Shown here: piece by piece, positions 1 to 64,000 of the stretch
How the letters are laid out: the number at the start of each line of letters is the position of its first letter
Numbering within the stretch: position 1 is the first letter of the stretch
Assembly: GCA_026390595.1 (NCBI GenBank)
Contig: JAPLFQ010000016.1
Location: forward strand, 1 to 64,000
Length of the DNA stretch: 64,000 nucleotides
Source: Ignavibacteriales bacterium
GTDB taxonomy: Bacteria; Bacteroidota; Ignavibacteria; UBA10030
Reading direction: 5' to 3'
Translations under genes and position numbers: made by a program
The notes under the pieces: generated by a model
Seen by the model: only the letters and a program-made list of their open reading frames with translations
Told to the model about the DNA's origin: nothing
The model's database searches: none

Positions 1-2
1 GA

Positions 3-86
3 ACGGTCTATGCACGTCTCGGACAGCAAGACAAAGCGATGAAGGCGTTCGATCAGGCAGAAAAGATCCGGAAGGCCGCGAAGTAA
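3..86 (+). CDS. C-terminal end of a TPR-repeat protein (partial)
   Basis: Only the last 27 codons lie in the window; the gene begins upstream. The peptide contains YARLGQQDKAMKAFDQAEK, which matches the second helix of a tetratricopeptide repeat (small residue, then A..F..A). It ends with a Lys/Ala-rich tail and a TAA stop, followed 40 bases later by a strong terminator hairpin. TPR proteins mediate protein contacts. Nothing about the partner or location of this one can be read from the fragment. Confidence 0.6.
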   Translation, partial: TVYARLGQQDKAMKAFDQAEKIRKAAK

Positions 87-126
87 ACCTACCGTGGTGA
101 GTCGGGTTTTCTAGTACACTCTTTAT

Positions 127-170
127 GCCCATCGGCTCGAAACTCCGTTTCGCCGATGGGCTTTTCTTTC
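127..170 (+). terminator. Rho-independent terminator after the TPR gene
   Basis: GCCCATCGGC (127-136) pairs with GCCGATGGGC (152-161). An inner GAAAC/GTTTC stem closes a 3-base loop, with a 2-base bulge between the stems. CTTTTCTTTC follows. This ends the gene whose stop is at 86 and separates it from the DUF3467 gene. Confidence 0.8.
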
Positions 171-195
171 ATCACGTGGCGCAGAAGGGATGACC

Positions 196-522
196 ATGAA
201 CGACCAGAACCAGCCGCAGCAAATCAATATCGAACTCGGCGAGAAGGAAGCGGAAGGAATCTATTCCAACCTGGCTATCATCACGCATTCGCCGGCGGAA
301 TTCGTCATCGATTTCACACGCGTCCTGCCGGGTATTCCAAAAGCGAAAGTCCATGCCCGCATCGTCATGACGCCTCAACACATGAAGATGCTTCTCTCCG
401 CCATCAAGAGCAATATTGAGAACTATGAGAAGAAGTTCGGAGAGATCAAGCTGGTGGGGGAGGCAGCGGGCGCTCCGTTGTTCGGATTCCAGCCACCCGG
501 CAAAGAAGAGAAGGTGAACTAG
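196..522 (+). CDS. DUF3467 family protein
   Basis: Small cytoplasmic protein of 108 residues with the DUF3467 pattern: EAEGIYSNLAIITHSPAEFVIDF near the N-terminus, then VHARIVMTPQHMK and a helical AIKSNIENYEKKFG segment. The family is widespread in Bacteroidota and other bacteria and has no established function. Two in-frame ATGs lie at 190 and 196. The GAAGGG at 184-189 is directly against the first but correctly spaced for the second, so 196 is chosen. It converges with hslU, 24 bases away, and I see no terminator between them. Confidence 0.8.
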   Translation: MNDQNQPQQINIELGEKEAEGIYSNLAIITHSPAEFVIDFTRVLPGIPKAKVHARIVMTPQHMKMLLSAIKSNIENYEKKFGEIKLVGEAAGAPLFGFQPPGKEEKVN

Positions 523-546
523 CGGGCTCACAGGAGGACTGCTGGT

Positions 547-1941
547 TCACAAAATGTAACGGCTGAGATCCCTGTTCTTGACAATTGAGCTCAGCTTTTC
601 GACGACAAGATTCTTCGTCACACTGATCGTCGTCGATGTGATTGCGTCAGGGGCATCGAACAGGGGCTCCTCGAGTAGGGTAGTAAGGATTGTGTGGAGG
701 CGCCGCGCACCGATATTCTCAACTTGTTCGTTCACCTCAAAAGCAACCCTCGCAATTTCTTTCACCGCTTCGTCCTCGAATTCAAGCGTTATACCTTCGG
801 TCTGAAGCAGCGCCGCATACTGCTTGAGAAGGGCGTTGTTTGGCAGCGTCAGAATTTTCACGAAATCTTCTTCAGTCAGACTCTGAAGTTCTACGCGAAT
901 CGGGAAGCGGCCCTGGAGTTCGGGGATGAGGTCGGAAGGCTTGGCCACGTGAAACGCCCCTGATGCGATGAAGAGAATGTGGTCCGTCTTCACCATCCCG
1001 TGCTTGGTCGTAACGCTGGAACCCTCCACAATAGGAAGGAGGTCGCGCTGAACTCCTTCTCGCGACACATCCGGACCGGATGTCTGTCCCCGGCTGCTAG
1101 CGATTTTGTCAATTTCGTCGATGAACACGATGCCGGAATTCTCAACACGCTGCAGTGCCTCTCTCGTTGCCTTTTCCATGTCGATGAGCTTCTGGGCTTC
1201 CTCCTGTGTGAGCAGGAGCTTCGCCTCGGCAACGCTCAGCTTACGCTGTTTGTTCTTTTTCGGAAATAAATTCCCGAACATGTCCTGTACGTTGATTCCC
1301 ATGTCTTCGAGGCTCATCGGGCCCATGACCTGCATGAGAGGAACCTGAGACGTAGGAACATCGATGTCGATGGTCCGGTGGTCGAAATCGCCGGCCTTTA
1401 GTTTTTCACGGAATTTCTCGCGGGTTTTTCGACTCTCATCGTCCGCGGCTGCATCATGCCCTTCCTGCGATGATCCTTCCGGCCGGCGGATGGGGGGAAG
1501 CAGTTCGTCGAGGATGCGTTCTTCGGCAAGTGTGAGGGCTTTCGTCTGAACCTCGGCCGTCTTCTCGGCCTTGACCATGTTCACCGCGATTTCCGTCAGG
1601 TCACGGATCATCGATTCCACGTCTCTGCCGACGTAGCCGACTTCAGTGAATTTCGATGCTTCGACTTTGATGAAGGGCGCATTCGCGAGCTTTGCCAGAC
1701 GTCTGGCAATTTCTGTCTTACCGACGCCCGTGGGGCCGATCAGGATGATGTTGTTCGGCATGATTTCTTCCCGGAGATGCTCGGGTGCCTGCAGTCGGCG
1801 CCAGCGGTTACGGAGAGCGATGGCAACGGATTTCTTCGCGTTCTGTTGACCGATGATGTACTCGTCGAGCTCCTTGACGATCTCGCGCGGTGTAAGCTCG
1901 CGACCGTTGTCTACAGGAGGTTTCTTCTTTGATCCGGACAT
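547..1941 (-). CDS. hslU: ATP-dependent protease ATPase subunit HslU
   Basis: AAA+ unfoldase that forms the HslUV (ClpYQ) cytoplasmic protease with HslV. 464 residues, a normal family length. The Walker A motif GPTGVGKT is at residues 69-76, the pore loop GYVG at 102-105 and Walker [10 protein letters not shown] at 271-279. The charged insertion (I) domain lies between about 110 and 245. The C-terminal RYIL tail matches the HslU peptide that docks into HslV. It begins one base after the hslV stop, so the two are translationally coupled in the order hslV-hslU. Confidence 0.97.
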
Positions 1942-1942
1942 G

Positions 1943-2479
1943 CTAGAGCTCTTCTATGGTAAGATTGCCATTTGTGTAAATGCAGATTTGCGAGGCCGCC
2001 TGGAGCGACTCGCTCACAACTTCCTTCGCGCTCATCTGCGTGTGTTTGAGCAGCATTCGGGAAGCAGCCAGCGCGTACGCTCCCCCGGATCCGATGGCCA
2101 CAATCCCGTCGTCGGGTTCGATGACTTCTCCCGTCCCGGAAATGACAAGTGAGTGCGACTTGTCCATTGCAGCAAGCAGGGCCTCCAACTGGCGCAGGTA
2201 TTTGTCGGTTCGCCAGAGTTTCGCAAGCTCGACCGCGGCCCGGACAAGTTGACCCTGGTGCTGCTCCAGCTTCTCTTCAAATCGGTCGAGAAGGCTGAAA
2301 GCATCTGCAGCGGCGCCAGCAAACCCCACCAGGACGTTCCCCTGATGCAATTTGCGGATCTTGTTCGCGTTCTGCTTCATCACGGTTGATCCGAGCGTCA
2401 CCTGACCGTCGCCTCCGAGGGCGACACGGCCATCCTTTCGCACCCCGAGTATCGTCGTTGCGTGGAGTTGTTCTATCAT
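1943..2479 (-). CDS. hslV: ATP-dependent protease peptidase subunit HslV
   Basis: Proteasome-like threonine peptidase that forms the double-ring core of HslUV. 178 residues. The sequence [20 protein letters not shown] matches the mature HslV N-terminus, with the nucleophile expected at Thr8 (first T of TTI). The seven residues before it (MIEQLHA) must be removed to expose the threonine, whereas E. coli HslV needs only loss of Met. The gene lies 22 bases downstream of rpoN and abuts hslU. Confidence 0.97.
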
Positions 2480-2501
2480 AGGAACTTCTTTCCGGTAGGA
2501 T

Positions 2502-3965
2502 CTAGATTTTCTTGCGCAGGCGCGCTATGGGAATGCCCAATTGCTCGCGGTATTTCGCGACAGTACGGCGGGCGATTTTGACTCCTTCGCCTCCCACCAT
2601 CGCCGCGATTTTGTCGTCATTCAGAGGTTTCTTGGTGTCTTCCGCTGCGATAATGTCCTTGATCCGAAGTTTGATCGTTTGGTTGGACACGTCCTCTCCC
2701 GAATCGGTCTCGAGGCCGGACGTGAAAAACTGTTTCAGAGAGTGTACACCAAACTCGGTCTGCACATATTTGCTGTTGACGACGCGGCTGATCGTGGAGA
2801 TATCGACGCCGACAACCTCTGCTATGTCCTTGTATATCATCGGCTTCAGGACTTCTCCGTGTTCGAACCAATGGCGCTGCCGGGCCACGATTGCCCGCAT
2901 GACCTTCAAGAGCGTTTCGCGTCGTTGGTGAATCGAGGCAATAAACCATTTTGCTGCTTCGAATTTCTGCTTGATGAAATCCTTTGCCTCCTTCGAGGCT
3001 TTTTTCCCTTTCGGGGCAACGAGGTCTCTGTATGCTTTGTTAATGCGAAGGGCAGGGAGGTTGCGGTCGTGAAGTGAGATGATAAAATCGCCATCGTCAT
3101 TCTCGACGATAAAGTCCGGCGTGATGTAGTTCTCCTGCGCCGAGAACTCGCCTTCCCCTGGTTTTGGATTTAGGTGCTGGATCAGCTCGATGACCTTCTT
3201 GAGGGTCTCCATCCCGACCTTGAGACTATTGCCGAGATTGTCAAATCTCTTGAGTTTCAGATCATCAAAATGCACTTGCAGTATCTTGAGTGATAACTCC
3301 TTGATATAAGGATCGCACTTGATCGTCTTCATTTGAGCGATCAGGCACTCTTGAAGTGTTCGGGCGGCGATCCCCGGAGGATCAAGAACCTGCAAACGTT
3401 TGAGGACCTCTTCCGCCTGTTGAAGGGTGATCTCGAGACCAAATGTGAGGTTGAGGTCCTGGACAATCAGTGCCAGCTCGCGACGGAGGTATCCATCTTC
3501 GTCCACATTGCCGATAATCTCTTCGGCGATCAGAAACTCCGTGTCATCCTCGCATTGGAGGCGGAACTGGCTCAGGAGCCGCTCGGACATCGGAACGCTC
3601 GACGCGATGGGGCGTTCGTATTCTTCGTCTTCGTCCTGCGACTTGTAGGCTTCGGGGCTCTTATACCCGGCAGATTCATCGTTGATGTAGTCTTCGAGAG
3701 AGTAGGAATCATCTTCCTTGTTCTCGACTTTTTCTTCTTTTTCTTCCTTCTCCGCCTGAGCGGAATCATCAGGAGTTTCTTCGGGCTCTGACTGTTCTTC
3801 CACTTGATCCATTTCCTCGACTGTCTCGAGGAGCGGATTCACTTCCAGTTCGGTCTTGATGCGTTGCTCGAGCGCCATTGTCGGGAGCTGGAGCAGCTTC
3901 AGGTATTGGACTTGTTGCGGCGTGAGCTTCAGCCCCAGCCGCATCTGTTGAGAGAGATTGATCAT
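2502..3965 (-). CDS. rpoN: RNA polymerase sigma-54 factor
   Basis: 487-residue alternative sigma factor that directs enhancer-dependent transcription from -24/-12 promoters. The N-terminal region I is Gln/Leu-rich ([20 protein letters not shown]) and is followed by an acidic region II (about residues 50-110, rich in E and D). The core-binding and helix-turn-helix regions come next, and the RpoN box ARRTVAKYR is at residues 465-473. It sits between the DUF3109 gene and hslV in a leftward operon. No bacterial enhancer-binding protein is encoded in this window, so its regulon is elsewhere. Confidence 0.97.
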
Positions 3966-3988
3966 ACGTTAAAGCGTTAGCTCACAAG

Positions 3989-4567
3989 CTACTGATGGTT
4001 TTCTTTTTCTCGTTTGTCTCTGCAATGCGAAGCGAATTCTTTATACCAATCTTTTCCGAAGGCTCGCGTCAATGATTCGCGGACGAACTCCACGAGTGAA
4101 ACATGCTCCGAAGCTCCTCGCTCGAGTGCTGGCCGGCATTCTGCAAGTTCCTCGAACCGGAGCTTGGTTGGCAAGCCGGGAGCTACGCGAATCGGGAAAA
4201 GATGGCACGAGATCGGTTTGCGCCAGGAGATTTCGTCATTTTGGAACGCTTTTTCAAATGAGCATTTCGCGACTTGATCTTCAAAAAACGCAAAAACACA
4301 GGCTTTTCGGTCAACTACTTGAGTCGAATGGTCTCCTTTGCGACCCTGGATCAATCCCCGCTCGTCAATGGTGTCTTTGTGGCGAAAAGTGAGATACTTC
4401 TTCACAATCGGGTATGCATTCTCAATTTCCACCACCTCTTGGTCAAGAAGGGGCGCCCCCCTTTGACCGGGCATCGTGCAACAGGCCCCTTTGCAGCGAT
4501 CCAAATCGCATACGAAAAGGGTTTTGGGTATCGCAGCGTCGATGAGAAACTCGTCCAACATTGCCAT
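3989..4567 (-). CDS. DUF3109 family cysteine-rich protein
   Basis: 192 residues from the chosen start. Contains VCDLDRCKGACC (Cys20, 25, 29 and 30), then KCSFEKAF, SCHLFPI and ECRPAL, the conserved cysteine framework of DUF3109, common in Bacteroidota. The pattern suggests metal or Fe-S binding, but the role is unknown. The frame stays open up to a TTG at 4663. The ATG at 4567 gives the usual family length of about 190 and an N-terminus like known members, so it is preferred although its ribosome-binding site is weak. Probably the first gene of the rpoN-hslV-hslU operon. Confidence 0.85.
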   Translation of the reverse strand: MAMLDEFLIDAAIPKTLFVCDLDRCKGACCTMPGQRGAPLLDQEVVEIENAYPIVKKYLTFRHKDTIDERGLIQGRKGDHSTQVVDRKACVFAFFEDQVAKCSFEKAFQNDEISWRKPISCHLFPIRVAPGLPTKLRFEELAECRPALERGASEHVSLVEFVRESLTRAFGKDWYKEFASHCRDKREKENHQ

Positions 4568-4704
4568 ATTCTGGAGCACCTGCCGTATAGTATCATCTAT
4601 TTTCTTAAAAAACCATAGGGAGCGGCCCCCGCTGAACTTGAAAATGCCTTCGAATTCTCCCAAGTTACTGCTACAACCTTCTGGAAATTGCGAGATCTAA
4701 TCCT

Positions 4705-5304
4705 ATGTCAACGACATCAAAAACGAACACGACGGATGAGATGATTGATCTGGACCTGGTTCAACGGGCAAAGCGTGGGGATACGGGGGCATTTGAGGAA
4801 CTCGTCTTCCGGTATGACAGGCAGGTTCTGACGATCGCAGCGCGCTACGTCCAGAGCTCGGAAGATGCGAAGGACATCTATCAGGAAGTATTCATGAGGG
4901 TCTATCGCTCGCTTCCGAAGTTTCAGCTCAAGAGTCAGTTTTCAACCTGGCTGTTTCGCATTACGACGAATGTTTGTCTGACGCACAGGTCAAGACGTAA
5001 GCGCCACGTTCACACGTCGCTGAGTCATGAACCTGATGATGAACACGCCGCAGGAATAGCTGAAGCGATTGCCGAGTCGAGAACAACGGACCGGCAGGTG
5101 GAACGGGCAGATACGGCATTGCACATTTCAAAGGCAATTGACCGACTCTCTTCGAAGCAGAAAATGGTCTTCACGCTCAAGTTTTACGATGGCTACAAGA
5201 TCCGCGAGATCGCCGAGATGATGGGGCTTGCAGAAGGAACGGTCAAGCGGTATTTGTTCGCAGCCACAAAGAAGATTCGCTCGTCACTGCAGGATTTGAT
5301 ATAG
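4705..5304 (+). CDS. ECF-type RNA polymerase sigma factor (first of two)
   Basis: 199 residues. Region 2 (about residues 30-100) contains AKDIYQEVFMRVYRSLPKF and STWLFRITTNVCLTHRSRRK, the core-binding and -10 recognition helices. Region 4 (about 145-195) contains the helix-turn-helix IREIAEMMGLAEGTVKRYLF. There is no sigma region 1 or 3, as in extracytoplasmic-function sigma factors. It is followed after 30 bases by a gene for a zinc-finger membrane protein, the usual anti-sigma arrangement, so its activity is probably released by a surface signal. The target promoter is not evident; self-activation is likely but not shown. Confidence 0.92.
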   Translation: MSTTSKTNTTDEMIDLDLVQRAKRGDTGAFEELVFRYDRQVLTIAARYVQSSEDAKDIYQEVFMRVYRSLPKFQLKSQFSTWLFRITTNVCLTHRSRRKRHVHTSLSHEPDDEHAAGIAEAIAESRTTDRQVERADTALHISKAIDRLSSKQKMVFTLKFYDGYKIREIAEMMGLAEGTVKRYLFAATKKIRSSLQDLI

Positions 5305-5334
5305 GTCGCACATGGTGAACACGAAGGACACGCT

Positions 5335-6303
5335 ATGAAACATGATCAGTACATAGAATTGCTTCATCTCTCATTCTACCATGAACTCGGCGACGAAGAA
5401 CAGGTGGTCCTGAACGAGCATCTCGCGTCCTGTGCGGAGTGCCGGGCTGAGGCCGTGGATTTCGGTAAGCTGGAGTCGGTGCTCGCAAAGGCTCCTCGCT
5501 TCGAGGTGAACGACGTGTTGCTTGATGAAGCGCGCCGAGATCTGAGAGTCGCGCTGCGTCTTGAACGAACGAGGCATTCTTCTCTATCCGAATGGCTGGA
5601 GAAGCTCGACGTGTTTTCTTCCCCGGGTCTTCGCCTTGCGTTTGGGGGAGTGGCCGCACTCGTCCTCGGTGTTGCCATCGGGTATCTTGTCTTCATGCCA
5701 TCAGATGAAGGAAGTGCACGAGGAATGATGCCGGGTCTCCGCCAGGCGTCCATCCAGCAGAGCCAAACGCGGGTTTCGAATTTTCGGATCATTCAGCAAA
5801 CGGCAGAGACATCTGAAGTTGAGGTGAGTTTCGACATGGTGACGCCTGTCCGCATGAAGGGCAATTCGAATGACAACGCAATGCAGCGAGTCATGGCCCA
5901 AGCCCTCATGAGTGATCAGAACCCAGGTGCGCGATTGCTCACGGTGAGTGCTCTGGCCAATCAGGTCGAGTCGACAAAAACACCCGACAAGGAGATCAAG
6001 AGCGCCTTGATCCAGGCGATGAAAGCAGACGAAAACGTCGGTGTTCGAAGAGAAGCTCTCAAGGCTGTTCAGAGATTCCAGACTGATAGGGAAATCAAGG
6101 ACGCGCTGCTCTTCGTTCTGAAAAATGAATCAAACCCGAGCATGCGTATCGACGTCATCAACTTTCTGGAAAAGCCAATGCTGGGCAGTAAGAATATTGA
6201 TCAGGACGTCCTCAATGGTCTGAAGCAGAGCATGCAGTCTGATAACAACAACTACATTCGCATCCGTGCGAAAAACATCTACGAGGAGGCAAACCAGCAA
6301 TGA
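5335..6303 (+). CDS. Membrane anti-sigma factor fused to HEAT repeats
   Basis: 322 residues. The N-terminus has the zinc-finger anti-sigma signature HLASCAECRAE (H-x3-C-x2-C, about residues 28-38). One membrane segment follows (LAFGGVAALVLGVAIGYLVF, about 100-120). The outer part is a linker and then alpha-helical HEAT-like repeats from about residue 185 to the end (GARLLTVSALANQ, VRREALKAVQRF, MRIDVINFLEK, IRIRAKNIYEE). The inner half should bind the sigma factor encoded just upstream; the HEAT half would lie in the periplasm and could sense a protein ligand (inference). The stop overlaps the next start as ATGA. Confidence 0.85.
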   Translation: MKHDQYIELLHLSFYHELGDEEQVVLNEHLASCAECRAEAVDFGKLESVLAKAPRFEVNDVLLDEARRDLRVALRLERTRHSSLSEWLEKLDVFSSPGLRLAFGGVAALVLGVAIGYLVFMPSDEGSARGMMPGLRQASIQQSQTRVSNFRIIQQTAETSEVEVSFDMVTPVRMKGNSNDNAMQRVMAQALMSDQNPGARLLTVSALANQVESTKTPDKEIKSALIQAMKADENVGVRREALKAVQRFQTDREIKDALLFVLKNESNPSMRIDVINFLEKPMLGSKNIDQDVLNGLKQSMQSDNNNYIRIRAKNIYEEANQQ

Positions 6304-7466
6304 AAAAACATGCCAGGTATATGATCGCGACCATTTTGGTTGCAGTTCCGATGCTGCTCGCGTTCAGCGGGTTCGTCGAAGATGATTCGCGCTCCAAGTC
6401 GTTCACAGTTGGCAAAGGCGGGACGCTCGAGGTCTCCGTGGACGGAGGTGACATCAAAATCAACGTGTGGGACAAGAACGAGGTCTTCGTGAAAGTGGAC
6501 GGAATCAATGAGGAAGACCTTGATCGCTTGAAGATGAATCAGAGCGGGAACGATGTTCGGGTGGAATTCCGAAATCGCAAGAGCTGGGGCGGATGGAATA
6601 GCGGCCATCTGCGGTTCGAAATCACAGTTCCATCACAGTATAATGCGGATCTTCACACGTCTGGCGGAGATATCGCTGTGAAGGGGACAATGAGTGGGAG
6701 AATCTCTGGTGGCACGTCAGGCGGTGACGTGAAGCTCGAAGACGTCAAAGGGGGCAGAGTTGAGTTGTCGACGTCAGGCGGTGACATGAGAACCGGAGAT
6801 ATTCAGGGAGACGTCGTCCTGAAGACTTCCGGAGGCAATATTGAGATGGGCGTCGTCGGAGGAGAAGCCAACATATCGACTTCAGGCGGTGATATTGTTG
6901 TCAAGGGCGTAGGGAAATCGTTGAAAGCACACACGTCTGGTGGAGATATAGAGATTGGGGATGTTGGGGGAGAGGCGAGAGTTTCGACCTCAGGCGGCGA
7001 TGTGCGTGTTCGCAAAGTGACGGGAAATGCAACACTGAGCACCTCGGGTGGCAATATTCACCTGGAAAGCGCGAGTGGGACCGTGAAGACCAATACTTCC
7101 GGCGGTGATATTTCTCTTCAGAATATTTCCGGGTCGATCGAAGCCGCCACTGCCGGCGGAGACGTTGATGCGGAACTCCGGCCAAGCGGAAAAGGTCGGA
7201 GCAAGCTGTCATCCGCCGGGGGACAGATTACACTCTCCATCCCAGAGGACGCAAAAGCCACAATCGAAGCAACAATCCGGATCGAAGGACGGTGGGGAAG
7301 CAGCAAAGGCGACTACAAGGTGCGATCTGATTTCAAGGCTGATACGAACGAGCAGGACCAGGACGAGCGCGAAATCAGGGCAACGTACAAGCTTAATGGT
7401 GGTGGGGAACTCATTACGCTCAAGACGGTAAATTCCGACATTTCCATCCGGAAACTCCATAAGTAA
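6300..7466 (+). CDS. Exported DUF4097 beta-repeat protein
   Basis: 388 residues with a signal peptide (MKKHARYMIATILVAVPMLL). From about residue 115 the chain is a regular repeat of 17-20 residues carrying TSGGD or TSGGN, about ten times. This is the DUF4097 pattern and is expected to fold as a right-handed beta-solenoid with the glycine turns stacked. Related proteins form part of sigma/anti-sigma loci, often as putative envelope-stress outputs or sensors; the real function is unknown. Translationally coupled to the anti-sigma gene by a 4-base overlap and ended by the terminator at 7495. Confidence 0.85.
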   Translation: MKKHARYMIATILVAVPMLLAFSGFVEDDSRSKSFTVGKGGTLEVSVDGGDIKINVWDKNEVFVKVDGINEEDLDRLKMNQSGNDVRVEFRNRKSWGGWNSGHLRFEITVPSQYNADLHTSGGDIAVKGTMSGRISGGTSGGDVKLEDVKGGRVELSTSGGDMRTGDIQGDVVLKTSGGNIEMGVVGGEANISTSGGDIVVKGVGKSLKAHTSGGDIEIGDVGGEARVSTSGGDVRVRKVTGNATLSTSGGNIHLESASGTVKTNTSGGDISLQNISGSIEAATAGGDVDAELRPSGKGRSKLSSAGGQITLSIPEDAKATIEATIRIEGRWGSSKGDYKVRSDFKADTNEQDQDEREIRATYKLNGGGELITLKTVNSDISIRKLHK

Positions 7467-7494
7467 GTCATTCTCGATGTGTTGTCAACCGCAG

Positions 7495-7524
7495 ACCCCC
7501 GGCCCATTGGACCGGGGGTTTTTG
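7495..7524 (+). terminator. Rho-independent terminator of the first sigma operon
   Basis: ACCCCCGG (7495-7502) pairs with CCGGGGGT (7512-7519) across a 9-base loop, followed by TTTTTG. It closes the sigma / anti-sigma-HEAT / DUF4097 operon immediately before the promoter of the second sigma operon. Confidence 0.85.
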
Positions 7525-7556
7525 TTTGACTATTGGTTACATCTGAAGTAGGTTGG
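7525..7556 (+). promoter_or_regulatory. Bacteroidota-type promoter of the second sigma operon
   Basis: TTTG (7525-7528), 20 bases, TAGGTTGG (7549-7556), against the known -33 TTTG / -7 TAnnTTTG consensus. It lies directly after the terminator and 91 bases before the sigma start codon, so the second operon is probably transcribed by the housekeeping polymerase and not only by its own product. Confidence 0.5.
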
Positions 7557-7647
7557 TTGAAATAAACACGGTGGTTCTACACGATGATGTCAACCGCATT
7601 GCCGGTGGCGTCGTCTAATCTTTGAACATCAAATGGAAGGCTTCCGA

Positions 7648-8202
7648 ATGCCCCCTGACCGGGAGCGGCAACTGATACTGGCTGTGCAGGAAGGAAGCCA
7701 CGATGCATTTCGAGAACTGGTCGAATTGCACATGCGACGTGTCTATGATCTCGCATATGGGTTCGTCAACGACCATGATGACGCAGAGGACGTTGCACAG
7801 GAAGCGTTTGTGAAAGCATACCACGCTCTCGGGAGCTTCCGGCAGGAATCTGGTTTCAGCACTTGGTTGTACCGCATCACGACAAACAGCGCGCTTGACA
7901 GGCTGAAACAAAAAAAGCGATCCACTGCCCGGTTTGTACCAATGGAGGAATCAGATCTGAGTGGGATGTCAGCCGGCCAGGGAACCGATCAAGGTGAACA
8001 GAGCATGATGATCGAACGCGCTCTGCACGAGCTTCCGACGCTCCAGCGGGCTGTCGTGATGCTCCGGCACATCGACGGGTTCTCGACGAAACAAGTCAGT
8101 GACATGTTGAAATGCTCGGAAGGGACCGTGAAGACTCATCTTCACAGGGGACTAAGGAAAATGCGGATGAAGTTGGAGCATCTGAAGGACGACGGATCAT
8201 GA
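7648..8202 (+). CDS. ECF-type RNA polymerase sigma factor (second of two)
   Basis: 184 residues. Region 2 has HDDAEDVAQEAFVKAYHAL and STWLYRITTNSALDRLKQKK. Region 4 has FSTKQVSDMLKCSEGTVKTH followed by LHRGLRKMRMKL. An upstream in-frame ATG at 7633 lacks a ribosome-binding site, while GGAAGG at 7635-7640 is seven bases from the ATG at 7648, so 7648 is used. The stop overlaps the start of the anti-sigma gene. It differs clearly from the sigma factor at 4705, so the two modules look like related but separate switches and not a recent duplication. Confidence 0.92.
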   Translation: MPPDRERQLILAVQEGSHDAFRELVELHMRRVYDLAYGFVNDHDDAEDVAQEAFVKAYHALGSFRQESGFSTWLYRITTNSALDRLKQKKRSTARFVPMEESDLSGMSAGQGTDQGEQSMMIERALHELPTLQRAVVMLRHIDGFSTKQVSDMLKCSEGTVKTHLHRGLRKMRMKLEHLKDDGS

Positions 8203-9056
8203 AAACACATCGGACAATCAAGAACAATTTGTACGGGTACCTCAACGGTGAGCTGTCTGCCGAAGACGCAAAGGCCTGTGAAGCGCACGTGAAATCGTGC
8301 GCGTCGTGTGCCGGCGAACTCCAGGCGATGCGCGAAACGATGGGTCTCCTCATCGAAAAGGTACGGCGGCCAAGCGGGCAGCGTAGTGAGTTGTACTGGC
8401 AGCAGTTTGCCCAGAAGGTCGACCGACGGATTCAAATGGCGGCGGCGGAAGACGAGCCGCAATCGTTTGTGGGACGACTCATGAACGTACTCGTGGAAAA
8501 CCGGAAGCCATTCAGTTTCGGATTTGCATCGGCGTTGTCCTTGATTGTCCTTGCGTTCGCGGTCTGGAGTCTTTGGATCAAGGCCCCGGTACCCGACCAG
8601 ATCGCCTCGGACTCTGCCGGTCATACACCGAACGGGCTGGGTGTGAACGTCGAAAAGACCTCCCTTGAAGCGCGCACTGCAGACTATCTCGAGCAGTCAA
8701 AGATCATCCTGATCGGGATCATGAACACAGATACAAAATCTTTGGTAGAATCGAAGTCACTCCTGAAACGCGAGCGCGAGATTTCCAGGACGCTCGTCCG
8801 CGAATCTCATGAGATTTCCTCGGAGCTCACCGATCCGTCCCAGCAGCGTCTGCGGGAGCTTGTCTCGGATCTGGGCCTCATTCTTGTCCAGATCGCCAAC
8901 ATTGAGTCTAATCATGGAGCCCAGGGAGTTGAGATTGTACAAGGGGGCGTCGAGCGAAACGGCGTTCTCTTTAAGATAAACCTTGAGGAGATAGAGAGGG
9001 TAACTCGGTCCTCACCAGGCAAGGGAATTGAAAACAAGACGAAGTCGATTATTTGA
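8199..9056 (+). CDS. Membrane anti-sigma factor with zinc-finger domain
   Basis: 285 residues. The N-terminal zinc-finger motif HVKSCASCAGEL (H-x3-C-x2-C, about residues 26-37) is the ZAS-type anti-sigma fold. A membrane segment lies at about 104-125 (FGFASALSLIVLAFAVWSLWI). The outer domain is mostly charged helix (SLLKREREISRTLVRESHEI) and has no HEAT repeats, unlike the first anti-sigma in this cluster. The start codon overlaps the sigma stop (ATGA), so the pair is made in fixed proportion. Longer upstream in-frame starts are inside the sigma gene and are rejected. Confidence 0.87.
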   Translation: MKTHRTIKNNLYGYLNGELSAEDAKACEAHVKSCASCAGELQAMRETMGLLIEKVRRPSGQRSELYWQQFAQKVDRRIQMAAAEDEPQSFVGRLMNVLVENRKPFSFGFASALSLIVLAFAVWSLWIKAPVPDQIASDSAGHTPNGLGVNVEKTSLEARTADYLEQSKIILIGIMNTDTKSLVESKSLLKREREISRTLVRESHEISSELTDPSQQRLRELVSDLGLILVQIANIESNHGAQGVEIVQGGVERNGVLFKINLEEIERVTRSSPGKGIENKTKSII

Positions 9057-9069
9057 AGGGAGTATGAAC

Positions 9070-11046
9070 ATGAAGAACGATCGGGAACATTTCTGGAGCA
9101 TCAACTTGTTTTCTGCTCTTGTGCTTGCGGCGCTGGGGATATCGATGGGCCAGCATGCATTCGCACAGCACGGCGTTTCAATCACAAAGCCATCAAAGAC
9201 ACCGTCGGCGGTAGCTGCGCCGAACGCTGCAGCGCAGGATGCCGCGGCGGCGGCAGTGACGCTCGGGGGGCTCTCGTCCAGCCTGAGTGAGCTTCCGGTT
9301 GCATTGGGATCGATTGGTACGACTCTCGGCCAGCTGGAATTCGAGCTTGCGCAGGTTCCAGGCCGGTTGTATTACGATGCGGAACACTCTCTCACCATCG
9401 CAGGATTCGAAATGCCACCAGTGGCGTTGGCTCAAGCGGCGGCTGAGATCGGGTCGGTGCGGTATGAGTTATCCAACCTGAGTCCAACGATCGCCGGAGT
9501 GGGCTACTATGGGCAGGATGCCGCCACAGTTGCGGGACAGGAATCCGGCGCAGCTTCGAAAGCATACCAGAAGGCGTATGATTTGGTGCTGGATAAGAAG
9601 TGGGTGGAAGCCCAGAAGGCGTTGGACAATTTCATCGGCTCATACAGGAATAGCTCGAATGCCGATGCTGCTCGCTATTGGAGATGCTATACCCAGGAGA
9701 AATCCGGGACATCGAATGAAGAGGCCTTCAAGAAATATCAGGAATATGTCAAATCATATCCTCACAGCAGGTGGGCTGACGATGCCAGGACGAACATGAT
9801 CCGGCTTGGCTCTGAACTCGCGAAGCAGGGGAAGGGCGAATATGCAGCGATTGTCCAGACTCTGCAGCAAGGAGACGATGAAGACGTGAAACTGACGGCA
9901 CTGTATGCACTCAGGAGCAGCGCGGATGAGAAATCCCTGCCGGTGATCATCGGCCTCTATGATCGGTCAAAAAGCGAGAAGATGCGCGAGAAGATCGTTT
10001 ACGTCCTTGGCAGCTACGACGCACCGCAGGTTGTGCCGAAACTCGCTGATATCGCTGTCAACGATCCGAGCATGACCGTTCGGAAGAATGCGGTGTATGC
10101 TCTTGGCAATACAAAGAAGAGTGAAGCGTCATCCTCGCTGAAGAAAATTGCCAAATCGCAGGCAGACACTGAAATCCGGACAACTGCGCTTTATGCTCTG
10201 GCAAACGTCGGTGACGATGACCTCGTACCGTATCTCGCAGAGGTCGCGAGGACTGACCCGAACGAGAAGATCGCCCGCACAGCAGCAATTGCCATCTCCA
10301 ACGTTCATAGCGATGAGTCGACGAAGGCGTTGCAATCGCTGCTCAAGGAGGCAAAATCAACGGAAGTAAAAAAGGCCGCCCTCCAATCCATCAGCAATAG
10401 GGGGGATGCGTCGGCAGTCTCGGTGCTGAAAGACATCGCGGTGAATGAGTCAGACAACGACATGAAAAGGACGGCGACGTACGCTCTTGGTAATATTCAC
10501 TCCCCGGCTTCCTTTGAGGCATTGAAATACATCGTCACGTCTGCGAAAGACTCGAAGATTAAGGAAGCTGCGGTTCAGGCTCTCGGAAACAACGGTGGGA
10601 CTGAGGCACGCGAGTTTCTGAAAACAATCGCACTCTCGGATCAGGATGATAATGTCGCCCGCATGGCAATCTATTCCGTTGGAAATGCTCGCGAGGGCTC
10701 GAGTGACTCGGACGCGAGTTTCTATCTCGAAGTTCTGCGCAAGGCTCGATCGCTCGAGGTCAAAAAGGCCGCTCTGTATCAATTCGCGAATACGAACAAG
10801 TCATCGGCCGCCAAGACCCTGGGTCAGTTCGTGAAGGATGAGAAAGACCCCGATTTGAGAATTGCGGCAGTCTATGTCCTCGGCAACGCGAAGAATGATG
10901 AAGCGGTCGACGTGTTGCTGGAAATTGCCCGAAACGATGCCGCCAAGAAGGCGCGTACCGCGGCGGTAAGTGCGCTCAGCAACATCGGCACCAAGAAAGC
11001 GCAAGAGGCTTTGCTCAAGATCCTTGAAGGGAAAACGAAAGACTAA
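9070..11046 (+). CDS. Exported TPR and HEAT-repeat protein
   Basis: 658 residues with a signal peptide (SALVLAALGISMGQHAFAQ). After an Ala-rich linker and a hydrophobic region of unknown fold (to about 155), a TPR-like segment contains ALDNFIGSYRNSSNADAARY and KYQEYVKSYPHSRWADDART. From about residue 250 there are roughly twelve HEAT-type repeats of about 31 residues with the motif VRKNAVYALGN or close variants. HEAT solenoids bind proteins; the substrate is unknown. GAAGGGAG at 9055-9062 fits the ATG at 9070 better than that at 9064. It lies 13 bases after the anti-sigma gene, in the same operon. Confidence 0.85.
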   Translation: MKNDREHFWSINLFSALVLAALGISMGQHAFAQHGVSITKPSKTPSAVAAPNAAAQDAAAAAVTLGGLSSSLSELPVALGSIGTTLGQLEFELAQVPGRLYYDAEHSLTIAGFEMPPVALAQAAAEIGSVRYELSNLSPTIAGVGYYGQDAATVAGQESGAASKAYQKAYDLVLDKKWVEAQKALDNFIGSYRNSSNADAARYWRCYTQEKSGTSNEEAFKKYQEYVKSYPHSRWADDARTNMIRLGSELAKQGKGEYAAIVQTLQQGDDEDVKLTALYALRSSADEKSLPVIIGLYDRSKSEKMREKIVYVLGSYDAPQVVPKLADIAVNDPSMTVRKNAVYALGNTKKSEASSSLKKIAKSQADTEIRTTALYALANVGDDDLVPYLAEVARTDPNEKIARTAAIAISNVHSDESTKALQSLLKEAKSTEVKKAALQSISNRGDASAVSVLKDIAVNESDNDMKRTATYALGNIHSPASFEALKYIVTSAKDSKIKEAAVQALGNNGGTEAREFLKTIALSDQDDNVARMAIYSVGNAREGSSDSDASFYLEVLRKARSLEVKKAALYQFANTNKSSAAKTLGQFVKDEKDPDLRIAAVYVLGNAKNDEAVDVLLEIARNDAAKKARTAAVSALSNIGTKKAQEALLKILEGKTKD

Positions 11047-11050
11047 TCCC

Positions 11051-12160
11051 ATGCGAACCCGTTCGTTCTTGTCTCTCTTGTCGGCTCTGGTGTTCCTCGC
11101 CTCCGGGTTGGAAGGGCAGAGCGTGGTCCGATGCCCCGACGCGCATCGTTCTCTGGGTGAGCGGCTGCGGTGGGCTTCAAGCGAGTGTGCGCGTTTGATT
11201 GGCGGAAAGGAATACTGGATTGGGTACTCTATCAAACGCCTGATGCATGAAGGCTCGTATCTAAGTTCTGGCAGTCTCTATTCCGGCGATATGGATGGCA
11301 CATGCAGCCTCAATGATGTTGTCGCCGGTGACACTTCCCGGCATGGTGCCGGGGACAGGATGTGGGGAGGAGTCGAGAGGAACGAACTCGTCAAGGTCCT
11401 CAAGGAGGTGGCAATCCTTGCGCGAATATCTGGAAACCTCGGCGATGATGGATCACTGAAGAAACTCAACGTCTCAGACATGGAACTCCATGCCGATCTG
11501 AGAAACGAACCTCTGCTCTGGCTCGGAGGAGCAGACGATGATCAGAGTGTCGCCCTCCTCATTGAGTTCTTTGGCCGGCAATCGTCGGTCGATCTGAGGA
11601 AAGATCTGCTGACGGCGATCGGCATTCACCAGAATTCGAGAGAATCATTTTCATTCCTTGTCACTGTCCTCAGGGGCGAACAGACAGACAATGTCCGTTC
11701 TCAGGCCGCTTTCTGGATCGGGCAGCAAAATCGACCCGAGTGCCTGCGCGTGCTCACGGACGCTGCGCAGGATGACCGTTCAGCAAAAGTGAGGGAACAG
11801 TCTGTTTTCGCTCTGAGTCAGCTTTCCTCAGAGGAATCAGTGGAATCTTTGATCGCTCTCGCACGCGGAGCGAAGGACATGAAGGTCCGGGCCAAGGCTG
11901 CATTCTGGCTGGGCCAAAAAGCGTCCCTCAAAGCTGTCGCGACGTTCGAATCCATCATTGCCGACGATGAGGAGATAGATGTGCAGCGGCAGGCTCTCTA
12001 CGCACTTGCGCAGATCCGGACACCGGAAGGAGCCGATCGGGTGATAATAATCGCAAACACGCATCCCAATCTCCGTATTCGCAAGCAGGCAATTCAGTGT
12101 CTGGGACAATCGAAGGATCCCCGGGCACTCGACGCATTGATCGCAATCGTCCGGAAATAG
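11051..12160 (+). CDS. Exported HEAT-repeat protein
   Basis: 369 residues with a signal peptide (SFLSLLSALVFLASGLEGQ). The first half (to about 150) has no recognisable domain. The second half carries HEAT repeats of about 31 residues, such as VRSQAAFWIGQQ, VREQSVFALSQL, VRAKAAFWLGQK, VQRQALYALAQI and IRKQAIQCLGQ. It starts 4 bases after the stop of the larger HEAT gene and shares its repeat style, so the two probably act together downstream of the second sigma / anti-sigma pair. Function unknown. Confidence 0.83.
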   Translation: MRTRSFLSLLSALVFLASGLEGQSVVRCPDAHRSLGERLRWASSECARLIGGKEYWIGYSIKRLMHEGSYLSSGSLYSGDMDGTCSLNDVVAGDTSRHGAGDRMWGGVERNELVKVLKEVAILARISGNLGDDGSLKKLNVSDMELHADLRNEPLLWLGGADDDQSVALLIEFFGRQSSVDLRKDLLTAIGIHQNSRESFSFLVTVLRGEQTDNVRSQAAFWIGQQNRPECLRVLTDAAQDDRSAKVREQSVFALSQLSSEESVESLIALARGAKDMKVRAKAAFWLGQKASLKAVATFESIIADDEEIDVQRQALYALAQIRTPEGADRVIIIANTHPNLRIRKQAIQCLGQSKDPRALDALIAIVRK

Positions 12161-12362
12161 GCTTCGATGCCGGCCGACATTGCGTTTCGGCCGCTCGGAT
12201 AGCGCTGACGTTCGTGGTCCAGTGAGACGGTGAAGTTGTCTATGGGTTGTTAGCGTCGTTCGTCAGCTCCCTTCTCGTTCATCCCACCATGCAACCTTTT
12301 CCACAGAGCACAGGTCTTACTAGAGTCTGACACTCACGGGAATTCTTGGAGGAGGGCTTCAC

Positions 12363-15023
12363 ATGTGCACACGGTGGATACGCGTGGTGATGTGCCTCGT
12401 TGGTGGTTTCGCCTGTCTGCAATCTCAGACTTCAACACCCCTCCCGAAGATCACCGCGGATCGGGTTCGGGAAACGATGACGATAGACGGCATCATCTCA
12501 GAACAGGTTTGGCAGCGCCCGGGCTTTACGACTTTCACGCAGAAACTGCCGAACGAAGCGGCTCCCCCTTCACAAAAAACCGAAGTGTGGCTGGCGTATG
12601 ACGGTGAGGCGCTGTACGTCGCGGCCCGCATGCATGATTCCTCTCCGGATTCCATCATCCAAATTCTCGGGCGCCGCGACGCCGAGGTCACAGCCGATTG
12701 GTTCACATTCAGTATCGATCCCTACCATGATCGGAGGAGCGGCTTCTTCTTCGCGTTGAGCGCCGCAGGCACCTTGCGCGACGGGACTCTCTATAACGAT
12801 GATTGGGACGACAATTCTTGGGATGGGGTTTGGGAAGGGAGGGCCAGGATCGACAGCCAGGGGTGGACGGCTGAAATGCGCATTCCGTTTTCACAGCTTC
12901 GGTTTCACCAGGCAGAAAAATATGTGTGGGCCGTCAATTTCAGCAGGTTCGTGGGACGGGCCAACGAGTCGGATTTTGTGGTCTATACCCCGCAGAAGGG
13001 GAGCGGGTTCGTGTCGCGCTTCATCGACGTCGATGGCATCGAAAACATAGATCCACCGCGCGACCTGGAAATCCTGCCGTATCTGACCTCTCGCGCTGAA
13101 TTCTCCCAGCATGCATACGGTGACCCGTTTAACAACGGATCGAAGTACTCGCCTGGATTGGGGGCAGATTTCAAGGTGGCGCTTGGCAGTGACTTGATGC
13201 TCAACGGAACCGTCAACCCCGATTTTGGTCAGGTCGAAGTCGATCCCGCCGTCGTCAATCTCAGCGATGTCGAGACCTTTTATGATGAGAAGCGCCCGTT
13301 CTTCATCGAAGGCGCGAATGTATTTCAATTTGGCCAGGGGGGGTCGAACAACTTCTGGGGCTTCAACTGGGGAAATCCGAATTTCTTCTACACCAGAAGG
13401 ATCGGTCGCCCTCCCCAGGGAAGTCTCCCCTCGCACGACTATATCGATTTGCCGCTTGGGACGCACATACTTGGAGCTGCAAAGCTCACTGGGAAGGTGG
13501 CAGGTGATTGGAATATTGGAATGATCCACGCGGGCACAGCTCGTGAGTACGCCGAGCTTCAGGAAAACGGCGTGAAACGGAATGTTGAGATCGAGCCGCT
13601 GACATATTACGGGGTTGGTCGGATCCAGAAGGACTTCGACGACGGCAAACAAGGGATTGGGTTCATCACGACGTACACGAATAGATTTTTCTCGGACGAT
13701 CGTCTCAAGGACGACATCAACGCGAATGCGCTCGCGATCGGCGTGGACGGCTGGCAATTTCTTGATTCGGACAAAACCTACGTTCTCACAGGATGGGGCG
13801 CATTCTCGAATGTCAATGGGACGAAATCGCGCATAACCGCAGTTCAGAAGGGTTCACGGCACTATTTTCAACGGCCCGGCCTGAGTGAGCTCTCGCTGGA
13901 CACCACTGCCACAAACATGAGCGGATACGCAGGCCGGGTGACATTGAACAAACAGAAAGGGGCGTGGCAGCTTAATTCCGCCGTGGGGCTCATCAGCCCC
14001 GGGTTCGATGTTGACGACCTGGGATTCATCTGGAGAACGGATGTCATCAACTATCACCTGGTGGTTGGTTACAAATGGACAGACAGAACGGAATACTATA
14101 ACAATCTGCGCCTGAGTCTTGCAGCATTCGAAAGCAATGATTTCGGCGGGAACAAGGTATGGCAGGGCTACTTTGGGACGACCAGAATCGAATTTCCGAA
14201 TTTCTATCAGGTCGGAGTCACGTATGCATATAACCCGTATACGATGGATACAAGGAGTACCCGGGGCGGGCCGGTGATGTTGAACCCGACCGGTTGGGAA
14301 GTCGATCTCAATTTCTCGTCAGATGGCAGGAAGAAGATCGTGGTCAGCGCGTTCGGATTCTGCTACATCGGGGGAGGAGGGGAGCAGTTTCAGACCGAGA
14401 TCGATCTCGAATACAAACCCGCACCGAATATCGCGCTTACGATAGGTCCAGGTTTCAATCGTAATCTCAACCAGGCCCAATGGGTGGGATCATATGCCGA
14501 TCCCACGGCGACGGCTACGTATGGAAGCCGTTACGTGTTCGCCGAAATGGATCAGAAGACGGTCTCGGCTAACATTCGGCTGAATTGGACATTCTCTCCC
14601 GATTTGAGCCTGCAGGTATTCATGCAACCGCTTATATCCTCCGGAGCATACCGGAATCTCAAGCAACTAAGTCACCCCCGAACATTCGATTTTGGGTATT
14701 TTGGCAGAGACGGATCCACACTAAGACCTCAGACAGATCTGGGCGGTGGAATCACGGGATACGAGGTGGACGCCGACGGCGTTGGGCCTTCGTTACCGAA
14801 AACTCTCGACAATCCTGATTTCAATTATGAATCATTGCGTGGCAATGCGGTGTTGAGGTGGGAATATCGACCCGGTTCTGCTTTGTATCTTGTCTGGACG
14901 CAAAGCAGGTCCGATAACGAAAACTTCGGAGAATTCCAATTCAACCGCTCGTTTACCAGGCTTTGGAGCGCGCGGCCTGACAACATTTTCATGTTGAAAT
15001 TCACGTACTGGTGGTCCCGCTAG
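12363..15023 (+). CDS. DUF5916 outer-membrane protein with CBM9-like domain
   Basis: 886 residues with a signal peptide. The N-terminal domain (about residues 30-210) begins with MTIDGIISEQVWQRPGF and contains TEVWLAYDGEALYVAARMHD, the carbohydrate-binding family 9-like domain typical of DUF5916 proteins. The rest is rich in alternating aromatic strands and ends FTYWWSR, as expected for an outer-membrane beta-barrel. The substrate is unknown; carbohydrate or glycoconjugate binding is inferred from the first domain only. GGAGGAGGG lies seven bases before the ATG. It is monocistronic in a 202-base upstream gap where I found no promoter of the TTG-N20-TAnnTT type. Confidence 0.85.
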   Translation: MCTRWIRVVMCLVGGFACLQSQTSTPLPKITADRVRETMTIDGIISEQVWQRPGFTTFTQKLPNEAAPPSQKTEVWLAYDGEALYVAARMHDSSPDSIIQILGRRDAEVTADWFTFSIDPYHDRRSGFFFALSAAGTLRDGTLYNDDWDDNSWDGVWEGRARIDSQGWTAEMRIPFSQLRFHQAEKYVWAVNFSRFVGRANESDFVVYTPQKGSGFVSRFIDVDGIENIDPPRDLEILPYLTSRAEFSQHAYGDPFNNGSKYSPGLGADFKVALGSDLMLNGTVNPDFGQVEVDPAVVNLSDVETFYDEKRPFFIEGANVFQFGQGGSNNFWGFNWGNPNFFYTRRIGRPPQGSLPSHDYIDLPLGTHILGAAKLTGKVAGDWNIGMIHAGTAREYAELQENGVKRNVEIEPLTYYGVGRIQKDFDDGKQGIGFITTYTNRFFSDDRLKDDINANALAIGVDGWQFLDSDKTYVLTGWGAFSNVNGTKSRITAVQKGSRHYFQRPGLSELSLDTTATNMSGYAGRVTLNKQKGAWQLNSAVGLISPGFDVDDLGFIWRTDVINYHLVVGYKWTDRTEYYNNLRLSLAAFESNDFGGNKVWQGYFGTTRIEFPNFYQVGVTYAYNPYTMDTRSTRGGPVMLNPTGWEVDLNFSSDGRKKIVVSAFGFCYIGGGGEQFQTEIDLEYKPAPNIALTIGPGFNRNLNQAQWVGSYADPTATATYGSRYVFAEMDQKTVSANIRLNWTFSPDLSLQVFMQPLISSGAYRNLKQLSHPRTFDFGYFGRDGSTLRPQTDLGGGITGYEVDADGVGPSLPKTLDNPDFNYESLRGNAVLRWEYRPGSALYLVWTQSRSDNENFGEFQFNRSFTRLWSARPDNIFMLKFTYWWSR

Positions 15024-15045
15024 AACCGACCGGTATCGGTTGCAG

Positions 15046-16158
15046 TCAGAGACGAACAAACATCTTCCCGGGGAGCTGTCGCACGAGGTTTTTGAATTCG
15101 AGAGAGAGGAGATTCACAAGCGCATCGGCCGTGGATGTCTCAGCGAGTTCCGCGATAGTGTCGATTTGAAGAGGTTGATCGTTTAGGACGTTCATGATGT
15201 TCTTCTCGAACAGCGTCAATTCGACTGGCGGCTCGGTTACACGCTCGGTTCTCATGAGATGTCTCACCTGAGGACCCAGTTCCTCCAGTATGTCCTCCAC
15301 GCGCTGCACCAGCTTCGCCCTGCCTTCCCTTATCAACTTGTTCGGCCCGCCGCTTCGCTTGTCGGTGATGTTTCCCGGCACGGCAAAAACCTCCCGGTTC
15401 TGGTCGAGGGCTGTGGAAGCAGTGATCATTGCGCCACCCTCTTCACCCGACTCGACGACGACAGTACCGAGCGAGAGCCCGCTGATGATCCGGTTGCGGC
15501 GAGGGAAATTCGTTGCGTCGGGTTTTGCTCCCATCGGGAATTCCGATACCACCGCACCCTGCTGAGCGATTGCATCGAGGAGCTTCCTGTTCTCTGGTGG
15601 ATACGGGACGTCGAGTCCGGACCCGATGATTGCGATGGTGCGGCCGCCGGACTGAAGTGTCGTAGAATGCGCTATAGTGTCAATACCTCTGGCTAGTCCG
15701 CTGACAACGGTAAGTCCAAGTTCTGCGAGAAATCGTGAAAACAGTTCGGCGACCATCTGTCCGTACTGCGAAGGGCGGCGGGTGCCTACGAGTGCGATTG
15801 CGTGCTTGTCGGTTGATCTGAAATGTCCGAGCACGTAGAGCAATGCGGGAGGGTCGTACGTCTTCTTCAAGAGATCAGGATATTCCGGATCCCAAATCGT
15901 CACGATGCGACCGCCGATTCTGTTCAGGCGCCGGAGTTGCTCATCGGCGAACTTCTCACCCTCTTCGTGGTGCACAATGGTCGACGCAATCTTCCGTTGA
16001 ATCCCGGGCACACGAATGAGATCGCGCGGAGTCGCTCTCAAGACGGATGCAGGGTCTCCGAAATGGGACACAAGCGCCCTGATCTTGTGAGGGCCAATCA
16101 GCGGTACAGATGAGAGTCGCAGAAGATCCCGGACCTTGAACATGGAAGGAGCAGACAC
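15046..16158 (-). CDS. dprA: DNA-processing protein DprA
   Basis: 370 residues. DprA loads RecA on incoming single-stranded DNA during natural transformation. An N-terminal helix-hairpin-helix region (about 10-70) precedes the Rossmann-like core with VGTRRPSQYG, VVSGLARGIDTIAH, GSGLDVPYPPENR and FPRRNRIISGLS. The C-terminal 60 residues look like the winged helix (NDQPLQIDTIAELAETSTAD). The start is GTG at 16158; an ATG at 16143 is also possible, since neither has a clear ribosome-binding site. It lies 65 bases downstream of the phosphohexomutase gene. Confidence 0.93.
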   Translation of the reverse strand: MSAPSMFKVRDLLRLSSVPLIGPHKIRALVSHFGDPASVLRATPRDLIRVPGIQRKIASTIVHHEEGEKFADEQLRRLNRIGGRIVTIWDPEYPDLLKKTYDPPALLYVLGHFRSTDKHAIALVGTRRPSQYGQMVAELFSRFLAELGLTVVSGLARGIDTIAHSTTLQSGGRTIAIIGSGLDVPYPPENRKLLDAIAQQGAVVSEFPMGAKPDATNFPRRNRIISGLSLGTVVVESGEEGGAMITASTALDQNREVFAVPGNITDKRSGGPNKLIREGRAKLVQRVEDILEELGPQVRHLMRTERVTEPPVELTLFEKNIMNVLNDQPLQIDTIAELAETSTADALVNLLSLEFKNLVRQLPGKMFVRL

Positions 16159-16223
16159 GGCCTTGCGAATATGTCAGGAGGCAGGTGAGGAAGAATAGAT
16201 GCTTTGTGCAGTATGTGCTGATG

Positions 16224-17594
16224 TCAGCCCTTTTGAATCTCTCCGATGAACTCAGAAACCAACTCATCGGCTCTCTTCTTCTCGTGGGCTTCGGCAATGA
16301 TGCGGATGATAGGCTCAGTATTTGACTTGCGGAGATGGACCCAACTGTCCGGGAAATCGAGTTTGAGGCCATCGGCGGTTGTCACCTTTCCCTTCGCGCT
16401 GTATCTGTCCTGAACTCTCCTGAGGACGTCGTCGGGATTGACAGTGCCGAGGTCGATTTTCCCTTTCGTGATCGAGTACTGTGGAAGGCTTCGTTTGAGT
16501 TCGGATACGGTACCGCCAAATTCCGCCAGGTTCTGCAATGTCAGCCCGACGCCGACCGGCGCATCCCTGCCGATATGAGACTCGGGCAGAATGACACCGC
16601 CGCTTCCTTCTCCGCCGACAAGAGCGCCGACTTCCTTCATCTTTTTCGCTACGTTGATCTCCCCAACGGGGGTGCGAAGAAGCTCAGCGCCAAATTGAGC
16701 GCAGATATCATCGACGGCTCGGGTCGTCGACAGGTTAACCACAACCTTAGGAGCGAGTGACCGCGATCGGGCGGCATCCCGGGCAAGTACGAATTTGACA
16801 ACGCTGGCGATGGTATATTCTTCTCCGATCGGGTCCCCCTTCTCATCGATGAGGACCAATCGATCGACATCAGGATCGACTGCTACGCCGAGGTCGGCCT
16901 TTTCCCGGCGAACGCGAGCTGAGAGGTCGCCGAGGTTTTCGGGGATCGGTTCAGGAGTGTGTGAGAAAACTCCGGAAATCTCGCAATTCATTTCGATGAC
17001 GTCACATCCAAATTCGCGAAGCAATCTTGGGATGATGACGCCCCCCGCAGCGTTCACGCAGTCGACTACCACCCTGAATTTCCGTTTGCGCACTTTTTCA
17101 ATGTCTATGTACGGGAGCGACAGCACGTTCGTAATGTGCTTGTCGATCATTCCCGGATCGGAGACGTGCGTACCCTGCTTTTCCCAAGACGCATAGGTTC
17201 TCGGCTGTCGAGCCGCTATTTCCCAGAGCCTTTGATTCTCGCCTGCGTCGAGGAAGAGGCCGGTCGCTGCGAGGAATTTCAGGCCGTTCCACTGCATCGG
17301 ATTGTGACTCGCTGTGATGGATATGCCTCCGGAAGCCTGGGTCATCTCAACACCGAGTGCGACGGTGGGTGTTGGACATATTCCGATCGCGATCACGTCG
17401 CACCCCATTTGCGAGAGGGTGGAGGAGACAAGATGGGCAATGCTCTTTCCGGTGATTCTGCCGTCCCGGCCGATCACAACCGTACCCCCCTGGCAGTACT
17501 CGGCAAATGCGGCAGCATATTTGACCACCGTCTCGGGAGTGAGACTGCTTCCCACAATTCCGCGAATCCCCGAAATACTTACCATCAAAGACAT
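16224..17594 (-). CDS. glmM: Phosphohexomutase, probably phosphoglucosamine mutase
   Basis: 456 residues of the alpha-D-phosphohexomutase family. The phosphoserine loop is TASHNP with the catalytic Ser at residue 96, the metal loop DPDVDRLVLID is near 235, and the C-terminal phosphate-binding RKSNTEPIIRI is present. GlmM interconverts glucosamine-6-phosphate and glucosamine-1-phosphate for UDP-GlcNAc synthesis; a phosphomannomutase or phosphoglucomutase role cannot be excluded from sequence. The frame is open to 17882, but family alignment (MVSISGIRGIVG at the N-terminus) puts the start at 17594. That start is 27 bases from the leftward promoter at 17621-17651. Confidence 0.88.
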   Translation of the reverse strand: MSLMVSISGIRGIVGSSLTPETVVKYAAAFAEYCQGGTVVIGRDGRITGKSIAHLVSSTLSQMGCDVIAIGICPTPTVALGVEMTQASGGISITASHNPMQWNGLKFLAATGLFLDAGENQRLWEIAARQPRTYASWEKQGTHVSDPGMIDKHITNVLSLPYIDIEKVRKRKFRVVVDCVNAAGGVIIPRLLREFGCDVIEMNCEISGVFSHTPEPIPENLGDLSARVRREKADLGVAVDPDVDRLVLIDEKGDPIGEEYTIASVVKFVLARDAARSRSLAPKVVVNLSTTRAVDDICAQFGAELLRTPVGEINVAKKMKEVGALVGGEGSGGVILPESHIGRDAPVGVGLTLQNLAEFGGTVSELKRSLPQYSITKGKIDLGTVNPDDVLRRVQDRYSAKGKVTTADGLKLDFPDSWVHLRKSNTEPIIRIIAEAHEKKRADELVSEFIGEIQKG

Positions 17595-17620
17595 ACCTGA
17601 TTCCGCTCCGTGTTGTAATG

Positions 17621-17651
17621 CGAATGTAAGAAACGACCGCTCCATAAGCAA
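17621..17651 (-). promoter_or_regulatory. Promoter of the phosphohexomutase gene
   Basis: On the minus strand TTG (17651-17649), 20 bases, TACATTCG (17628-17621). It supports the short start at 17594 and lies back to back with the AMMECR1 promoter, the two -33 elements being about 36 bases apart. Confidence 0.5.
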
Positions 17652-17687
17652 GAAAAGGTCACGCTCTTCGCTTGGCATTTCCATTAC

Positions 17688-17718
17688 TTGAATGTTGCAC
17701 TCCGCATCAGTACCTTGT
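17688..17718 (+). promoter_or_regulatory. Promoter of the AMMECR1-MEMO1 operon
   Basis: TTG (17688-17690), 20 bases, TACCTTGT (17711-17718), 24 bases before the AMMECR1 ATG. Same spacing as the other promoters in this window. Confidence 0.5.
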
Positions 17719-17742
17719 GCTGTAAGATTCAGGGAGAAATGA

Positions 17743-18309
17743 ATGCAGTTGAGCGTCGCCGACAAGAAGGAACTTCTGAGAATTGCCCGGACATCGATCG
17801 CGTCGGCGCTTTCCGGTCGCCCGCACGCTCGAAGCGAAGGACGCAGGACTGCATTGAAGGAGCATTGCGGAGCTTTCGTCACCCTTCACCTTCATTCCGA
17901 ATTGCGCGGTTGTATCGGGTATATCGAAGCTCGTTTCCCTCTTCATGAAACCATCGAGGAAGCCGCAGTCAAGGCGGCGTTGGAAGATCCCAGGTTTCTT
18001 CCTTTGACTGCCGAAGAACTGAAAAACGTCGAAATAGAGATCTCGGTCCTTTCTCCGCTGCAGAAGACCACAAACATAGAAGAGATCGTAGTGGGAAGGC
18101 ATGGACTGGTGATCGATGCGGGACATGCGCGCGGCCTCTTGCTGCCTCAGGTGGCGACTGAATATGGATGGGGGAGGGAGCAATTCCTTTCCCAGACGTG
18201 CCGCAAAGCGGGCTTGCCTGTCGACGCCTGGAAGAAGAAAGGGGTCTCAATTCTTACCTTTACGTCGGATGTATTCTCGGAAGCTGAGTTCCAGAAAAAG
18301 AAGCATTAA
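17743..18309 (+). CDS. amrA: AmmeMemoRadiSam system protein A (AMMECR1 family)
   Basis: 188 residues of the AMMECR1 domain: HCGAFVTLHLHSELRGCIGY, PLHETIEEAAVKAALEDPRF, LKNVEIEISVLSPL and GRHGLVIDAGHARGLLLPQV. In bacteria this protein is usually encoded with a MEMO1-like protein and a radical SAM enzyme (the AmmeMemoRadiSam system), whose substrate is not firmly established. Here the MEMO1-like gene follows after 12 bases, but no radical SAM gene is found in the window. GGGAGA is properly spaced before the ATG. Confidence 0.9.
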   Translation: MQLSVADKKELLRIARTSIASALSGRPHARSEGRRTALKEHCGAFVTLHLHSELRGCIGYIEARFPLHETIEEAAVKAALEDPRFLPLTAEELKNVEIEISVLSPLQKTTNIEEIVVGRHGLVIDAGHARGLLLPQVATEYGWGREQFLSQTCRKAGLPVDAWKKKGVSILTFTSDVFSEAEFQKKKH

Positions 18310-18321
18310 GGAGGAGAGGCC

Positions 18322-19140
18322 GTGTCCCGAGTCAGGAAGCCCGCCGCAGCCGGATCGTTCTATGACGGAGATTCTGAAACACTGCGTGATCATGTCGATC
18401 GTCTGCTCGATCAGGCAGACGCGCCGGACGTGAAGGGGCCCATTCGGGGGTTGGTGTCACCGCACGCGGGATACATGTATTCGGGAATGGCTGCTGCCAC
18501 AGGGTACAAGGCATTGCGCGGTTCCAAATACGATGCCGTCCTGATGGTCGGCCCCAGCCACCGGGAATATTTTGATGGGGTCTCGGTCTATCCGGGGGAT
18601 GCCTATCGAACGCCGCTGGGTGATGTCCCTGTTCATCAGGAAATTCGCAAAGCGCTGGTGGAGGAGTCCCCGTACATCGAGGCTTCCGAAATTGGCCACC
18701 GGGGGGAACACAGCCTCGAAGTTCAGCTTCCATTTTTGCAGCGAGTGCTCGGTGACTTCTCCTTTGTACCTATGATTATCGGCAATCAGACGAAGGAGGT
18801 GTGTCCTGCACTGGGGGGTGCCATCGCTCGGGCGACCCGCGGCAAGAATGTATTGCTCGTTGCGAGCAGCGACCTTTCCCATTATCATCCTTACGCTGAT
18901 GCGGTCAGACTCGACCGCCGTGTCATAGATCAAGTTGAGGCTTTTGACGAGACGGCCCTGATGGCGCAGATAGTGGCCGAGCAAGTCGAAGCTTGCGGTG
19001 GAGGACCGGTGGTATCGGTCATGCGCGCATCCAAGCTCATGGGAGCCCGCCGGTCACAGATCCTCTTCTACTGCAATTCGGGGGACGTCACCGGAGACAA
19101 AACTGCTGTTGTCGGATATCTTTCCGCTGCATTTCTTTAG
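18322..19140 (+). CDS. amrB: AmmeMemoRadiSam system protein B (MEMO1 family)
   Basis: 272 residues. MEMO1 motifs: RKPAAAGSFYDGD at the start, LVSPHAGYMYSG, GPSHREYFDGVSVYPG, RGEHSLEVQLPFLQ, SSDLSHYHPYADA and EACGGGPV. The His and Cys positions match the metal-ligand set of the MEMO / extradiol dioxygenase-like fold. The start is GTG, with GGAGGAG seven bases upstream. Works with the AMMECR1 protein in an unknown redox or modification reaction (family inference). Confidence 0.9.
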   Translation: MSRVRKPAAAGSFYDGDSETLRDHVDRLLDQADAPDVKGPIRGLVSPHAGYMYSGMAAATGYKALRGSKYDAVLMVGPSHREYFDGVSVYPGDAYRTPLGDVPVHQEIRKALVEESPYIEASEIGHRGEHSLEVQLPFLQRVLGDFSFVPMIIGNQTKEVCPALGGAIARATRGKNVLLVASSDLSHYHPYADAVRLDRRVIDQVEAFDETALMAQIVAEQVEACGGGPVVSVMRASKLMGARRSQILFYCNSGDVTGDKTAVVGYLSAAFL

Positions 19141-19293
19141 ATCCGCTGGTTTTCACATCCTCCCTCGATCAAGAGATTTCTTTTCACTTCATAACGAGTA
19201 GTCCGGACATCCGGTAACCGGTACCGAAAAGACCCGTCTCCCTGAAGTAGCGACTCCTTGCGTCCGGCTGCACCTGCGGTCGTGTCTTCCCAG

Positions 19294-19324
19294 TTCCAAA
19301 AGAGCAGAAAATTCCTTATAATGA
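19294..19324 (+). promoter_or_regulatory. Possible promoter of the PHP phosphatase operon
   Basis: TTC (19294-19296), 20 bases, TATAATGA (19317-19324). The last base of the upstream element and the TT of the downstream one deviate from the pattern seen elsewhere. It also reads as a classical TTCCAA-17-TATAAT. Confidence 0.35.
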
Positions 19325-19381
19325 AGCAAGTTTATGGAGCATCGCTGGAAGTGTATAGAAAAGGATTATCGCAAACCCGGA

Positions 19382-20200
19382 ATGATAGTAGATTACCACA
19401 CTCATAACAGGCTCTGCAGACACGCTCAAGGAGATCTCGAAGAATACGTTCAGGCGGCAATTCGGCTTGGGTTGGATGAAGTAGCATGCTCCGATCATGC
19501 CCCATTGCCGGGTGATTACGATCCTCGCCACCGGATGACGCTGGAGGAATTTAATTCAGACTATACGCCTGTAGTATCGGCGCTGAAGGAGAAATACGGC
19601 GGCAAGATTCGAATCAAGTATGCAATCGAAGTTGACTACCTCGATTGGGCCGCTGAGTGGAATCAGAAGTTCATTGGGCAGAACGATTTCGACTTTGTCC
19701 TTGGTTCGGTTCATTTTATTGGACCCCGTGGACAGGAGAAGCCGCTCTTTGGTCCCGAGTACGGCAAACACGAGCTTGAATCGCTCTACGAAGGTTACTA
19801 TCAAACGATTGCTGACTCAGCGAAGTCCGGGATGTTCGATGTCATTTCTCATTGCGATATCGTAAAGAAGTTCGGCATCTTCTCCAGTAAACGGGTCGAC
19901 GATCTGGTCAGGGAAGCCATGACCCAGATCAGAAATGGGGGGCTTTGCATTGAGGTAAACACCTCAGGGTTACGAAAACCGGAAAAGGAAACCTATCCAA
20001 GCCAGAAGATTCTGGCGCTCGCAAGGGAATTGAAGATACCGCTCACGATTGGCTCAGATGCGCATACACCGGAGGATGTCGGACGGGATTTCGACATTGC
20101 AGTGGATCTTGTTCAGGCGTATGGTGGCGGCAGACTTTCGGTATTTGAAAAACGCCAACGAACCGAGGTGAACGTTTCGAGACTTCGTACGCACGCATAA
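19382..20200 (+). CDS. PHP-family histidinol-phosphatase
   Basis: 272 residues of the PHP metal-hydrolase fold: DYHTHNRLCRHAQG, CSDHAPLPGDY, IEVDYLDW, GSVHFIG, ISHCDIVKKFG and IGSDAHTPEDVG supply the metal-binding His, Asp and Glu residues. It most resembles HisK/HisJ-type histidinol-phosphatase, the penultimate step of histidine synthesis. No other his genes are nearby, so another phosphoester substrate is possible. The frame opens at 19334, but the start at 19382 (MIVDYHTHN) places the first motif where the family has it. The gene is followed after 22 bases by an enoyl-CoA hydratase gene. Confidence 0.82.
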   Translation: MIVDYHTHNRLCRHAQGDLEEYVQAAIRLGLDEVACSDHAPLPGDYDPRHRMTLEEFNSDYTPVVSALKEKYGGKIRIKYAIEVDYLDWAAEWNQKFIGQNDFDFVLGSVHFIGPRGQEKPLFGPEYGKHELESLYEGYYQTIADSAKSGMFDVISHCDIVKKFGIFSSKRVDDLVREAMTQIRNGGLCIEVNTSGLRKPEKETYPSQKILALARELKIPLTIGSDAHTPEDVGRDFDIAVDLVQAYGGGRLSVFEKRQRTEVNVSRLRTHA

Positions 20201-20222
20201 CGCCAGAAAACGAGGACAATCT

Positions 20223-21005
20223 ATGAGTTATCAGACGCTGATGGTTGAAAAACGGAACCGACTCGCGTTCGTTACCATCAATCGCCCGGAGAAGCTCAAT
20301 GCGCTCAATGCTCAGGCCAAGGATGAATTGAAATCGGCGTTCGAGGTCTTGAAGAACGATGCTGACATCGATGTAATTGTTCTGACCGGGGCCGGTGAGA
20401 AGAGTTTCGTAGCTGGAACCGACATTAAGGAACTGACTGAGCTCGACCGACAGTCGGGGAGATCATTTTCTGAGGGGGGGCAAGCCGTCTTCAATCTTAT
20501 TGAGAATCTGGGGAAACCTGTCATAGCGGCAGTGAACGGCTTTGCTCTGGGCGGCGGGATGGAGCTTGCACTGGCATGCCACATTCGCATTGCGTCAGAG
20601 AATGCCAAATTCGGTCAGCCCGAAGTGAACCTCGGCATCATCCCCGGATACGGCGGAACTCAGCGTTTGGCCCGACTGGCTGGAACAGGAAGAGCCCTCG
20701 AGATGATTCTCGGCGGAGACCATATCGACGCCCAGGAGGCTCTTCGCGTGGGACTCGTAAACAAAGTTGTTCCATCGGCGGAACTTCTGGCGACCGCGGA
20801 GGCCCTTGCGTTGAAGATTGCCGGGAAGGGTCAGCTAGCGATCAAGTTCGCTCTGCAGGCGGTGAACGCAACGACTGAGCTCCCGTTGTCGGCTGGTCAG
20901 GCGCTCGAAGCCGATCTTTTCGGCCAATGCTGTGCCTCAGAGGATTTCAAGGAGGGAACTCGCGCATTCCTGGAGAAGAGGAAGCCGGTGTTTAGAAACA
21001 AGTAG
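20223..21005 (+). CDS. Enoyl-CoA hydratase / isomerase family protein
   Basis: 260 residues of the crotonase fold. The oxyanion-hole and CoA loop are AGTDIKELTEL and NGFALGGGMELALACHIRIA. Both catalytic glutamates of true hydratases are present (the Glu in GGGMELALA and that in PEVNLGIIPGYGG). It probably hydrates trans-2-enoyl-CoA in fatty-acid or amino-acid degradation. It is close behind the PHP phosphatase gene but shares no obvious pathway with it. GAGG lies ten bases before the ATG. Confidence 0.9.
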   Translation: MSYQTLMVEKRNRLAFVTINRPEKLNALNAQAKDELKSAFEVLKNDADIDVIVLTGAGEKSFVAGTDIKELTELDRQSGRSFSEGGQAVFNLIENLGKPVIAAVNGFALGGGMELALACHIRIASENAKFGQPEVNLGIIPGYGGTQRLARLAGTGRALEMILGGDHIDAQEALRVGLVNKVVPSAELLATAEALALKIAGKGQLAIKFALQAVNATTELPLSAGQALEADLFGQCCASEDFKEGTRAFLEKRKPVFRNK

Positions 21006-21251
21006 GGGAGTAGTGAAGTAACAAAGTAATTGAGTCGTAGAGATTTGGAGCAGGAGATGTGAAACTCGAGACGCAAGAAGTGAAAAGCGAGACGTGAGAC
21101 GGATGCCAGAGATGGCAGCCAGAAGTTGGCAGACGGCTGGATCTTTCCCTGATCCTGTGGGCCTTCGCCCTTGAACTTCGAATCTGGAACGCGAAACCTG
21201 TGGTGAGCAAAGTCGAACCACTCTCAACCTAAAACTCAAAACCGAACTACC
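21006..21251. repeat. Decayed short-repeat intergenic region
   Basis: 246 bases with no gene. GTGAAACTCGAGACG (21059-21073) and GTGAAAAGCGAGACG (21080-21094) match at 13 of 15 positions with a 21-base period, and a third partial unit TGAGACG follows. A separate imperfect hairpin GTGGT...ACCAC (21200-21221), with the core TGAGCAAAGTCGAA, resembles short REP-like elements found scattered in environmental bacterial genomes. A small GGGC/GCCC hairpin lies near 21160-21172. No promoter of the common type was found for glyS. Confidence 0.45.
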
Positions 21252-22739
21252 ATGAACCAACCTAAAAGCGCGTTGAACGACCAATCGAAACTGATGGAGA
21301 AAATTGTTTCTCTGGCGAAACGGAGAGGCTTCGTATTTCAATCGAGCGAAATCTATGGCGGTCTCAATGGATGCTGGGACTACGGTCCGTTGGGAGTGGA
21401 AATGCTCAACAACCTGAAACAGCAATGGTGGAAGAGCATGACGTACCGCGATAACATCGAGGGGGTCGACGCGAGCATTCTGATGCATCCGCGTGTCTGG
21501 GAAGCATCCGGCCATGTCGAAAACTTTACTGATCCGATGGTCGATTGCAGGGGCTGCAAATCCCGCTATCGTCTCGATGTCCTTTTCGAGGACATGTCAG
21601 TCAAGCGCAAAAAGGAGGCCCTGCGGGAGATCGAGCCCGGGAAGTTTGACGGGCAGATCAAGGATGAGGTTGTGGTGGAGGAATTCGCAAAACGGGTGAC
21701 GACCGACGCCGATGCGGCGGTCATGGTGACGTTCCTTTCGTGCCCGAATTGCGGCAACAAGGGGACTTTCACCGACGCCCGTAAGTTCAACCTGATGTTC
21801 AAAACATTCGTGGGTCCGTTGGAGGATTCGTCCTCAGTCGTCTACCTGCGGCCGGAGACGGCGCAGGGCATTTTCGTGAACTTTCTGAATGTCCAGTCGG
21901 CGGGGCGGCTCAAAATTCCGTTCGGCATTGCCCAGATAGGGAAGGCATTCCGTAACGAGATCAATACGAAGAACTTCCTTTTCCGCACGCGTGAGTTCGA
22001 ACAGATGGAGATGCAGTTCTTCGTGAAGCCCGGCACGGACGTCGAGCAGTTTGAGTACTGGCGGTCCGAGAGAATGAAGTGGTTCATCGGACTTGGCATG
22101 AAACCGGAAAAGCTCCAATGGCATCAGCACCCCAAGGACAAACTTGCCCACTACGCCAAAGACGCGTACGACATCGAATTCCTCTTTCCGTTCGGTTGGG
22201 GGGAAATTGAAGGAGTGCACAATCGCACGGACTTCGATCTCTCCAGGCATGAGCAGTATTCCGGAAAAGGCCTCAAGTATTTCGATGAGGCGACGAAGGA
22301 GAAATTCACCCCGTATGTCATCGAAACTTCGGCCGGAGCGAGCCGGTCGTTCATGGCTTTCCTTGTGGATGCTTACAACGAAGAAGAAGTTCCATCGGCT
22401 GAGGGAGCAATGGAAACGCGGATCGTGCTGAAGCTTCACCCGAAACTGGCGCCGACAAAAGTCGCTGTGTTCCCGCTGGTGAATCGTGATGGGATGCCCG
22501 AGATGGCGGGAAACATCGAGTCCGATCTCAGGCAGCACTTCCGTGTCTTCTACGATGATAGCGGCGCGGTTGGTCGGCGCTATCGCAGGCAGGACGAAGC
22601 GGGGACGCCGTTCTGTGTCACGGTCGACTCGCAAAGCCTGCAGGATCAGACTGTGACCGTTCGCGAGCGGGATTCGATGAAACAGGAAAGAGTCGCAGCT
22701 GCCGGATTGCGTTCATACATAGCAGAGAGGCTAATGTAG
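21252..22739 (+). CDS. glyS: Glycine--tRNA ligase (single-chain type)
   Basis: 495 residues, the dimeric class II glycyl-tRNA synthetase. The N-terminus has [20 protein letters not shown] and [14 protein letters not shown]. Motif 2 is [20 protein letters not shown]; the active site contains [16 protein letters not shown], and the C-terminal anticodon-binding domain starts at [17 protein letters not shown]. An inserted CRGC...CPNC pair (near residues 100 and 165) may bind zinc. It charges tRNA-Gly. The next gene begins one base after its stop. Confidence 0.96.
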
Positions 22740-22740
22740 C

Positions 22741-23943
22741 TTGCTTCCCCGAAGGAACCCCAGCCAAAACTGTGCATTGTTACTGAAAGCACGGCGATAC
22801 CAACTGCTGCTCCTGGTTTCGCTGGTCTTCGCGTCAGCGAAGGGTCAGTGGATTGAAGACCCCGCTATCGATGCCAGAGTTCAGCGCGGGATCGGCCATA
22901 TTTACAGTATCGAGTTTGAAAAAGCGGACAAGGAATTTGCGGAGGTTGTCCGGCTCGCACCAGAGCATCCGGCAGGGTACTTTTTTCATGCGATGACGGA
23001 GTGGTGGCGTATCCTCAGCAACTTCGACGATGAATCGCGGGATGGTGCTTTCTTGGCGATGTTGGACAAGGTAGTGGAGATGTGCGAGAAGCGTCTTGAC
23101 GCGAACGAGAATGATGTGACGGCGCTGTTCTTCAAAGGGGGTGCAGCAGGGTTCAAAGGAAGGCTCAGGTCAAACAGGGGCGCATGGCTGCTGGCAGCGA
23201 AAGATGGTCTCGTGGCGCTGCCGTCGATTAGAAGAGCGAACAAACTTGAGCCGGCAAATTATGATGTCTTGCTGGGCATGGGAATGTACAACTATTATGC
23301 GGATGTTGTCCCGAGCCAGTATCCGGTTGTGAAACCTTTGATGCTGTTCCTGCCGGGCGGAGATAAAAAGAAAGGGTTGGAACAGCTGGAGCTCGCCGCC
23401 ACCAAGGCGCGCTACGCGAAGGTCGAGGCAATGTACTTCCTGCTTCAGACCTACTTTTCGTACGAGAAGCAATACGTCAGGGCGCTTGAACTCGCGCGTG
23501 AACTCCACAGCAAGTATCCGAACAATCCGCTCTTTCACAGGATGTATGGCCGCTGCTACGTCAGTCTTGGATACTGGGCAGAGGCATTTCAGGTCTTCAA
23601 CGAAGTTGAGGTGCGGTTCCGGAAGCATCAGGTGGGATATGATGATTTCGACGCCAGGGAGGCGTACTACTACACTGGCCGCCATTATTTCCTCGCGGGT
23701 CGTTTGGACGATGCGTTGAAGGACCTGTATCGCTGTGATGAGATTTCAGTGAAGATCGACAAGCACGTATCGTCAGGCTTTATGTCCATGGCGAACCTGA
23801 CTATCGGCATGATCTTCGACCTGCAGAAGAAACGCGGGTCAGCACTTGCACAGTATCAGAAGGTGTTGAACATGAAGGAATACGAGAACACCTACAAAGA
23901 GGCTCGTCGTTTCATGGACAAGCCATATTCGAGGGCTCAATGA
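22741..23943 (+). CDS. Exported TPR-type protein of unknown function
   Basis: 400 residues. A hydrophobic leader (YQLLLLVSLVFASAKGQ) suggests export. The remainder has loose tetratricopeptide helices (YSIEFEKADKEFAEVVRLAP, AREYYTG-type helices near 300) around a conserved core containing GMYNYYADVVPSQYP and FLPGGDKKKGLEQLELA. I know this core from uncharacterised bacterial TPR proteins only. The chosen start is a TTG at 22741, one base after glyS; a TTG about 40 bases further in would still keep the leader. It overlaps the ZIP transporter start by 4 bases. Confidence 0.75.
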   Translation: MLPRRNPSQNCALLLKARRYQLLLLVSLVFASAKGQWIEDPAIDARVQRGIGHIYSIEFEKADKEFAEVVRLAPEHPAGYFFHAMTEWWRILSNFDDESRDGAFLAMLDKVVEMCEKRLDANENDVTALFFKGGAAGFKGRLRSNRGAWLLAAKDGLVALPSIRRANKLEPANYDVLLGMGMYNYYADVVPSQYPVVKPLMLFLPGGDKKKGLEQLELAATKARYAKVEAMYFLLQTYFSYEKQYVRALELARELHSKYPNNPLFHRMYGRCYVSLGYWAEAFQVFNEVEVRFRKHQVGYDDFDAREAYYYTGRHYFLAGRLDDALKDLYRCDEISVKIDKHVSSGFMSMANLTIGMIFDLQKKRGSALAQYQKVLNMKEYENTYKEARRFMDKPYSRAQ

Positions 23944-24686
23944 TCGTTCGGACATTCCTTTTTGGTCTCGCCGCTGCGCTGGCAGAAATCCTCGGCGGCA
24001 GCATCATCTATCTGAAGAAGACATGGCCGCGGCGCGTTCAGGAAACACTCCTGGCGTTGGGGGCGGGGTTTATCCTGGCGTTGGTATTTTTGAAACTGGT
24101 CCCCGCAAGCATTCATGCGATTGGGGACAAGGCGATGGTGTTCTGCGTATTGGGCTTCGCTACGATTCACTTCTTCGAACACACGATCGTCGGGCACCTC
24201 CATTTCGGGGAAGAGACGCACGGCGACGTCATGGTATCAAAGACCGCTAGCCTCTCTGCATTTAGCGGGTTGTTCGTCCACGCGTTCTTTGACGGATTCA
24301 CGATCGCAATCGGTCAGCAGTTCGACCCCATGCTGGGTATCCTGATATTCCTCGCAGTTCTTCTCCACAAATTTCCGGAAGGACTCACGATCGGCTCAAT
24401 CGTCGTTGCGGCTGGATATTCGCGGAAGGCGGTGATGATGTCCACGGTTGGACTGGCCGGGGCGACCATGCTGGGGGTGTGCACGCTGTTTGTGTTTCAG
24501 AGCATCGGTGCAGAAGCTATCGGTGTGGGGTTTGCGTTCTCCGCCGGTATTGCGGTGTATGTAGGTGCGAGCGACCTCATACCGGAGATCAATAAGTCGA
24601 AAGATCGCATCCCGCCGCTCGTGGTGTTCGCGGGGATGATCCTTTTCTATCTGAGCGATGGAATGCTGGAAAGTCTGACCCGATAA
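23940..24686 (+). CDS. ZIP-family divalent metal transporter
   Basis: 248 residues with about eight membrane segments. The ZIP metal-binding signature is present as HAFFDGFTIAIG (helix 4) and LHKFPEGLTIGS (helix 5). A His-rich loop (HFFEHTIVGHLHFGEETHGD) separates helices 3 and 4. ZIP proteins bring zinc, iron or manganese into the cytoplasm; the actual metal cannot be read from sequence. Its start overlaps the stop of the TPR gene (ATGA), making a glyS-TPR-ZIP operon. It converges with the porQ-like gene 21 bases downstream and has no clear terminator. Confidence 0.9.
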   Translation: MIVRTFLFGLAAALAEILGGSIIYLKKTWPRRVQETLLALGAGFILALVFLKLVPASIHAIGDKAMVFCVLGFATIHFFEHTIVGHLHFGEETHGDVMVSKTASLSAFSGLFVHAFFDGFTIAIGQQFDPMLGILIFLAVLLHKFPEGLTIGSIVVAAGYSRKAVMMSTVGLAGATMLGVCTLFVFQSIGAEAIGVGFAFSAGIAVYVGASDLIPEINKSKDRIPPLVVFAGMILFYLSDGMLESLTR

Positions 24687-24707
24687 GGGAAGCGGGGAGC
24701 GAAGTCC

Positions 24708-25646
24708 CTAGAGGCCCATACCGACAGAGACCCGGTGCAGACCGCCGATCTTGCCGTATGAGTTGAACGCGTAGTCGATCACATACTCGCCAAGCAGAAT
24801 CCCGCCGCCGAGCGAAATGCCAGCAAGCCCGGCGCTAGTGCCGAGTTTCAGGTCTTTCCGCTGTTGATTGTTATAGCCAACCCGAAGTCTGACCGACTCA
24901 CTCATCAACAGTTCTGCCCCGAAGGAAAACGAACTCAGATGATCCAGCGCTTTTTCCTGCTTGTCCATGATATGGTGGAAATCGAGATTCAGCAACACGG
25001 GCAGATGCTCCGGCCGTTTGGTGATGCCGATCTTTACGTCGAGTGGGAGGGACTCCTTGGTGCCGTTGTAGGATTGCAGCTGAGTACCGAGCGTCAAAAC
25101 ACTCGCGCCTATGGTGATGTTTTGTGATGGAACCTGGTACAGGATGCCTGCGTCGATGGCAATTCCGGACGATTTGAACTCGCCGATCGATGAGTAGATG
25201 AGTTTCAGGCTCATTCCCACGCTTGTTACGTCGTCTATCGAGCGGCCGATGCCCATAATCAATGCTATGTCACGGGCACTGAATGTCCCCAGCGAATTCA
25301 TCGATTCATCGGTCTGGTTGAAGGATCCATAGTCGACATAGATGATTCCGCCTCCGACAGTACCAACTCCATCGACGGAACGGGCATACGAAAGGTACCC
25401 GCTATTGACATCGAGCAGATGCTTCAGGAATCCGGCGGAGCCACGGGGTTGCGTAAGGGTTGTGAGAGCGCCCGGGTTATAGAAAATCAGGTTGGGATCA
25501 TTGGTCATCGACGCGAAGCTGCCATTCAACCCGGCTGCGCGCGCCCCGACTTCGTTACGAAGGAAACTGAATGTGCCTTTGTCCTGAGCAAGAGACGCCA
25601 TTCCGCACAGGCCAAGAAGAAAAATCAATTTGGTCAATTGTCTCAT
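24708..25646 (-). CDS. porQ: PorV/PorQ family outer-membrane protein
   Basis: 312 residues with a signal peptide (LTKLIFLLGLCGMASLAQ). The pattern FSFLRNEVGARAAGLNGSFA, NDPNLIFYNPGALTTL and GIIYVDYGSF is that of the PorV/PorQ family. These are FadL-like outer-membrane barrels linked to type IX secretion in Bacteroidota. Whether this cell has the whole secretion system cannot be told here; no other por or gld gene is in the window. The ATG is only five bases downstream of a promoter -7 element and has no ribosome-binding site, which suggests a leaderless mRNA. Confidence 0.85.
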   Translation of the reverse strand: MRQLTKLIFLLGLCGMASLAQDKGTFSFLRNEVGARAAGLNGSFASMTNDPNLIFYNPGALTTLTQPRGSAGFLKHLLDVNSGYLSYARSVDGVGTVGGGIIYVDYGSFNQTDESMNSLGTFSARDIALIMGIGRSIDDVTSVGMSLKLIYSSIGEFKSSGIAIDAGILYQVPSQNITIGASVLTLGTQLQSYNGTKESLPLDVKIGITKRPEHLPVLLNLDFHHIMDKQEKALDHLSSFSFGAELLMSESVRLRVGYNNQQRKDLKLGTSAGLAGISLGGGILLGEYVIDYAFNSYGKIGGLHRVSVGMGL

Positions 25647-25651
25647 CTAGA

Positions 25652-25682
25652 CCAATCTACCCAAATCCGAACATAATTTCAA
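25652..25682 (-). promoter_or_regulatory. Promoter of the porQ-like gene, very close to its start
   Basis: Minus strand TTG (25682-25680), 20 bases, TAGATTGG (25659-25652). The start codon begins at 25646, so transcription would begin at or near the A of ATG. Confidence 0.5.
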
Positions 25683-25736
25683 GGATTCGGCATTCCTTCG
25701 AATGATCGCAGCCGGTCTTTCTGAGCAAGAATGCCG

Positions 25737-25767
25737 TTGCAAGTGTGACCAAAAAAGGCTACCTTAT
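25737..25767 (+). promoter_or_regulatory. Promoter of rpmE
   Basis: TTG (25737-25739), 20 bases, TACCTTAT (25760-25767), 33 bases before the rpmE ATG. Spacing is identical to the other promoters. Confidence 0.5.
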
Positions 25768-25800
25768 AAAGCAAATGAGAAAGAAAACTTGGAGAGTTCG

Positions 25801-26046
25801 ATGAAGCCCGGAATACACCCTGACTACAAAAAAGCAATCGTAACCTGCGTCTGTGGCAACACATTCGAGACGCGCTCGACGGCTGGAAATCTGCACGTTG
25901 AAATCTGCTCGGCCTGCCATCCGTTTTTTACGGGTAAGCAGAAGCTGGTTGACTCCGCTGGTCGAGTCGAAAGGTTCAACAGGAAATACGGAAAGAAGAC
26001 TGCTGCCCCGGCGTCTGAGCCGGCAGAAGCAGCTCCTTCTGCGTGA
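25801..26046 (+). CDS. rpmE: 50S ribosomal protein L31
   Basis: 81 residues. [20 protein letters not shown] starts the L31 fold. The zinc-ligand form (C+) is present: CVCG near residue 16 and CSACHPFF near 36. A short Ala/Pro/Glu tail ([12 protein letters not shown]) extends beyond the usual end. The longer open frame upstream is ignored because GGAG is correctly placed before the ATG at 25801. It is a single gene flanked by its own promoter and terminator. Confidence 0.95.
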
Positions 26047-26074
26047 GTTACATTCGTTTTTCGACATTGAGCAT

Positions 26075-26114
26075 GCGGAATGCAATCGGCAGTTGCATTC
26101 CGCGTTTTCTTTTT
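26075..26114 (+). terminator. Rho-independent terminator of rpmE
   Basis: GCGGAATGCAA (26075-26085) pairs perfectly with TTGCATTCCGC (26093-26103) over a 7-base loop, followed by GTTTTCTTTTT. Confidence 0.9.
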
Positions 26115-26243
26115 AGAGTCATCTGAAGAATCCTCACGCGTTGCTCCCTGAGAACGCACTACGTCTGTTCTGCCGAATTTCGAATCCCCTTTGACGCAGC
26201 GCTCATGGAGGTGGGTGGCGCTCAACCGACAAGGCCATAGCCG

Positions 26244-26264
26244 GATTATCCGAATGAGATAATC
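26244..26264. promoter_or_regulatory. Possible operator: perfect inverted repeat before rsmB
   Basis: GATTATC (26244-26250), seven bases, GATAATC (26258-26264). It lies 41 bases before the rsmB ATG in a gap of about 190 bases. No T-tract follows, so it is not a terminator. A dimeric repressor site is one reading; chance is another. Confidence 0.25.
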
Positions 26265-26304
26265 GCTCTCTGATGACACGACTTCAAAAGGCTCTGCAAC
26301 GACG

Positions 26305-27681
26305 ATGCAAGACCCGCTCCGAATGAGTATTGATTCCGATACGACAAACCTGTACCGCGGACCACGCGGCACTGCGGTGAAGATACTCAATCGCGTCGAT
26401 CGATCCGATTCGTACCTCGACCGCCTCCTCGACAACGAGATGCGTAACACGGACATGAACGAACTCGACAAAGGGCTCTTGAACGAAATCGTGACAGGTG
26501 TCGTCCGCTGGCAGATGAAGGTAGACTGGGTCCTGACCGGATTCTTCCATGGCAACTTCACGAAGGCCGAGACCAATATCAAGAATGCCCTGCGAGTCGC
26601 TCTGTACCAGATCCTCTTTCTGGACAAGGTCCCGCACTCAGCGGCAGTCAACGAGTCCGTCGAGTTCATCAAGCGGCTGAGGGGCCAGAAGGTAGCCGAC
26701 CTTGTGAACGGGGTGCTGCGGAATATCCTCCGCAACCTCGACAACATCCGATACCCGGACCAGAACGAGGATCAAATCCAACACCTGGCGGTCATCGAAT
26801 CACACCCGAACTGGATCGTAAAACGCTGGGTGAGCCGCTACGGGTACGACGAAGCAAAGAAGTTTCTCGCAGCGAACAACGAGCGGCCCGACCTGACGCT
26901 CCGCGTCAATCGCCTCAAGATCGATTTCAATTACTTCCTCAACCAGTTGGAACAGCACCAGGTGCAGTTCTCGAAGGCGGAGTATCTCGATTTCTTCGTG
27001 CGGGTGAAGCACATGGCGGGAATTGGTGGATCGGAGATGTTCCGTCAGGGCTTCTTTGTTGTCCAGGATGAGAGTGCAGGCCTCGCGGTGCAGCTTCTCG
27101 ATCCAAAGCCCGGAGATCGCGTGATTGATATGTGCGCGGCTCCCGGAGGAAAGGCTACGTTCATTGGCGAGCTGATGAAGAATGTCGGTGAAGTCGTCGC
27201 GGTTGACAGGTATGAGAGCCGGCTCAACCTTGTGAAGAGCGCGTGTCAGCGGTTGGGTATTGCGAATGCGCATTTCGTGGTGGCGGACGCAGCGACCATT
27301 CAGACTGCGCCTGCCGAGAAAGTGCTCGTGGATGCTCCATGCTCCGGTTTGGGAGTTCTTTCGAAGAAACCTGACGCGAAATGGAAACGTGAACCCGAGG
27401 ACCTGGTCAGGCTCGTGCAGACCCAGAAAGCCATTCTCGAGAACGCTGGAAAGCATGTCAAGCCGGGCGGAGTTCTCGTTTATAGCACATGCACAACGGA
27501 GCCGGAAGAAAATTTCGGCATGATAACGAACTTCCTTGATACGCATTCGGAATTCACGATCGAGAATGCGAACCAGTTTGTGAACCCAAAAATCGTCACC
27601 TCCGACGGCTTTATCGAGACGTTTCCTCATCGCCACATGATGGACGGATCATTCGCAATCAGGTTGAAGAAGTCTCCGTAG
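26305..27681 (+). CDS. rsmB: 16S rRNA (cytosine-C5)-methyltransferase RsmB
   Basis: 458 residues. The N-terminal NusB-like RNA-binding domain (about 10-145) is followed by the RsmB/NOP methyltransferase core. Motif I is MCAAPGGKATFIGEL, the Pro-Cys motif is DAPCSGLGVLSKKPDAKWKR, and the catalytic cysteine motif is VYSTCTTEPEENFG. The enzyme methylates C967 (E. coli numbering) of 16S rRNA using S-adenosylmethionine. ATGs at 26305 and 26323 are both possible; neither has a strong ribosome-binding site. Confidence 0.93.
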   Translation: MQDPLRMSIDSDTTNLYRGPRGTAVKILNRVDRSDSYLDRLLDNEMRNTDMNELDKGLLNEIVTGVVRWQMKVDWVLTGFFHGNFTKAETNIKNALRVALYQILFLDKVPHSAAVNESVEFIKRLRGQKVADLVNGVLRNILRNLDNIRYPDQNEDQIQHLAVIESHPNWIVKRWVSRYGYDEAKKFLAANNERPDLTLRVNRLKIDFNYFLNQLEQHQVQFSKAEYLDFFVRVKHMAGIGGSEMFRQGFFVVQDESAGLAVQLLDPKPGDRVIDMCAAPGGKATFIGELMKNVGEVVAVDRYESRLNLVKSACQRLGIANAHFVVADAATIQTAPAEKVLVDAPCSGLGVLSKKPDAKWKREPEDLVRLVQTQKAILENAGKHVKPGGVLVYSTCTTEPEENFGMITNFLDTHSEFTIENANQFVNPKIVTSDGFIETFPHRHMMDGSFAIRLKKSP

Positions 27682-27700
27682 GAGCAGCGCCTCAAAGTAC

Positions 27701-27731
27701 TTTCCTTCCAACGTATTTCTCTCTATATTCT
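27701..27731 (+). promoter_or_regulatory. Weak promoter candidate before the DUF1028 gene
   Basis: TTT (27701-27703), 20 bases, TATATTCT (27724-27731). It fits the window pattern except for the third base of the -33 element, and lies 91 bases before the ATG. Confidence 0.3.
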
Positions 27732-27822
27732 CACGGCGTTTTGATCCAGGAAACAGTCGTCCTGCCTGATGACAAGACTGCCCTTGTGTTGCCCCATGGA
27801 TGCGTTGCCAAGGAGGACCGTC

Positions 27823-28866
27823 ATGAATCGCTTCATCTCAGCTTTTGCTGCAGTATGTTCTTTTGCGATCTTCTTTTTGATCGTCATCGCCCCTTCGCGA
27901 TCCGGCCACGGCGCAGTGCCTGCTTCCGAACCATTTGCTTCAACCTTCTCAATCGTCGCCATCGATCCCGTCTCAGGTGATGTGGGCGTTGCTGTACAAT
28001 CCAAGTTTCCAAATGTCCGGCCAATCGTCCCCTGGGCCGAGGCCGGAGTCGGCGCCATCGCGACGCAATCATTTATCAACGTCTCGTACGGCCCAAAGGG
28101 ACTTTCACTTCTTCGCAACGGGGCGACAGCAGAAGAGGCTCTGAGGATTCTCATCGCGAATGATTCAGGCCGCGAGGTTCGGCAGGTAGGCATTATCGAC
28201 GCCAAAGGAAATTCCGCAAGTTGGACAGGCAGGGAGTGTTTTGACTGGGCAGGGGGCATCACGGGGAGGACCAGTGGCGGAAAAGGTGTTGTGATTACCG
28301 GGCAGGGGTTCGCTGCTCAGGGGAACACTCTTGTTGGCAAGGAGACCGTCGAGGCCTTGGCAAAGACGTTCCAGCAAACGAACGGATCCTTGGCTGACAA
28401 ACTTGTCGCGGCCATCGTCGCGGGAGGGAAGGCAGGGGGAGATCGGAGGGGAGAGGAATCGGCTGCATTGCTTGTGAAGCGCAAGGGGGCAGGGTACGAT
28501 GGGACAACGGATGATCTGATCGACATCAGCATCTATGACCATGCCCGGCCATTGCAGGAACTCGAGCGTCTCTATGAGCTTCACAAACTTTATTATTTCC
28601 GGTCGGATGCAAAGAACCTTATCAAGATTGATCCTGCAATCTGCAAGGAACTTCAGGGGATTTTGAGTAACAAGCCGTATAAGGGATTTCTGTTCTATGA
28701 CGGACCCGTCACAGGCGTATTTGATCCGAAGACGAAGAAGGCGTTGCAGGATTTCATGGGATGGGAGAACTACGATATCCGAATCCGGGACGACGATCAG
28801 GTCGACCGCGAAGTGCTGGATGACATCAGGAAAAACTATGCGGCCTGGAAATCATTGAAGAAGTGA
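27823..28866 (+). CDS. Exported DUF1028 domain protein
   Basis: 347 residues with a signal sequence (FISAFAAVCSFAIFFLIVIA). The DUF1028 domain (about 38-250) shows FSIVAIDPVSGDVGVAVQSKF, AGVGAIATQSFINVSYGPKG, GGKGVVITGQGFAAQGN and GGDRRGEESAALLV, with an N-terminal-nucleophile-hydrolase-like layout. The C-terminal 80 residues (LKKIDPAICKELQGI region, near 270-340) resemble a putative peptidoglycan-binding module seen in some family members. Function unknown. GGAGGA six bases before 27823 decides the start over the ATG at 27769. Confidence 0.87.
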   Translation: MNRFISAFAAVCSFAIFFLIVIAPSRSGHGAVPASEPFASTFSIVAIDPVSGDVGVAVQSKFPNVRPIVPWAEAGVGAIATQSFINVSYGPKGLSLLRNGATAEEALRILIANDSGREVRQVGIIDAKGNSASWTGRECFDWAGGITGRTSGGKGVVITGQGFAAQGNTLVGKETVEALAKTFQQTNGSLADKLVAAIVAGGKAGGDRRGEESAALLVKRKGAGYDGTTDDLIDISIYDHARPLQELERLYELHKLYYFRSDAKNLIKIDPAICKELQGILSNKPYKGFLFYDGPVTGVFDPKTKKALQDFMGWENYDIRIRDDDQVDREVLDDIRKNYAAWKSLKK

Positions 28867-28926
28867 TGCGGCTATCCCCCCGATCGATGTTGGGGCCTCG
28901 AATACACGGAAGGGAAAGACACGTCA

Positions 28927-30153
28927 ATGAAAGCGATTGTAAAACCTAAACCGAAAGAAGGCCAGGAATGGCCCGTTGGACTTCAGATCGTTGACAAACC
29001 CGAACCCACTGTTCAAAACCCGAACGATGTGATCATTCAGGTCCAGGCGGGAGCAATTTGCGGCACCGACGTCGGCATCTACAACTCCAAGGACTCATTG
29101 CGCGTGCAGATGATGAGGGCAAAGTCCGACCCGGTCACGGTCGGACACGAGTTCAGCGGAAGAATCGTCGATGCAGGAAAGAAGGCGCGGCACCATATCG
29201 CTCAGCTCATGTTCCAGAAGGCAAAATCGAACCCCGATCTGGCGAAGCTCCTGCGTCGGAAGACGGCTCGTTCTCTCGCGTCAGAAGGAACGTTTTTGAA
29301 GTTTGCCCAGAAACAGTTTTTCAGCACCGCTGAGATGCACGTGACATGCGGGACATGTTATCAGTGCCGCCAGGGTGAATTCCACGTTTGTCGGAACACC
29401 ATTATTAACGGTGTGCACGACGACGGTGCCTGGGCTGCATTTGTGAAGGTCCCCGCGGAGAATCTCCGGCTCTTCTTCCAGCGCGAAATTCCCTATGAGA
29501 TTATCAGTTTCATGGATGCACTGGGAAACGCGACGCACACGGTCATGGCCGCTCCGATCAAGGACCAGTCTGTGGTCGTGCTCGGATGCGGAGTGCAGGG
29601 ACTCATGGCTGTTGCGGTGGCCAAATGGGCAGGAGCACGCCGCATCTATGTCACCGACGCGTCCCATGAGGATTTCTCGCATGAGAAGCTCGTCTCGCGT
29701 CGTTTCACCCTCGCGAAGAAGTACGGGGCAGATCATTGCTTCGACATGGCGATAGGTGATGACAGGGCTGCGTTTGTCGATACGATCATGAGCGAGACCG
29801 AGAACACCGGCGTCGATGTTGCCCTGGAAATGTCGGGAAACTATCGGGCGTACGAAGATGCGGCGCGTGTGCTTCGCATGGGAGGCACTTTTTCTCTCCT
29901 CGGCATCCCCTCAGGTACGATGCAGGTCGACTTCGCGAAGAATATCATTTTCAGCGGGATGACCGTCCACGGCATCATCGGACGACGGGTTTTCCAGACA
30001 TGGGACCAAATGGAACTGTTGTTGAAAGCAGGGCTTGCGAAGCAGCTGATGAAGACCGGCTTTGTCACGCATCAATTGCCGCTCGAGCGCTTCGAGGAGG
30101 GCTTCCAGGCGATTCGCAACGGCGATGCATACAAGGTGCTCTTCAAGCCCTAA
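28927..30153 (+). CDS. tdh: Zinc-dependent L-threonine 3-dehydrogenase-like protein
   Basis: 408 residues of the zinc alcohol dehydrogenase family. The catalytic zinc site shows GAICGTDVGIY and VGHEFSGRIVD. The structural zinc cysteines are in TCGTCYQCRQGEFHVCRNT, and the NAD fold has VVLGCGVQGLMAVAVAKWAG. It should oxidise L-threonine to 2-amino-3-ketobutyrate, because kbl follows 81 bases downstream. Between the catalytic His-Glu and the structural zinc loop there is an extra helical stretch of about 40 residues (near 85-130) that displaces the usual GDRVS segment. Residues 1-60 otherwise look normal. Confidence 0.85.
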   Translation: MKAIVKPKPKEGQEWPVGLQIVDKPEPTVQNPNDVIIQVQAGAICGTDVGIYNSKDSLRVQMMRAKSDPVTVGHEFSGRIVDAGKKARHHIAQLMFQKAKSNPDLAKLLRRKTARSLASEGTFLKFAQKQFFSTAEMHVTCGTCYQCRQGEFHVCRNTIINGVHDDGAWAAFVKVPAENLRLFFQREIPYEIISFMDALGNATHTVMAAPIKDQSVVVLGCGVQGLMAVAVAKWAGARRIYVTDASHEDFSHEKLVSRRFTLAKKYGADHCFDMAIGDDRAAFVDTIMSETENTGVDVALEMSGNYRAYEDAARVLRMGGTFSLLGIPSGTMQVDFAKNIIFSGMTVHGIIGRRVFQTWDQMELLLKAGLAKQLMKTGFVTHQLPLERFEEGFQAIRNGDAYKVLFKP

Positions 30154-30234
30154 ACGGAACAATCGTCGTCGCGTCGAACAGGCCAATTCGAGGATCTGTT
30201 CTATTGGCAACATCAGGAGGAGGCAGATAAGTCC

Positions 30235-31446
30235 ATGGCAGTGCACGAACGAGTACGAACTCATTACCAGGGCATCCTTGAAGAGATCAGGAAGGCAAAT
30301 CTCTATAAGGAGGAACGTTTCATTCATTCGCCGCAGGGGGCGGATATTTTTGTCGAATACCCCGCGCATTCGAAGCTCAAGGAGGTTCTGAACTTCTGTG
30401 CGAACAACTATCTCGGGCTTTCGAGTCACCCTGCGTTGATTGAGGCTGCGAAGAATGCCCTGTATGAAAGGGGATTCGGAATGTCCTCTGTCCGGTTTAT
30501 CTGTGGGACGCAGGACAGCCACAAGATGCTGGAACGGAAAATCGCCGAGTTTGTGGGCATGGAAGACGCCATCCTCTACTCATCGTGCTTTGATGCCAAC
30601 GGCGGTGTCTTCGAGGCGTTGCTTGGAGAAGAAGACGCTCTGATTTCCGATGAACTGAATCATGCTTCAATTATCGATGGGATCCGGCTCTGCAAGGCAG
30701 AGCGGCGCCGTTACAAGCATGCTGACATGGCCGATCTTGAGCAACAACTAAAGGAGACTGGGGCCAGGCGTTTCCGCATGATTGTCACAGATGGGGTGTT
30801 CTCCATGGACGGTGATGTGGCGAAGCTCGACCAGATCACGATCCTCGCCGAGAAGTACGATGCTCTCCTGCTGGTTGACGATTCCCACGCCACCGGGTTT
30901 GTCGGGAAGACCGGAAGAGGGACGCATGAACATCATGGAGTAATGGGAAAGGTCGATATTATCACGACGACATTTGGGAAGGCACTGGGGGGTGCTGCAG
31001 GCGGCTGTGTGGCCGGACCCAGAATGTTCATCGATCTTCTCCGCCAGCGGTCTCGGCCCTATCTATTTTCGAATACGCTGAGTCCGGTTGTCGTCGGTGC
31101 CACGATCAAGGCCATTGATTTGCTCAGCGAATCGACTGCGCTCCGGGATAAGCTCGATGAAAATGCCCGCTATTTCAGACTGAAGATTCGTGAAGCAGGA
31201 TTCAAGATCAAGGATGGTTTCCATCCGATCGTACCGATCATGATCGGCGATGCCGGGCTTGTCCAGACGATGGCGCGCGAATTGTATGCCGAAGGGATCT
31301 ACGTCGTCGGCTTCTTTTACCCGGTCGTGGCGAAGGGGACAGCGAGGATCCGGGTTCAGCTTTCCGCTGCACATGAGAAGGATCACATCGACAAGGCGAT
31401 TAAGGCTTTTACGAAAGTCGGCAAGAATCTTGGTGTGATTACATAG
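30235..31446 (+). CDS. kbl: Glycine C-acetyltransferase (2-amino-3-ketobutyrate CoA ligase)
   Basis: 403 residues, a fold-type I PLP enzyme of the alpha-oxoamine synthase family. Key segments are [70 protein letters not shown] and the PLP lysine in [14 protein letters not shown]. It cleaves 2-amino-3-ketobutyrate with CoA to glycine and acetyl-CoA, following Tdh. AGGAGGAG lies before the ATG. KBL and BioF are close relatives; the tdh neighbour decides for Kbl. Confidence 0.95.
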
Positions 31447-31489
31447 GTGCTCGTGATGTGAGCGCTTTAGATGCGTCTTCGCATCTTCA

Positions 31490-32644
31490 ATGGGGAGAAC
31501 ACTGGACGTGAAGAACAGACTGGTCTTTGTGGATCTGCTCCGGGGCTGGGCCACGATTATCATGATTGAAGTCCATGTCTTCAACGCGTTCCTGTTGGCG
31601 GACATCAAGAACGCTGCGTGGTTCGGGTGGGTCAATTTTGTCAATGGCCTGGTAGCACCCAGTTTCCTTTTCGTTGCTGGATTTGTGTTTGTCGTTGCGA
31701 GTGACCGAAAGCTCGAGGAATTCCGGACCTTCGGTAAGGCCTACTGGAGGCAGTTGAGCCGGATTGTACTTATCTGGGTTATTGGGTACGGACTTCATCT
31801 CCCGTACTTTTCGCTTACACGGACTGTGCGTGACTCAACTGCTGCGCAGATCCTCCTTTTCAGTCAATCCGACATCCTTCATTGCATCGCTATCGGTCTT
31901 CTCATCGTTTTCCTCGGGCGCATTGTCATCAGGAGGGATTTGAACTACCAGTGGTTTCTGGCGATGCTTGGTAGTCTTATGGTTCTCCTCGCTCCGTTTA
32001 TCTGGGAAATCGATTGTTCTCTCTACCTGCCCGGATTCATTGCGCCGTATTTCAATGACCATCAGGGTTCGATCTTTCCACTCTTCCCATGGCTTGGGTT
32101 TCTCATGTTTGGGGCGCTTGCGGCATTTGCGTACAAGAAAGCCAGCGCCGGAGGAGAGGTAAGGAATTACTTCCTGATCCTTGCCGCACTTGGCTCGTTT
32201 CTGGTCATCGCCGGAACCCTTCTGGTTGGTCTCCCCGCGTATATCCCGCATATGTCAACGGCGATACGGGCAAATCCGATATTTTTCGCCTCAAGGCTGG
32301 GTATAGTATGCCTGCTTCTTGTTGGATGCTGGTACTACTCGGAATGGAGGAAGACGGAGAAATCGTTTGTGCTCGACGCGAGCAAGGAATCGTTGTTGGT
32401 ATATACAGCGCATCTTCTGGTGATCTACGGAAGGTTCTGGGATGGGAACAGTCCTGCGTTCAACTATGGAGAATCTTTTACTGTCTTTCAGGCAATCATT
32501 GCAACCATCGCACTGATTGTCGTCATGATCGTATTCGCGAGAGCTTGGTCTGCGATAAAACAGAAGTCTATGCGGTGGGCCCGTATCATCTCCTATGCTA
32601 CAGGGTTGATCCTGCTTGCCGTCTTCATAGTCCGAGTTTATTGA
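31490..32644 (+). CDS. Integral membrane acyltransferase-like protein
   Basis: 384 residues with about ten membrane segments. The N-terminus VDLLRGWATIIMIEVHVFNA and the following VAPSFLFVAGFVFVVAS match the heparan-alpha-glucosaminide N-acetyltransferase catalytic-like family (also called DUF1624). Such proteins are thought to move acetyl groups across the membrane onto sugars. The substrate is unknown here. The ATG at 31490 has no ribosome-binding site; a GTG at 31508 is ten bases after GGGGAG and may be the true start. A 6-bp hairpin (GATGCG-TCTT-CGCATC, 31470-31485) precedes it. Confidence 0.75.
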   Translation: MGRTLDVKNRLVFVDLLRGWATIIMIEVHVFNAFLLADIKNAAWFGWVNFVNGLVAPSFLFVAGFVFVVASDRKLEEFRTFGKAYWRQLSRIVLIWVIGYGLHLPYFSLTRTVRDSTAAQILLFSQSDILHCIAIGLLIVFLGRIVIRRDLNYQWFLAMLGSLMVLLAPFIWEIDCSLYLPGFIAPYFNDHQGSIFPLFPWLGFLMFGALAAFAYKKASAGGEVRNYFLILAALGSFLVIAGTLLVGLPAYIPHMSTAIRANPIFFASRLGIVCLLLVGCWYYSEWRKTEKSFVLDASKESLLVYTAHLLVIYGRFWDGNSPAFNYGESFTVFQAIIATIALIVVMIVFARAWSAIKQKSMRWARIISYATGLILLAVFIVRVY

Positions 32645-32706
32645 ACTGCACGTTTTGGTCTACGCTGGGGTGATATCCCAGGGGTTACGACAACTGTGGA
32701 GTGTGA

Positions 32707-33876
32707 ATGGAACTTGTCCTTGGTCTTGTGCTTCTCATCATCACGGGGCTGCTGATCGTGATTGTACTTCGTCTCCGCGCGCCCCAGCAGCAGGACGGTA
32801 CGCAGGCAGCAGTATTGATTCAACAGCAAATTGATTCCCTGCGCGGAGAGGTGAACTCGAGCCTGAGGAACACCTCCGACTCGCTGGGTCTCTCGCTCAA
32901 GGGCACTCAGGACGCGCTGTACCAGAGCCTTAAGATGACCTCGGAAACGATGAACCAGCAGCTGAATGTCGTAACGGCGCAACTCTCCAACGTTACGCAG
33001 CAGTTGCAGAACAACACCGGCCAGGTCGGATCCCGGCTCGACAATGCCGCGAAAGTCATCCAGGATGTCCAGAACAAGCTTGGCGAGCTTGGTCAGGCCA
33101 CGAAGGAGATCAAAGAACTTGGACAGAGTGTCTCGAAGCTTGAAGAAATGCTGAAAGCCCCAAAATTGCGGGGGGGACTCGGCGAGCTTCTTCTGGAGGA
33201 CCTCCTCAGGCAGGTGCTTCCCATCAGGTCATTCGAGATGCAGTACCGGTTCAAGAGCGGGCAGGCGGTAGACGCTGTTATCCACCTGTCGGGGGGAATG
33301 GTGCCGGTCGATTCCAAGTTCCCCCTTGAGAACTTCCAGAAAATGCTGGAGGCGAAGAGTGAGCAGGAAAAAAGGACCGCTGTCAGGACATTTCGATCGG
33401 ATGTGAAGAAGCACATTGATGCGATTGCGGACAAGTACATCCTGCCGGATGAGGGGACGTTCGATTTCGCGCTGATGTACGTGCCGGCGGAGAACATATA
33501 CTATGAGACGATTATCAAGGACGAATCGGTCTCAGAGGAAGAAGGATTATACAGCTATGCGATGAAGAAGAGAGTGATACCGGTCTCGCCAAACAGCTTC
33601 TATGCGCACCTGCGTGTGATTGCCATGGGTTTCAAAGGACTCCAGATTGAGAAGAGCGCCAAAGAGATTTTCCAGAGCCTGGAGCGGCTCGGATCCGACT
33701 TGGGGAAGTTCTCGGAAACGTTCGAGACGCTTGGGACCCAGTTGGGCAACGCCAAGAACAATTTCGACAAGGCCGACAAACAACTCAACACGCTCACTGA
33801 GAAGTTCAGGACGATTCAGTCAATTCCGGAAGCCGGAACAACGAAACAATTGGATCAGTCGGGGGGGACGAAATAG
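32707..33876 (+). CDS. rmuC: DNA recombination protein RmuC
   Basis: 389 residues. An N-terminal membrane helix (VLGLVLLIITGLLIVIVL) is followed by a long coiled coil (about 40-150). The RmuC nuclease-like domain follows, with LRGGLGELLLEDLLRQVLP, AVDAVIHLSGGMVPVDSKFP and FDFALMYVPAENIYYE. The VDSKFP segment contains family-conserved acidic and Lys residues. RmuC limits inversions at short inverted repeats. It is ended by a terminator shared with the convergent cold-shock gene. Confidence 0.93.
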   Translation: MELVLGLVLLIITGLLIVIVLRLRAPQQQDGTQAAVLIQQQIDSLRGEVNSSLRNTSDSLGLSLKGTQDALYQSLKMTSETMNQQLNVVTAQLSNVTQQLQNNTGQVGSRLDNAAKVIQDVQNKLGELGQATKEIKELGQSVSKLEEMLKAPKLRGGLGELLLEDLLRQVLPIRSFEMQYRFKSGQAVDAVIHLSGGMVPVDSKFPLENFQKMLEAKSEQEKRTAVRTFRSDVKKHIDAIADKYILPDEGTFDFALMYVPAENIYYETIIKDESVSEEEGLYSYAMKKRVIPVSPNSFYAHLRVIAMGFKGLQIEKSAKEIFQSLERLGSDLGKFSETFETLGTQLGNAKNNFDKADKQLNTLTEKFRTIQSIPEAGTTKQLDQSGGTK

Positions 33877-33902
33877 AACAAAGGGCGGGAGAAGCGAGTA
33901 CA

Positions 33903-33937
33903 AAACGAAAGTCCCCTTGCGGGGACTTTCGTTTGTT
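33903..33937. terminator. Bidirectional terminator between rmuC and a cold-shock gene
   Basis: AAACGAAAGTCCCC (33903-33916) pairs perfectly with GGGGACTTTCGTTT (33921-33934) around a TTGC loop. The + strand tail is TTTGTT and the - strand tail is GTTTTG, so it can end both convergent genes. Confidence 0.85.
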
Positions 33938-33945
33938 AGTAGGGT

Positions 33946-34149
33946 CTAGACACGAACGATGTTGTACGCTCGTTTTCCTTTTTGTTCATCTTTGAGTTCG
34001 AACTTCACTGTATCGCCCTGAGAGAGAACATCACGAAAACCGGTACTCTTCACGTTGCTTTTGTGAAAAAAAATCTCATCGCCAGCCTCGGTCACGATAA
34101 AACCAAAACCCTTCGACACGATAAAGAACTTTACGGTCCCATTGTTCAT
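33946..34149 (-). CDS. Cold-shock domain protein, divergent copy
   Basis: 67 residues of the single cold-shock OB fold. RNP1 is present as KGFGFI, but RNP2 reads EIFFH in place of the usual VFVH, and the opening is GTVKFFIVSKGFG instead of GTVKWFNxxKGFG. It should bind single-stranded RNA or DNA, perhaps with altered affinity. It lies 85 bases downstream of a canonical paralogue but beyond that gene's terminator, and I found no promoter of the common type for it. The unusual residues suggest specialisation. Confidence 0.87.
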   Translation of the reverse strand: MNNGTVKFFIVSKGFGFIVTEAGDEIFFHKSNVKSTGFRDVLSQGDTVKFELKDEQKGKRAYNIVRV

Positions 34150-34177
34150 AGGTAGTCAACTTCCCATCGTGAGCGAC

Positions 34178-34215
34178 TGAAAAAGAAAACCCCAGGAGAA
34201 TATCTCGCTGGGGTT
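34178..34215 (-). terminator. Rho-independent terminator of the canonical cold-shock gene
   Basis: On the minus strand AACCCCAG (34215-34208) pairs with CTGGGGTT (34195-34188); an inner GAGA/TCTC pairing extends it. The tail is TTTTCTTTTTC. Confidence 0.85.
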
Positions 34216-34234
34216 GTATAGAGAGTAAATGAAA

Positions 34235-34435
34235 TTAGACCTTCTCTACGTTCGCGGCTTGCAGACCCTTCGGTCCTTGTTGGACATCGAACTGAACCTG
34301 GTCGCCCTCGTTTAAAGTACGGTAGCCATCACCACGAATCGCCTTAAAATGGACGAAAACATCTTCGCCGTTCTGACGTGTGATGAAGCCAAAGCCTTTG
34401 GCTCCGTTGAACCACTTAACTGTTCCTTTTTCCAT
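34235..34435 (-). CDS. cspA: Cold-shock protein, CspA family
   Basis: 66 residues: [15 protein letters not shown] (RNP1 KGFGFI), [10 protein letters not shown] (RNP2 VFVHF) and [10 protein letters not shown] at the end are the canonical CspA pattern. It is an RNA chaperone that melts secondary structure, usually cold-induced. The start is set at 34435, because GGAAG (34444-34440 on the minus strand) precedes it; the frame stays open to 34480. A promoter at 34668-34699 would give a leader of over 200 bases, as is common for cold-shock mRNAs. Confidence 0.94.
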
Positions 34436-34844
34436 GGAACTTCCTTTCGGAAATGATGAATGTAGATGTACACGAGGCAACTAGACGAAACGTTCTTGCG
34501 TGCTATAGATGTGTTCTGGTGCCTGGCCTCGTGAAGAATGGAAGGTCACGAAAAGAGGACAAGAACAATGCATCAACAGCGCCGACGCACAAGCTAGGCT
34601 ACGTCTGCTCAGCAAATAGCGAGGTCGCGCCATTCGCCGGCTTTGAGGTGTACGTTAATTTGCAGATGAAAGGTAATCCAATTTCGGCTGACAAACAAGA
34701 AAAAATTCAGGAAGTGGTCCAATTTCCGCGATTCCGGGCATCTCTCTGGAAATCGCTGAAGAATTTACTTATACTTACCGATATACTATGAGAGGCACTC
34801 TGACAAGTCGTTTCATAAAGAAGTTTGCAGACTAGGGGATTCTG
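34436..34844. other. Gene-free 409-base region: cold-shock leader and pfkA upstream region
   Basis: No convincing gene. The 112-codon open frame at 34453-34791 (+) has no family likeness and no ribosome-binding site. The left part is the predicted long 5' leader of the leftward cspA mRNA (from about 34660 down to 34436). The right part leads to pfkA and contains AT-rich TATACTTACCGATATACT near 34770-34787, which has -10-like hexamers but no paired -35 or -33 element at normal spacing. Confidence 0.5.
34668..34699 (-). promoter_or_regulatory. Promoter of cspA with long leader
   Basis: Minus strand CTTG (34699-34696), 20 bases, TACCTTTC (34675-34668). It lies about 230 bases before the cspA start codon. 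Confidence 0.45.
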
Positions 34845-35936
34845 ATGAAATCTATGAAAAGAATTGGCGTATTAACTGGCGGGGGCGACTGTCCCGGCCT
34901 GAATGCCGTAATACGGGGTATCGCTAAGCCTGCCATCTCATATTTCGGTGCTACGGTTGTGGGCATCTTGGACGGTTTTGAAGGCCTGGTTGAAGGGAGG
35001 ATGCGTGAGCTCGCACCGAGGGATGTCTCGGGAATCGTCAACCTTGGCGGAACCATCCTGGGTACATCAAACAAGGGAGATCCGTTCCATTTCCCGGTCG
35101 AGACTCCCCATGGTATTGACATACTGGATTGCTCAGAGAATGCAATACGGAACTATCAGGACTGGCACCTCGACGCACTGATAGCCATCGGCGGGGACGG
35201 GACGATGCATATCGTCGACAAGTTCACTGACCTCGGTCTGAACCTCATCGGTGTTCCCAAGACGATTGATAACGACCTTTCCGCCACGGACGTCACGTTT
35301 GGATACGATTCGGCTGTCACGGTGGCGACGGAGGCGATCGATCGCCTTCATACCACAGGATCAGCACATCACAGAGTCATGATAATCGAGGTGATGGGAC
35401 GGTATGCAGGCTGGATTGCCCTCGGTTCTGGATTGGCTGGAGGCGCTGACGTTATCCTCATTCCCGAGATTCCTTTCCAATGGGAAAAGATTTGCCAGCA
35501 TGTTCTCAAACGCGGAAAACATGGAAGCAAGTTCAGCATCGTGTGCGTAGCAGAAGGCGCAAAACCGGCTGAAGGAGGCCTCGTTGTGCGCGAACAGGAT
35601 TCGAAGCGCACCGACCCGATACGTCTCGGGGGCATTGGCGATGTGGTAGGATCGAAAATCACCGAGATGACGGGGCTGGAGACGCGCGTGACGGTTCTGG
35701 GGCATTTACAGCGAGGCGGGAGCCCCACGCCGTACGACCGGATACTCGCCAGCAAGTACGGTACGAAGGCCCTTGAACTCGCTTCAGAGGGGAAATTCGG
35801 CCACATGGTAAGCCTGCAGGGGAATGAAGTCACCTCCGTTCCAGTGAAGGAGGCTATTCTGAAATTACGTACCGTCCCGCTGGATTCTCAATTGGTCCGG
35901 GCTGCAAGGGCAGTAGGCACTTCTTTTGGTGACTGA
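34845..35936 (+). CDS. pfkA: 6-phosphofructokinase
   Basis: 363 residues. Phosphorylates fructose-6-phosphate in glycolysis. The N-terminus TGGGDCPGLNAVIRG, the loop IGGDGTMHI and the active site PKTIDNDL are visible, followed by EVMGRYAGWIALGSGL. Gly in GGDGT favours ATP as donor, while Lys in PKTIDND is the residue of pyrophosphate-dependent and group III enzymes; the combination is known in actinobacterial ATP enzymes. So ATP use is likely but not certain. Monocistronic, with a GC-rich hairpin after it. Confidence 0.93.
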   Translation: MKSMKRIGVLTGGGDCPGLNAVIRGIAKPAISYFGATVVGILDGFEGLVEGRMRELAPRDVSGIVNLGGTILGTSNKGDPFHFPVETPHGIDILDCSENAIRNYQDWHLDALIAIGGDGTMHIVDKFTDLGLNLIGVPKTIDNDLSATDVTFGYDSAVTVATEAIDRLHTTGSAHHRVMIIEVMGRYAGWIALGSGLAGGADVILIPEIPFQWEKICQHVLKRGKHGSKFSIVCVAEGAKPAEGGLVVREQDSKRTDPIRLGGIGDVVGSKITEMTGLETRVTVLGHLQRGGSPTPYDRILASKYGTKALELASEGKFGHMVSLQGNEVTSVPVKEAILKLRTVPLDSQLVRAARAVGTSFGD

Positions 35937-35968
35937 GTCACCATCATTTCGTATATTCCGATGACATA

Positions 35969-35998
35969 CCGCGGCCCTATCGGGCCGCGGTCCATTCT
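35969..35998 (+). terminator. Probable terminator of pfkA
   Basis: CCGCGGCCC (35969-35977) pairs with GGGCCGCGG (35982-35990) over a 4-base loop. The tail TCCATTCT has few consecutive Ts, so termination may be partial. Confidence 0.55.
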
Positions 35999-36048
35999 CT
36001 GCTTCACCGCTGTATCACAATTTCTGTGAACCTGCGAGGACACCCGCG

Positions 36049-37662
36049 ATGAAGTCTCACATCCTCCATCGATGTGCACTGATTTCTCTCTTCTTCCTGG
36101 TCACGCCTGCACGAGGCGACGATAATGTTTTCAACGTGCGGCAGTTTGGTGCCACCGGGAAGAAAACTCAGAATGCGCAGCAATGCATCCAACGCGCGAT
36201 CGATTCGTGCGCCCTTTCTGGCGGTGGCTTGGTGTACCTCCCTCCGGGTGAGTATTCTTCCGGCACACTCCATCTCCGAAGCCACATCAGATTCCACATT
36301 GAAGCGGGGGCTACACTCTATTCAATCAAGCTGAAGGAAGCGTTCGACAAGGACGCTCTGATCTACGGCGAAGATCTGGAAAACATCTCTATCGAGGGGC
36401 GTGGGACGATCGATGGTCAGGGAGCATACGAGTGGAGGCTCAATGATATCCAGGATGACTTCATTCGCCCGAACATGGAGAGGATGGAAGCACTCGGCAA
36501 ACCCCTTATGCGATCCTTCCCCAGGAAGGATCAGTTCGGCAAGCTTATCCTCCTCCTCCGGTGCAAGGATGTGTACATCACAGGGTTGTCGTTGGTACGA
36601 TCTCCGTCATGGACTATCCATCCGTACGGCTGTGAACGATTAGTGATCGATGGTGTATTCATCCAATCGAGCCTCCCGGAGGGTGTTTGGGCAGATGGAA
36701 TCGATCCGGACGGCTGCAAGGACGTCCACATATCGAATTGCACCATTGAGACCGGAGACGATGCGATTGTTTTCTATTCGATGAACTGGTTCGGACCCGC
36801 GCTCCCTTGCGAGAATATCACTGTTACGAATTGCCGTCTCTCTTCTGCTTCCAGCGCGATCAAGTTCTGCGACGGAAATATGAACTGTGTGCGGAACGTG
36901 ACGATCGACAACTGCACGATCACGAACTCCAACCGCGGAATAGCATTCATGGTATTCGATGGCGGCTATGTCAGCGACGTTGTGCTCTCCAACCTGACGA
37001 TAGACTGCCGTCGGTACGACTGGTTTTGGTGGGGAGATGGCGACCCGTTCCATATTAACATCAAACGGCGCAGCGAAGTGCACAAGCACGTGAAGTTCGA
37101 CAACGAACCCCCTGCAGGTTTCATTCGTAACGTCCTGATCCAGAATGTCATCGCCCACGGCAAGGGTTCGAGCATCATGAACGGACACCCGCAAAGCTGG
37201 CTGGATGGTCTGACGTTTGAAAACGTGAAGCTCTATGTCTCGTCGGATACAACAGTCGCGTACGACAAGGCAGTGCACGCTCTGAAGTTCCAGATGGCAA
37301 GAAACCTGAAACTCAGGAATGTCGAAGTCTTCTGGGGTAAGCCTGGGTCAAATCAGTGGCGTTCTGCGTTGTATGTTGAAGACGTGAAGGACCTCGAGAT
37401 CGATAATTTCGCAGGGCGCCAGGCAGACATCCCGTCTGTGACCCCCGCGTTGGAGTTCAATCGCGTCCAGGGAGCGGTCGTCCGTAATTCCACGGCTCTG
37501 GATGGCACTTCTGTATTTCTCAGCATCGCAGGAGCGGAATCATCCAATATCCTTCTCACCCGTAACGACCTGCGGAAAGCCAGGATTCCATACCAGATGA
37601 GCAAACAAGTGGCGAAAGGGTCTGTCATCGAACTCGAGAACCTCAATCCAACCTCGAAATAA
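36049..37662 (+). CDS. Exported GH28-like right-handed beta-helix protein
   Basis: 537 residues with a short signal sequence. The start of the helix is VFNVRQFGATGKKTQNAQQ and LVYLPPGEYSSGTLHLRSH, typical of glycoside hydrolase family 28 (polygalacturonase-like). ADGIDPDGCKDVHISNC and TGDDAIVFYS keep the catalytic Asp positions. The usual GHG motif is replaced by SASSAIKF and the RIK motif is absent, so the enzyme may act on another sugar or be inactive. It starts the pair with the oxidoreductase gene 32 bases downstream. The ATG at 36049 follows GCGAGGA at a normal distance. Confidence 0.8.
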   Translation: MKSHILHRCALISLFFLVTPARGDDNVFNVRQFGATGKKTQNAQQCIQRAIDSCALSGGGLVYLPPGEYSSGTLHLRSHIRFHIEAGATLYSIKLKEAFDKDALIYGEDLENISIEGRGTIDGQGAYEWRLNDIQDDFIRPNMERMEALGKPLMRSFPRKDQFGKLILLLRCKDVYITGLSLVRSPSWTIHPYGCERLVIDGVFIQSSLPEGVWADGIDPDGCKDVHISNCTIETGDDAIVFYSMNWFGPALPCENITVTNCRLSSASSAIKFCDGNMNCVRNVTIDNCTITNSNRGIAFMVFDGGYVSDVVLSNLTIDCRRYDWFWWGDGDPFHINIKRRSEVHKHVKFDNEPPAGFIRNVLIQNVIAHGKGSSIMNGHPQSWLDGLTFENVKLYVSSDTTVAYDKAVHALKFQMARNLKLRNVEVFWGKPGSNQWRSALYVEDVKDLEIDNFAGRQADIPSVTPALEFNRVQGAVVRNSTALDGTSVFLSIAGAESSNILLTRNDLRKARIPYQMSKQVAKGSVIELENLNPTSK

Positions 37663-37694
37663 AGCTGGTGAAGGGATAAGAAGGAGTCTGGGTC

Positions 37695-38726
37695 ATGAAG
37701 GCTGTAGAGATTTCAAAATTCGGCCATCCTAAAGTGCTGAGGATCTGTGAAGTGCCGCGGCCGGAAGTTGGAGATGGAGATGTCCTCGTGCGCGTACGGG
37801 CTATAGGGCTGAATTTCGCAGAGGTTTTTGCCCGGCTTGGTTACTACCCCGCGATTCCAAAGCCACCCTTCATCCCCGGTCTCGAGTTCTCCGGAATCGT
37901 TGAAGAGGTTGGGAGAGGCGTCAAAGGTTTTCGACGAAGGTCCCGCGTGGTGGGGTTTACGAGGCAGAAAGCGTATGCGGAGTTTGTCGCGGTCCCCGCC
38001 TCGTTGCTGACTCAAATGCCGGTCGGGATGTCCTTTGAGGAGGGCGCGGCTATCGGTGTCGCGTTTCTGACGGCGTATCACGGGCTGGTCACGCTTGGTC
38101 AAATCAGGAAAGGTGAGAGGTTGTTGCTGCACGCCGCCGCCGGCGGAGTTGGAACAGCTGTGCTCCAGATCGCCAGACATCTTGGGGTTCGCGTCTATGC
38201 GACGGTCGGTTCCGATGCCAAGATCCAGATTGCCCGGGACCTCGGAGCTGAGGTCGTCATCAACTACTCTGATCAGGACTTTGCTGAAATAATCCGACGC
38301 GAGACAGATGGGCAGGGAGTTGATGTCATCCTCGATTCTGTGGGAGGAAGGGTTTTTCGAAAAGGGTGGAAGCTGCTTGCACCGATGGGACGATACGTTT
38401 TGTACGGGTTCTCAGCCGTTGCAGGCAGGAAGGGTGTACCAAAGGTCAAAGCCTTGATCGAAGCCGCATCGGTTCCACACATTTATCCACCGTCTCTGGT
38501 TTCACAAAACGTCAGTCTCATGGGGTTCAACTTGTATTTTCTTTTCGACAGAGTTGACTACCTGCAGGAAACGATGGCGATGCTGATGTCCTGGTACAAG
38601 AAAGGTCTAGTGCGTCCCGTTGTAGGTGCCGTCTATCCTTTTGAGAAGATCCGGGAAGCACATACGTTCCTTCAGTCCCGGCAGAGTGTCGGCAAGGTGG
38701 TGGTGACCGTGGGAGAGGGGAAGTGA
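37695..38726 (+). CDS. Quinone-oxidoreductase-like medium-chain dehydrogenase
   Basis: 343 residues. It lacks the catalytic and structural zinc ligands. IPGLEFSGIVEEVGRGVKGF, AVPASLLTQMPVGMSFEEGA and the NADPH motif LLHAAAGGVGTAVLQIARHL define the zeta-crystallin/VAT-1-like branch of the MDR superfamily. It probably reduces quinones or enals with NADPH. The substrate is not identifiable. AAGGAG lies nine bases before the ATG, and it may be cotranscribed with the GH28-like gene. Confidence 0.87.
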   Translation: MKAVEISKFGHPKVLRICEVPRPEVGDGDVLVRVRAIGLNFAEVFARLGYYPAIPKPPFIPGLEFSGIVEEVGRGVKGFRRRSRVVGFTRQKAYAEFVAVPASLLTQMPVGMSFEEGAAIGVAFLTAYHGLVTLGQIRKGERLLLHAAAGGVGTAVLQIARHLGVRVYATVGSDAKIQIARDLGAEVVINYSDQDFAEIIRRETDGQGVDVILDSVGGRVFRKGWKLLAPMGRYVLYGFSAVAGRKGVPKVKALIEAASVPHIYPPSLVSQNVSLMGFNLYFLFDRVDYLQETMAMLMSWYKKGLVRPVVGAVYPFEKIREAHTFLQSRQSVGKVVVTVGEGK

Positions 38727-38802
38727 CAGGGGCAACCGGTGGTCGGGGCTTCGGGAATCTGAATTGTCTGTACGCAGAAAGCCATTTCTTCGTCTGGGAA
38801 CA

Positions 38803-39405
38803 ATGAAAGAGAATCAAACGTGGGTTGGCATTATAGATCCCGATTTCCTTCTGAAGGCCTACTGTTCTGGATTTTTTCCCATGGCCGACGGCGTTGACGG
38901 GGAGATCGGATGGTATTCACCGGACCCGCGCGCAATATTTGAACTGAACGAATTACAGATTCCCCGCAGCCTTTCCCTCACGATCAAGAAACAACCTTTC
39001 GAGATTCTCATCGATACCCGGTTTGAAGATGTGATGCGTGAGTGTGCTGCAAGAAAAGAGACTTGGATTTCTGAAGAAATCATCCAAAGTTATGTAAGGT
39101 TGCATCAGATGGGATTCGCACACAGCGTGGAGTGTTGGAAGGAGGACGTGCTTGTGGGCGGACTGTATGGTGTGGCGATCCGGGGTGCCTTTTTCGGTGA
39201 GTCGATGTTCAGCCGGATGCGTGATGCTTCAAAGGTTGCGCTCGTGTCGCTTGTTGATCGACTCCGGGAACGAGAGTATGAACTGCTGGATACGCAGTTT
39301 GTCACAGAGCACCTTGCCCGTTTTGGGGCTAAGGAAATCACAAGGGATGAATACCTCCGTCGCCTGAAAAAGGCTCTGAAGCAAGAATGCACATTCTATC
39401 CATAA
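38803..39405 (+). CDS. aat: Leucyl/phenylalanyl-tRNA--protein transferase
   Basis: 200 residues. It adds Leu or Phe from charged tRNA to N-terminal Lys or Arg, making N-degrons. The family pattern is clear: LLKAYCSGFFPMAD, IGWYSPDPRAIFEL, MGFAHSVECWKEDVLVGGLY, GESMFSRMRDASKVAL and LLDTQFVTEHLARFGA. The frame extends to a TTG at 38764, but the ATG at 38803 gives the usual family start. ClpS and ClpA partners are not in this window. Confidence 0.93.
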   Translation: MKENQTWVGIIDPDFLLKAYCSGFFPMADGVDGEIGWYSPDPRAIFELNELQIPRSLSLTIKKQPFEILIDTRFEDVMRECAARKETWISEEIIQSYVRLHQMGFAHSVECWKEDVLVGGLYGVAIRGAFFGESMFSRMRDASKVALVSLVDRLREREYELLDTQFVTEHLARFGAKEITRDEYLRRLKKALKQECTFYP

Positions 39406-39492
39406 CCATCGGTATTTGAGAGTAGAAAGTTCGATGCCGGGCAAAAGCAAACATTCCCGTACATATTAAAGCGACCAAACAAGAGGGGTCCG

Positions 39493-40404
39493 ATGTCGTC
39501 ATCGTTCAAGATACCAGTTGTGACACAGACAAATTTCCCCGGATTGAAGCTCGTCAATAGGGGCAAGGTGAGGGATATTTACGATTTCGGAGAGGCTTTG
39601 CTGATTGTGGCGACCGATCGCATCTCGGCCTATGACGTCATTATGGGGGAAGGGATACCGTTCAAAGGGAAGGTGCTCACCCAGATTTCCGACTACTGGT
39701 TTGAGCAGATGACGGATATTATTCCAAATCATCTGCTTTCGACGATTGAGTACGACTTCCCGTCGGAGTGCAAACCGTATTGGGGCGATCTGAAGCAACG
39801 CTCCATGTATGTGAAGAAGACAAAACCGCTTGCCATCGAGTGTGTGGTCCGCGGGTATTTGTCGGGATCGGGCTGGAAGGAGTACAAGCAAACTCAAAGT
39901 GTGTGTGGCATCAAACTGCCTCCCGGGCTTGTGGAATCGGACAAACTGCCAGAGCCTATATTTACACCGGCGACAAAAGAGGACGTCGGGAAGCATGATG
40001 AAAACATCGATTTTGCTCGGGCTTCAGGCATCGTCGGGAAGGAAATAGCCGAACGCGTGCGCGACGTCTCGATCGCGATCTATTCGCGGGCAGCGGCCAT
40101 AGCCGAGAAGAAGGGGATCATCATCGCCGATACCAAAATGGAGTTCGGCATCGACGACAAAGGGGAACTGATTCTCATCGACGAATTACTGACGCCGGAC
40201 TCTTCGCGATTCTGGCCTAAGGACAAATACACTCCCGGCAAGGGGCAGGAGAGCTTCGATAAGCAGTATGTACGCGATTACCTCGATTCCATCGATTTCA
40301 ATCGTCAACCGCCGGCACCGCGTCTCCCGGAAGATATCATCTTCAAGACGACGGCATTGTATCTGGAAGCGCTCAAACGATTGAGTGGCAAGACCTTGAT
40401 CTAA
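39493..40404 (+). CDS. purC: Phosphoribosylaminoimidazole-succinocarboxamide synthase
   Basis: 303 residues, the longer yeast-like form of SAICAR synthase. Key segments are [73 protein letters not shown] and [13 protein letters not shown]. Catalyses an ATP-dependent step of purine synthesis, joining aspartate to CAIR. GAGGGG lies before the ATG. No other pur gene is adjacent. Confidence 0.96.
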
Positions 40405-40441
40405 TGCCGTTTTCTGGGACGCCCGTTTCGGCCACGTCGAT

Positions 40442-40861
40442 ATGAATAGCGGCTTTCGCATACTGGAGCATCCCTCAGATTTGGGGATTGAAGCTTGGGG
40501 GCCCACCCTCAGTGACGCCTTCAGGCAGGCCGCTTTTGGTCTTGTGTCGATTATCGTCGATCCCACGACCATCAGGGAACGCGAAGAGAAAAGGATGCGG
40601 GTCTCGGGGAGTGACACCGACAACCTCCTTGTTCGCTGGCTCTCGGAGATTCTCTATCTCTACGACGGCGAGGACTTCCTGATGGCAAATGTCGAAATCA
40701 CGAGCCTGAACGATTTCTCCGTCGAAGCAGTGGTCCGTGGAGAGAGCCTCGATCCTGTCAGGCATCAGTCCGGATTAGACGTCAAGGCGATTACCTACCA
40801 TCAGCTGAAGGTCATACAAGAGAACGGGATATGGACAGCGAGAGTCTTCTTCGACATCTAA
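40442..40861 (+). CDS. Archease
   Basis: 139 residues of the archease fold: FRILEHPSDLGIEAWG at the start (with the conserved His and Asp), DNLLVRWLSEILYLYDGEDF in the middle and VKAITYHQLKVIQENG near the end. Archease activates the RNA ligase RtcB by promoting its guanylylation. The rtcB gene follows after one base, which strongly supports the call. Confidence 0.93.
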   Translation: MNSGFRILEHPSDLGIEAWGPTLSDAFRQAAFGLVSIIVDPTTIREREEKRMRVSGSDTDNLLVRWLSEILYLYDGEDFLMANVEITSLNDFSVEAVVRGESLDPVRHQSGLDVKAITYHQLKVIQENGIWTARVFFDI

Positions 40862-40862
40862 C

Positions 40863-42290
40863 ATGCTGCAGAAACTTGACGAATATCGTTACCTGATACC
40901 GAAGACATTTCGGGATGGGATGAAGATCGAAGGACTGATCTATGCCAGCAGCGGATTGATCAAAGCGATTGAGAACGATTTGACCTTGATGCAGGTAGCA
41001 AATGTCGCCACGCTTCCTGGTTTGGTGGGCCGATCGTTGGCAATGCCCGACGCTCATCAGGGCTACGGGTTTGCCATCGGCGGCGTAGCCGCCTCGGATA
41101 TTCAGCATGGAGTCGTTTCCGCAGGAGGTGTCGGATTCGACATCAATTGCGGCGTGCGACTTCTTCGCTCGGAGTATCGCCTCAATGAGGTGAAGCATAA
41201 GCTCGATGTTCTCCTCAACCAGATGTTTCGGGACATCCCGTGCGGAACCGGCAAGAAAGGAATCCTCGCCGGCCTCAGTGACACTGAACTGGACCGCGTG
41301 TTGGAGCGCGGGGCTCTCTGGGCTGTGGAGCACGGATATGGGACGGCCGGAGATCTCCTGCACACTGAGGAGGAGGGGCAGCTACGGAACGCTGATGCGA
41401 GCAAGGTGAGCAGAAGGGCCAAAGAGCGTGGAAGGGATCAACTTGGCACACTCGGATCAGGGAATCATTTTGCGGAGGTCCAGTTTGTTGCGGAACTGTA
41501 CGACGACGAGGCCGCCGCAGCGTTCGGTCTCTTCAGGGACCAGATCGTGGTACTGATTCACACCGGTTCCCGGGGACTGGGCCATCAGGTATGCACAGAT
41601 TACCTTGAAACTATGCAGGAGGCGATGCGAAAGTACGGAATTTCGGTTGTCGACCGCCAGCTCGCGTGCGTGCCGATCCAGACACCGGAAGGGAGGAGCT
41701 ATCTGCAGGCAATGGCTTGCGCAGCCAACTTCGCGTTCGCGAACAGGCAAATGATCACGCATTGGATACGACAGGCCTTTGAGCAAGTTTTTGGTTCCGG
41801 AGATCTGACAATTGTCTATGACGTGTGCCATAACATAGCCAAGGAGGAGACTCATCGCATCGAGGGATCCGCGCGGAGAGTTCTGGTCCATCGGAAGGGA
41901 GCCACCCGGGCATTTCCAAAGCATCGTCCCGAGATACCATCAGATTACAGCGAGGTGGGCCAGCCGGTTCTCATACCTGGGAGTATGGGGACATGTTCTT
42001 ATGTATTGGTTGGCACGGAGCGGGCTATGGAGGAGACGTTCGGATCGTCGTGCCATGGAGCCGGACGTGCGATGAGCAGGCATGCTGCGAAAAAGGACAC
42101 TACCGCAGACGAGCTGCTGCAGGATCTGAGGGAGAAAGGGATTCACGTCCGGGGAGCATCGAAGAGTGGTCTCACCGAGGAGAAGCCGGACGCTTACAAA
42201 GATGTTAGTGCCGTTGTAGATGTTGTGCATAATGCGGGCATTGCGCGCAAAGTGGCAAAGATGGTGCCCATCGGCGTTATCAAAGGGTAA
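40863..42290 (+). CDS. rtcB: RNA-splicing ligase RtcB
   Basis: 475 residues. GTP- and Mn-dependent ligase that joins 2',3'-cyclic phosphate and 5'-OH RNA ends. Metal and catalytic motifs: MPDAHQGYGFAIGGVAA, GGVGFDINCGVRLLRS (the metal-binding Asp and Cys), LGTLGSGNHFAEVQ, LIHTGSRGLGHQV and the guanylylated His in SSCHGAGRAMSR. The substrate in this organism is unknown; bacterial RtcB is usually linked to RNA repair. Coupled to archease. Confidence 0.95.
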   Translation: MLQKLDEYRYLIPKTFRDGMKIEGLIYASSGLIKAIENDLTLMQVANVATLPGLVGRSLAMPDAHQGYGFAIGGVAASDIQHGVVSAGGVGFDINCGVRLLRSEYRLNEVKHKLDVLLNQMFRDIPCGTGKKGILAGLSDTELDRVLERGALWAVEHGYGTAGDLLHTEEEGQLRNADASKVSRRAKERGRDQLGTLGSGNHFAEVQFVAELYDDEAAAAFGLFRDQIVVLIHTGSRGLGHQVCTDYLETMQEAMRKYGISVVDRQLACVPIQTPEGRSYLQAMACAANFAFANRQMITHWIRQAFEQVFGSGDLTIVYDVCHNIAKEETHRIEGSARRVLVHRKGATRAFPKHRPEIPSDYSEVGQPVLIPGSMGTCSYVLVGTERAMEETFGSSCHGAGRAMSRHAAKKDTTADELLQDLREKGIHVRGASKSGLTEEKPDAYKDVSAVVDVVHNAGIARKVAKMVPIGVIKG

Positions 42291-42404
42291 TGAAGACCTG
42301 CGATGCCGAGACGGTCGGAACCAAGGGCGCGCCTTTCTCGTTTCACCAAGTGTATTGTTCTGTGTTCTTTTCTTTTCACCAAATCGAAATACTACGGAGT
42401 ATCA

Positions 42405-43502
42405 ATGCTGCCACTTACTGAAGCCAATGTCCTCCAGGCACTAAAGTCTGTCAAGGATCCTGATTTGCATCGGGATATTGTCGCCCTGAATTTTGTAAAG
42501 AACCTAAAGATTAACCGGAACAATGTCAGTTTTACATTAGAACTCACGACCCCCGCATGTCCCGTGCGGGATCAATTCAAAGTCGATTGCGAACGAGCAA
42601 TCAGAAGCACAATTGCAGATGTGGGCGACGTTGACATCCAAATGACCGCGTCCGTTGCAACACACACGAATCAACAGAAGGATCTTATTCTCCCCGGAGT
42701 CAAGAACACCATTGCAGTTGCCAGCGGCAAGGGGGGAGTTGGCAAGTCAACTGTTGCCGTAAACCTCGCGGTTTCCCTTGCTCTCGACGGGGCGAGTGTT
42801 GGCCTGGTGGATGCCGATGTGTACGGTCCCAGCATCCCTCTGATGTTCGGCATGAATGAGCGGCCGAAGCTTTCGGAGAACAAGCTTGTGCCGCTTGAGC
42901 GGTATGGAGTGAAAATCATGTCGATTGGATTTCTTGTTGACCCTATGCAGGCCGTGATCTGGCGGGGGCCTATGGCGAGTGGGGCGGTGAAGCAGTTCAT
43001 GAGCGACGTGAACTGGGGAAACCTGGACTATCTGATTTTTGACCTTCCGCCGGGAACGGGGGACATCCAGCTTACGCTGGTGCAGACCATCCCTTTGACC
43101 GGAGCGGTTATTGTGACGACGCCGCAGGATGTCGCATTGGCTGACGCCCGGAAAGGGCTAGTGATGTTCAACAAAGTAAACGTCCCCGTTCTTGGAATCG
43201 TGGAAAACATGAGCTTCTTTGTTTGCAGCCATTGCGGACAGAGAGAGAATATTTTCGACTCTGGAGGTGGAAGCCGGACTGCGAAGGAACTCAATGTTCC
43301 GTTCCTGGGTGAGATTCCTATCAACACGAGGATCAGAGTCGGCGGGGACGAAGGGACGCCGATTGTCGTGATGGACGAAGCCTCCCAGCACGCGCAGACG
43401 ATACGCAGCATTGCCCGGAATCTCGCGTCACAGATCAGCATGCTCCATGTTTCAGCACCGCCTTCGCAGAGGGTGGAAATCCTTCTGGGAGGGTCTAACT
43501 AA
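42405..43502 (+). CDS. mrp: Mrp/NBP35-type iron-sulfur carrier ATPase
   Basis: 365 residues. An N-terminal DUF59/MIP18 domain (about 1-90, LQALKSVKDPDLHRDIV) is followed by the P-loop ATPase with VASGKGGVGKSTVAVNLAV and LVDADVYGPSIPLMFG. CSHCGQ provides the conserved CxxC that holds a bridging Fe-S cluster. Such proteins deliver Fe-S clusters to apoproteins. The frame opens at 42303, but GGAG five bases before 42405 sets the start. A NifU-C protein follows after 14 bases. Confidence 0.93.
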   Translation: MLPLTEANVLQALKSVKDPDLHRDIVALNFVKNLKINRNNVSFTLELTTPACPVRDQFKVDCERAIRSTIADVGDVDIQMTASVATHTNQQKDLILPGVKNTIAVASGKGGVGKSTVAVNLAVSLALDGASVGLVDADVYGPSIPLMFGMNERPKLSENKLVPLERYGVKIMSIGFLVDPMQAVIWRGPMASGAVKQFMSDVNWGNLDYLIFDLPPGTGDIQLTLVQTIPLTGAVIVTTPQDVALADARKGLVMFNKVNVPVLGIVENMSFFVCSHCGQRENIFDSGGGSRTAKELNVPFLGEIPINTRIRVGGDEGTPIVVMDEASQHAQTIRSIARNLASQISMLHVSAPPSQRVEILLGGSN

Positions 43503-43516
43503 AGGAGATGTGAGCG

Positions 43517-43747
43517 ATGCTCACTCATGAAATCGTTCAGAAGAGCCTTGAGCATGTTCGCCCCTATCTTCAGCGAGACGGCGGTGACGTCGAACTGGTT
43601 GGGATCACGGATGATGGGATCGTTGAGGTGCGTCTGACAGGTTCGTGCTTATCCTGCCCGATGTCGTTGATGACCTTGCGTGCAGGCATTGAGCGCTCGT
43701 TATTGCTGGCTCATCAGGAAATTCGAAGAGTGGAACAGGTCCGTTGA
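43517..43747 (+). CDS. NifU C-terminal-domain iron-sulfur protein
   Basis: 76 residues. The NifU-like domain alone: VRPYLQRDGGDVELVGITDD and GSCLSCPMSLMTLRAGIERS, whose CxxC can bind or transfer a transient Fe-S cluster. No scaffold or Rieske domain is fused. It follows mrp by 14 bases with AAAGGAG before the ATG, so the two act together in Fe-S delivery (inference). Confidence 0.93.
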   Translation: MLTHEIVQKSLEHVRPYLQRDGGDVELVGITDDGIVEVRLTGSCLSCPMSLMTLRAGIERSLLLAHQEIRRVEQVR

Positions 43748-43769
43748 GGGTGGGGGTGAAGGTTCTCAC

Positions 43770-43809
43770 AAGGCGTTGGCACGAAGAGTGTCAGCGCCTT
43801 TTCTATTTG
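43770..43809 (+). terminator. Terminator of the mrp-nifU operon
   Basis: AAGGCG-T-TGGCAC (43770-43782) pairs with GTGTCA-G-CGCCTT (43788-43800) with G-T wobbles, then TTCTATTTG. The tail runs into the end of the convergent ftsE gene. Confidence 0.75.
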
Positions 43810-44465
43810 AACTCGATATCGACCAGCTTGCCGTCTTTCAGTTGTATGACTCGGGCGGGATACTTGCGAACCAGATCATAGTTGTGTGTTGCCATGAGCA
43901 CGGCCGTACCGCGCATGTTGATCTTCTTGAGAAGCTCCATGATCTCTGACGAAGAGGTCGGGTCAAGGTTCCCTGTTGGCTCATCGGCCAACAGAAGGGA
44001 GGGAGAGTTTACCAGTGCCCGTGCAATCACGACGCGCTGCTGTTCGCCGCCGGACAGCTCATGGGGCATCTGACTGCGCTTGTGAGTGACGCCGACGTCC
44101 GAGAGCGCGTGGAATGCTCTTTTCTTGATATCACTTCGGCGTGCATCAGTCACGTAGAGCGCAAACGCTACGTTTTCAAAAACATCGCGGTCTTCAAGGA
44201 GCTTGAAATCCTGGAAAACAATTCCCAGCGTACGTCTGAGCCGTGGCACGTCGTCCGCTTTCGTAGTCGCAGAATCGTACTCAAATACGCGGACCGATCC
44301 TGAATCAGGCTTGAGGTCCATGTAGAGAAGCCTGAGCAATGAGCTCTTCCCTGCGCCGGTTGCTCCCACCAGATAGACGAACTCCCCGTCTTTGATCGAG
44401 AGATTGAGACGGTCAAGCACTACCTGTCCGTCAAATGCCACCGTCACGTCTTTGAGGTCGATCAT
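43803..44465 (-). CDS. ftsE: Cell-division ATP-binding protein FtsE
   Basis: 220-residue ABC ATPase. Walker A GATGAGKSSLLRLL, the signature ELSGGEQQRVVIARAL and Walker B SLLLADEPTGNLD are present. VFQDFKLLEDRDVFENVAFAL and MRGTAVLMATHNYDLV are typical of FtsE. FtsE with the membrane protein FtsX controls peptidoglycan hydrolases at the division site. No ftsX is adjacent: the gene downstream is the convergent NifU gene, and the upstream one is pdxA, whose stop overlaps this start by 4 bases. Confidence 0.92.
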   Translation of the reverse strand: MIDLKDVTVAFDGQVVLDRLNLSIKDGEFVYLVGATGAGKSSLLRLLYMDLKPDSGSVRVFEYDSATTKADDVPRLRRTLGIVFQDFKLLEDRDVFENVAFALYVTDARRSDIKKRAFHALSDVGVTHKRSQMPHELSGGEQQRVVIARALVNSPSLLLADEPTGNLDPTSSSEIMELLKKINMRGTAVLMATHNYDLVRKYPARVIQLKDGKLVDIEFK

Positions 44466-45445
44466 CGAGTTTTTGAAAATCGAACTGCATACTTGATGGC
44501 TTCGAGCATGCTGGAGATGTCAGCAGTCCCCTTGCCGGCGATGTCGAATGCCGTCCCGTGGCCTGGGGAAGTTCTAATGATACTGAGCCCTGCCGAGAAA
44601 TTGACTGTCGTCTTGAAAGAACTCATTTTTACCGGTATGAGTCCCTGATCGTGATACATTGCCAGAATTGCGTCGAATGCCTTGTAGGCCGCAGTCCCGA
44701 AAAACGCGTCGGCCGAAACAGGCCCAACAACCTGTAAGCCGGATGCCGTGAGTTCCTCGATCGCCGGCTTGAGAATGTCGTCCTCTTCAGATCCGAGTAA
44801 ACCATGTTCACCCGCATGAGGGTTGAGGCTCAGGATCGCAATCCGCGGTTTGCTGATCTGGAAGTTCGACTTCAACGCTTCGAAGATAATCGTAGTCTTG
44901 TCGACAATCTTTTCTTTTGAAATGCTCTCTGCAACAGATCGCAGCGGGGCGTGTATGGTTACCAGGCCGATGCGCATTTTCTCGGAGACCAGCATCATGG
45001 CGACCTTGTTCGAGCGGCTCAGAAGAGCGATCATTTCCGTCTGCCCCGGGAAATTGTAGCCCGCCAGCTGCATGGCTTCCTTCGATACCGGCGCAGTGAC
45101 CATTGCAGCGACTTTGCGCGACGTACATAGCTCCACCGATTTTTCGATCGCGACGCCGGCTGATTTGCCCGCGGCCTTCGTGACCTCCCCGTACCGGATA
45201 TCGGCCCAGAGGCCGTCCCCTACATCGAGGACAGGCAGCGCAATGCCTTCCTTCCACGGGAATACAACTCTCTGAAGCTTGGCCTTGATTTTTAGTTTGT
45301 CGCGGACGCTTTCAAAAATATTGAGCGGTCCCACGAGAAGAGGAGTGCAGAGTTTGCGGGTTGAAGCGTGCGTTGCCGCCTTCAGAGCTATTTCAGGCCC
45401 GACGCCGTTGAAGTCACCAAGGGTTACAGCGATCAGTGGTTTCAC
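44462..45445 (-). CDS. pdxA: 4-hydroxythreonine-4-phosphate dehydrogenase
   Basis: 327 residues. Part of the DXP-dependent route to pyridoxal phosphate. Motifs: TLGDFNGVGPEIALKAA, VTAPVSKEAMQLAGYNFPGQTEM, NPHAGEHGLLGSEE (metal His), YHDQGLIPVKMSSF and RTSPGHGTAFDIAGKG. The gene sits between the GWxTD gene (4-base overlap) and ftsE (4-base overlap), so all three are translationally coupled. No pdxJ is in the window. Confidence 0.95.
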   Translation of the reverse strand: MKPLIAVTLGDFNGVGPEIALKAATHASTRKLCTPLLVGPLNIFESVRDKLKIKAKLQRVVFPWKEGIALPVLDVGDGLWADIRYGEVTKAAGKSAGVAIEKSVELCTSRKVAAMVTAPVSKEAMQLAGYNFPGQTEMIALLSRSNKVAMMLVSEKMRIGLVTIHAPLRSVAESISKEKIVDKTTIIFEALKSNFQISKPRIAILSLNPHAGEHGLLGSEEDDILKPAIEELTASGLQVVGPVSADAFFGTAAYKAFDAILAMYHDQGLIPVKMSSFKTTVNFSAGLSIIRTSPGHGTAFDIAGKGTADISSMLEAIKYAVRFSKTR

Positions 45446-46791
45446 AGATTCTCAGCTTGACTAAGGATATAATTGCCGTTTCGGGCCGGATCGATGAAAA
45501 TGAACCTCCGTTGAACCCGCTCGTATGTCCAGATTTCCTTGGGCCCGGAGCTCGGCTGGAGCACTCGTTCCGATTTCGGCGGCGGTCCGTAGAGAATGTA
45601 GATCCGGCCGCGGTCTGTCTTGTAGCCGTCGTTTTCCTTGGCCGTCGAGAACTTTCGCATCGCCTCGTCGACACGGAAGTAGTACTCAGCCAATGCGTGA
45701 TTGTAAGCGGTTGTTGTATCCCGGCTGCGTTCCTTCCAGAAGCGGTAGAACGCATCTGAGCGTCGTTCGGCTGAACCTGAGAGCATGCCGTCGATTTCGG
45801 ACTCCTTCGCAATATGGCGGAGAGCGTCGACTGCGAGTTCCGGATCGGTCAGCGAGAACGGATGGGAAGGCCACGACACGCGGAATTCGTGGTTGTCCAT
45901 CTTGTAAGCCTTGCCGAGGCGGTATTGCACCTCAAGAGTATACGCTCCTGGCTGAAGTTTCTCCAGTGGGAGGGGAACATAGATGGCTTTCCAGTTATGG
46001 ACGATCGCTTTCAATCCATAGAGCACTCCTTGCTCTTGCGGGAGAAGGTGCAGCACTCCATCGAGAATCGTGAATGTGGATCCTTCGAGCTTCTGTATTC
46101 TCTCGCCAAACCCTTCGGCCTGGCCGGTAAGTTTCCACGTCAGGCGCAGGGTGTCCAAAGCGGACGGGAGGAATACCTCGGTCAAAAATCCGCCGGCATC
46201 AGCGAAAAGGACGTTGCCACCGCGATTCATCGGAACGAACAATTGTGGTTGTTTGCCGAGGACCGGCTGCCTGCACATTATGAGATCAGACACATATAGC
46301 GCCGCAGGTTTGGGCTCCGGAGATGCTACTTTTCTTGTCTTCTCGATGAAAGCGCGGCCGGACTCACGATCATCGACTGAAAACACGATTGTGTATTTTC
46401 CGGGAGGCGCCTGCAAGGAGATGACTCCCTGCAAGCTGATAGGTCGATCGGAATCTCTCGGCAAGGTTGTGCGGGTAAGTGGCAGCTGAAGGATCTGTCG
46501 TGCCACCGAGACTTTCTGTTCGTTCACAAGCTCCACGAGGAGCTCGCCGCGGGCGACATAATCGGATCGCTGCGGTGCACGCTCGTTGCGGACGAAGATG
46601 AAGAAATTCTGACCGATCCGATAGTGGACATTGACCGTCATCGTTGAGGAATCGGCATTGAAGAGGGCGACTGCTTCGTACGATATAGGAGAACTCGGGC
46701 TCCTGCTTTCGCTCTGCTCAAAGTGGTTTTGCGAAAAAGCGGCGAGTCCGCCGAGCAACCAGCACGCTGCAAGCAGTGATGTGAATCTCAT
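45442..46791 (-). CDS. Exported GWxTD-domain protein
   Basis: 449 residues with a signal peptide (FTSLLAACWLLGGLAAFSQ). The C-terminal domain has NDGYKTDRGRIYILYGPPP and KEIWTYERVQRRFIFID, the GWxTD-domain pattern (here GYKTD) known from Bacteroidota and related bacteria. The N-terminal two thirds are beta-rich, with no other domain I recognise. Function unknown. GGAGG seven bases before 46791 decides the start. First gene of the GWxTD-pdxA-ftsE operon, transcribed from the promoter at 46857-46887. Confidence 0.85.
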   Translation of the reverse strand: MRFTSLLAACWLLGGLAAFSQNHFEQSESRSPSSPISYEAVALFNADSSTMTVNVHYRIGQNFFIFVRNERAPQRSDYVARGELLVELVNEQKVSVARQILQLPLTRTTLPRDSDRPISLQGVISLQAPPGKYTIVFSVDDRESGRAFIEKTRKVASPEPKPAALYVSDLIMCRQPVLGKQPQLFVPMNRGGNVLFADAGGFLTEVFLPSALDTLRLTWKLTGQAEGFGERIQKLEGSTFTILDGVLHLLPQEQGVLYGLKAIVHNWKAIYVPLPLEKLQPGAYTLEVQYRLGKAYKMDNHEFRVSWPSHPFSLTDPELAVDALRHIAKESEIDGMLSGSAERRSDAFYRFWKERSRDTTTAYNHALAEYYFRVDEAMRKFSTAKENDGYKTDRGRIYILYGPPPKSERVLQPSSGPKEIWTYERVQRRFIFIDPARNGNYILSQAENL

Positions 46792-46856
46792 AGTTTCCTC
46801 CAGCTCCATGTTCGCTTCGTCAGCAACGGCCCAGGAGCGGTGCAGGTCCTGGTTGT

Positions 46857-46887
46857 CTAAGGTAACAAGAAAACGCTAAGAGGGCAA
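46857..46887 (-). promoter_or_regulatory. Promoter of the GWxTD-pdxA-ftsE operon, inside a terminator
   Basis: Minus strand TTG (46887-46885), 20 bases, TACCTTAG (46864-46857). The TTG lies in the loop of the pepA terminator hairpin and the downstream half of that hairpin is inside the 20-base spacer. Confidence 0.5.
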
Positions 46888-46899
46888 TGCAACCCTCTT
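46867..46899 (-). terminator. Rho-independent terminator of pepA
   Basis: AAGAGGG (minus strand, 46899-46893) pairs with CCCTCTT (46884-46878) across an 8-base loop. The tail on the minus strand is AGCGTTTTCTTG. Confidence 0.75.
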
Positions 46900-46918
46900 G
46901 TTTTTGCTCATGACTTTG

Positions 46919-48400
46919 TCACTTCCATCCCCGGAGAAACTCCGTGAGGAGACGTACGCCGAAGCCTGATGCGCCCTTCTGAGTATAATCTTCATTCTCT
47001 TCGAGCATCGCTGTCCCGGCGATGTCGAGGTGTACCCATCTATACGGTCCGATAAACTTCCTCAAGAACCATGCACCCGTGATGGCACCAGCCCATCGTC
47101 CGCCCACGTTCTTGACGTCTGCGATATCACTCTTGATCAATTTCTCATATTCGTCAAACATGGGGAGTTGCCACACACGCTCGTACGTCGCGTCACCGGC
47201 CAGTTCAAGTTTCGCCATCAGCCCGTCATTATTGCCCATCATCCCTGCAGCATGATGGCCGAGCGCAACGACAACGGCTCCCGTAAGAGTTGCCAGATCG
47301 ATCACAGCTGAGGGCTTGTACCGTTCCGCATATGCGAGGGCATCGGCGAGTATGAGCCGGCCTTCGGCATCCGTGTTGTCGACTTCGGACGTCTTGCCAT
47401 TGAAGTGCCGGACAATGTCGCCGGGGCGAATGGAATTGCCGCTGGGCATGTTTTCCACGGCTGGAATGAGACCGATGATGTGGACGGGGAGTCTCAATCT
47501 GGCCACTGCCTCGAAGGCGCCGATGACTGCGGCAGCACCGGACATGTCCATTTTCATCTCTGCCATACCTGCAGAAGGTTTAATGGAGATACCTCCAGAA
47601 TCGAACGTGACGCCTTTTCCGACAAGGACCACCGGACGCTTCTTCACATTGCCGTATTCAAGAATGATGAACCTGGGTGGCCGGATGCTTCCCTGGCTCA
47701 CTCCAAGCACACCGCCCATTCCGAGTTCCTTAATCTCCCTTTCATCGAGGACAGTCGCTGAGTACTGGCTGCGTTGTGCTGAGAGGCGGGCTGCCTCGGC
47801 AAGTGTTTCCGGATAGATTTCATTTCCCGGAGCATTGGCCAGGTTTCTCGCAAGAATCGTCGCTTCACAGACGATCTGTGCCCGCAGGACGGCCGTCCTG
47901 CCTCGTGCCACTTTGCCGGAGTCTTCTGTAAAAAGAGTGATCTGTTCCAGGCTTGGAGGAGCGTCTGATTTCTTCGAAACGTACTTGTCGAATCGATACA
48001 ATCCTAGAAATGCGCCTTCAGCAATGGCGGTTACGACAGACTCGTAGGCAGCGAGAGCAGGAGGAATGAATATTGAAAGGCTCTTCGCTTTCAGTGCACG
48101 GGCTCTTTTCGCCGCCGTTGCCCCGCATCGGCGAAAACGCTCGGGTGAGAGTTTTTGCCGTTCTCCGAGTCCCACCAGAATAATCCGACGTGCTTTGCCA
48201 GCTCTCGGGGAATAGAGCACGATCGACTCCCCTTCCTTTCCAACGAAGTCGCCGGTCTCAACAGCCGGCATGCGGACGCCAAGTCTCCGCGCAATTGAGG
48301 AGGTTTCGGATTTGAAAAGCGATCTGTCCTGATGCACAAACAGGGCTGTGACATCAGCAGTGCTTGTGCGCAGTGATGATTGTTCGAATGCGAGCTTCAT
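46919..48400 (-). CDS. pepA: Leucyl aminopeptidase (M17)
   Basis: 493 residues. The C-terminal catalytic domain has VLVGKGVTFDSGGISIKPS and NTDAEGRLILADALAYAE, the M17 signature with its two-metal ligands. GHHAAGMMGNND, NVGGRWAGAITGAWFL and WVHLDIAGTAM follow. Releases N-terminal leucine and other residues from peptides in the cytoplasm. It lies 10 bases after nrnA and is probably cotranscribed with it. Confidence 0.95.
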   Translation of the reverse strand: MKLAFEQSSLRTSTADVTALFVHQDRSLFKSETSSIARRLGVRMPAVETGDFVGKEGESIVLYSPRAGKARRIILVGLGERQKLSPERFRRCGATAAKRARALKAKSLSIFIPPALAAYESVVTAIAEGAFLGLYRFDKYVSKKSDAPPSLEQITLFTEDSGKVARGRTAVLRAQIVCEATILARNLANAPGNEIYPETLAEAARLSAQRSQYSATVLDEREIKELGMGGVLGVSQGSIRPPRFIILEYGNVKKRPVVLVGKGVTFDSGGISIKPSAGMAEMKMDMSGAAAVIGAFEAVARLRLPVHIIGLIPAVENMPSGNSIRPGDIVRHFNGKTSEVDNTDAEGRLILADALAYAERYKPSAVIDLATLTGAVVVALGHHAAGMMGNNDGLMAKLELAGDATYERVWQLPMFDEYEKLIKSDIADVKNVGGRWAGAITGAWFLRKFIGPYRWVHLDIAGTAMLEENEDYTQKGASGFGVRLLTEFLRGWK

Positions 48401-48410
48401 GAAGACTCCG

Positions 48411-49397
48411 TCATACGATGTAGTGTTCTGCTCTTGCTATGACCTGTGCGCGGATTGCATCGAGTCCTGCCCCGGGAATCCGGGCGCCGGCCGCGTTCTT
48501 GTGGCCGTTGCCGCCAAATTCCTGTGCGAGCATGTTTACGGCAATGTCGCCCCGCGACCGGAAGCTTACCTTGATCGCTTCTCCCAGATTGGTGAACATT
48601 AAACCAATCTGCACTCCGGCAATCGTGAGCGTATAGTTGATGAAGTTGTCAATGTCCTCTTCCGTGGTTTCTGTCTGCTTGAACATTTCCCGCGTAACCG
48701 ACAAGTGAGCGACTTTGCCCCCGTGAGCAAGCTGCAGCGTCGACAAAGCATGCCCAAGCAGTTGGAGGCGATTTGCAGTCCCCTGGTCGTAGATGTTCCG
48801 GTAGATCTCGACAGGATCAGCACCCCGCTCGAGGAGATCGGCGACGATGCGGTGAATTGTGGAGTCGGTCTTCGGGAACCGGAAAGAGCCGGTGTCGGCC
48901 ATGATCGCTGCGTACAGAGGTATCGCTATCTCGGTCGTAACAGAATCTTTGTCGAGGAAGAGAAACAAATTGTACAAGACTTCACCGGTCGCAGCCGTCT
49001 CTGGATCGACAAGATAGAGATCGGCAAACGGGAGTTTGTCGAGATGATGGTCGATGCAGACTTTGACGGCCTTGCTGTTGGAGATGTACGGTTTCAACCC
49101 CTGGAGGCGGTCCAGCTGGTTCGCGTCGACGACGATGATGACATCCGCGTCGAGGACCATGTTTGCGTGTTGAGCGGGATCGAACTGCTCAATCACGCCT
49201 TTCGGATCGAGGAATGCGCAATTCGCCGGTAGCGGGCTATGGTTCAGCACCGCCACGATTTTGCCATGGGCGGCGAGATAGCGCGCAAGAGCCAATTCGC
49301 TTCCGATAGCATCAGGATCCGGATTGACGTGAGTTGTGAGGACAAACCGGCTGTGTTGTCCGATGATGTGTTGGAGCTCTTCGAAGGCTTTTTCCAT
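48411..49397 (-). CDS. nrnA: DHH-family nanoRNase / pAp phosphatase NrnA
   Basis: 328 residues. The DHH domain shows LTTHVNPDPDAIGSELALAR, IIVVDANQLDR, VCIDHHLDKLPFAD (the DHH motif) and AIMADTGSFRFPKT. The DHHA1 domain at the end has GGNGHKNAAGARIPG. Degrades 2-5-base oligoribonucleotides and dephosphorylates pAp. The start codon is 82 bases downstream of the korB stop, beyond a strong terminator, so it must have its own promoter; I found none of the common type. Confidence 0.92.
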   Translation of the reverse strand: MEKAFEELQHIIGQHSRFVLTTHVNPDPDAIGSELALARYLAAHGKIVAVLNHSPLPANCAFLDPKGVIEQFDPAQHANMVLDADVIIVVDANQLDRLQGLKPYISNSKAVKVCIDHHLDKLPFADLYLVDPETAATGEVLYNLFLFLDKDSVTTEIAIPLYAAIMADTGSFRFPKTDSTIHRIVADLLERGADPVEIYRNIYDQGTANRLQLLGHALSTLQLAHGGKVAHLSVTREMFKQTETTEEDIDNFINYTLTIAGVQIGLMFTNLGEAIKVSFRSRGDIAVNMLAQEFGGNGHKNAAGARIPGAGLDAIRAQVIARAEHYIV

Positions 49398-49421
49398 GTT
49401 CGATCCGATAATGATTCGGGT

Positions 49422-49459
49422 ATAAAAAAAGGTGTGACCGAACTACCGAGCCACACCTT
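49422..49459 (-). terminator. Rho-independent terminator of korAB
   Basis: AAGGTGTG (minus strand, 49459-49452) pairs with CACACCTT (49436-49429); the tail on the minus strand is TTTTTTATA. Confidence 0.88.
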
Positions 49460-49479
49460 CAATCGCCCCTGCAGAAGAG

Positions 49480-50532
49480 TTACTGAACAACCCAGGTTTC
49501 GCCGGAGTTCAGGAGCTTCTTGAAATCGCCAACTCCTCGTTTCTCCTGCGCGAATGCTATCTGGCGCTCCATCTCGGCTTCGTACACCGGCCGATCAATG
49601 GCAAGGAAAATCCCGACTGGCCGGGGGAGGTGCGGCTTATACGTCATATCTGCCAGGATGAAGGACAGGGTTGTATCTTTCTCGTTGTGGACCAGGAGGT
49701 CGTCCATAGAAACCTTGCCATCCTTCAGGGACACGACTTCGGGGCTGAATCCGTTCAGCCGTATGCCTTTGTCCTTCTCCTTGCCGAAGATAAGGGGTTT
49801 CCCGTGCTCGAGGAACACGACGTTGTCGTCTTTGGTCTCTTTCTCGGTGAAAGGGAAGAACGCACCGTCGTTGAACACGTTGCAATTCTGATAGATTTCT
49901 ACGAAGGAGGTTCCTTTGTGCCCGGCGGCGCGCCTTATGACGTTCTGCATGTGTTTGGGATCCCGGTCGAGGGTCCTCGCGACAAACGTGGCGCTCGCGC
50001 CAAGTGCCAGGGCCGCCGGATTGAACGGATAGTCCACGGATCCGTATGGCGTGGACTTCGTGACTTTTCCCATTTCCGAAGTTGGTGAATACTGCCCCTT
50101 CGTCAGCCCATAGATCTGGTTGTTGAACAGGAGAACCTGGAGATCGAGATTGCGCCGCATCAGATGGATGAAATGGTTACCGCCTATGCTCATCCCGTCA
50201 CCGTCGCCTGTGACAACCCAGACCGACAAATCGGGCCGCGCAATTTTCAGACCGGACGCTATCGCCGTCGCTCGACCATGAATGCTGTGAAAACCGTATG
50301 TGTCCATATAGTAGGGAAAGCGGCTTGAGCATCCGATTCCCGACACAAAGACCATCTTGTTCTTTGGGATCCCGAGATCGGGCATCACGCGCTGCGTCTG
50401 AGCGAGGATCGAATAGTCTCCGCAGCCCGGGCACCAGCGAACATCCTGGTTGCTGGAGAAGTCCTTCGCCGTATATTTCGGCACTGGGATCTCGTTTGCG
50501 TTTTTCATTGTCTCTTCAACAAGCGTGCTCAT
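49480..50532 (-). CDS. korB: 2-oxoacid:ferredoxin oxidoreductase, beta subunit
   Basis: 350 residues. The thiamine-diphosphate motif is GDGDGMSIGGNHFIHLMRRN, closed by LLFNNQIYGLTKGQ. CPGCGDYSI near residue 35 is typical of the beta chain. With the alpha chain it oxidatively decarboxylates a 2-oxoacid (2-oxoglutarate or pyruvate) to acyl-CoA and reduced ferredoxin; the direction and substrate cannot be read. It overlaps the korA stop by 4 bases. Confidence 0.93.
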   Translation of the reverse strand: MSTLVEETMKNANEIPVPKYTAKDFSSNQDVRWCPGCGDYSILAQTQRVMPDLGIPKNKMVFVSGIGCSSRFPYYMDTYGFHSIHGRATAIASGLKIARPDLSVWVVTGDGDGMSIGGNHFIHLMRRNLDLQVLLFNNQIYGLTKGQYSPTSEMGKVTKSTPYGSVDYPFNPAALALGASATFVARTLDRDPKHMQNVIRRAAGHKGTSFVEIYQNCNVFNDGAFFPFTEKETKDDNVVFLEHGKPLIFGKEKDKGIRLNGFSPEVVSLKDGKVSMDDLLVHNEKDTTLSFILADMTYKPHLPRPVGIFLAIDRPVYEAEMERQIAFAQEKRGVGDFKKLLNSGETWVVQ

Positions 50533-52370
50533 GATATCCCTTTCAGAGTGTCTTCAATTACTTTCTCCAGTTCGACAGACCTGAAGGGGAGACCGCGAAC
50601 CTTATTGAACCCTTTCGCGGGAACTAGGAACTCCGAGCGCAGCACTTTCACGAGCTGACCAAGATTGATCTCCGGTACGAGTATCTGCTTGAATTGTCCG
50701 AGAACCTCGCCGAGGTTCTTCGGCAACTGGTTCAGATAGCGGAGGTGCAGGTGAGAAACTGATTTGCCTTGCTTCTGCTGCCGCGCGACGGCAGTTTTAA
50801 TCGCGCCATAGGTGCCGCCCCAGCCGACGACGAGGAGCTCACCTTGTGGTTCGCCTTCGACTTTTGCGAGCGGTATGTCGTTGGCAATGCGTTGGATTTT
50901 CTCTGCGCGTAGACGAATCATCAGATCATGATTCTCGGGTTCGTAGTTGATGTTCCCGGTAATGTTCTGCTTCTCCAATCCGCCAACCCGATGTTCCAGG
51001 CCAGGAGTTCCCGGTATGGCCCACGGACGCGCGAGTGTCTTCTCTTCACGGGCGTAAGGCATGAAGCCCTCGGGGTTCGTAACGAAGCTTGGAGAAATGT
51101 CTGCCATCTTGTCGAAGTCCGGGATGAGCCATGGCTCGGATCCGTTTGCGAGATAGCCGTCAGTCAAAATCATCACCGGCGTCATGTATTTGATTGCAAT
51201 CCGGCACGCCTCGAAGGTTGCGTCGAAGCAATCGGACGGCGTCGCGGCGGCGATCACCGGCATCGGAGCTTCTCCGTTTCGGCCGTACAATGCTTGGAGC
51301 AGATCTGCCTGTTCGGTTTTTGTCGGAAGTCCCGTGCTCGGGCCGCCCCGTTGGACATTGCAGATGACCAGAGGCAGTTCAACCATCACCGCAAGGCCCA
51401 TCGCTTCGCTCTTCAGTGCAACTCCAGGACCGCTTGTCGTGGTGATGCCGAGCGCACCTCCAAACGATGCGCCGATCGCTGAGGTGATTCCGGCAATTTC
51501 ATCTTCAGCCTGGAAGGTTTTCACTCCGTGGCTCTTGTAGAGGGAAAGTTCATGAAGAATGTCGCTGGCGGGAGTGATGGGGTAGCTGCCAAGAAAGAGC
51601 TCCATGTTGGCTTTCTTTGCAGCGGCCATGAAGCCCCACGCGACTGCCTGATTTCCCGTAATATTGCGGTACCTCCCGGGGGGGAGATTCGCCGGCGCCA
51701 CATCATACCGGACGGCGAAAATTTCCGTCGTCTCGCTGAAATTCCATCCTGCTTTCAATACTCTCGTATTTGCTTCAAGAATGTCTGGCTTGTCCTTGAA
51801 TTTTCCTTTCAACCACTCGATCGTCGTTTCAAGCGGCCGTCCGTACATCCAGTACATCATCCCCAATGCAAAGAAGTTCTTGGAACGGTCCACGAACTTG
51901 CTGGAGATGTTGAGATCCTGCAGTGCGAGGGCGGTCAACTTGCTGATGTCGACCTCGTAGACCCGGAATTTCTCCAGCGATCCATCCTTGAGAGGGTTCT
52001 GGTCATAACCGGCGAGCTTGAGATTCTTGTCATTAAAGCCGTCAGTATTGACAATGATGGAACCCCCATAGACAAGGCTGCCGACATTGACTTTGAGCGC
52101 AGCGGGATTCATGGCCACGAGAACATCACATTGATCGCCGGGGGTGTGAATCTCAGTGCTTCCGAAATGGATCTGAAATCCGCTGACGCCAAAGAGAGTC
52201 CCTGCAGGGGCACGGATTTCGGCGGGATAGTCGGGGAGCGTACTCAAGTCATTTCCGAGAATTGCAGTAGTGTTGGTGAACTGCGTTCCCGTTATCTGCA
52301 TTCCATCGCCCGAATCGCCTGCGAAACGAATCGTTACTTCATCAACGTTTTCTATCGTCTTCTGTGACAT
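50529..52370 (-). CDS. korA: 2-oxoacid:ferredoxin oxidoreductase, fused gamma-alpha subunit
   Basis: 613 residues. The gamma domain (about 1-200) has RFAGDSGDGMQITGTQF and PDYPAEIRAPAGTLFGVSGF. The alpha domain has ITGNQAVAWGFMAAAKKANM, YPITPASDILHELS, FQAEDEIAGITSAIGASFGG and GPGVALKSEAMGLAVMVELP. The order gamma-alpha fused followed by a separate beta is the common form in Bacteroidota and Chlorobi. Chlorobi use it in the reductive TCA cycle, but nothing here shows autotrophy. No ferredoxin gene lies beside it. Confidence 0.94.
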   Translation of the reverse strand: MSQKTIENVDEVTIRFAGDSGDGMQITGTQFTNTTAILGNDLSTLPDYPAEIRAPAGTLFGVSGFQIHFGSTEIHTPGDQCDVLVAMNPAALKVNVGSLVYGGSIIVNTDGFNDKNLKLAGYDQNPLKDGSLEKFRVYEVDISKLTALALQDLNISSKFVDRSKNFFALGMMYWMYGRPLETTIEWLKGKFKDKPDILEANTRVLKAGWNFSETTEIFAVRYDVAPANLPPGRYRNITGNQAVAWGFMAAAKKANMELFLGSYPITPASDILHELSLYKSHGVKTFQAEDEIAGITSAIGASFGGALGITTTSGPGVALKSEAMGLAVMVELPLVICNVQRGGPSTGLPTKTEQADLLQALYGRNGEAPMPVIAAATPSDCFDATFEACRIAIKYMTPVMILTDGYLANGSEPWLIPDFDKMADISPSFVTNPEGFMPYAREEKTLARPWAIPGTPGLEHRVGGLEKQNITGNINYEPENHDLMIRLRAEKIQRIANDIPLAKVEGEPQGELLVVGWGGTYGAIKTAVARQQKQGKSVSHLHLRYLNQLPKNLGEVLGQFKQILVPEINLGQLVKVLRSEFLVPAKGFNKVRGLPFRSVELEKVIEDTLKGIS

Positions 52371-52422
52371 AAATGCCTGATTTCCTTACAGTTATCCTTC
52401 GTAAAATGAACCCATTATTCAA

Positions 52423-52453
52423 TCAAACTATGACAATTTCTCATTTTTTGCAC
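52423..52453 (-). promoter_or_regulatory. Weak promoter candidate of korAB
   Basis: Minus strand GTG (52453-52451), 20 bases, TAGTTTGA (52430-52423), 53 bases before the korA start. It deviates at the first base of the -33 element. Confidence 0.3.
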
Positions 52454-52540
52454 GAAAAGTCAAGGTATCGCCATTGCCATTTTGATGCGCCGAATCCAGT
52501 ATCGATTCGGATCCGGAGGGATCGTCTACCAATTCTGAAC

Positions 52541-52577
52541 AAAAAAGCCCACCGCTTGGTTCTTCAGCGATGGGCTT
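52541..52577 (-). terminator. Rho-independent terminator of the ribosomal operon
   Basis: AAGCCCA (minus strand, 52577-52571) pairs with TGGGCTT (52551-52545); an inner CGCT/AGCG stem extends it. The tail on the minus strand is TTTTTTG. It ends the prs-to-rplI set. Confidence 0.88.
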
Positions 52578-52602
52578 CTTAAACCGGGGAATACGCCGGG
52601 GT

Positions 52603-53052
52603 CTACTCGCGGACAACCCAAACCTTGACGTTTCCGATCACGCCTCCGGGCAACTTCACGTTGACGGTGTAGATGCCGAGCGCCTTGATCGAATCCTCAA
52701 GCTCGATATTCCGCTTGTCGATCGTAAGCCCTTTCTCCTTGAGAGAATCGGCGATCATCTGTGATGTCACCGAGCCAAACAGCTTCTCGTCTTCGCCAAC
52801 CTTCATCTGAATCGTGATGGAGACTTTCTCGAGTTCGGCTGCGAGCGCCTCTGAAGCGCGTTTTTCCTTGTCGATCGCACGAACGTGCTGTTTCTTCTCT
52901 TCTTCGAGCCGCTGAACGCTGCTTGCGGTCGCCAGAAAAGCGATATTGCGGGGAATGAGGTAGTTGCGTGCATATCCGTCCTTCACATCAACGACGTCAC
53001 CAATGTGCCCGAGCTGCCCGAATTCCTGTCGTAAGATTACCTTCATTGTCAA
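52603..53052 (-). CDS. rplI: 50S ribosomal protein L9
   Basis: 149 residues. MKVILRQEFGQLGHIGDVVD opens the N-terminal RNA-binding domain, followed by GYARNYLIPRNIAF. A long connecting helix leads to the C-terminal domain (FGSVTSQMIADSLKEKG). Last gene of the rpsF-rpsR-rplI set. Confidence 0.97.
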   Translation of the reverse strand: MTMKVILRQEFGQLGHIGDVVDVKDGYARNYLIPRNIAFLATASSVQRLEEEKKQHVRAIDKEKRASEALAAELEKVSITIQMKVGEDEKLFGSVTSQMIADSLKEKGLTIDKRNIELEDSIKALGIYTVNVKLPGGVIGNVKVWVVRE

Positions 53053-53089
53053 ACTCCTTCGATCGAATAGAGACTCAAACAGTTCTTTA

Positions 53090-53383
53090 TTACTTCACTG
53101 CATCTGAGACAAAGGGGAGAAGTGCGAGATGGCGCGCCCGCTTGATGGCGGTGACGAGCATCCGTTGATGTCTGGCGCATGTTCCCGTGATACGCTTGGG
53201 AATAATTCGACCCTGCTCAGACACGAAGCGTTGAAGTTTCTTGTCGGCCTTGTAATCAACAAAATCTTCCTTGTTGTCACAGAAGCGGCACGTACGCTTC
53301 TTTCTTACCTGACCAGATGAGCCACGCTGTGAGGAGCCGCGGCGATCGCCCTGACGGCTTGTGCTGTTCCTTGTATATGCCAT
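53090..53383 (-). CDS. rpsR: 30S ribosomal protein S18
   Basis: 97 residues. The S18 core is [20 protein letters not shown] and [20 protein letters not shown]. An N-terminal extension of about 30 residues rich in Ser, Arg and Gly precedes [10 protein letters not shown], whose two cysteines may bind zinc together with CARH. It lies 63 bases after rpsF. The ssb gene often found between rpsF and rpsR is absent. Confidence 0.96.
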
Positions 53384-53446
53384 TGTTAAAATTCCTTTGA
53401 AATATTTCCAGAGATCGATGAGTTAGTCGAGACCCGAAATGACGGC

Positions 53447-53887
53447 TCAGGCCGGTGCCACTGTTGGCGCCTGTGTCGGAGCCGCCGCCGCTTCCGGCGC
53501 TACGGGCTTCGGTGCTTCTTCCGGTTTGACCTCTGCTGCGGGCTGTTCAGCAGCAAGAAGAGCCGCAGCGGTGCGGGCCTTCAGTGCTCGCTTGTCAAGC
53601 ACGAGAGACAGGTACCGGAGCACGTTCTCATCGAGGAAATAATGCCGTTCAAGTTTCGCGATGACTTCACCGGGTGCGCTGAATTCGATGACGACATAGA
53701 AACCGTTGTTCTTTTTCCTGATCGGATAGGCAAAGCGCTTCCGTCCCCATTTCACGAACTCGCGGATTTCTCCGCCGTTTTTAATAATGAGGTCCTTCAC
53801 TTTCTCGATCACCGCATCGATTTGATGGTCATCGAGGGAAGCATTGACAATGAAGGTCGTTTCGTAGACCCGTTTTACGTCTGACAT
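53447..53887 (-). CDS. rpsF: 30S ribosomal protein S6
   Basis: 146 residues. S6 motifs: VYETTFIVNASLDDHQIDAV, GRKRFAYPIRKKNNGFYVVI and HYFLDENVLRYLSLVLDK. The last 40 residues form an Ala/Pro/Glu-rich tail (PVAPEAAAAPTQAPTVAP) that is not part of the fold. The 71-base leader after pth includes a CCGGCT/AGCCGG hairpin. Confidence 0.96.
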   Translation of the reverse strand: MSDVKRVYETTFIVNASLDDHQIDAVIEKVKDLIIKNGGEIREFVKWGRKRFAYPIRKKNNGFYVVIEFSAPGEVIAKLERHYFLDENVLRYLSLVLDKRALKARTAAALLAAEQPAAEVKPEEAPKPVAPEAAAAPTQAPTVAPA

Positions 53888-53924
53888 GGTGCTTGTTCCC
53901 TTTGGACTGGTATGAGATTCGGCC

Positions 53925-53950
53925 CCGGCTGTTTGCGTTGAGCAAGCCGG
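53925..53950 (-). promoter_or_regulatory. Leader hairpin before rpsF, possible S6:S18 site
   Basis: CCGGCT and AGCCGG (53945-53950 with 53925-53930) form a stem with a 14-base loop, 37 bases before the rpsF ATG. Some bacterial rpsF leaders bind the S6:S18 complex for autoregulation, but I cannot match this hairpin to that motif with certainty. No T-tract is present. Confidence 0.25.
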
Positions 53951-53958
53951 AGCAGGGT

Positions 53959-54564
53959 TTATGGATTATGTGTTGGATCTTGTTCGGATGATTGTTTCTT
54001 GTTGAACTCGTTCATTGACCTGGCCATTCCCTCTGTCACAGCGAGGAGGCATGCTTGAGCGGCATCGTCTACCATAGTGTCAATCACGGGACGTTCGACT
54101 GCCGTGAACTGCTCTAGAACAAATTCGGCCAGCAGGTCTTTCTCCTTCGGCATCGAGGAAGAGGCAATCCCGCACCGGAGCCGCGGAAACTCTTCTGACT
54201 GCAGGTGGTAGATGATCGAGGAGAGGCCGTTGTGCCCGCCGTCGCTTCCCCGCAGACGGAGTCGAAGCTGGCCCAGTGGAATCTGAAAATCATCACAGAC
54301 GACGAGGAACTGCTCTGGTGTGACCCCGAACTCCTCCTGGATTTCCATCACCGCAAGACCGCTTTGATTCATGTAAGTCTGAGGTTTCACGATGGCCAGC
54401 GGTGTCTCGCCGGCTTCTCCTCTGGCGATCAGATATTCGCCCCGACCTTCTTTGAAAGAACACCTGAGCCGTCGCGCAATTCTGTCGGCAACTTCGAACC
54501 CGATGTTATGCCTCGTTCCGGAATACCTGCCTTCAGGATTGCCAAGTCCGATGACAAAGAACAT
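53959..54564 (-). CDS. pth: Peptidyl-tRNA hydrolase
   Basis: 201 residues. Family motifs: VIGLGNPEGRYSGTRHNIGF (with the catalytic His), KPQTYMNQSGLAV and VVCDDFQIPLGQLRLRLRGS followed by DGGHNGLSSIIYHL. Recycles peptidyl-tRNA that drops off the ribosome. It sits between rplY and rpsF, the usual rplY-pth order. Confidence 0.96.
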   Translation of the reverse strand: MFFVIGLGNPEGRYSGTRHNIGFEVADRIARRLRCSFKEGRGEYLIARGEAGETPLAIVKPQTYMNQSGLAVMEIQEEFGVTPEQFLVVCDDFQIPLGQLRLRLRGSDGGHNGLSSIIYHLQSEEFPRLRCGIASSSMPKEKDLLAEFVLEQFTAVERPVIDTMVDDAAQACLLAVTEGMARSMNEFNKKQSSEQDPTHNP

Positions 54565-54586
54565 AGGTTAGCGAATCAGAACAAAA

Positions 54587-55327
54587 TTACTTTTTGTCTG
54601 CTGCAGGAGCTTTGCCGCCGGCAGCGGGAGCTTTTCCGCCGACAGTGGGAGCTTTGCCGCCTGAGCCCTCTTTGGCGCCTTCTTCCGCACCATCCTCAGG
54701 CTTCTTGCCCTTGGTGATGACTTCCGGTTCGGCTGCCGCTTCTGCCACCACCGCACCCGGAACTGCCTCAGCTTCCTTCAGGACGGTCGGCGGAACCACA
54801 GCCACGACGGTGCTGCTCTCGTTTTCGAGCACTTTGACGTTCGGGATCGAAAGGTCCCGGACGTGGATCGACTTGTTGATCTCAAGACCCTCGACATTCA
54901 ACTCGATGCGATCAGGGATGTTCTTTGGCAGGCACGAGATGCGCAGACGGTGGATGATGTGCTGCAGGATGCCACCATCACGGACGCCTTGCGCTGTCCC
55001 CTTGACTGACACCGGCACCTCTATCGTCACCTCTTCGTTCTCGTTCAAACCGAAGAGATCGAAGTGGACCGGACGGTCTGTGACGGGATCAAACTGCACA
55101 TCGCGCAGGATGCACATGTGCTTCGAACCGTCGTCGAGCGTGAGATTGATAACGCTTGCCGCCGAAGATTTGTACAAAGGCTGCAGGACCAATTCCCCAA
55201 TGGCAATTGGAATATTGTTTTGTCCGTGGCCGTAATAAATCCCCGGAACTTTGCCCTGCCTGACCAATAGTTTGGCTTTTTTCCCGATGTCCGTTCGGAC
55301 TTCAGCGGTGACTGCTATTTCTGACAT
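54587..55327 (-). CDS. rplY: 50S ribosomal protein L25 / general stress protein Ctc
   Basis: 246 residues. The L25 5S-rRNA-binding domain (VTAEVRTDIGKKAKLLVRQ, IPGIYYGHG-type loop) is followed by the TL5/CTC beta-domain with HFDLFGLNENEEVTIEVPVS and NVEGLEINKSIHVRDL. The C-terminal tail (about 195-246) is low complexity: Ala/Glu-rich, then three GGKAP units of 7 residues separated by TV or AA. In-frame length changes at this repeat would be tolerated. It lies 26 bases after prs. Confidence 0.95.
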   Translation of the reverse strand: MSEIAVTAEVRTDIGKKAKLLVRQGKVPGIYYGHGQNNIPIAIGELVLQPLYKSSAASVINLTLDDGSKHMCILRDVQFDPVTDRPVHFDLFGLNENEEVTIEVPVSVKGTAQGVRDGGILQHIIHRLRISCLPKNIPDRIELNVEGLEINKSIHVRDLSIPNVKVLENESSTVVAVVPPTVLKEAEAVPGAVVAEAAAEPEVITKGKKPEDGAEEGAKEGSGGKAPTVGGKAPAAGGKAPAADKK

Positions 55328-55353
55328 TGTACCTTCTCCTCAGTTATACTGAA

Positions 55354-56301
55354 CTAATAAATCTTATCCTTGTCGACGTCAAAGAGCGAGCTTATTGACT
55401 GATTGTTGTGTGTACGAATAATCGCTTCTGCGAAGATCTTTGCGACGGACCGCAGTTCAATCTTTGACGAGTCCGATCGAAGCGGGACGCTGTCTGTGAC
55501 GATGACCGAGGTCACTTCTGATTCGTTGATTCGCTCCATCGCTTTGCCAGAGAGAATGGGGTGCGTGCATGCCCCGTAGATATCTCTCGCTCCCTTTTCC
55601 CGAAGCGCCTTCACCGCGTTGACGAATGTCCCGGCAGTGTCGATCAGGTCATCGACGATCAGTATGTTCTTTCCGTTAGCGTTTCCGATGATGTTCAGTA
55701 CTTCGACTTCATTCGCTTTCGGACGTCTCTTGTCGATCAAGACGAGTTCGGCGTCGAGTCGGCGCGCATACGAGCGGGCCATTTTCAGGCTGCCCACGTC
55801 GGGGGACGCGACGGCCAGGTTCGGGATCTTCTTCTTCCGGAAATAATCGGCGAAGACCGCTGATGCGTACAAGTGATCGAGCGGAATATCAAAGAATCCC
55901 TGAATCTGTGCTGCGTGTAAATCCATGGTGATGACACGGTCGGCGCCGGCTTCCGTGATCAGGTTCGCAACAAGCTTCGCAGTTACCGACACGCGAGGCT
56001 GATCCTTTCTGTCCTGGCGGGCGTATCCGAAATAGGGGATCACCGCGGTGATCCTCCGTGCAGATGCGCGACGTGCCGCATCGATCAATATCAGGAGCTC
56101 CAGCAAATTCTCCGCCGGAGGTTGAGTCGACTGGACGATGAAGACGTCGTCGCCTCTGATGTTGTCAGTATATTTGACCCAAATCTCGCCGTCACTGAAA
56201 CTCTTCAACTCGATCCGACCCAACGGAATGCCCGCCGCTTTCGCTATTTTCTCTGCCAGCGGACGGTTTGCTCTGCCCGAGAAGATCTTGAGATCACTCA
56301 T
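55354..56301 (-). CDS. prs: Ribose-phosphate pyrophosphokinase
   Basis: 315 residues. Makes PRPP from ribose-5-phosphate and ATP. Motifs: IFSGRANRPLAEKIAKAAGI, SDGEIWVKYTDNIRGDDVFI, PYFGYARQDRKDQPR, DLHAAQIQGFFDIPLDHLYA and the PRPP loop ILIVDDLIDTAGTFVNA. First protein gene of the leftward prs-rplY-pth-rpsF-rpsR-rplI set. Its upstream leader contains the tRNA-like hairpin element at 56362-56442 and, beyond that, tRNA-Gln. Confidence 0.96.
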   Translation of the reverse strand: MSDLKIFSGRANRPLAEKIAKAAGIPLGRIELKSFSDGEIWVKYTDNIRGDDVFIVQSTQPPAENLLELLILIDAARRASARRITAVIPYFGYARQDRKDQPRVSVTAKLVANLITEAGADRVITMDLHAAQIQGFFDIPLDHLYASAVFADYFRKKKIPNLAVASPDVGSLKMARSYARRLDAELVLIDKRRPKANEVEVLNIIGNANGKNILIVDDLIDTAGTFVNAVKALREKGARDIYGACTHPILSGKAMERINESEVTSVIVTDSVPLRSDSSKIELRSVAKIFAEAIIRTHNNQSISSLFDVDKDKIY

Positions 56302-56361
56302 AATCGGACCTGCGATGACGATTCGACATGGTTAAGCAGATCTGTTAGCCGATCCGCGTTC

Positions 56362-56442
56362 CTGGGGTGCCAGGGATCTCCGCTGAAAGCGGATGCGCCT
56401 TTGGCGCAGAACCTGGGAATGCCCGTCAGAAAAGCTGACGGG
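56362..56442 (-). repeat. Hairpin element that repeats the 3' half of tRNA-Gln
   Basis: Bases 56362-56378 are identical to the discriminator, acceptor 3' strand, T-stem 3' strand and last T-loop bases of the intact tRNA-Gln (56594-56610). Bases 56409-56421 are identical to its T-loop start, T-stem 5' strand and variable loop (56611-56623). Between them sit 30 bases (56379-56408) forming two perfect adjacent hairpins: TCCGC/GCGGA with a 5-base loop and TGCGCC/GGCGCA with a 3-base loop. Next, in the anticodon-arm position, is a third hairpin CCCGTCAG/CTGACGGG (56422-56442). The tRNA 5' half is missing. It may be a REP-like element or an attachment-site relic. Confidence 0.7.
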
Positions 56443-56593
56443 ATGCCTGCCTTTGTTCTCCCGCACTCTTCCTCCATTGTGACGCAATATTCTGTCGGCC
56501 TGATCGCTTGACTGTCCGATACTAAACTTTTATTCTGTCTTACTCAGCAACACGCAGACGATATACATGAGCCGACCCATGTTACTGATCTTG

Positions 56594-56665
<72 letters not shown>

Positions 56666-56773
56666 ATGGAGATAAAGAGCGAATCCCAAAAAGTGCCCTC
56701 AGCAAAAGCGAAGCGAGCTACTTCCCGTCGCGGTGGGGAATGCAGGCTGACCGTTGAAAAAGGGGCCACTTTA

Positions 56774-56810
56774 CAAAAAACAAAGCCCAACTCAGAAAAG
56801 AATTGGGCTT
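56774..56810 (-). terminator. Rho-independent terminator of the M14 peptidase gene
   Basis: AAGCCCAA (minus strand, 56810-56803) pairs with TTGGGCTT (56790-56783) across a 12-base loop; the tail on the minus strand is TGTTTTTTGT. Confidence 0.87.
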
Positions 56811-56877
56811 CTAAGATAGCCAAAATGGGGCTAGTAGTCAACGAAATTCTCGAAATCGCAGTCCACGATGCACCGTT

Positions 56878-59490
56878 TCAGTCAGGTTGCGGCAGGAACA
56901 GGATCGAATTCAACAGGAGCTTCTCGAGTCCGGACCAGAACCGTCTGAATGTAATATTTTCAGCGAAAAGGACCGCCCTGCCACGTCCGATGCGGAAATC
57001 CTGTATGTATGCCGACTCGGAGATCTTCTGTGCCTTCTCTTTGGTGGCATAGCCGCTCGTTTGAACCGAGTCTTTGGCAAACCTGGCTACGTTATGACCT
57101 GTTTCGCTCAGATCGAGGGGAAGGGCGTCGTTCTTCAAAACATAAATCTCTCTTGGAACCCCGAATCCAATGGGGTGAGTCGTGTCAACGAGAACCCTGA
57201 AAATCGTCCCGGGAATCCGTCCCAGCCTGTCCTTTTCTTCTTTTTCGAACAGCGTTTGACGTTTGCTAAGCTCCTTCTTTGACTTCTCCTGCTCCTTTTC
57301 CTCCTTGGACTTCTCATCCTCTTTCTTCTCGGCCCTGGGTGATGCGCCGGTGATTCCTGATTTCCCCTTCGTCATGAATTGGGCTCCGCCTTCAATCCCG
57401 ATCAAAACGCCTCCGTTCTGGATCCATCTCTTCAGTTTCTCGGTCTTTGCACTATCAAATGCCGATTGATAATTCGAGGCATCCGGTAGAATGATCACAT
57501 CGAACTTCGAGAGGTCGGCATCCGCCAACTCGGTGGTTCGGACTCCGGTAAATGGCATATGCAATTCCCGTTCGAAGAGGAACCAAAGCTCTCCATAATC
57601 GTTCGAACTCACCGGAGGTCCGGCAGCGATGGCGATGTTCGCCTTCTTCATCGGAGCGATATAGCTTGAGCCCAGGCTGATACCGTTGTCAGTGAGACCA
57701 GTCGCGGCACTGTAGACATCGACGCCAAGTGTTTTGGCCAACGTCTCGATATCATCGGCAAGGGAATCACCGTTCGAGCCTGCGAAAGCTACAACGGTGC
57801 CGGCGACGAAATGCTGACCGGCGGTTTCGAAGGGACGACGGGCGACCGAAAGCGCATGTCCGCGCTCGAGTAGCTGCCAAACTAATTGAACTGCGCCGTT
57901 GCGCTGCCATGGGATGAGATATGCGTACGCGTGCTTGTCGCCGATAATGCGGCCGGCGGTTTGAACAGGGGCATCTATCCGGATGGACGCCGATGGCAGG
58001 GGAGACTGGGAGGCCCATGCCTTGAGTCCTGACGCTATAGGAAGCGACCATGCGGATACATCATAGAAGAAAGTATCGCGGACTGCTGTGACAGGTTCCA
58101 GCAATGTCTTCACGAGTCGAGCCTGCGGCTGAACGGTTGAAACGAAATAGGTCCCTTTTGGAATCTTTTCCCTGGTCCATTTAGATGTATAATACTCCTG
58201 AACCTGAAGTGCAACCGCATCGGTCAGCTGATGCACTTCGATTCCCTGTCGGAGAAGTGTCTCGATAACTTTGTTCGAGCGGGTGGGGTCTTCGGTGTTG
58301 CTGATGAGATACCCTTTGATGAGTCCGACGGACTGAGGAGCTGTGATCCAGAAACCGTAGAAATCCTCGATCCGTTCTTTTTTGTTCGTCACGCTTGTCT
58401 CGAGTGTTGCTATGCTTGTCACAAAATGATTGCGGGCGCGGTGCCTGAGCGTTAGAATTTCTCCGTTCGGTTTTCGAACTGCAAGGCTCGCGCGGGAACC
58501 GCCGGCTTGTTCGTATGTCATGCCGACAGCGCCATTGAACGTTGGCCAGGAATCGCCGTAGCCCGGATAGAACATATCAAACTGCTCTCCGACGTAGTAC
58601 GACAACCCAAGTTTGTCAAATGCCTCGGCGTTCCCCTTGCCGAAGATCTTTCCCCATTTCAGAACTTCGGATGGGAGCGACTCGTGTACCGGAACCGCCG
58701 CGGGGAAGAAGAAGTACGAACTTGAGTATCCCATTTCGTGATAATCGACGTGAACATGCGGCATCCAGGTCCGATAGAGCTGAACACGTGCACGGGTTTC
58801 CTGTTGCGTCTGCCATGACAGATCACGGTTCAGGTCGAAGAAGTAGTGGTTCGTCCTGCCTCCCGGCCACGATTCGCTGTGTTCTAGGGAGGAGGGATTG
58901 AGATTTGGCTTCGTCCCGAGCACGGAGTTCACCCACTGAACATAGCGCTCGTGTCCGTCCGGGTTCACATTCGGGTCGATGATCACAATCGCGTTTTCAA
59001 GAATTGACTGTGTCCGGCTGTCTGTGCCGGCACAGAGTTGATATGCCACTGCCATTGCCGCTTCGGGGGAGGAAGCCTCGTTGCCGTGCACACCGTACGA
59101 AAGATACACGATGACAGGAAGCGTGGACATGATTGCTTCCGCTTCTCCTTTCGTTTGGAATGTCCTCGGATCGGTCAACCGAATATTCGCGCGTCTGATT
59201 TCTTCGAGCCGTCCCAGGTTGCCGGGTGAACTGACAATGAAAACCTGAAGGGACCTGTGCTCGTTTGTTTCGCCGTAGGGGACACGACGTATACGATCGG
59301 ATGAGGCAACAAGCTTGTCGAAAACGGCATTGATCGATGCATGCGTCGTAAAGCGTTCACCAATCTCGTAGCCGAGCACAGACTCTGGCGTGATGACGGC
59401 GCGGTTGTGCGTGCCGCCGGGGAAAAACTCCGGTACTCTTTGAGCGTATGCGCTGCAGGTGATAAGAAGAGCAAACAAAAGTCGTTTCAT
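56878..59490 (-). CDS. Exported M14-family zinc carboxypeptidase
   Basis: 870 residues with a signal peptide (RLLFALLITCSAYA). The M14 domain has VYLSYGVHGNEASSPEAAMA (zinc His and Glu), IIDPNVNPDGHERYVQWVN (substrate-binding region) and a later zinc His in MPHVHVDYHEMGYSSSYFF. About 400 C-terminal residues follow, with a glutamine-amidotransferase-like ILPDASNYQ...GVLIGIEGGAQFM segment and a highly charged stretch (RAEKKEDEKSKEEKEQEKSK, near 705-730). Probably degrades peptides or cell-wall material outside the cytoplasm. GGAG before 59490 sets the start. Confidence 0.87.
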   Translation of the reverse strand: MKRLLFALLITCSAYAQRVPEFFPGGTHNRAVITPESVLGYEIGERFTTHASINAVFDKLVASSDRIRRVPYGETNEHRSLQVFIVSSPGNLGRLEEIRRANIRLTDPRTFQTKGEAEAIMSTLPVIVYLSYGVHGNEASSPEAAMAVAYQLCAGTDSRTQSILENAIVIIDPNVNPDGHERYVQWVNSVLGTKPNLNPSSLEHSESWPGGRTNHYFFDLNRDLSWQTQQETRARVQLYRTWMPHVHVDYHEMGYSSSYFFFPAAVPVHESLPSEVLKWGKIFGKGNAEAFDKLGLSYYVGEQFDMFYPGYGDSWPTFNGAVGMTYEQAGGSRASLAVRKPNGEILTLRHRARNHFVTSIATLETSVTNKKERIEDFYGFWITAPQSVGLIKGYLISNTEDPTRSNKVIETLLRQGIEVHQLTDAVALQVQEYYTSKWTREKIPKGTYFVSTVQPQARLVKTLLEPVTAVRDTFFYDVSAWSLPIASGLKAWASQSPLPSASIRIDAPVQTAGRIIGDKHAYAYLIPWQRNGAVQLVWQLLERGHALSVARRPFETAGQHFVAGTVVAFAGSNGDSLADDIETLAKTLGVDVYSAATGLTDNGISLGSSYIAPMKKANIAIAAGPPVSSNDYGELWFLFERELHMPFTGVRTTELADADLSKFDVIILPDASNYQSAFDSAKTEKLKRWIQNGGVLIGIEGGAQFMTKGKSGITGASPRAEKKEDEKSKEEKEQEKSKKELSKRQTLFEKEEKDRLGRIPGTIFRVLVDTTHPIGFGVPREIYVLKNDALPLDLSETGHNVARFAKDSVQTSGYATKEKAQKISESAYIQDFRIGRGRAVLFAENITFRRFWSGLEKLLLNSILFLPQPD

Positions 59491-59517
59491 GCTGACTCCG
59501 GTTGGGAAAGGTGTTTG

Positions 59518-59548
59518 CCAATGTACTCCAAAAACGTAGAAATCCAAA
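59518..59548 (-). promoter_or_regulatory. Promoter of the M14 peptidase gene
   Basis: Minus strand TTTG (59548-59545), 19 bases, TACATTGG (59525-59518), 27 bases before the start. The only exact-motif case with a 19-base spacer. Confidence 0.45.
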
Positions 59549-59559
59549 GTCATGTCATA

Positions 59560-59590
59560 TTGCATCTCGGGACACAATTGGGTATTTTAA
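59560..59590 (+). promoter_or_regulatory. Promoter of bioY
   Basis: TTG (59560-59562), 20 bases, TATTTTAA (59583-59590), 29 bases before the bioY ATG. Back to back with the M14 promoter. Confidence 0.5.
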
Positions 59591-59619
59591 CTCACACACC
59601 CTTTTTGAGGAGCGCATCT

Positions 59620-60225
59620 ATGTTGGACGTCAAGCAGGCATCACTCTCACGATTGGTCGCCCTGGGGAGTGAGCATATCGTCGCACAGGTTTTTTGGATC
59701 GTCTCGTTCGCTGTCTTCACAGCGATCGGAGCACAGATAGAAATCCCGCACCATCCTATTCCGTTTACGCTGCAAACATTCTTCGTCCTTCTTGCAGGGG
59801 GATTGCTGGGCAAGCGAAACGGTTTCCTCAGCATGTTGATGTATCTCGGAATGGGGGCGATTGGAATGCCTGTCTTTTCCAGCGGATCGGCCGGTCTGGC
59901 CAGGCTCCTCGGTCCTTCAGGCGGGTACCTTCTGAGCTTTCCCATTGCCGCGTACTTGATCGGCTATCTTGTTTCGCTGCGTCCTGAGTCGCTCAGGGTA
60001 GTCGAAGGTCGCCTCAGTCAGTATCTGGTGACGTACGCGTGGGGGGTGACCGCCATGACTCTTGGACTCATTCTGATTTTCGCATTTGGAACGGCGCAGT
60101 TGAATGCTGTGTACTACCACAACTGGAACTCTTCATTCACTGCGGGCTTTTTGATTTTTTCCTGGTGGGACTTGCTGAAGCTCGTTGCCGCAGCAGGTAT
60201 TTGGAAGGAACTGAGCCGGTCTTAG
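59620..60225 (+). CDS. bioY: BioY family biotin transporter (S component)
   Basis: 201 residues with about six membrane segments. BioY motifs: TAIGAQIEIPHHPIPFTLQT, FVLLAGGLLGKRNGFLSMLM, YLGMGAIGMPVF and LLGPSGGYLLSFPIAAYLIG. It captures biotin for an ECF-type ABC transporter or works alone. No energising bioM/bioN (ATPase or T component) is adjacent. GAGGAG seven bases before 59620 sets the start. Confidence 0.93.
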   Translation: MLDVKQASLSRLVALGSEHIVAQVFWIVSFAVFTAIGAQIEIPHHPIPFTLQTFFVLLAGGLLGKRNGFLSMLMYLGMGAIGMPVFSSGSAGLARLLGPSGGYLLSFPIAAYLIGYLVSLRPESLRVVEGRLSQYLVTYAWGVTAMTLGLILIFAFGTAQLNAVYYHNWNSSFTAGFLIFSWWDLLKLVAAAGIWKELSRS

Positions 60226-60251
60226 GCTTCAATGTAAGAGGGTGCTTAACA

Positions 60252-60290
60252 GAAAGCCGCTTGAGTATCAAGCGGCTTTCGTGTTTCTAT
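60252..60290 (+). terminator. Terminator of bioY
   Basis: GAAAGCCGCTTGA (60252-60264) pairs perfectly with TCAAGCGGCTTTC (60268-60280) around a GTA loop, followed by GTGTTTCTA. Confidence 0.8.
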
Positions 60291-60340
60291 GCTGGCTTCG
60301 TGTGGATACAGTGGGTGTTCTTGTCAGACGTCGCCGATCG

Positions 60341-61009
60341 CTAAAACTTCAGATGCTGTTCCCACCTTGCGAAGAGTTCTGCGGTCGCTTTCACGTCGCC
60401 CAGACAGTAGTTGGCGATATCCTGAAATCTCTTCTGCCCAAATAACCTCCCAAGATCGAGTCCTGTCACGCCATGGGATTTCGGACTCTCAATCCCGAAC
60501 GACTTACAGTAGAAGTCGAGACTGAACTTGCGCGTGGCCCCGTAGAACGTCAGCTGGTCAAGGAGATCGCAGTGGACGTTGGAATCGTAACGGTAGGGCA
60601 TCAGGTTCCGGCTCGGCTGTACCTGCAGGATGGCCGAACGGAGCATCAGAAACGGGCAGTCGAATCCGCGTCCGTTGAAGGTGATGAACTGCTCGTACTT
60701 CGTGATATCGTTCCAGAAGTGACCCAGGATTTCTGTTTCCGGACAAGAGACGAACTGAATCTGGCCGTCTTCTGAGACCGAGTCGCCCGCGTGGTCGGAT
60801 TGGAAGATGACTTTGCCGCGATTGGTGTCAGGGTTGAGCATGCCGATCGCGATAATCTGGGCGGTCGCCGGGTACAGGCTCAGCTTCTGGATCGCTTCCG
60901 TGCGCTGCGCCTCCGTTTCGGCGAATTTCAAAAGATATTCCTGGCGAACCTCGTCGAACGACTCGAATGGATAGCCCAGGGTTTCGATGTCAAGCACTAC
61001 GCGGGCCAT
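60341..61009 (-). CDS. Predicted 3'-5' exonuclease (PolB-like, DEDD fold)
   Basis: 222 residues. The DnaQ-like core has VVLDIETLGYP (Asp and Glu of Exo I), ITFNGRGFDCPFLMLRS (Exo II) and IANYCLGDVKATAELF (Exo III, Tyr and Asp, so DEDDy type). It corresponds to the PolB-like predicted exonuclease family and has no polymerase domain. Function in repair or turnover unknown. The gene is the last of a leftward set after the two AI-2E permease genes, 9 bases from the nearer one. Confidence 0.87.
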   Translation of the reverse strand: MARVVLDIETLGYPFESFDEVRQEYLLKFAETEAQRTEAIQKLSLYPATAQIIAIGMLNPDTNRGKVIFQSDHAGDSVSEDGQIQFVSCPETEILGHFWNDITKYEQFITFNGRGFDCPFLMLRSAILQVQPSRNLMPYRYDSNVHCDLLDQLTFYGATRKFSLDFYCKSFGIESPKSHGVTGLDLGRLFGQKRFQDIANYCLGDVKATAELFARWEQHLKF

Positions 61010-61018
61010 GGCGGTTCC

Positions 61019-62062
61019 TTATGCGGTAATGCGGTATTCTCTGAGTCCCCAATGTGTTTCGACGGCAGTCACTTTGAGGATCGTATAGAGTGGAATGGCG
61101 AGAAGCATGCCGAGGACGCCCATAAGCTGGTTCCCGACGATTAAGACGACGATGACCGTCAGGGGGTGCATATCTACGGTCTTGGCGAAACATAGAGGCT
61201 GGACCACAATGTTGTCGACGAGCTGTACAACGAGTGTCATCATGGCGATTGGTGGAATGAGACTGAGATCGCCTGTCTGTGTAACTGAAATCAGGAACAC
61301 GGGAATCACGCCGACAAACGGTCCGACGTAGGGAATGAGATTCGATATGCCTGAAATGACACCCAGCAAGAGCGCGTACTGAACGCCGATAACGTAAAAG
61401 CCGATGACATTCAGTACGCCGACGACCAGCGAATCGAGGAGCCATCCGCGCAGGTATCCGACGAGGTCTTTCTGGATCTTGTCGACGACGTTTAAGGTCA
61501 TCTCAAAATACTTATTGGGCACGCGTTCGAGAAGCCGTTTCGCAGCGCGATCTCCCTCGGCAAGAGCGAAGTACGTCACAAAAGGCACAATAAGGAAGCT
61601 GAAGGCAGAGCCCGCCGCAGATGCTGCCCCATGCCCTACTGCCTGGATGCTCTCGTCAATCATCGAGCGAATTCTCGCAGATGCCGATTGCGGATTGATG
61701 AAAGGGAGCCCCTTCGTCACATCGTGCACAAGCTCATCAAGCTTACGATCAAGGGGAAAATTCTGAAATCCCGTGTACAGCCCGCGCGCGTAGTTCATGA
61801 GGTCGGGTATGCCGTTGGCCGCGCTGATAAGCAGAAAGATAATCAGAGCCAGGAAGACCATCGCGACAGAAATTGTGCGACGGATACCAAGATGGATTTC
61901 GAAAAACCGGACAAGCGGCCTAAGGATGAACGCGAGGAGCAGCGAGAAGATCATTGCTACAAGGAGTGAAGGAAAAAGGGACGCGACAGCGAACCCGGTA
62001 AGAAGGAAGGCTAGAAGCGAACTTGCTCTGAGCGTTGGATGCGTGGCATGGACGGTAAGCAT
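61019..62062 (-). CDS. AI-2E family transporter (copy 1)
   Basis: 347 residues with about eight membrane segments. The family shows FILRPLVRFFEIHLGIRRTI near the N-terminus and LLGVISGISNLIPYVGPFVG, VDMHPLTVIVVLIVGNQL and VLGMLLAIPLYTILKVTAVE toward the C-terminus. The family includes the TqsA exporter and sodium/proton antiporters, so the solute is unknown. It has the same length and the same C-terminal RITA ending as the gene upstream. Confidence 0.9.
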   Translation of the reverse strand: MLTVHATHPTLRASSLLAFLLTGFAVASLFPSLLVAMIFSLLLAFILRPLVRFFEIHLGIRRTISVAMVFLALIIFLLISAANGIPDLMNYARGLYTGFQNFPLDRKLDELVHDVTKGLPFINPQSASARIRSMIDESIQAVGHGAASAAGSAFSFLIVPFVTYFALAEGDRAAKRLLERVPNKYFEMTLNVVDKIQKDLVGYLRGWLLDSLVVGVLNVIGFYVIGVQYALLLGVISGISNLIPYVGPFVGVIPVFLISVTQTGDLSLIPPIAMMTLVVQLVDNIVVQPLCFAKTVDMHPLTVIVVLIVGNQLMGVLGMLLAIPLYTILKVTAVETHWGLREYRITA

Positions 62063-62112
62063 CGGGTCGTGTGACCGATCGGGATGTGAGTAGGAGAACA
62101 GCTGTTTGGTCG

Positions 62113-63156
62113 TTACGCCGTAATGCGGTAATTCTTGAGACCCCAGAATGTCTCGACTGCGGATACCTTGATGATCGTGGCAAGTGGAATGGCAAGGAGC
62201 ATGCCGCCGATCCCCATAATTTCGTGGCCGATAAGAAGCAGCAGAATCACTGTCAGGGGATGCATGTCGACCGATTTCGCAAAGCAGAGCGGCTGAACGA
62301 CAAAATCATCGATCATTCGTATGATCACCGTCAGGATGATGATGGATCCGACCATCCCGAAATCGCCCACCTGAGTGAGGGAGACAAGGATCGCCAGGCT
62401 TGCGCCGACAAGAGGCCCCAGATAGGGGACAAGATTGGCGATACCTGCGAGAACGCCGATAATGATCGAATACTGGATGCCGAGAATACTCAGGCCGACG
62501 ATGGTCAGGAGTCCGATGATCATGGAATCAAGAAGCCATCCTTTGAAATATCCGACAAGTTGTCGCCGGATTTTCAGGACGACGTTCAACGTCATTTCAA
62601 AATAGTGGTTCGGCACACGCCTGATGAGCGCAGTGAATGCCCTGCGCCCGTCAGCGAGAAGAAAGTACGTGACGAATGGGACGATCACGAGCGTGACGAG
62701 TGTCCCAAGTGCTTTCTGTATGGAGTTGCCTGCCTCGTCGGCGGCGCTCTGGATTGCCCCATGGATCGACTGAGCAAGTGAAGCGCTGTTGACAAATGGA
62801 ATAGTCCCCTCGAGTCCTTTCGTCAGCTCCTGGAGCTTTGCCTCAAAGGGGAATTGCTGTATCTGTCCGTGGATCGAGATGAGCCGATCGAGCAGCAGGG
62901 GGAGCAGTAATGAAAGGAGGAAGACCAGCGCACCGCCGACCGTGATAAACGTTATGATGATTGCCGGAACGCGTTTCATGCCAAACCTGCTCTCGATCGC
63001 AGAGACAAATGGTCCGAGGATGAACGCCGCGAGTGCAGAGAGGATGAGAGCCAGAACAAGATCCGGGAAAAGCGATCCGATCCAGAACGCACATGCGATG
63101 GCGCCTATGAGGAACGTGACTTTGATGAACGGATGGCTGGGGGCCGATGGTTTCAT
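62113..63156 (-). CDS. AI-2E family transporter (copy 2)
   Basis: 347 residues, a tandem paralogue of the preceding gene. AAFILGPFVSAIESRFGMKR, IGVLAGIANLVPYLGPLVGA, VDMHPLTVILLLLIGHEIMG and GGMLLAIPLATIIKVSAVE align directly with the other copy. The two genes end in nearly the same DNA (stop followed upstream by TGCGGTA repeats). The gap to copy 1 is 50 bases. Substrate unknown. Confidence 0.9.
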   Translation of the reverse strand: MKPSAPSHPFIKVTFLIGAIACAFWIGSLFPDLVLALILSALAAFILGPFVSAIESRFGMKRVPAIIITFITVGGALVFLLSLLLPLLLDRLISIHGQIQQFPFEAKLQELTKGLEGTIPFVNSASLAQSIHGAIQSAADEAGNSIQKALGTLVTLVIVPFVTYFLLADGRRAFTALIRRVPNHYFEMTLNVVLKIRRQLVGYFKGWLLDSMIIGLLTIVGLSILGIQYSIIIGVLAGIANLVPYLGPLVGASLAILVSLTQVGDFGMVGSIIILTVIIRMIDDFVVQPLCFAKSVDMHPLTVILLLLIGHEIMGIGGMLLAIPLATIIKVSAVETFWGLKNYRITA

Positions 63157-63164
63157 TGGGATCG

Positions 63165-63800
63165 CTATCGGAGAATGCTGCGGGCGGTTTTGTACGCCAC
63201 TTCGGTGGAGAATCCGCGGTTCAGAAGATAGTCGGCCAGCCGCTTCTGGCGCACAGCCGGTTCAAGGTCGGAAAAGCGGGCCCCGCTCATCTTGAGTTTT
63301 CGGGTTGCGAGCGTTCGGGCTGCTTCCTGCTCATTCTCGTCAGTGACATACTCCTTAATCACTCGCTCTGTTGCCTGAAAGGAGATCCCTTTTTCCATCA
63401 GCTTTCTTCGCAGAAGAGCTCTTCCCACTGGTTTTCCGCGGAGTTTGTCCCTCACGAACATTCTCGCAAACTCAAGGTCGTTGATGAGGAAGATCTCGCG
63501 AAGATGTTCCACCACGGCATGGACGATGTCTTCGGTGAAACCCTTACGGACCAGCTTATCGGTAACTTCCTTCGAACTGCGCGGGCGATAAGAAATGAAA
63601 TTGACGGCGATCTGGTTCGCCCGCTCGCATGCATCGGCCAGAAGGAGCTTGTCGATTTCCCCCTGGTCGATGGATTTCCCTGTGAACAGACCTGCCTTCA
63701 CGAGAAGAGACTCGCTGACGTGAAAGGCGGGTTTTTCGTCAAGCGAGATTTCGTACCTGCTGCGCGCTCGGCGGACTTTCTGAATCCTCGTGATAAGCAT
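63165..63800 (-). CDS. recX: Regulatory protein RecX
   Basis: 211 residues. Helical repeats typical of RecX: NFISYRPRSSKEVTDKLVRK, EDIVHAVVEHLREI, LRGKPVGRALLRRKLMEKGI and RLADYLLNRGFSTEVAYKT. RecX binds RecA filaments and limits their activity. It starts 14 bases after the recA stop, the usual arrangement. Confidence 0.94.
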   Translation of the reverse strand: MLITRIQKVRRARSRYEISLDEKPAFHVSESLLVKAGLFTGKSIDQGEIDKLLLADACERANQIAVNFISYRPRSSKEVTDKLVRKGFTEDIVHAVVEHLREIFLINDLEFARMFVRDKLRGKPVGRALLRRKLMEKGISFQATERVIKEYVTDENEQEAARTLATRKLKMSGARFSDLEPAVRQKRLADYLLNRGFSTEVAYKTARSILR

Positions 63801-63814
63801 GCCTGTTCGCCGCT

Positions 63815-64000
63815 CTAGCTCTTAGGTGCTTTCTTGGTCGCTGCTGCAGGCTCGGCCTTTGATGGTGCGGCTGGTACCGGCTCTGCTGGGAGGAGCCCGA
63901 GTTTGCGCCGGACCGCTGTGTCGATCTCTGTCGCAAGCACGGCGTTCCCCTGCAGATACGTCTTTACAGAATCTCGTCCCTGCCCGATTCTATCCTCCTT
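63815..64000 (-). CDS. recA: Recombinase RecA, C-terminal end (partial)
   Basis: The last 61 residues only; the gene continues beyond the window. DRIGQGRDSVKTYLQGN matches the C-terminal RecA region after the core, followed by an Ala/Pro/Lys tail (AEPVPAAPSKAEPAAATKK) in place of the usual acidic tail. Position before recX supports the call. Confidence 0.93.
   Translation of the reverse strand, partial: KEDRIGQGRDSVKTYLQGNAVLATEIDTAVRRKLGLLPAEPVPAAPSKAEPAAATKKAPKS

Follow-up and report, generated by a model that had tools for sequence, protein, structure and literature searches.

At positions 56362-56442 of the 64,000-nt stretch of DNA analysed here (hereafter, the window), between the genes for tRNA-Gln and prs, lies a partial copy of that same tRNA gene, broken by hairpins, which raises the question of what this copy is and how it came to be there. 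Direct reading shows that 30 bases (17 nt + 13 nt) of the 3' half of tRNA-Gln are repeated within 56362-56421, in two blocks separated by exactly 30 nt. This interval consists of two perfect hairpins, each with a 6-bp stem and a 3-nt loop, and falls, in the tRNA sense, at the C56/G57 boundary (Table 1). The re-reading bears out an earlier note on this DNA, which had described the 30-base identity, the splitting of the T-loop by two hairpins and the replacement of the anticodon arm by an 8-bp hairpin. The neighbouring gene was also named correctly, given that the next gene, ~60 bp on, encodes a ribose-phosphate diphosphokinase of 315 aa (NCBIfam, E 2e-134). The copy is detected neither by ARAGORN nor by Rfam at the gathering threshold; the only tRNA that the two report in the window is the intact tRNA-Gln.

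Table 1. Coordinates of the features at the tRNA-Gln locus of the window
Feature	Position	Strand	Evidence or remark
Intact tRNA-Gln (TTG)	56593..56665	-	ARAGORN; Rfam RF00005, 63.9 bits
Decayed GIY-YIG endonuclease gene, N-terminal half, one in-frame stop	56440..56568	-	tblastn, profile
Possible short tRNA-copy remnant 5' of the anticodon hairpin	56443..56448	-	weak in the window
8-bp hairpin replacing the anticodon arm	56422..56442	-	direct reading; similar hairpin in the same place in G002
tRNA copy: end of variable region, T-stem 5' strand, T-loop TTC	56409..56421	-	= 56611-56623
Double hairpin between T-loop C56 and G57	56379..56408	-	TGCGCC AAA GGCGCA, TCCGCT TTC AGCGGA
tRNA copy: remaining T-loop, T-stem 3' strand, acceptor-stem 3' strand	56362..56378	-	= 56594-56610

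The gap between the tRNA and the copy, roughly 150 bp, is occupied by a feature on which the earlier note had not remarked, namely, a decayed GIY-YIG endonuclease frame that starts at 56568 on the minus strand; the C-terminal half of this gene was not found. By tblastn, the relic is closest to an intact GIY-YIG gene beside tRNA-Gln in the sister genome G002 (L158; E 1.3e-8) and next closest to the one beside tRNA-Gln in G013. A profile of tRNA-linked GIY-YIG proteins matches the relic with E 8e-8 and gives no other match with E values of 1 or below in any of the six reading frames of the window. In G002, the order of features is tRNA-Gln, intact GIY-YIG gene (109-codon open frame, 80 codons when counted from the ATG; protein versus PF01541, E 6e-17) and tRNA-Gln copy. 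In the G002 copy, TCCCGTCAGC..GCTGACGGGA, which closely resembles the 8-bp hairpin of the window, takes the place of the anticodon arm. This is the only hairpin of that copy, which has an intact T-loop, runs into the contig end and, where the window has the possible remnant, retains more of the tRNA (positions 7-25). We consider it fairly probable that the feature in the window is what remains of a mobile element, the GIY-YIG gene of which has since died.

Comparison of the same locus among relatives covered 29 tRNA-Gln loci, one per genome, in 28 of which an intact tRNA-Gln was called; each was searched for a partial copy of the tRNA up to 450 bp away and for a GIY-YIG sequence up to 700 bp away. 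One or the other was found at 10 of the 28 loci (G001, G002, G003, G004, G010, G013, G015, G019, G026 and G027), G029 has a decayed copy that is recognizable only by eye, and neither a copy nor a GIY-YIG sequence was found at 17 loci, including that of G005, which belongs to the same genus as the window. In G010 (L026) and G019 (L045), partial 5' copies of tRNA-Gln lie upstream of the tRNA, and in G026 (L044) there is a GIY-YIG sequence near tRNA-Gln. Two pairs of filled and empty loci, G004/G005 and G029/G030, have the native downstream flank after the damaged copy; for G004/G005 this order is clear by eye, although the automatic alignment matched the empty tRNA to the copy instead. The copy is therefore either the displaced original end of the tRNA gene or a duplicate in its place.

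A mirror case is found at tRNA-Ser(GGA), where the GIY-YIG gene is located upstream of the tRNA in G000 and G004. In G000, a 70-nt 5' copy precedes the GIY-YIG gene, and the G004 contig ends before the copy region. No GIY-YIG sequence was detected within 700 bp upstream of this tRNA in G002 and G005, nor in the 125 bp available upstream in G003. The empty tRNA-Ser site rests on tblastn gene order and gene absence because no upstream DNA homology was found for this unit. The element is thus present in some relatives and absent in others at one and the same conserved tRNA locus, for both tRNA-Gln and tRNA-Ser(GGA). Two contigs (G001:C196 and G002:C13) end within the tRNA copy, the former inside its hairpin; accordingly, units may be lost at contig ends and the counts given here may be low.

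The association between GIY-YIG genes and tRNA genes extends far beyond tRNA-Gln. We searched 32 genomes of the window's family with PF01541 and, from the better-scoring matches, examined 136 GIY-YIG frames of up to 230 aa in 128 loci. A tRNA gene on the same strand lies within 400 bp of 66 of these 136 frames, none has a tRNA on the opposite strand only, and 70 have none; in the genome of the window itself, 0.68% of the bases are that close to a tRNA. The GIY-YIG gene shares the strand of the tRNA in all of the linked cases that were scored. On the far side of the GIY-YIG gene, 54 of the 66 linked frames have a partial copy of their own tRNA (55 before and 54 after removal of matches that overlap other intact tRNAs), with 17 isoacceptors represented, and no far-side copy was detectable for the other 12. 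In a control count made without the intact-tRNA filter, a far-side match was obtained with the own tRNA for 56 of 66 frames, with a tRNA of another isotype for 2 of 66, with shuffled tRNAs for 0, 0 and 0 of 66 (three shuffles), and with the antisense sequence for none. The unit, then, consists of an intact tRNA, a GIY-YIG gene and a partial copy of the same tRNA, or the mirror arrangement in which the 5' copy comes first: among the 54 cases with a copy, the tRNA is 5' of the GIY-YIG gene in 30 and 3' in 24. Most of the listed GIY-YIG frames are ~80-135 aa long versus ~70 aa for the domain alone, and the catalytic residues (Y, Y, G, R, E) show 99-100% conservation in 76 tRNA-linked rows of the alignment.

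A second set comprised 15 genomes picked for the T-loop hairpin pattern, one titled Margulisiibacteriota and 14 titled Patescibacteria or candidate phylum, all 14 of which we take to belong to the Patescibacteria group. In this set, 30 small GIY-YIG frames taken from a longer list include 10 with a same-strand tRNA, none with an opposite-strand tRNA only, and 4 with a far-side copy; the chance of proximity to a tRNA is higher here because these genomes are small. At the sequence level, this type of unit occurs at many tRNA genes in related and distant bacteria, Patescibacteria included. Phage records yielded two protein matches, both below 45% identity.

In the tree of 142 GIY-YIG domains (74 columns), 66 of the 139 inner branches remain open, and a small fraction of the rows stems from loci found via the T-loop hairpin. 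On this tree, linkage to tRNA genes requires 18 changes versus 47 for shuffled labels, and none of 500 shuffles gave a number as low. The isotype of the linked tRNA changes 19 times among the 76 linked rows, a bare count that carries no shuffled baseline. Branches are formed by rows of Leu(CAA) (seven), Arg (nine, joined by one that is unlinked), Asp (five) and Gln (three); one other Leu(CAA) row and another two of Asp are elsewhere or unresolved. Ser, Pro, Gln and Asn each occur on more than one branch, and both orientations of the unit are found within the Leu, Asp, Arg and Gln branches. By this comparison, several nuclease clades keep to one tRNA isotype.

Hairpins interrupt most of the far-side copies, whether in the T-loop, the anticodon arm, the D-arm or the variable arm. 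Judged by eye, the break sites are in the T-loop for Ser, Arg, Gln, Ala, Lys and others, in the anticodon arm or loop for Gln, Val, Pro and Asn, in the T-stem for Asp, and in several places for Leu. A perfect stem of at least 6 bp is present in 41 of the 54 copy regions, the other 13 being without a hairpin under this strict definition. The regions, as scored, take in some sequence behind the nuclease domain; they contain 1.28 hairpins on average versus 0.30 in shuffles, with a mean folding z-score of -2.5. In 27 of the 54 regions, a hairpin lies within 5 nt of the end of a copy block. The possibility that one hairpin family was copied everywhere was rejected, given that the hairpins of tRNA-Asp, -Asn, -Pro, -Arg and some tRNA-Ser copies differ in sequence. 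Tandem arrays of hairpin-broken 3' copies were also observed, with three copies of tRNA-Asn (105 bp period), five of tRNA-Val (~140 bp), two of tRNA-Arg, and an array of tRNA-Pro (array loci overall L056, L065, L059 and L112).

The T-loop hairpin pair in the window is a member of a dispersed family of the form TGCGCC..GGCGCA TCCGCC..GGCGGA. Exact matches to the canonical double hairpin number 84 and are spread over 28 of the 98 genomes of the order that were scanned, versus none for a control pattern; they do not include the copy in the window, which is a variant of this form. Because the double hairpin recurs in this manner, chance is excluded, in agreement with the earlier view that the copy is not a product of random decay. 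Among 81 unique copies, 17 are at the same T-arm place and 64 are outside T-arms; for 22 of the 81, a tRNA lies no more than 600 bp away, in 20 cases on the same strand. The proposal of the earlier note that a short mobile or REP-like family captured or targets tRNA-Gln thus survives in part: the hairpin pair is dispersed and mobility is probable, whereas capture of tRNA-Gln is too narrow a description for units that carry far-side copies of so many isoacceptors in one family.

A scan of species representatives, biased to T-loops because the pattern requires TTC and GA at the sides, detected 50 double-hairpin loci, the records of which are titled Ignavibacteria, Chlorobi, Bacteroidetes, Patescibacteria, Margulisiibacteriota and Nanoarchaeota. 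A GIY-YIG sequence was found within 1 kb of 13 of these 50 loci by profile search, and at 10 of them, one doubtful, by a cruder motif scan. The stems co-vary (TGCGCC/GGCGCA, TCAGCC/GGCTGA, TGGGCC/GGCCCA, TGAGCC/GGCTCA), an observation that, being made on copies selected for pairing, is supportive rather than a test, with 2 of the 66 rows looking like chance. Viral contigs yielded one match to the hairpin-pair pattern. In the Nanoarchaeota-labelled contigs (L068, L115), the pair is present once 3' of tRNA-Val and in two other places, which may reflect transfer or misbinning.

Among systems tested by experiment, SegB, the GIY-YIG homing endonuclease of phage T6, comes closest to the bacterial unit. 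According to the report on SegB (PMC13096335), its cleavage peaks are inside tRNA genes, and the motif RAWTSGAAC is present at 23 of 83 cleavage sites, where it boosts cutting but is not strictly needed, motif-free substrates being cut less well. SegB and its homologues resemble the bacterial unit in that the GIY-YIG gene is located beside tRNA genes of many isotypes and in the tandem amplification, but they are phage-borne, no isotype preference is reported for them, and the text of that report contains none of the terms 'hairpin', 'T-arm' and 'truncated tRNA' (PMC13096335). The bacterial unit differs in its chromosomal location, the single small domain of the nuclease, the far-side partial tRNA copy, usually hairpin-broken, and the clades that keep to one isotype. 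The reverse complement of the SegB motif, GTTCSAWTY, would correspond to the tRNA T-arm, an equation that is ours; the intact tRNA-Gln of the window departs from the motif at one position. Another report, on rRNA insertions of CPR bacteria, describes GIY-YIG proteins therein and makes no mention of tRNA (PMC11270868). Among the open-licence literature matches listed, there is no description of a unit composed of a tRNA, a GIY-YIG gene and a broken tRNA copy.

Given that the SegB motif equals the T-arm and that the hairpin pair of the window splits the corresponding stretch, we favour homing: the feature is probably the relic of a GIY-YIG homing-type mobile element that comprised a gene for a single-domain nuclease and part of the tRNA gene that this nuclease targets. 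The nuclease would cut a tRNA gene that lacks the element, and the break would be repaired from the donor, with the two tRNA pieces serving as portable homology arms, so that no species-specific flank would be needed. The donor piece would complete the cut tRNA, which would allow the host to survive, and the other piece would be displaced. The hairpins would destroy the nuclease site in the displaced piece, together with its tRNA fold.

Several observations do not fit easily with such homing. The intact tRNA beside the GIY-YIG gene retains the presumed target, so that self-cutting must be limited somehow, and mere disruption of the target would need no hairpins. Also counting against it are the unbroken T-loop of the G002 copy, the copy regions devoid of hairpins, the linked genes for which no far-side copy was detected, the low number of T-loop hairpin loci with a GIY-YIG sequence nearby, the 70 GIY-YIG frames remote from any tRNA, and the cutting of motif-free substrates by SegB. 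A further weak point is the small size of the enzymes; I-TevI has a separate DNA-binding domain behind the GIY-YIG nuclease domain. The hairpins may be read either as a block to re-cutting or as mobile ends.

Under the latter reading, which we regard as possible but on the whole unlikely, the unit moves in a REP/RAYT-like manner: the single-domain GIY-YIG enzyme would be a structure-specific nuclease, nicking DNA at hairpins or loops where it is single-stranded or extruded, tRNA genes would serve as landing sites because they are hairpins by nature, and the hairpin pair would also spread alone. REP elements are likewise dispersed GC-rich hairpins in pairs with a nuclease gene near them, but RAYTs are Y1 (HUH) transposases, whereas the gene in the tRNA unit encodes a GIY-YIG protein. 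Mitochondrial double-hairpin elements are also GC-rich and dispersed, like the family of the window, differing in their mitochondrial location, and we know of no unit of tRNA copy and nuclease gene associated with them. In favour of movement by hairpin ends, the pairs outside T-arms share the TY^RA site preference of the T-loop copies, and direct repeats of at least 5 bp are present at 16 of the 64 non-T-arm sites versus 1.8% of control sites, although these may be either target duplications or simple local repeats. Consistent with a structure-specific enzyme, the nearest solved structures by sequence, 1zg2 and 1ywl, are placed in the Slx1 family of structure-specific nucleases (PMC1564403). 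These UPF0213/Slx1-like proteins resemble the tRNA-linked ones in being minimal single-domain GIY-YIG proteins, but that family is described there as evolving mostly by vertical descent (PMC1564403), whereas the tRNA-linked proteins are seemingly mobile. On the other side, the mean stem scores at non-T-arm sites equal those of controls (2.41 versus 2.49), which leaves insertion at hairpin loops in general unsupported; stems of at least 6 bp occur at 5 of the 64 sites versus 1.1% of controls. The hairpins vary in sequence between tRNA classes, so they do not represent one terminal sequence, and the specificity of the far-side copies for their own tRNA is explained by homing but not by loop targeting alone. 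Hence hairpin-based movement explains the hairpins better than homing does, and the isotype-specific copies worse.

GIY-YIG genes of other clades that have no tRNA nearby are close to other palindromic repeats at several loci, as read by eye (L139, L140, L141, L151, L152, L155, L157 and L162; for example, GTCATTCCCGA..TCGGGAATCC, CATCCTGAGCG..GTCGAAGGATG and GTCATTGCGAG..GCGAAGCAATC), perhaps one repeat family per GIY-YIG clade; this, too, would suit movement by hairpin ends. More tentatively still, single-domain GIY-YIG nucleases and GC-rich hairpins could constitute a general hairpin-mobility system, analogous to REP/RAYT though based on an unrelated nuclease, in Ignavibacteria, Patescibacteria and others, of which one large branch would exploit tRNA genes, hairpins in their own right, as safe sites for insertion. 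Each nuclease clade in such a system would possess its own hairpin or repeat family, and the tRNA would be restored at each insertion, isotype by isotype.

The suggestion that the copy is an attachment-site duplication left by a tyrosine-recombinase integrative element is, by comparison, very improbable. A 3' piece of a tRNA is a typical att relic, and one tRNA-Pro array (L091) is followed by a frame that weakly matches integrase models. However, the gap in the window holds the GIY-YIG relic and leaves no room for an integrase, so that the att reading lacks support; 5' and 3' copies occur at similar frequencies, hairpins in loops are, to our knowledge, no part of att sites, and the linkage to GIY-YIG genes already disfavours such an origin. 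The frame after the tRNA-Pro array (231 aa; L059:462-601; L091:4711-5403) matches the XerD/XerC and integrase N-terminal models below their cut-offs. A regulatory tRNA mimic in the prs leader, to which the sense-strand position of the copy ~60 bp upstream of prs and its stable stems might point, is just as improbable: a conserved leader function is unsupported because 17 of the 28 related tRNA-Gln loci show nothing, and the same kind of unit accompanies tRNAs of 17 isoacceptors.

If cutting and homing by the tRNA-linked GIY-YIG nucleases are confirmed, tRNA genes would be homing sites for chromosomal endonucleases in distant bacteria, and the unit would represent a self-repairing design that needs neither an intron nor a conserved flank. 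Such elements would account for the odd pieces of tRNA and the hairpins found next to tRNA genes in bacteria and predict isotype-specific nucleases, with a candidate enzyme for each of the 17 isoacceptors in a single family. They would also give a probable job, that of selfish tRNA-gene elements, to the abundant small GIY-YIG proteins, which reach up to 14 PF01541 matches per ~1-Mb genome. Four genomes of 0.9-1.4 Mb (G099, G101, G102 and G112) have 12-14 PF01541 matches each, UvrC-sized frames included.
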